Part shown: piece by piece, positions 1 to 21,363 of the stretch
Position numbering within the stretch: the first letter of the stretch is position 1
How the letters are laid out: every line of letters begins with the position of its first letter
DNA from: a virus
Direction: 5' to 3' (one strand)
DNA length: 21,363 nt
IMG/VR virus record: IMGVR_UViG_3300006920_000309
Coordinates: 1 to 21,363 of that record
The notes under the pieces: model-generated
Told to the model about the DNA's origin: nothing
The model's input: only the letters and a program-made list of their open reading frames with translations
Database searches by the model: none
Position numbers and translations under genes: made by a program

Positions 1-1
1 A

Positions 2-1703
2 ACGCTTGCTAACAACACAACTGGTAGTAGTAATGTGGCAATTGGTATGGCTGCTTTACTTAATAATAGTACAGCTTCTAACAACACAGCGGTTGGTTAT
101 CAGTCTTTAAGGGCAAACACCACGAGCGGATATAACACAGCGGTTGGAAACCTTGCACTTACCTCCAACACTACGGCGACATTCAACACTGCTGTTGGTC
201 ATGGTGCGCTGACAGCCAATACCACTGGTACAATTAACACGGCAGTGGGCGCAAGTGCCTTGGCAGCCAACACCACTGGAAACAGTCTGTCGGCTTTTGG
301 GCATGATGCCCTACGGTTTAACACAGAAGGCGCATATAACGCCGCCTTTGGTAATTTATCACTGTTCTCAAACACCACAGCAAGTAACAACACAGCCGTT
401 GGTTATAATGCTTTATACGCAAACAACACAGGCACTCAAAACACTGCCTTGGGTGCTTTTGCTTTGGACGCTAACTCTACAGCCTCTAACAACACCGCGT
501 TGGGCTTTCAGGCTTTAACCGCAAACACCACAGGCGCAGGAAATGTCGCAGTAGGTGCTGGTGCGCTAACTTTAAACACTACGGGGCAAAGAAACGTAGC
601 AATAGGCCATTTAGCCTTTGACGCCGCCAATACAGGCAGTTATAGCGTTGCGGTGGGTTATAGTGCTTTAACCGCAAACACTACTGGAAACTTTAACACC
701 GCAATTGGTGACTCTGCCCTTGCTTCAAATACCACAGCAAGTAACAACGTAGCAATAAGTTACGCTGCACTTAATGTGAATACGACAGGGTCTAATAACA
801 TAGCTATAGGCTATTCTGCTTTAGCCGCAAATACGGCAGGCGCTTCCAATGTTGCAGTGGGTCAAACTGCGCTTGACGCTAATACTACAGGCTCTGAAAA
901 CGTAGCCATTGGCAGCGGGGCTTTAGGCGCAAACACTACCGCAAATGATAATACCGCAGTCGGAGGAGGAGCTTTAGCCGCTAATACTACAGGCTATGAC
1001 AACACCGCCATTGGTAGAGTTGCTTTAGTGGCAAATACAACCGGCGCTAATAACGTAGCAATCGGTCGGAATGCTTTATTGGCAAACACCACAGGCACAG
1101 GTAATTCTGCTCTGGGTAAAGGTTCTTTAAGCGGGAATACAACAGCAAGTTACAACACAGGACTGGGAGAAAACGCTTTACTTACTAACACAACAGGAGC
1201 TTCTAATACTGCTGTTGGTAATTCAGCTTTATACGCAAATACGACCGCATCTAACAACACAGCAGTTGGTACAAGTGCTTTAGGCGTAAACACCACAGGC
1301 GACCAGAACACCGCTGTTGGAAAATCTGCGGGTGCGTCAAACACTACAGGTGTAAGAAACACGTTTTTGGGTGCGGGTGCGGCTCCATCAAACACTACAG
1401 GAAGTTATAACGTAGGTGTTGGCGGGGCTGGGTCAGACAACTATAACGTGTTGAATAACAATACTTCAGGCGCTCAGTTGACGGCTGTTGGGACGGGGAC
1501 TTTAGCCAGAAATACAACCGGAATTGATAACACCGCTCTTGGTGCATATGCTTTAAATAAAAACACCACAGCATCTAACAACACAGCAGTGGGAAGAAAT
1601 GCTTTAAACGCAAACACCACAGGCTCTGAAAACACTGCTCTTGGTGTAGGGGCTGGGGAGGCGATAACAACTGGCGTTAATAACATAGTTATTGGCTACA
1701 CTG
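2..1703 (+). repeat. About 33 tandem 51-bp (17-aa) fibre-shaft repeats
   Basis: Each unit is 17 codons. The strongest positions are Ala-Leu at the start, Asn-Thr-Thr in the middle and Asn-Thr-Ala-Val-Gly near the end. The phase is held almost without error. One unit near 1432-1500 carries six extra residues. Two flavours alternate irregularly, N-T-T-G and N-T-T-A-S-N-N, and the second reuses nearly the same DNA word, TCTAACAACACAGC, several times. The pattern resembles beta-roll or beta-helix repeats of trimeric adhesin heads and phage fibres. The array continues off the left edge, so the total copy number is unknown. Confidence 0.9.
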
Positions 1704-2254
1704 CTGGATCGCACGACGTTGACCTTACAACAGGTATTGGTAATATCCTTATTGGAAATTACGCAGATACGACTACGGCAGACGCAGCTTACGCAAATGT
1801 TATTGGGTATAATGTTAGTGGTGCGGCGGGATACACAACTTTAGGCAGTTCGGGTTCAGCCATTAGAGCCGCACACGGCGAAGCAACATGGGCAACAGTA
1901 TCTGACGAACGCTACAAGAAAGACATTGTAGACTCTACAACAGGTCTGAGCTTCATCAATGCACTTAGACCCAGAACCTTCAAGTACAGGACTTTAGGTG
2001 AACTACCTGAAACCTTTAGCGCCTATGAAGCTGACTCAACCGAAGTCTTTAAAAACTCTAAAACTAACCACGGCTTTATAGCTCAAGAAGTCAAAGCAGC
2101 AATTGATGCAGATGCAAGCATTAAAGATGGCTTTAGACTCTGGGACGATAGAGAAGATGGTTCTCAGGAAGTTGCAGAAGCAGCACTAATCCCCGTACTT
2201 GTTAAAGCCATACAAGAACTCACAGCACGACTCGAAACCTTAGAAGGAAAATAA
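2..2254 (+). CDS. Tail fibre with 17-residue repeats and C-terminal S74 self-cleaving chaperone (5' partial)
   Basis: The reading frame is open from base 2 and already inside the repeat pattern, so the true start lies upstream of the window. The GTG at 35 is only a Val codon within a repeat. About 33 repeats of the type A-L-x-A-N-T-T-G-x-x-N-T-A-V-G-x-x fill 2 to about 1703, followed by a linker. From about 1890 there is an intramolecular chaperone (peptidase S74) domain. Its signature S-D-E-R-Y-K-K-D-I starts with the Ser codon at 1901-1903, and the domain ends in a helical E-L-T-A-R-L-E-T-L-E-G-K tail. In this family the chaperone drives trimerisation of a fibre or spike and then cuts itself off just before the Ser. 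The protein is therefore probably a trimeric receptor-binding fibre with a long repetitive beta shaft. The S74 call is secure. The receptor and the identity of the N-terminal attachment domain cannot be seen. Confidence 0.9.
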   Translation, partial: TLANNTTGSSNVAIGMAALLNNSTASNNTAVGYQSLRANTTSGYNTAVGNLALTSNTTATFNTAVGHGALTANTTGTINTAVGASALAANTTGNSLSAFGHDALRFNTEGAYNAAFGNLSLFSNTTASNNTAVGYNALYANNTGTQNTALGAFALDANSTASNNTALGFQALTANTTGAGNVAVGAGALTLNTTGQRNVAIGHLAFDAANTGSYSVAVGYSALTANTTGNFNTAIGDSALASNTTASNNVAISYAALNVNTTGSNNIAIGYSALAANTAGASNVAVGQTALDANTTGSENVAIGSGALGANTTANDNTAVGGGALAANTTGYDNTAIGRVALVANTTGANNVAIGRNALLANTTGTGNSALGKGSLSGNTTASYNTGLGENALLTNTTGASNTAVGNSALYANTTASNNTAVGTSALGVNTTGDQNTAVGKSAGASNTTGVRNTFLGAGAAPSNTTGSYNVGVGGAGSDNYNVLNNNTSGAQLTAVGTGTLARNTTGIDNTALGAYALNKNTTASNNTAVGRNALNANTTGSENTALGVGAGEAITTGVNNIVIGYTAGSHDVDLTTGIGNILIGNYADTTTADAAYANVIGYNVSGAAGYTTLGSSGSAIRAAHGEATWATVSDERYKKDIVDSTTGLSFINALRPRTFKYRTLGELPETFSAYEADSTEVFKNSKTNHGFIAQEVKAAIDADASIKDGFRLWDDREDGSQEVAEAALIPVLVKAIQELTARLETLEGK

Positions 2255-2255
2255 T

Positions 2256-2567
2256 ATGACAACTTTCACCACTACAATCACCACCCTGTACACCCTGCAA
2301 CAACCTGATCCTGACTATGTGGTTACCGCCATGTGGGAAGTCACTGGTGTAGATGGCGTAAACACTGCCTCTATCGGCGGCAGTACACAATTTAGTTCTA
2401 GCGAAGCATCGGGCGACTTTGTGCCTTTTGACCAGCTAACTGAAACCGAAGTAATCGGTTGGATTCCTGAGTCCGACATTAGTAGCGCACAATCTTGCGT
2501 TCAAGGCCAGATTGACAGCATGATTACTCCACCTGTCAGCCCCGAGAACACACCCTTACCTTGGTAA
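2256..2567 (+). CDS. Small fibre-associated phage protein, possibly DUF7936 family
   Basis: This 103-aa protein starts one base after the fibre stop, with an AAGGA ribosome site at 2244-2248. It has a Thr-rich N-terminus (T-T-F-T-T-T-I-T-T-L-Y), then a core with V-V-T-A-M-W-E-V-T-G-V-D-G and T-A-S-I-G-G-S-T-Q-F, and a Pro-rich end. The Trp-x-Val-x-Gly-x-Asp-Gly core and the acidic W-I-P-E segment match my memory of a small phage family (DUF7936) that often sits near tail-fibre genes. Its function is unknown. Its position directly behind the fibre suggests a role in fibre assembly or attachment, but that is inference. No membrane segment or catalytic motif is seen. Confidence 0.7.
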   Translation: MTTFTTTITTLYTLQQPDPDYVVTAMWEVTGVDGVNTASIGGSTQFSSSEASGDFVPFDQLTETEVIGWIPESDISSAQSCVQGQIDSMITPPVSPENTPLPW

Positions 2568-2593
2568 ATTAAACTTAACTTAACTGGAGACTT

Positions 2594-2818
2594 ATGATGG
2601 CTAAAAACGAAAATAAAACCATTACTGTCAATGATGTAGAACACAACATTGAAGACCTGACCGAGCAGCAAATGACTATGGTCAACCACGTTGCTGATTT
2701 AGACAAGAAGCTAGGGAACCTGCTTTTTAACATGGATCAGTTGAAAGTAGGCCGCGAGGCGTTTGTCAATATGCTTGCGAAGTCTTTAGAAGAACCTACA
2801 GAAGAAGTGGCTGAATAA
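2594..2818 (+). CDS. Small acidic helical phage protein, possibly DUF6447-like
   Basis: This is a 74-aa protein. Two adjacent ATGs (2594 and 2597) are possible starts. TGGAGA at 2585-2590 gives better spacing to the second, which would make 73 aa. The N-terminal half reads I-T-V-N-D-V-E-H-N-I-E-D-L-T-E-Q-Q, followed by a long amphipathic helix with A-D-L-D-K-K-L and M-D-Q-L-K-V-G-R-E-A-F. This layout (a short beta element, an E-D-L-T turn, then a coiled-coil-like helix) is familiar from small phage proteins labelled DUF6447. Its function is not known. The stop overlaps the next start as TAATG, so the two are probably translated together. The assignment is by recognition only. Confidence 0.7.
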   Translation: MMAKNENKTITVNDVEHNIEDLTEQQMTMVNHVADLDKKLGNLLFNMDQLKVGREAFVNMLAKSLEEPTEEVAE

Positions 2819-3054
2819 TGGAAATGGACGCGCTTTTGAACATGGTATTTGCCGCAGTAATAAGTGGTTTAGGGTGGTGGATTAAATCCCAGCACGATGA
2901 GATAAAGCGCGTCACTATTCTGTTGAACAGAACACGTGAAGAGATGGCACGAGAATATGTCACTAAGTCAGAAGCCCATGCCGATATAAACAGGGTACTA
3001 GATCGTTTGGAACGGTTAGACGAGAAACTAGATCGTCTAATGGAGAAACGATAA
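2818..3054 (+). CDS. Small membrane protein with N-terminal TM and coiled coil (holin- or i-spanin-like)
   Basis: This 78-aa protein starts inside the previous stop (TAATG). Residues about 5-22 (L-L-N-M-V-F-A-A-V-I-S-G-L-G-W-W-I) form one hydrophobic segment. The rest is charged and helical, with heptad-like Leu spacing (V-L-D-R-L-E-R-L-D-E-K-L-D-R-L). It also contains the Y-V-T-K-S-E-A-H element seen in many small phage proteins next to lysis genes. One N-terminal TM plus a coiled coil is also the layout of inner-membrane spanins. However, no outer-membrane lipoprotein partner overlaps it, so I do not call it a spanin. It lies shortly upstream of the holin and endolysin. Confidence 0.75.
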   Translation: MEMDALLNMVFAAVISGLGWWIKSQHDEIKRVTILLNRTREEMAREYVTKSEAHADINRVLDRLERLDEKLDRLMEKR

Positions 3055-3061
3055 CTACCCC

Positions 3062-3091
3062 TATACAAACATTAACTTGTTATGGTATAAG
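3062..3091 (+). promoter_or_regulatory. Candidate extended -10 promoter upstream of the 154-aa membrane protein gene
   Basis: TGG-TATAAG at 3083-3091 is an extended -10 with a 5/6 hexamer. TATACA at 3062-3067 is a weak 4/6 -35, with an 18-base spacer. The word TATGGTATA is shared with the candidate upstream of the holin at 3878-3886. The 93-base gap is one of only three real intergenic gaps in the window. The call rests on consensus and shared wording only. Confidence 0.35.
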
Positions 3092-3100
3092 TAAACAACG

Positions 3101-3146
3101 CCAGTGTGCTGCGCTAATTTGATCTGTATTACACGGAGCGCATTGG
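3101..3146 (+). promoter_or_regulatory. Possible 5'-leader hairpin overlapping the ribosome site
   Basis: CCAGTG (3101-3106) can pair with CATTGG (3141-3146), with one G-U pair. CGCT (3112-3115) can pair with AGCG (3137-3140), leaving a bulge and a loop of about 21 bases. The 3' arm covers part of the GGAG ribosome site (3135-3138) and the spacer before the ATG at 3148. Folding could therefore limit translation of that gene. GTGT (3104-3107) and ACAC (3131-3134) offer an alternative, crossing pairing. I judged the pairing by eye and have no energy value. Confidence 0.25.
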
Positions 3147-3147
3147 T

Positions 3148-3612
3148 ATGCTTGTTGAATTGGCTGCGTTTAACGCGGCTTTTAGCGTTGTAAAACAATT
3201 TGTGGCTAATGGCCGCGACTTAGGGGATTGCTTTCAGCAAATCACCACGATTACTAACGCCAAAGAAGAACTAAAAAGTCGGCACCAAAAGAAAAAGAAG
3301 AGCTTCTGGGGTTCTCTCAGTGGGCAATCTGACCAAGACATAGAAGAGTTCATGGCCCTTGAGAAAATTACTCAAGCGGAAAAAGACCTTGAATCTATGA
3401 TAAAAATCTATGGTCGCCCCGGTCTTTGGGATGATTGGGTGCGCTTCCAAGCTGAAGCCCGCAAAAGACGGCTCAAAGAAAAAGACGACATTCGGAAAGC
3501 AGCAATAAAACGCAACGAATACTTCAGTTATTTTATTGGAGCCGTAGTGTTTGTAATAGGTATTTACGCGTTATTTGCATGGGTAATGTACCTCGTAAGT
3601 ATGGGGGGATAA
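3148..3612 (+). CDS. Conserved-type phage membrane protein with C-terminal TM
   Basis: This is a 154-aa protein. The N-terminal part is helical (L-A-A-F-N-A-A-F-S-V-V-K) and leads to a Lys-rich stretch (H-Q-K-K-K-K-K-S-F-W-G). Next comes E-E-F-M-A-L-E-K-I-T-Q, then Y-G-R-P-G-L-W-D-D-W, and a charged helix. A strong hydrophobic segment (Y-F-I-G-A-V-V-F-V-I-G-I-Y-A-L-F-A-W) covers about residues 128-150. I recognise the combination of 'EEFMALE' and 'YGRPGLWDDW' from hypothetical proteins in marine phages, but I know of no function. The C-terminal anchor and the location before the holin suggest it acts at the inner membrane late in infection. GGAG at 3135-3138 serves as the ribosome site. Confidence 0.8.
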   Translation: MLVELAAFNAAFSVVKQFVANGRDLGDCFQQITTITNAKEELKSRHQKKKKSFWGSLSGQSDQDIEEFMALEKITQAEKDLESMIKIYGRPGLWDDWVRFQAEARKRRLKEKDDIRKAAIKRNEYFSYFIGAVVFVIGIYALFAWVMYLVSMGG

Positions 3613-3620
3613 CCTCTGTC

Positions 3621-3836
3621 ATGGTCATGGCGTTCATACTTATGATAACAGTTGGTGGCACGGAAGTTGACACGCAGGGCATGTATTTCAGAGACATCCG
3701 CAGGTGTAATTTTTTTGCCTCTCAAATAGAGCAAGGTAATCGGTACCGAAACGGAGCGTACTACTATGCGGGTAATCGTATTGACGGTTGGTGTGTGCCC
3801 GTTATGGTGCCAAGCAATACGTTATTCTGGGATTAA
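3621..3836 (+). CDS. Small exported or membrane-anchored protein with two cysteines
   Basis: The frame is open from 3579, but I prefer ATG 3621. This start lies 9 bases after the upstream stop, follows a GGGGGGA ribosome site at 3603-3609, and puts a hydrophobic segment (M-V-M-A-F-I-L-M-I-T-V-G-G) at the very N-terminus. The 71-aa product then has D-T-Q-G-M-Y-F-R-D-I-R-R-C-N-F-F-A-S-Q, a Tyr-rich middle and G-W-C-V-P-V-M-V-P. The layout suggests a signal anchor with a small periplasmic domain, possibly closed by a disulfide between its two Cys. I recall similar 'MYFRD..RC.YFA ... YCVP' proteins in marine phages, without a function. There is no lipobox, so an outer spanin is not supported. Confidence 0.65.
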   Translation: MVMAFILMITVGGTEVDTQGMYFRDIRRCNFFASQIEQGNRYRNGAYYYAGNRIDGWCVPVMVPSNTLFWD

Positions 3837-3843
3837 CCACGGA

Positions 3844-3860
3844 TTGCAATTTCTTTGCAA
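3844..3860. repeat. Short inverted repeat TTGCAA-TTTCT-TTGCAA
   Basis: Two copies of TTGCAA, itself a palindrome, lie at 3844-3849 and 3855-3860, separated by five bases. It can form a 6-bp hairpin, or two tandem palindromic half-sites. It sits just upstream of the holin promoter candidate, where an operator could lie. It is too weak for a confident terminator because no T-tract follows. Confidence 0.3.
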
Positions 3861-3888
3861 AAGTAGTAACAAAACGATATGGTATAGT
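3855..3888 (+). promoter_or_regulatory. Candidate extended -10 promoter for the holin-endolysin genes
   Basis: TGG-TATAGT at 3880-3888 is an extended -10 with a 5/6 hexamer. TTGCAA at 3855-3860 is a possible -35. It fits the overlapping hexamer TATGGT (3878-3883) with a 17-base spacer better than it fits TATAGT (22 bases). It shares the TATGGTATA word with the candidate at 3081-3089. It lies in the 80-base gap before the holin start. Confidence 0.35.
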
Positions 3889-3916
3889 TAATAAACTCTT
3901 CTGGAAAGGTGTGTAC

Positions 3917-4312
3917 ATGCTACAAGCACTGATTGGACCTGTAAGTGGGTTACTCGATAAGTTTATCCCCGACGCAGACGAAAAAGCTAAACTCGCTCAC
4001 GAAATTGCGACTATGGCAGAGAGGCAAGCTCACGAGCTGAGTCTTGCACAGATAGAAGTTAACAAGGCTGAAGCAGCGTCCGGCTCTTTGTTTAAGGGCG
4101 GCTGGAGGCCATTTATCGGGTGGGTATGCGGAATCGCGTTTGCCTACCATTTTGTCATACAACCTTTTTTACTCTTTATTGTAGCACTTACAGGGGCTAC
4201 TATCCCTATGCTACCGGAATTTGATATGAGCACTCTTATGACTGTTCTTGGTGGGCTAATCGGGCTTGGGGGGCTGCGTACATTTGAAAAGTACAAAGGA
4301 GTGTCTAAATGA
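3917..4312 (+). CDS. Holin, 3-TM family
   Basis: The frame is open from 3788, but ATG 3917 is preferred. It has AAAGG at 3905-3909 with good spacing and gives 131 aa starting M-L-Q-A-L-I-G-P-V-S-G. The N-terminal third is an amphipathic, charged helix (D-A-D-E-K-A-K-L-A-H-E-I). Then comes W-R-P-F-I-G-W-V-C-G, followed by hydrophobic segments at about residues 66-80, 82-95 and 105-123, and a basic tail. The 'GGWRPFIGW' lead into the membrane part is typical of the 3-TM holin family found in many Proteobacteria phages and gene transfer agents. Holins make the inner-membrane lesion that times lysis. The stop overlaps the endolysin start (ATGA), which fits a coupled lysis pair. Confidence 0.85.
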   Translation: MLQALIGPVSGLLDKFIPDADEKAKLAHEIATMAERQAHELSLAQIEVNKAEAASGSLFKGGWRPFIGWVCGIAFAYHFVIQPFLLFIVALTGATIPMLPEFDMSTLMTVLGGLIGLGGLRTFEKYKGVSK

Positions 4313-4779
4313 CGTTTAAGCTATCCCAGCGTAGTATAACTAACTTAGATGGGGTACACCCCGATTTGGTTAAGGTAGTACATACGGCCATTGAAAAAAC
4401 GTCTACCGATTTTGGTGTAATCTACGGTGTGAGAACCCTCGAAGAACAAAAAGAATTGTTTGAAAAAGGTGCATCAAAGACCATGAATAGTTATCATCTG
4501 CGACAGGCAGATGGATTTAGTCACGCTGTAGACTTGATGGCTTACGTTGGCCCAAGAGCTTCGTGGGAAATCTCGCTTTACGATGACCTTGCTGATGCAA
4601 TGAAAGTTGCTGCACGCCACCACAACGTACATATTAGGTGGGGCGGCGCATGGTCGGTAGACGATATTCGCGTTTGGGATGGTACAATGGAGGAGGCTAT
4701 GAACTCTTACGTTGATCTTCGCCGTAGCCAAGGCAAACGCCCATTCTTTGATGGGCCACATTTTGAATTGCGAGGATAG
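4309..4779 (+). CDS. Endolysin, M15/VanY-like L,D- or D,D-peptidase
   Basis: This 156-aa protein has AAAGGAG at 4295-4301 and a start overlapping the holin stop. Residues 34-58 hold V-I-Y-G-V-R-T-L-E-E-Q. Probable zinc ligands are His63 (S-Y-H-L), Asp75 (S-H-A-V-D-L-M-A-Y) and His151 (D-G-P-H-F-E-L). Peptidase M15 phage lysins of the T5-endolysin and VanY type use H...D...H to hold zinc and cut the peptide bridge of peptidoglycan. Here the gap between the first His and the Asp is 12 residues rather than the usual 7, because of a small insertion (R-Q-A-D-G-F-S). No signal peptide is seen, so release depends on the holin. The size matches single-domain phage lysins. Confidence 0.9.
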   Translation: MTFKLSQRSITNLDGVHPDLVKVVHTAIEKTSTDFGVIYGVRTLEEQKELFEKGASKTMNSYHLRQADGFSHAVDLMAYVGPRASWEISLYDDLADAMKVAARHHNVHIRWGGAWSVDDIRVWDGTMEEAMNSYVDLRRSQGKRPFFDGPHFELRG

Positions 4780-4781
4780 TT

Positions 4782-4991
4782 ATGAAGACAGTAGTAGCCG
4801 CTCGGGACATTGATTCTGGTGTTGAGCCGACCCATACAGTAGAAGTTGTTTGTGCAAATTGCAGTTACGATCTTGATGAATTCGAGATTTCAGCCGATAC
4901 TTGCTCTGATTGCGGGCAACCGCTTAATTTAAAGCAAAGCGTAGCCATTCAGGTTACTTCTTTGCCGCCAATTTTTGGCCAAGCTATGTAG
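4782..4991 (+). CDS. Small zinc-ribbon protein
   Basis: This 69-aa protein starts two bases after the endolysin stop. It contains two Cys pairs, C24-x2-C27 (V-C-A-N-C-S-Y) and C41-x2-C44 (T-C-S-D-C-G-Q-P-L), separated by 13 residues. This is a standard zinc-ribbon knuckle pair. The flanks are short: an N-terminal V-E-P-T-H-T-V-E-V beta element and a hydrophobic C-terminal tail. Such mini zinc ribbons occur in phage structural and late operons, where their role is usually unknown (possible partners are DNA, RNA or a virion protein). The metal site is clear from sequence; the function is not. Confidence 0.75.
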   Translation: MKTVVAARDIDSGVEPTHTVEVVCANCSYDLDEFEISADTCSDCGQPLNLKQSVAIQVTSLPPIFGQAM

Positions 4992-4999
4992 GTGGACCT

Positions 5000-6868
5000 A
5001 TGCCTCTTCAGAAGATATTATTTAAATCCGGTGTAAATAGGGAGCGTACAAGCTATTCTAATGAAGGCGGATGGTACGAGTGCGATAAAGTCCGGTTTCG
5101 CCAAGGTTTACCTGAGAAAATAGGTGGCTGGCAGCGTATTTCTTCTACTACCTATCTTGGGGTATGCCGTTCATTATGGAACTGGGTTACGTTAGGAAGT
5201 ATCAATCTTTTAGGAGTTGGTACTAATCTAAAGTTTTATCTGGAAGAAGGCGGTGCGTACAACGACATTACGCCTATTCGAGAGACCACGGCTGCTGGGG
5301 ACGTTACGTTTGCTGCTACTAATGGTAGTAATGTAATAACCGTAGCCGATAACGGGCACGGGGCTACCAACGGTGATTTTGTCACTTTTAGTGGGGCAGT
5401 ATCTCTTGGAGGTAACATCACAGCGGATGTGCTTAACCAAGAATACCAAGTCGATGCGCTACTTGATGCTAATAGCTTTACAATTATTGCAACCGCAACT
5501 GCAAATGCTTCGGATACCGGAAACGGTGGAAGCTCCACAGTAGGGGCATACCAAATCCATGTCGGCGCTGCTTACGCAATTCCGCTTGCTGGTTGGGGTG
5601 CAGGCACTTGGGGCGGCGGTGTCTGGGGTACTGGGCTTGTTTCAACCGAAGCTATCCGCCTATGGAGCCAAACAAACTTTGGTGAAGACCTTATCTTTGG
5701 GCCTCGTGGCGGCGGGATGTATTACTGGGACGCCACTGCGGGTGTTGATACCCGTGCCGTACCCTTGCAAAATTTAGCAGGGGCATCGGATGTTCCAATA
5801 GTGCAGAATGTTATTGAAATTTCTGATATTAGCCGTTTTGTATTTGCTTTTGGAGCAAACGAAATTGCATCCGCCACAATCAATCCTATGCTTGTTCGGT
5901 GGTCAGACCAAGAAAACCCAGCAAATTGGACCCCTGCGGCAACAAACCAAGCAGGAAGTATCGTATTATCTCGGGGCACGCGGATCGTAGCAGCAAAGCA
6001 ATCCCGCCAAGAGGTGCTTGTTTGGACCGATTCTGCCGTGTATTCCATGCAATATGTAGGCGCACCTGCTGTTTGGGCGGCGCAACTTGTCGGAGAAAAC
6101 ATATCTATCGCAGGGCAAAATGCCGTTAGTTACGCTAATGGTGTGGCCTATTGGATGGGTAAAGATAAGTTCTATAAGTATGACGGACGCACGCAACCGC
6201 TAGTATCTGATCTACGTCGTCACGTATTTAGTGACTTTAATACCCAACAATACGATCAAGTTTTTGCAGGTACAAACGAGTCGTTTCACGAAGTTTGGTG
6301 GTTCTACTGCTCTACAAACCAAACCGATGTTGATAAGTATGTAGTCTATAACTACATGGAAAACACGTGGTACTACGGCAATTTGTCCCGTACAGCATGG
6401 CTAGATTCTGGGCTACGTAACTTCCCATTAGCGGCTACGTATAGCTACAACCTAGTCAATCATGAGGTTGGCACGGACAATAATGAAACAGATACAACGC
6501 TTCCGATTGCAGCTTCTATATCTTCCTCACAGTTTGATTTGGACGACGGGCACCAGTTTGCGTTTATTTGGCGGGTACTTCCTGATATTACATTTACAGG
6601 TTCTACAGCCACTGCTCCTGTCGCAACGATGACTTTGTTACCTCTTGCAAACTCAGGTTCAGGGTATAACGACCCCCTATCGCAAGGTGGAATTAGTTCA
6701 GCAAATATTACGCGAAGCGCGGTTTTACCTATAGAACAATACACTGGGCAACTCAATACGCGCATACGCGGTAGGCAGCTTGCAGTAAAAATTGAGTCTA
6801 CTGCGTTGGGAGTTTCGTGGCAGCTTGGCACTCCGCGTATTGATATGCGGCCTGACGGGAGGCGGTAA
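5000..6868 (+). CDS. Beta-propeller-like tail structural protein (nozzle or tail-tubular-B/P22 gp10-like)
   Basis: This 622-aa protein opens with I-L-F-K-S-G-V-N-R-E-R-T-S-Y and W-Y-E-C-D-K-V-R-F-R-Q-G-L-P-E-K-I-G-G-W. I know this N-terminal signature from podovirus-type structural proteins. Residues about 110-180 form an inserted beta domain (G-D-F-V-T-F-S-G-A, L-N-Q-E-Y-Q-V). A Gly-Trp-rich stretch (G-W-G-A-G-T-W-G-G-G-V-W-G) follows near residue 200. The remainder is mostly short beta strands with repeated aromatic Y/W positions, consistent with a propeller. In the T7 gp12 and P22 gp10 groups such proteins form the tail nozzle or hub. The family call is by signature and composition; the exact counterpart is uncertain. 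The stop overlaps the next start (TAATG). Confidence 0.7.
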   Translation: MPLQKILFKSGVNRERTSYSNEGGWYECDKVRFRQGLPEKIGGWQRISSTTYLGVCRSLWNWVTLGSINLLGVGTNLKFYLEEGGAYNDITPIRETTAAGDVTFAATNGSNVITVADNGHGATNGDFVTFSGAVSLGGNITADVLNQEYQVDALLDANSFTIIATATANASDTGNGGSSTVGAYQIHVGAAYAIPLAGWGAGTWGGGVWGTGLVSTEAIRLWSQTNFGEDLIFGPRGGGMYYWDATAGVDTRAVPLQNLAGASDVPIVQNVIEISDISRFVFAFGANEIASATINPMLVRWSDQENPANWTPAATNQAGSIVLSRGTRIVAAKQSRQEVLVWTDSAVYSMQYVGAPAVWAAQLVGENISIAGQNAVSYANGVAYWMGKDKFYKYDGRTQPLVSDLRRHVFSDFNTQQYDQVFAGTNESFHEVWWFYCSTNQTDVDKYVVYNYMENTWYYGNLSRTAWLDSGLRNFPLAATYSYNLVNHEVGTDNNETDTTLPIAASISSSQFDLDDGHQFAFIWRVLPDITFTGSTATAPVATMTLLPLANSGSGYNDPLSQGGISSANITRSAVLPIEQYTGQLNTRIRGRQLAVKIESTALGVSWQLGTPRIDMRPDGRR

Positions 6869-7773
6869 TGGCGGTAGATAATACTAGATATAACGTACCG
6901 TTCCGTGCGCCAGCATTACCATACCCACCTAAAGTTTACGACGCGCAATCGTTTGAAGAATTTAACAAAGTGCTGCGTATCTACTTTAACCAGCTCGACA
7001 ACGCATTGAGGAACGCTATGGCAGTTCAAGAACCATACCAATTACAAGTATCTAAAGGCCAAGTGGTTGGTGCGTCTCCTGAGTATAAGTTTGGGTTTAA
7101 CCCAGATGTAAACGGTGTAGAAGAAAGTATCTGGGTGCATGGTGGGGATTATCCGTGGGCTACGGCGGCGTTTACTGCGTTTATTAGTAGTTCTAGCACC
7201 GCAGATATTAGCGCAGGTACAGGTGCACAGACTGTTACTATAGAAGGCTTAGACGAAAACTACGCCTCTCAAAGTGTCACTGTCGATATGAACGGGCAGA
7301 CTCAGGTGCAGATTGGCGATGCGTCAGGATGGCTTCGGGTAAATCGTGTGTTTGTTGCTACGTCAGGTAGTGGGGGCACTGCGGCAGGGGACATATATGT
7401 TTCTGTTTCTGGAGCAACTGCGGGGGTACCTACAGGTGATATATACGCAAAAGTTGCGGCTGGGGATAACCAAACACAGCAGGTGGTATATACTGTACCC
7501 GCAGGCTCAACCTTCTATACAGACGACGTTACGTTTACCGCAGCTATATCTTTAGCTAACAAAAACGTCACCGCTAAATTCGTCTCTCGTGAGTTTGGGT
7601 CTAACACGTTTAGGACGCGCCTAGTACAAACGCTACAAAGCAATTTCCTGCTAGTACCGTTTGAATACCCTCTGGCTTTACCAGAAAAAACAGACGTTGA
7701 ATGCCGAGCGAGTACCGATACTACGAATGTAGAAATCGGCGCGTCTTTCCAAGGCGTCTTAATAGCAAACTAG
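6868..7773 (+). CDS. Beta-rich virion structural protein (adaptor or decoration type)
   Basis: This 301-aa protein is translationally coupled to the previous gene (TAATG) and preceded by GGGAGG at 6857-6862. The N-terminus has an amphipathic helix, F-E-E-F-N-K-V-L-R-I-Y-F-N-Q-L-D-N-A-L-R. From about residue 90 the chain is beta-rich with low-complexity Ser/Thr/Gly turns: W-A-T-A-A-F-T-A-F-I, I-S-A-G-T-G-A-Q-T-V-T-I-E-G-L-D-E-N-Y, then T-Q-V-Q-I-G-D-A-S-G-W-L-R-V. I recognise the segment 'AGTGAQTV..GLD.NY' followed by 'TQVQIGDASGW' from phage structural proteins with beta-sandwich domains. The place in the virion is not known. The helix could dock to the tail protein encoded just upstream. Confidence 0.7.
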   Translation: MAVDNTRYNVPFRAPALPYPPKVYDAQSFEEFNKVLRIYFNQLDNALRNAMAVQEPYQLQVSKGQVVGASPEYKFGFNPDVNGVEESIWVHGGDYPWATAAFTAFISSSSTADISAGTGAQTVTIEGLDENYASQSVTVDMNGQTQVQIGDASGWLRVNRVFVATSGSGGTAAGDIYVSVSGATAGVPTGDIYAKVAAGDNQTQQVVYTVPAGSTFYTDDVTFTAAISLANKNVTAKFVSREFGSNTFRTRLVQTLQSNFLLVPFEYPLALPEKTDVECRASTDTTNVEIGASFQGVLIAN

Positions 7774-7786
7774 TTATGGTGTGTAG

Positions 7787-7814
7787 TTGTCTCTCTTGCT
7801 TTTTTGTCTATACT
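7787..7814 (+). promoter_or_regulatory. Candidate sigma70-type promoter for the ACP-ketosynthase cassette
   Basis: TTGTCT (7787-7792, 4/6) and TATACT (7809-7814, 5/6) are 16 bases apart, inside the 70-base gap before the ACP gene. A start near 7821 would leave a leader of about 23 bases carrying AGGAG at 7832-7836. This is the best promoter match I found by eye. It implies the cassette can be transcribed separately from the tail genes. Confidence 0.45.
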
Positions 7815-7843
7815 GAGCAAACCCTATTTACAGGAGCGACAAC

Positions 7844-8155
7844 ATGAAATTTGACTTTCTCGAACTATTTAACGCCGTGGCCGCTGCACAAAAAGCGGTC
7901 ACAAAAGACTACATAGTAGCTGAATCCCTCGACGTACCAATTACCGAAGATGCGACAAGTCTTGATAGCCTAGACGTTACTTTGACGTTCTTTGTGCTCG
8001 GAGAAGCCTTTGGCGTACCCGAAGGTGAGGAAATGGACGCTTTATGGCCCACATCTACTATTGGCGCAGTGGGCGCGTTTATTGAAGAGTATAAGACTGT
8101 AAATCCTGAAGACACCTACGATAGCATCAAAGCATTAGTGAGGGATTTAGCATGA
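7844..8155 (+). CDS. Acyl carrier protein (phage-encoded)
   Basis: This 103-aa acidic protein has AGGAG at 7832-7836, 7 bases before the ATG. Residues about 35-84 align by eye with helices II-IV of type II ACPs: E-D-A-T-S-L-D-S-L-D-V, then F-V-L-G-E-A-F-G-V-P, then T-S-T-I-G-A-V-G-A-F-I-E-E-Y. Ser42 in the D41-S42-L43-D44 motif is the expected attachment site for 4'-phosphopantetheine. A C-terminal extension of about 20 residues (after Y83) exceeds the usual length of 75-80 aa. An ACP carries growing acyl chains as thioesters. A phosphopantetheinyl transferase would be needed and is not in the window, so the host enzyme must supply it. The gene overlaps the ketosynthase by ATGA, which strongly supports a working pair. 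The fold call is by motif only. Confidence 0.8.
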   Translation: MKFDFLELFNAVAAAQKAVTKDYIVAESLDVPITEDATSLDSLDVTLTFFVLGEAFGVPEGEEMDALWPTSTIGAVGAFIEEYKTVNPEDTYDSIKALVRDLA

Positions 8156-9270
8156 TATATCTTACAAAATGTAACACCGCGTACACTACCGAAACAAAAC
8201 TTATTACTGACGTCCCCTACCCACAACATGCTCATATAATACCAAGTACGTTTAGGCGGGCAAAAAGTGGGATGAAATACCCTCCACATACCTTATTGGA
8301 AAGTTTGGTTGATGAGGAAACTATAAACTACGTACGTGACAATCCTGTAAAAGGTAAGACAGGGTTTATATTTGCTGCGGGTAACCAAGGTTGGATGGGT
8401 AATAACGGGCGGTACGACAAAAACCCCGACGCCGAATTGCACTATAAGGTAAAAATACCTTTTATTGTGCTCACTAATATCTATGCAGGGCGAATCGCCA
8501 GCATGTTTGGAGTACACGACCATGTATCAACCGATGCTAGCGCCTGTGCTTCTAGCTTAAAAGTCCTCATGGAAGTTCAAAATTTAATGAACAACTTTGA
8601 GTTTGACCGTGTTATTGTGTTTACAGGTGAAGACGCAGTTAATAATCTGACGTTAGAGTTCTTTGGAGAAGCGGGTGCTAGCTTGCAATATAAAGACGAA
8701 GGAGAGCGACAACCATCAGCATTCGACGCCACGAACCAAGGATTTTTCCTTGGGCAAGGTGCAGCACTAGCTATTTTTGAAAAGGAACACGCTGGTATGG
8801 TAGCTCCGATGGCTAAATTTCTAGGCGCGTATAGTTCTGCGGAAGATAGTACAAACCCTTTGGGCCAACGAAACGACGGTTCTGGGTTTAGTAAAGCTAT
8901 CGAGGGTGCATTATTTGTAGCCAAAGCACACAAAAATGAAGTAAGATTGGTAAAGACGCATGGAACTGGCACGCCAGTCAACAATGCTGCGGAGAAATCA
9001 GCACTATTGCACTCCCTTAATGAGTTTGTAGCGACATCGTACAAACCTCGGATTGGGCACACAATGGGTGCAAGCGGCTTGTTGGAGACTGGATTGTTGT
9101 TAGAAGACATGAAAACTGGCTACGTGCCTAAGATTCTAAATAGGACACAGGATGATTCTGTGTTCTTGTCTGCTGACGCCCCCGTACCTGATGGATTACT
9201 GCTTAGTTTAGCTGCTGGTATGGGCAACATATACTCCGCCGCTATTTTTGCACCGGAGGTAAGTTCATGA
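8152..9270 (+). CDS. Beta-ketoacyl-ACP synthase (FabB/FabF-type condensing enzyme)
   Basis: This 372-aa protein shows the complete Cys-His-His site of FabB/FabF and polyketide ketosynthases: Cys132 in D-A-S-A-C-A-S-S, His270 in T-H-G-T-G-T-P, and His303 in R-I-G-H-T-M-G-A-S-G. Lys298 lies five residues before His303, as in FabF. G-F-F-L-G-Q-G-A-A-L-A-I-F-E-K at about 199-213 matches another core element. Spacings of 138 and 33 residues resemble FabF (140 and 37). The enzyme would extend an ACP-bound acyl chain by decarboxylative condensation with malonyl-ACP. Oddities: the N-terminus is about 30 residues shorter than FabF, and the C-terminal G-F-G-G-T-N loop reads G-M-G-N-I-Y, with Met357 at the position of the FabF gating Phe. 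The gene overlaps both neighbours by ATGA; GAGGGA is at 8140-8145. It looks intact and not decayed. Confidence 0.9.
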   Translation: MIYLTKCNTAYTTETKLITDVPYPQHAHIIPSTFRRAKSGMKYPPHTLLESLVDEETINYVRDNPVKGKTGFIFAAGNQGWMGNNGRYDKNPDAELHYKVKIPFIVLTNIYAGRIASMFGVHDHVSTDASACASSLKVLMEVQNLMNNFEFDRVIVFTGEDAVNNLTLEFFGEAGASLQYKDEGERQPSAFDATNQGFFLGQGAALAIFEKEHAGMVAPMAKFLGAYSSAEDSTNPLGQRNDGSGFSKAIEGALFVAKAHKNEVRLVKTHGTGTPVNNAAEKSALLHSLNEFVATSYKPRIGHTMGASGLLETGLLLEDMKTGYVPKILNRTQDDSVFLSADAPVPDGLLLSLAAGMGNIYSAAIFAPEVSS

Positions 9271-9734
9271 AACTCGTAGACAGTAAAGAGAAATTGTTGG
9301 GTGGTCCAGAGATTATCGCTCAATCCATCTATAGTATGGATAATCTACCATACCCCAAGGAAGCTATCTTAGCTTCTATTGCTGCGGAAACAACACTGCC
9401 AAACACGGACATAGTTCAGATTGGTAACACGGTGTTTGTATCCCATGTGGGCAAAGGGAAAAATAGTAAGAAGATGGTAGGCCGTGCGTTCAATGTAGAC
9501 ACAGGACGTAACTTTGTAAAAAACGGCTTCAAGTATTTTACTTACTTGCAGAAAAGGGGTATTACACATTATACAACCGAATTTGATGGTCCGGTGTTCC
9601 TCAATGGGTTTAAGATTTTTCAACGCCGTGCGAAACAACAAGATACCCAGATCGGTATAGGTATGGACCCCGAAACTAATCAGTACGTGGTCTATATGCG
9701 ATTAGGTAAAGAACCATTAGCACGGGGTTTATAA
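9267..9734 (+). CDS. Protein of unknown function, third gene of the ACP-ketosynthase cassette
   Basis: This 155-aa protein has a strong GGAGGT at 9255-9260 and an ATGA overlap with the ketosynthase. It shows a helical N-terminus (P-E-I-I-A-Q-S-I-Y-S-M), then a mixed alpha/beta core: V-F-V-S-H-V-G-K-G, M-V-G-R-A-F-N-V-D-T-G, F-K-Y-F-T-Y-L-Q-K-R-G-I-T-H-Y-T-T and D-T-Q-I-G-I-G-M. The end (Y-V-V-Y-M-R-L-G-K-E-P-L) is a beta strand. I recall similar proteins near internal-virion genes in marine phages, so it may belong with the structural genes downstream rather than with the acyl chemistry. The alternating strands and helices could fit a GNAT-like fold, but I see no clear acetyl-CoA loop and do not claim that. 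Only one base separates its stop from the next start. Confidence 0.75.
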   Translation: MKLVDSKEKLLGGPEIIAQSIYSMDNLPYPKEAILASIAAETTLPNTDIVQIGNTVFVSHVGKGKNSKKMVGRAFNVDTGRNFVKNGFKYFTYLQKRGITHYTTEFDGPVFLNGFKIFQRRAKQQDTQIGIGMDPETNQYVVYMRLGKEPLARGL

Positions 9735-9735
9735 A

Positions 9736-12700
9736 TTGTCCGCAGTCGTAAAAGTAGTCAAAAAGGTAGTCAACTGGGTCGGTGACGCCATCGAGGATGT
9801 CCTTGATTTTGCCGTTGATGAAATTATTGAGCCTGTTTTTGAATTTGTTGGCGACACTGTAAAAGCCCTTATGGACGACCCGCTTACAACGATTGCCAAA
9901 GTAGTTGCTATTGCTACAGGTAACGCATGGGCTATACCCCTAATTGACGGAGCTTCTACCGCCGCCAAGGGTGGGGATTTTGGGGACGTAATGAAGTCCG
10001 TTGCGATTTCCTACGTTGCTGGAAAAGTTGGCGGAGAACTTGGTGACTGGGCAGGTGAAGCTGCTGGCAACGCTCTTGGCGAAGGTGTATCTGCGGGTAC
10101 TCGTGAGCTTGTGGCTACCATGGTTAGCCAAGGTACTGTAGGCGCAACAACAGCAATTCTATATGGAGAAGACCCATTTGAGGCATTTGCACGGGGTGGT
10201 ATTACTGCCGCTGTATCCGCTGCTATGGGTAAGATTGGCGAAAAGATTGGGTTCGAGAGCACTGTAACTGACCCAGTTACAGGCAAAACTACTACTCGTA
10301 CCATACCAAATGTAGTGCAGAACATGATTAGTACCGCTCTTGCAGCGGAGCTTACTGGTCAAGAAATTACTCCTGCACTTATGGCGGGGGCGCTTACACG
10401 CGGCCTTATTACCGCTGAATTAGTACAAGGGTACATCGACAAAGATCAGTCCATGGGTGACCGTGAGATTGGCTACGTCACTGCGGCTATCCAGCGCACT
10501 ACCGCAATTGCTTTGTCAGGCGGTTCAGGAGAACAAGCCGCCGCTGCGCTTCAAGGTGTTATGTCTGCCTACGGCATGGAAGCACTTCATGATGCTATTG
10601 ATAACTCCGGTATTGGAGATTTCATAAACAATAGCATCGACAAAATGTCGGGGGATTACCAAGAAACTGTACGTATTGCCGACGAACTTGACGCGCAGGT
10701 ACTTAGCCGCAACGCCGCTTACGAAGGATATGAAAGTCTACGTACTGAAATAAACGACGACCTATCTGCGCTTGAGACTATGCAAGGGCAGTTAGAAGTA
10801 GCGCGTGAAAACGCAATGGACGACCGCGAAAGGGGCGGCAGGCAAGGACAAACGGTTTACGACAATTTGTTAGCGGAATATCAAGAAGCTGTGGCAGATT
10901 TAAACGCAAAGTACGCAGAATACAAACCGAGGATGGATGCTTACGAGCAACAAATAATTGATGCCCAAGACAAATTTACTGAGTTAGAAACTGAACTTGG
11001 AGTAGCACAAGGTAACTTACAAGTAAGTGCTGGACGTCTTAACGAAGAATTACAACCTGTCTACAGCGCCGCAGAGCGTGCGTATGTAACTACGATGTCG
11101 CCCAATTTTAATGAGGCAGAGTACAAGTATCTTAACGGTTTATCTGATGATACAGATGCCTTTACTCATTACCTTACGAACGGGCAGCACGGCAACGTAT
11201 ACACAAACCAAGCCGATTACGACCGAGCAATAAATAACAATCGAAACCAAGCAATAACAAAGATTCTTGAAGCGGCGGGTATTGATCCTAGTGGGCTTAG
11301 TACCGAACAAATGGGGCGTATTGTAAATGTTATTACCGATACCTACGGAACCCCGCAAGAATTAGAAGAACTTCTAAACAACGAAGCTATGCTTAACGGT
11401 TTTGCAGGAGCACTATCGAAGGCGGTTGCTGATGCGTCTGAATACTCTAATGCTGTATTGGATGATACTACTCGCGCAAGATTAGAAAGTCTTGGGTTTG
11501 ATACGGCTGGTGGTATGGACGGAGAGGCCCTAACTAACGAAGAAAAAGCCGCCCTGCACACCGCAGATAACCGTGGGTCTAACGAAATTTCTCTCGGCGC
11601 GGATACAACTTGGCAAGATGTTGCTGATAATAACGCGGTAGTAACTTACGACGCAAACGGTAATCGTGAATGGCGTAATGTTTCGGTCTCTACAATTGAG
11701 TGGGACCCTGAGTACGGGCGAGTTACTGTAAACACATCGTACGATGAACAAGGCCGTGCGTGGACTACAACTCGTACAGGTGAAGACGGCAACTTAGTAG
11801 AGCCAATGCAGATAAACATCTACTACGGCGCTGACAGTATGCAGGGGGGAGACTACCTCAATACCATCAAAAACGCTGGTAAAGAGATGGGTTACGCCGA
11901 CTCTATGATCGACTTTGTATCTGGAGTGCTGGATTACGCAAAAGAAAGCGGTAACGAGTGGATTATTGATACTGCGGCGAACGTGGTTAAAGCTGGTGGT
12001 GGTATTCTCGGTGCCTTTAATGGTGTTGTAGCCCTTGCGGGAATTGCACCGCCGGACACTGCGCTAGGTAAATTTGCAGACACCCTTGTTAAACTTGGTG
12101 AAAATACAAACACCGATGAGTACAAAGCTAACCTAGCTGAAATACAACAAATGATGGGTCAGCCAACAGACCCTAACGCACCATGGTACGACCGAGCATT
12201 AGAGAAAGCAGGGAACATACTGGGTGCTTTTGCTGAGCACCCCACAACTTTCCTTGCCGAATACATTGGGGTAGAGGCTACACAAGAACTTGTACCGTTA
12301 CTAATTGGTGGCGGAGCATCCCTTGCAGCCAAGGGCGCTGCACGTTTCGCAGGTATGGGCGCTCAAGTTTCTGCCCGAATTGGTTCAAAGGTTGGTATTT
12401 CCACCGCTATTGCCACGGATGTTGCTGAAAGTTTCGGTGGTACTGCTAGTGAAGCGTACGATACTGCGTTAGAAGTAGCCTTAAAGACTGGTATGAGCGA
12501 AAAAGACGCAAAAGCGTACGCTCTAAACTTAGCTGTTGAAACTGGCACCGTGGCGGCTTTCATGACTGCCGCAACTATGGGTGTCGGTGGCATGGCGCTT
12601 GAGAAAGCCCTTATCGGTGACGGCGTTGGCGGTAAGATGGCGACGGTCTTTGGGGAGCTAACAAGCCGTGCGCTCGAAGGCGGCAAGATTATGATAAAAG

Positions 12701-15700
12701 AGGGCGTCACCGAATCTATAGAAGAAGGTGTCGCAACTGCATATCGTGAAGGACATCTCTATCAGATCGACCCCACACGTGACGTAGCTGGTGAAGTAGC
12801 TGGCGCAGCTTTGATGGGCTTCATTGTTGGTGGCCCCGTTGCTGGCGGTGCATACGGTGTGGCTCAAACAGGTGACGCAGTTTCTAATGCTATCTCGGCT
12901 ATTAATCCACAAGTAAATGCAATTATTAAGAACACTGTTGCCGCAGGAATTACAGCAGCTTCACTTAACGCAGCGACGGTAGAGTTAAATAATCTTGGTA
13001 TCACTGACCCCGTGATACAGAATAACATTATGAACAATATCAGTGACTCAAATTATACGAGCACTGAAGAAGTTAGCACTGCGTTTTCTTCAAACCAAGA
13101 CTATAAACCTACACAAGCAGAGATTGATGCTCTTGTAGGTGCAAAAGGCGATGCTGACATTCAAGCACGGGTAGATACCTATATCGACCCACGATATACC
13201 GATCCCGCAGAAGCGGCGAACATGTTCATAGATACCTTTGGGTATACGCCAACTGACGCAGAAATAGCTCAGTTTGTAGGGCAGACTGCCGAATCAACTC
13301 AAGAAACTGCGATTGGTGACTACGTTGATCCCCGCCAAACTACCGAAACAGAAGCACGTGCGTTCTTTGACTCGCTAGGATACACCCCGACAGATGCCGA
13401 AGTAGCGCAGTTTGTAGGGCAGAATAGCGAAACGACTCAGCAAACCGCTGTAGGCGCGTATGTAGACCCACGATATACCGATGCTGGGGAAGCACGTGCG
13501 TTCTTTGACTCGCTAGGATACACCCCAACGGATGCCGAGATTGCTAACTTTGTAGGACAAACGGCGGAAAATACGCAGGAGTCTAACATTGGTACCTATG
13601 TTGACCCACGGCAAGTAACCGAGGCAGAAGCACAGCAATACTTTGCAGACCTTGGATATACACCTACCGATGCCGAAATCGCTGCGTATGTGGGCCAAGG
13701 TAACGCAAACTTTGCAAGCACCACCCAAACTCAAGTCGGCACTTATGTTGATCCTCGGCAGATAACAGACGCAGAAGCTACAGCCGCTCTACAAGAGCAA
13801 GGCATAGCTAACCCAACAGCAGAACAAATTGCTCAATTTGTAGGTCAAGGAGATGCAAACTTTGAAACTACGGGGATTGAAAACTTAACTGCATATGTTG
13901 ACCCTCTTATTACTACCTACGAGGAAGCTAAACAGTTCTTTAATGATCTAGGGTTTACACCTAGCAAAGAGCAAATTGAACAATTTGTTGGGGCTACTAC
14001 CGAAACAGAACAACAAGCAGCAATTGCTACGTTTGTTGATCCACTTTATACCGATGCCGCCGAAGCTAAAGCATTCCTTGAAAATCTAGGATACACCCCG
14101 ACTGATGCTGAAGTTGCTCGCTTTACTGGGCAGGTTAACGAGGCCCAGCAAGAAACTGCTATTGGAGAGTACGTTGATCCACGATTGGTTAACGCTGAAG
14201 AAGTTGCCGCTGCCTATGAAGCCCTAGGGTTAGAACGCCCAACTGATGCGGATATTCAGGCGCTCATCGGGCAGTACATGGAAAGTGATCTGGCAGGTAA
14301 AGCTGAAGAAAACCTCCCGACTGCACGTTACAACTCTATTATGGACATTCTTAACAACTTTACAGGTGAAGCAGGTGTATCTGAAGAGATGCAAGCGGCC
14401 CTTGATATTGTTAAGAACGACATGATTAACGCACTTGGTGATCTTGGGCTTGAAGTTGCAGCAATCGACCAGACCGTTAATAGCCTCACCGATGCTGTTG
14501 GTGCCATAGCTAGTGGTGATGCTGATGCCACAGGGCTATACGGGTATATCGACGAGGCAGTTCAAAACTTAAAAGACGCTGGGCTTACTAACGAGCAAGT
14601 CACTGAAACTATTAATGAAATTATTGGTAGCCCTGCTACAGGAGACGCAGAAGCTACGGGTATTTACGCTACGCTTGATGCTCTTGGCACTAATATCGAC
14701 AACCTCAATGACCTTAGTGTTGACGATGTAAATAGCATTGTTACTGCCGCAATTGGTAGCTTAGAAAATCTAAGCGAAGAAGATGTATCTGGTATTGTTG
14801 CAAATATTGTAGGTCAACCAGCAACTGATGACAGTGAAGCAACAGGGCTGTATGCAACGATTGGCGATCTTAATAACATTAGCGAAGAAGAAGTTACCGC
14901 TATTGTTACTGAAGCCCTTGGTGGGTTAGAAAATATCAGCACAGACGATGTTTCAAATGTCGTAAACAGCATTATTGGTAACCCTGCAACAGATGATACA
15001 GATGCGTCGGGCATCTACGGATATATAGACAACACTACAGACGAAATCTTAGCCATTCTAGGCAACCCTGCAACGGGTGACGTGGACGCCACAGGGATAT
15101 ACGGATACATCGACTCTGCGGTTGACAGTTTAGGTACCGATTTAGCTACCCTTGCAGGCAACGTAGGTACTGCCGCTGAGTACGACGCAGACGGTAACTT
15201 ATTAACAGAAGCCACGGGTATCTACGCACAAGTAGACGCGCTTATGGCGCAAGGTATGACCAACGCAGAAGCTATTGCGTCTCTTGCCGTAGAGTTTGGT
15301 GTCGCAGTTACTGACCTTACAAACTTAATTAACGAACAAACTAGCACTATTACTGAAGATGTCGGTGAAGTTGCAGAAGATGTAAGTGACATCGCAGGGT
15401 TGCTTGGGGAACCAGCCGTTGCGGATAACCCGTTAACAGAAGAAGACGAATCAACTGATCCAACCGGATTATTTGGGATTATTGCAGGATACGAAACTGC
15501 GGGACAAGAACGCGACGAAGCTATTGATTCTGCAATTAGCGATCTTGCAGAACAGTTAGGTACAACCAAAACAGATATTCTTGACCAGCTAAACCTTGGT
15601 TTAGACCAGATAGAAACTCTTATTACTAATAGCCAAACTGGGCTGGAAGAAAAGATTGACAAAGCCGTAGAAGATATTGGCGTTGACCTCGGGGATATGG

Positions 15701-21363: not shown

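Follow-up and report, generated by a model that had tools for sequence, protein, structure and literature searches.

Gene Organization of the Locus

The window, i.e., the whole stretch of 21,363 bases of DNA that was analyzed, is an IMG/VR virus record originating from an uncultured tailed phage, and the genes described here are encoded on its + strand. At the beginning of the window (2-2254), a tail-fibre-like protein is encoded that contains repeats of the N-T-A-V-G type (51-nt units according to TRF) and whose C-terminal end resembles an S74-type chaperone. Holin-like and M15 endolysin genes are located between this gene and the gene for a virion/stabilization protein (phrog_3287; 5000-6868), which is followed by the gene for a phrog_8198 protein with no function assigned (6868-7773). 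Downstream of these two genes lies a cassette of three genes. The first (7844-8155) codes for an acyl carrier protein (ACP) of 103 amino acid residues, recognized by profile, predicted fold, and homologues, in which Ser42 forms part of an LDSLD motif at the N-terminus of helix II. The second (8152-9270) codes for a β-ketoacyl synthase (KS) of 372 residues, recognized by Pfam, profile, and alignment, with Cys132, His270, Lys298, and His303 as active-site residues. An ATGA stop/start overlap in the sequence (8152-8155) provides for translational coupling of ACP and KS. The initial annotation had described this pair with the overlap and an intact active site; both ORFs are present at these positions, and Pfam, profile, and fold evidence agree on their identity. 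It had regarded the pair as a two-gene unit, however, and had overlooked that a third gene (9267-9734) belongs to the cassette; this gene overlaps the KS gene by another ATGA and codes for a 155-residue protein with a predicted fold of the GNAT type.

The ACP-KS-third gene cassette sits inside an operon of virion genes. Downstream of it, a giant protein of 2269 residues is encoded (9736-16545), which is presumed from its position and size to be an internal or ejection protein. Within its gene, a 138-nt tandem repeat (13351-13610) encodes repeated units of the type YVDPR..EA..FF..LGYTPTDAEIA.FVGQ. Further presumed ejection proteins are encoded downstream of the giant protein on the + strand, and one ORF in this region (17387-18241) shows a weak match to the DNA ejection protein phrog_4287 (E 0.0018).

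The Acyl Carrier Protein

Judged by sequence profiles and the predicted structure, the ORF at 7844-8155 is an ACP. On its own, the window ACP has no Pfam match and does not reach the cut-off of PF00550. When 33 relatives were compared with this family, six of them gave weak matches (best E 0.0032), and most members are below Pfam detection. Missing PF00550 is a matter of a detection criterion and not of structure or chemistry, and we maintain the identification as ACP. A profile built from the 33 relatives and searched against all PDB sequences (E up to 10, 100 sequences returned) found ACPs or ACP subunits as the best 60 of 100 matches, with a best E of 1.3e-4. That structure prediction should yield an ACP fold had been set as a test beforehand, and the AlphaFold2 model (pLDDT 91.4) indeed presents the four-helix ACP fold, in which helix II (residues 42-56) begins exactly at Ser42. 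The Foldseek matches listed for this model are ACPs, ACP subunits, or complexes containing one (prob 1.00, best E 0.013). As the domain is small, E-values are modest (0.013 and up), and it is the agreement among the matches, rather than the E-value, that carries the argument for the predicted fold.

In cellular ACPs, acidic residues of helix II form the docking site for many enzymes. In an alignment with E. coli AcpP, the position equivalent to Glu41 of AcpP is acidic in none of the 194 phage ACPs scored, and the position equivalent to Glu47 is acidic in 30% of them. Both positions are acidic in all six cellular ACPs adjoining cellular KSs, a small control set, and they are also acidic in the ACPs of the PDB profile alignment. 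With the reservation that the control comprises six sequences, the absence of the acidic contact equivalent to Glu41 suggests that the phage ACP has a private partner and does not serve the general fatty acid supply of the host. No match to the ACPS family was obtained in 17 phage records, i.e., no phage-encoded phosphopantetheinyl transferase (PPTase) was found in them, and therefore the host would have to load the phage ACP, as the initial annotation had assumed.

The Ketosynthase

By sequence criteria, the ORF at 8152-9270 is a β-ketoacyl synthase of the KAS I/II (FabB/FabF) superfamily. It scores 58.8 bits with Ketoacyl-synt_C (PF02801) and 45.9 bits with ketoacyl-synt (PF00109), the cut-off being 20.8 in both cases, and the KS profile finds FabF structures in the PDB at an E of 3e-24. 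The same profile also matches KSs of biosynthetic pathways, for example the actinorhodin KS, as well as AmcF. In the alignment with E. coli FabF, residues Cys132, His270, Lys298, and His303 correspond to Cys163, His303, Lys335, and His340. According to this alignment, the phage KS lacks most of the N-terminal segment of FabF (VVVTGxGxxSPxG), and the gating residue Phe400 of FabF is replaced by Met357. With the FabF equivalog model (TIGR03150), the phage KS reaches 108.8 bits compared with a cut-off of 493.75. The phage KSs are monophyletic (support 0.81), with a long stem leading to their clade.

A pattern-based scan of 84,980 species genomes yielded, among the matches listed, a single close match, which is itself located on a phage contig with the same three genes; the other matches listed are cellular KSs of about 30% identity, none of them above about 34%. 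Since no close cellular relative of the KS is found among these matches, a recent acquisition from a host is not indicated, and the missed fabF cut-off likewise disfavors a plain FabF captured from a host. The phage contig in question, L168 (JAGYJQ010000016; 37.6 kb), had been binned in a Balneolaceae MAG, which may be a hint at the host or a binning contamination and is weak as host evidence.

Distribution and Conservation of the Pair

Hundreds of loci were collected, six of the seven scans covering viral contigs and one covering genome contigs. At least 569 loci with the unit were found in a single scan. The ACP-KS unit is very common in environmental, water-borne, uncultured phages; the earlier impression that such a pair is unusual holds insofar as no published report of it was found, but not with regard to its frequency. 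A search for adjacent ACP-KS pairs at the same place, as had been proposed, found the ACP ORF directly upstream of the KS at each of the 352 loci whose upstream DNA was long enough, a number that includes overlapping pulls of the same contig and collapses to 210 distinct pairs. The overlap of the two genes is exactly 4 nt in 203 of the 210. This invariable adjacency, together with the loss of the contact provided by Glu41 in AcpP, supports the proposal of a dedicated carrier-synthase unit within a phage structural operon. Such a unit may, as the initial annotation supposed, spare the phage competition with the host ACP. Asp41 and Ser42 occur in each of the 197 distinct ACPs, whose median pairwise identity is 32%, and all 207 distinct KSs keep the four active-site residues at pairwise identities as low as 44%, so that neither the attachment serine nor the catalytic residues are ever lost in these homologues; part of this conservation exists by construction because scan patterns partly held conserved motifs (GHT in three scans, DSLD in one), while two patterns were free of any catalytic residue and the ACPs at all loci found with KS queries were unselected on their own motif.

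Median dN/dS ratios are 0.06 (KS), 0.08 (third gene), and 0.12 (ACP), and the ACP-KS pair is under strong purifying selection. The distance matrices of the three proteins correlate with each other (r 0.80-0.87; none of 999 permutations reached such values), the Mantel r for the third gene and the KS being 0.87, which argues that the three genes are inherited together.

Among 50,697 phage records, a close KS is encoded only in MW202545, a complete, circular environmental genome in which the KS is 52% identical and an ACP adjoins it; no cultured phage with the unit was found among the phage records scanned. One might suspect that the ORFs arose by chance or that host genes were wrongly assembled into viral contigs, and the fact that the window ACP alone has no Pfam match would fit such a misreading. 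The constant adjacency, the virion genes that surround the pair on hundreds of contigs, the circular MW202545, the monophyletic KS clade, and the low dN/dS ratios rule it out for practical purposes.

A more serious alternative is that ACP and KS are classical auxiliary metabolic genes that boost or redirect type II fatty acid synthesis of the host, thereby affecting chain length or membrane fluidity late in infection, and that their position in the operon sets merely the timing of expression. Genes of this kind are indeed reported from viruses: fabF/fabG/fabZ reads occur in deep marine viromes (PMC10653327), three roseobacter prophages contain acpP, fabF, and fabG arranged as in bacterial operons (PMC8224337), and the Alteromonas phage R22Y has a lone ACP (PMC11705849). 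Two large relatives (contigs of 62-65 kb, 44 ORFs scanned) show no lipid enzyme or other fatty acid enzyme among the 25 Pfam families listed of a total of 27, and so FabD, FabG, FabZ, and FabI of the host would have to finish the chain if the pair acted in this way. However, the lack of the acidic contact in 194/194 ACPs should weaken docking to precisely such host enzymes, the phage KS is far from the cellular KSs listed, and the pair always occupies the same place in the operon, which opportunistically acquired metabolic genes do not. We therefore regard a role in host fatty acid synthesis as possible but rather doubtful. In the head gene region of the relative L318, an ORF (L318:13298-13672) looks like the source of a Pfam match to Cpn10 (GroES-like), and a gene for chaperonin 10 is annotated in MW202545 at a comparable position.

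The Third Gene and Relatives Without the Complete Cassette

The AlphaFold2 model of the third gene product (pLDDT 92.6) displays the GNAT order of elements, and the top matches obtained with it in Foldseek are GNATs (prob 1.00, best E 3e-4); a PDB search with its sequence gave no credible match. Most of its relatives in viruses are phage proteins without a name; a single "Internal virion protein A" appears lower in the list. Across the family, the β4-α3 loop reads NxDTxxNF and not R/QxxGxG/A, the signature of acyl-CoA binding, so that, in spite of its fold, the protein is not a standard CoA-dependent GNAT. Residues S6, E41, G53, N54, T55, D78, and N82 are invariant or nearly so. Toxin-activating acyltransferases of the RtxC/HlyC type employ acyl-ACP, and the known RtxC structure is a GNAT fold devoid of CoA elements (PMC8339906). 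The third gene product is not assigned to this type, as an invariant histidine comparable to His23 of HlyC is missing. Homology to the annotated GNAT of roseophage CRP-901 was also considered and rejected, the profile comparison being negative (prob 1.4%).

In three contigs, the KS is gone whereas the ACP with its DSLD motif, the third gene, and an ATGA junction are retained. Two of them share one deletion type (L118:1890-2739 and L135:4610-5459), and the third represents a second type (L120:3983-4864). Phages can therefore do without the KS in certain settings, after which the ACP remains for some time, although three contigs are a small sample. That the ACP outlasts the KS hints at a putative ACP partner other than the KS. 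In another group of contigs (L147-L167), the GNAT-like gene occurs without ACP and KS (e.g., L147:4658-5462), and a β-rich gene of about 110 residues occupies the slot between the stabilization protein and the GNAT-like gene. The conserved residues of the GNAT-like protein are identical with and without the pair; therefore, the gene does not depend on the pair. As this clade is nested among bearers of the pair in the tree, its lack of the pair suggests a loss. In three phages with a related virion protein (L003, L004, and L085), this part of the operon or its surroundings contains, in place of ACP and KS, genes annotated as 2OG-Fe(II) oxygenase or glycosyltransferase.

Retention of the ACP after deletion of the KS, and the location of the pair among virion genes, would also fit a non-catalytic role, in which holo-ACP and KS together would assist folding or act as a scaffold during virion assembly, comparable to mitochondrial ACP within complex I or to the ACP of E. 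coli with MukB. A scaffold does not need Cys132, both histidines, and Lys298, yet these are invariant in the KSs, and we judge such a role to be very improbable. Another conceivable function is the formation of a small acyl or polyketide-like molecule, i.e., a signal, cofactor, or toxin-like lipid, without modification of proteins or membranes. KS and ACP by themselves make up the core of a minimal type II polyketide synthase, the actinorhodin KS and AmcF are among the matches of the KS profile, and autoinducer synthases and N-acyl amino acid synthases with GNAT-like folds use acyl-ACP. The cassette contains no tailoring enzymes, though, and its GNAT-like gene also exists without the pair; formation of a small molecule thus seems improbable to us.

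Possible Function of the Unit

The reading that we prefer, and to which we give somewhat better than even chances, is that of a private, catalytic type II KS-ACP unit used late in infection. As the active sites of the pair never decay, these phages probably make their own acyl group at this late stage. Of the steps that such a unit would perform, sequence data support the preservation of a serine that is a target for PPTases, the preservation of a full condensing site, translational coupling, and co-inheritance. During late expression, the PPTase of the host would convert the phage ACP to holo-ACP, which host enzymes would charge with malonyl and acyl groups. The phage KS might then catalyze on its own ACP a decarboxylative Claisen condensation or a priming step in which malonyl is decarboxylated. 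With the acidic contact of helix II lost, the acyl group carried by the ACP would probably go to a dedicated acceptor and not into the pool of the host.

For the last step, the leading candidate, which we put forward tentatively and by analogy, is the transfer of the acyl group onto a virion or ejection protein of the phage or another phage-specific acceptor, possibly with participation of the GNAT-fold neighbor. In a more specific version, ACP and KS would belong to a self-contained viral acylation system and build a particular acyl group for an internal virion or ejection protein, perhaps attached by the GNAT-fold protein, as a lipid anchor with which the injected protein crosses the host envelope; we consider this version unlikely. 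Several points speak against the preferred reading: the GNAT-like gene is found without the pair, the KS is lost in three contigs, the third gene product has no histidine like that of HlyC, and the control set for the acidic contact is small.

Lipid and acyl chemistry of phages are almost unexplored, and hundreds of environmental contigs keep a carrier-condenser pair in their virion operon, which raises the question of whether phages run acyl chemistry of their own late in infection and on which acceptor. An acylated virion or ejection protein, if true, would be a new step of virion maturation. If instead the membrane is the acceptor, the pair would constitute a dedicated viral route into lipid synthesis of the host.

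Comparison with Known Systems

The pair represents a phage-specific family that has no name in Pfam, NCBIfam, or PHROGs. In PHROGs, the KS corresponds to phrog_35856 and the ACP weakly to phrog_28189, both of which are listed with unknown function. Searches of open-access journal articles turned up none that describes a unit of ACP and KS which is specific to phages and placed in a structural operon. Like FabF (TIGR03150, PF00109 and PF02801), the phage KS is a thiolase-fold KS with a Cys-His-His site plus lysine and has an ACP as neighbor, as in acpP-fabF operons; it differs from FabF in its identity of about 30%, in the N-terminal segment being mostly missing, in the replacement of Phe400 by Met357, and in belonging to a phage-only clade. 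The phage ACP shares with ACPs of the AcpP type (PF00550) the four-helix fold and the DSL serine at the start of helix II, but it possesses a C-terminal extension of about 20 residues with an extra helix, and its equivalent of Glu41 is never acidic.

Like the window, the roseobacter prophages (PMC8224337) and R22Y (PMC11705849) are cases in which an ACP and/or a KS is carried by a phage or prophage. The prophage genes follow the bacterial fab order fabG-acpP-fabF (PMC8224337), R22Y carries an ACP alone (PMC11705849), and neither study describes a pair that is specific to phages and sits in a structural operon. The closest counterpart is MW202545 (Manatee Spring Caudoviricetes; UOF78446-UOF78413), which has the order ACP-KS-third gene at the same place. 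Its KS is annotated as 3-oxoacyl-ACP synthase, its ACP and third gene are annotated only as hypothetical, and no published discussion of them was found. The third gene product resembles RtxC/HlyC in combining a GNAT fold devoid of CoA elements with a position beside ACP-dependent chemistry, which is an analogy only, and differs from them in that their sequences do not match and a conserved catalytic histidine is absent from the phage protein. In terms of known systems, the unit is a type II ketosynthase with its carrier in an unexpected place, within the virion operon of a phage.
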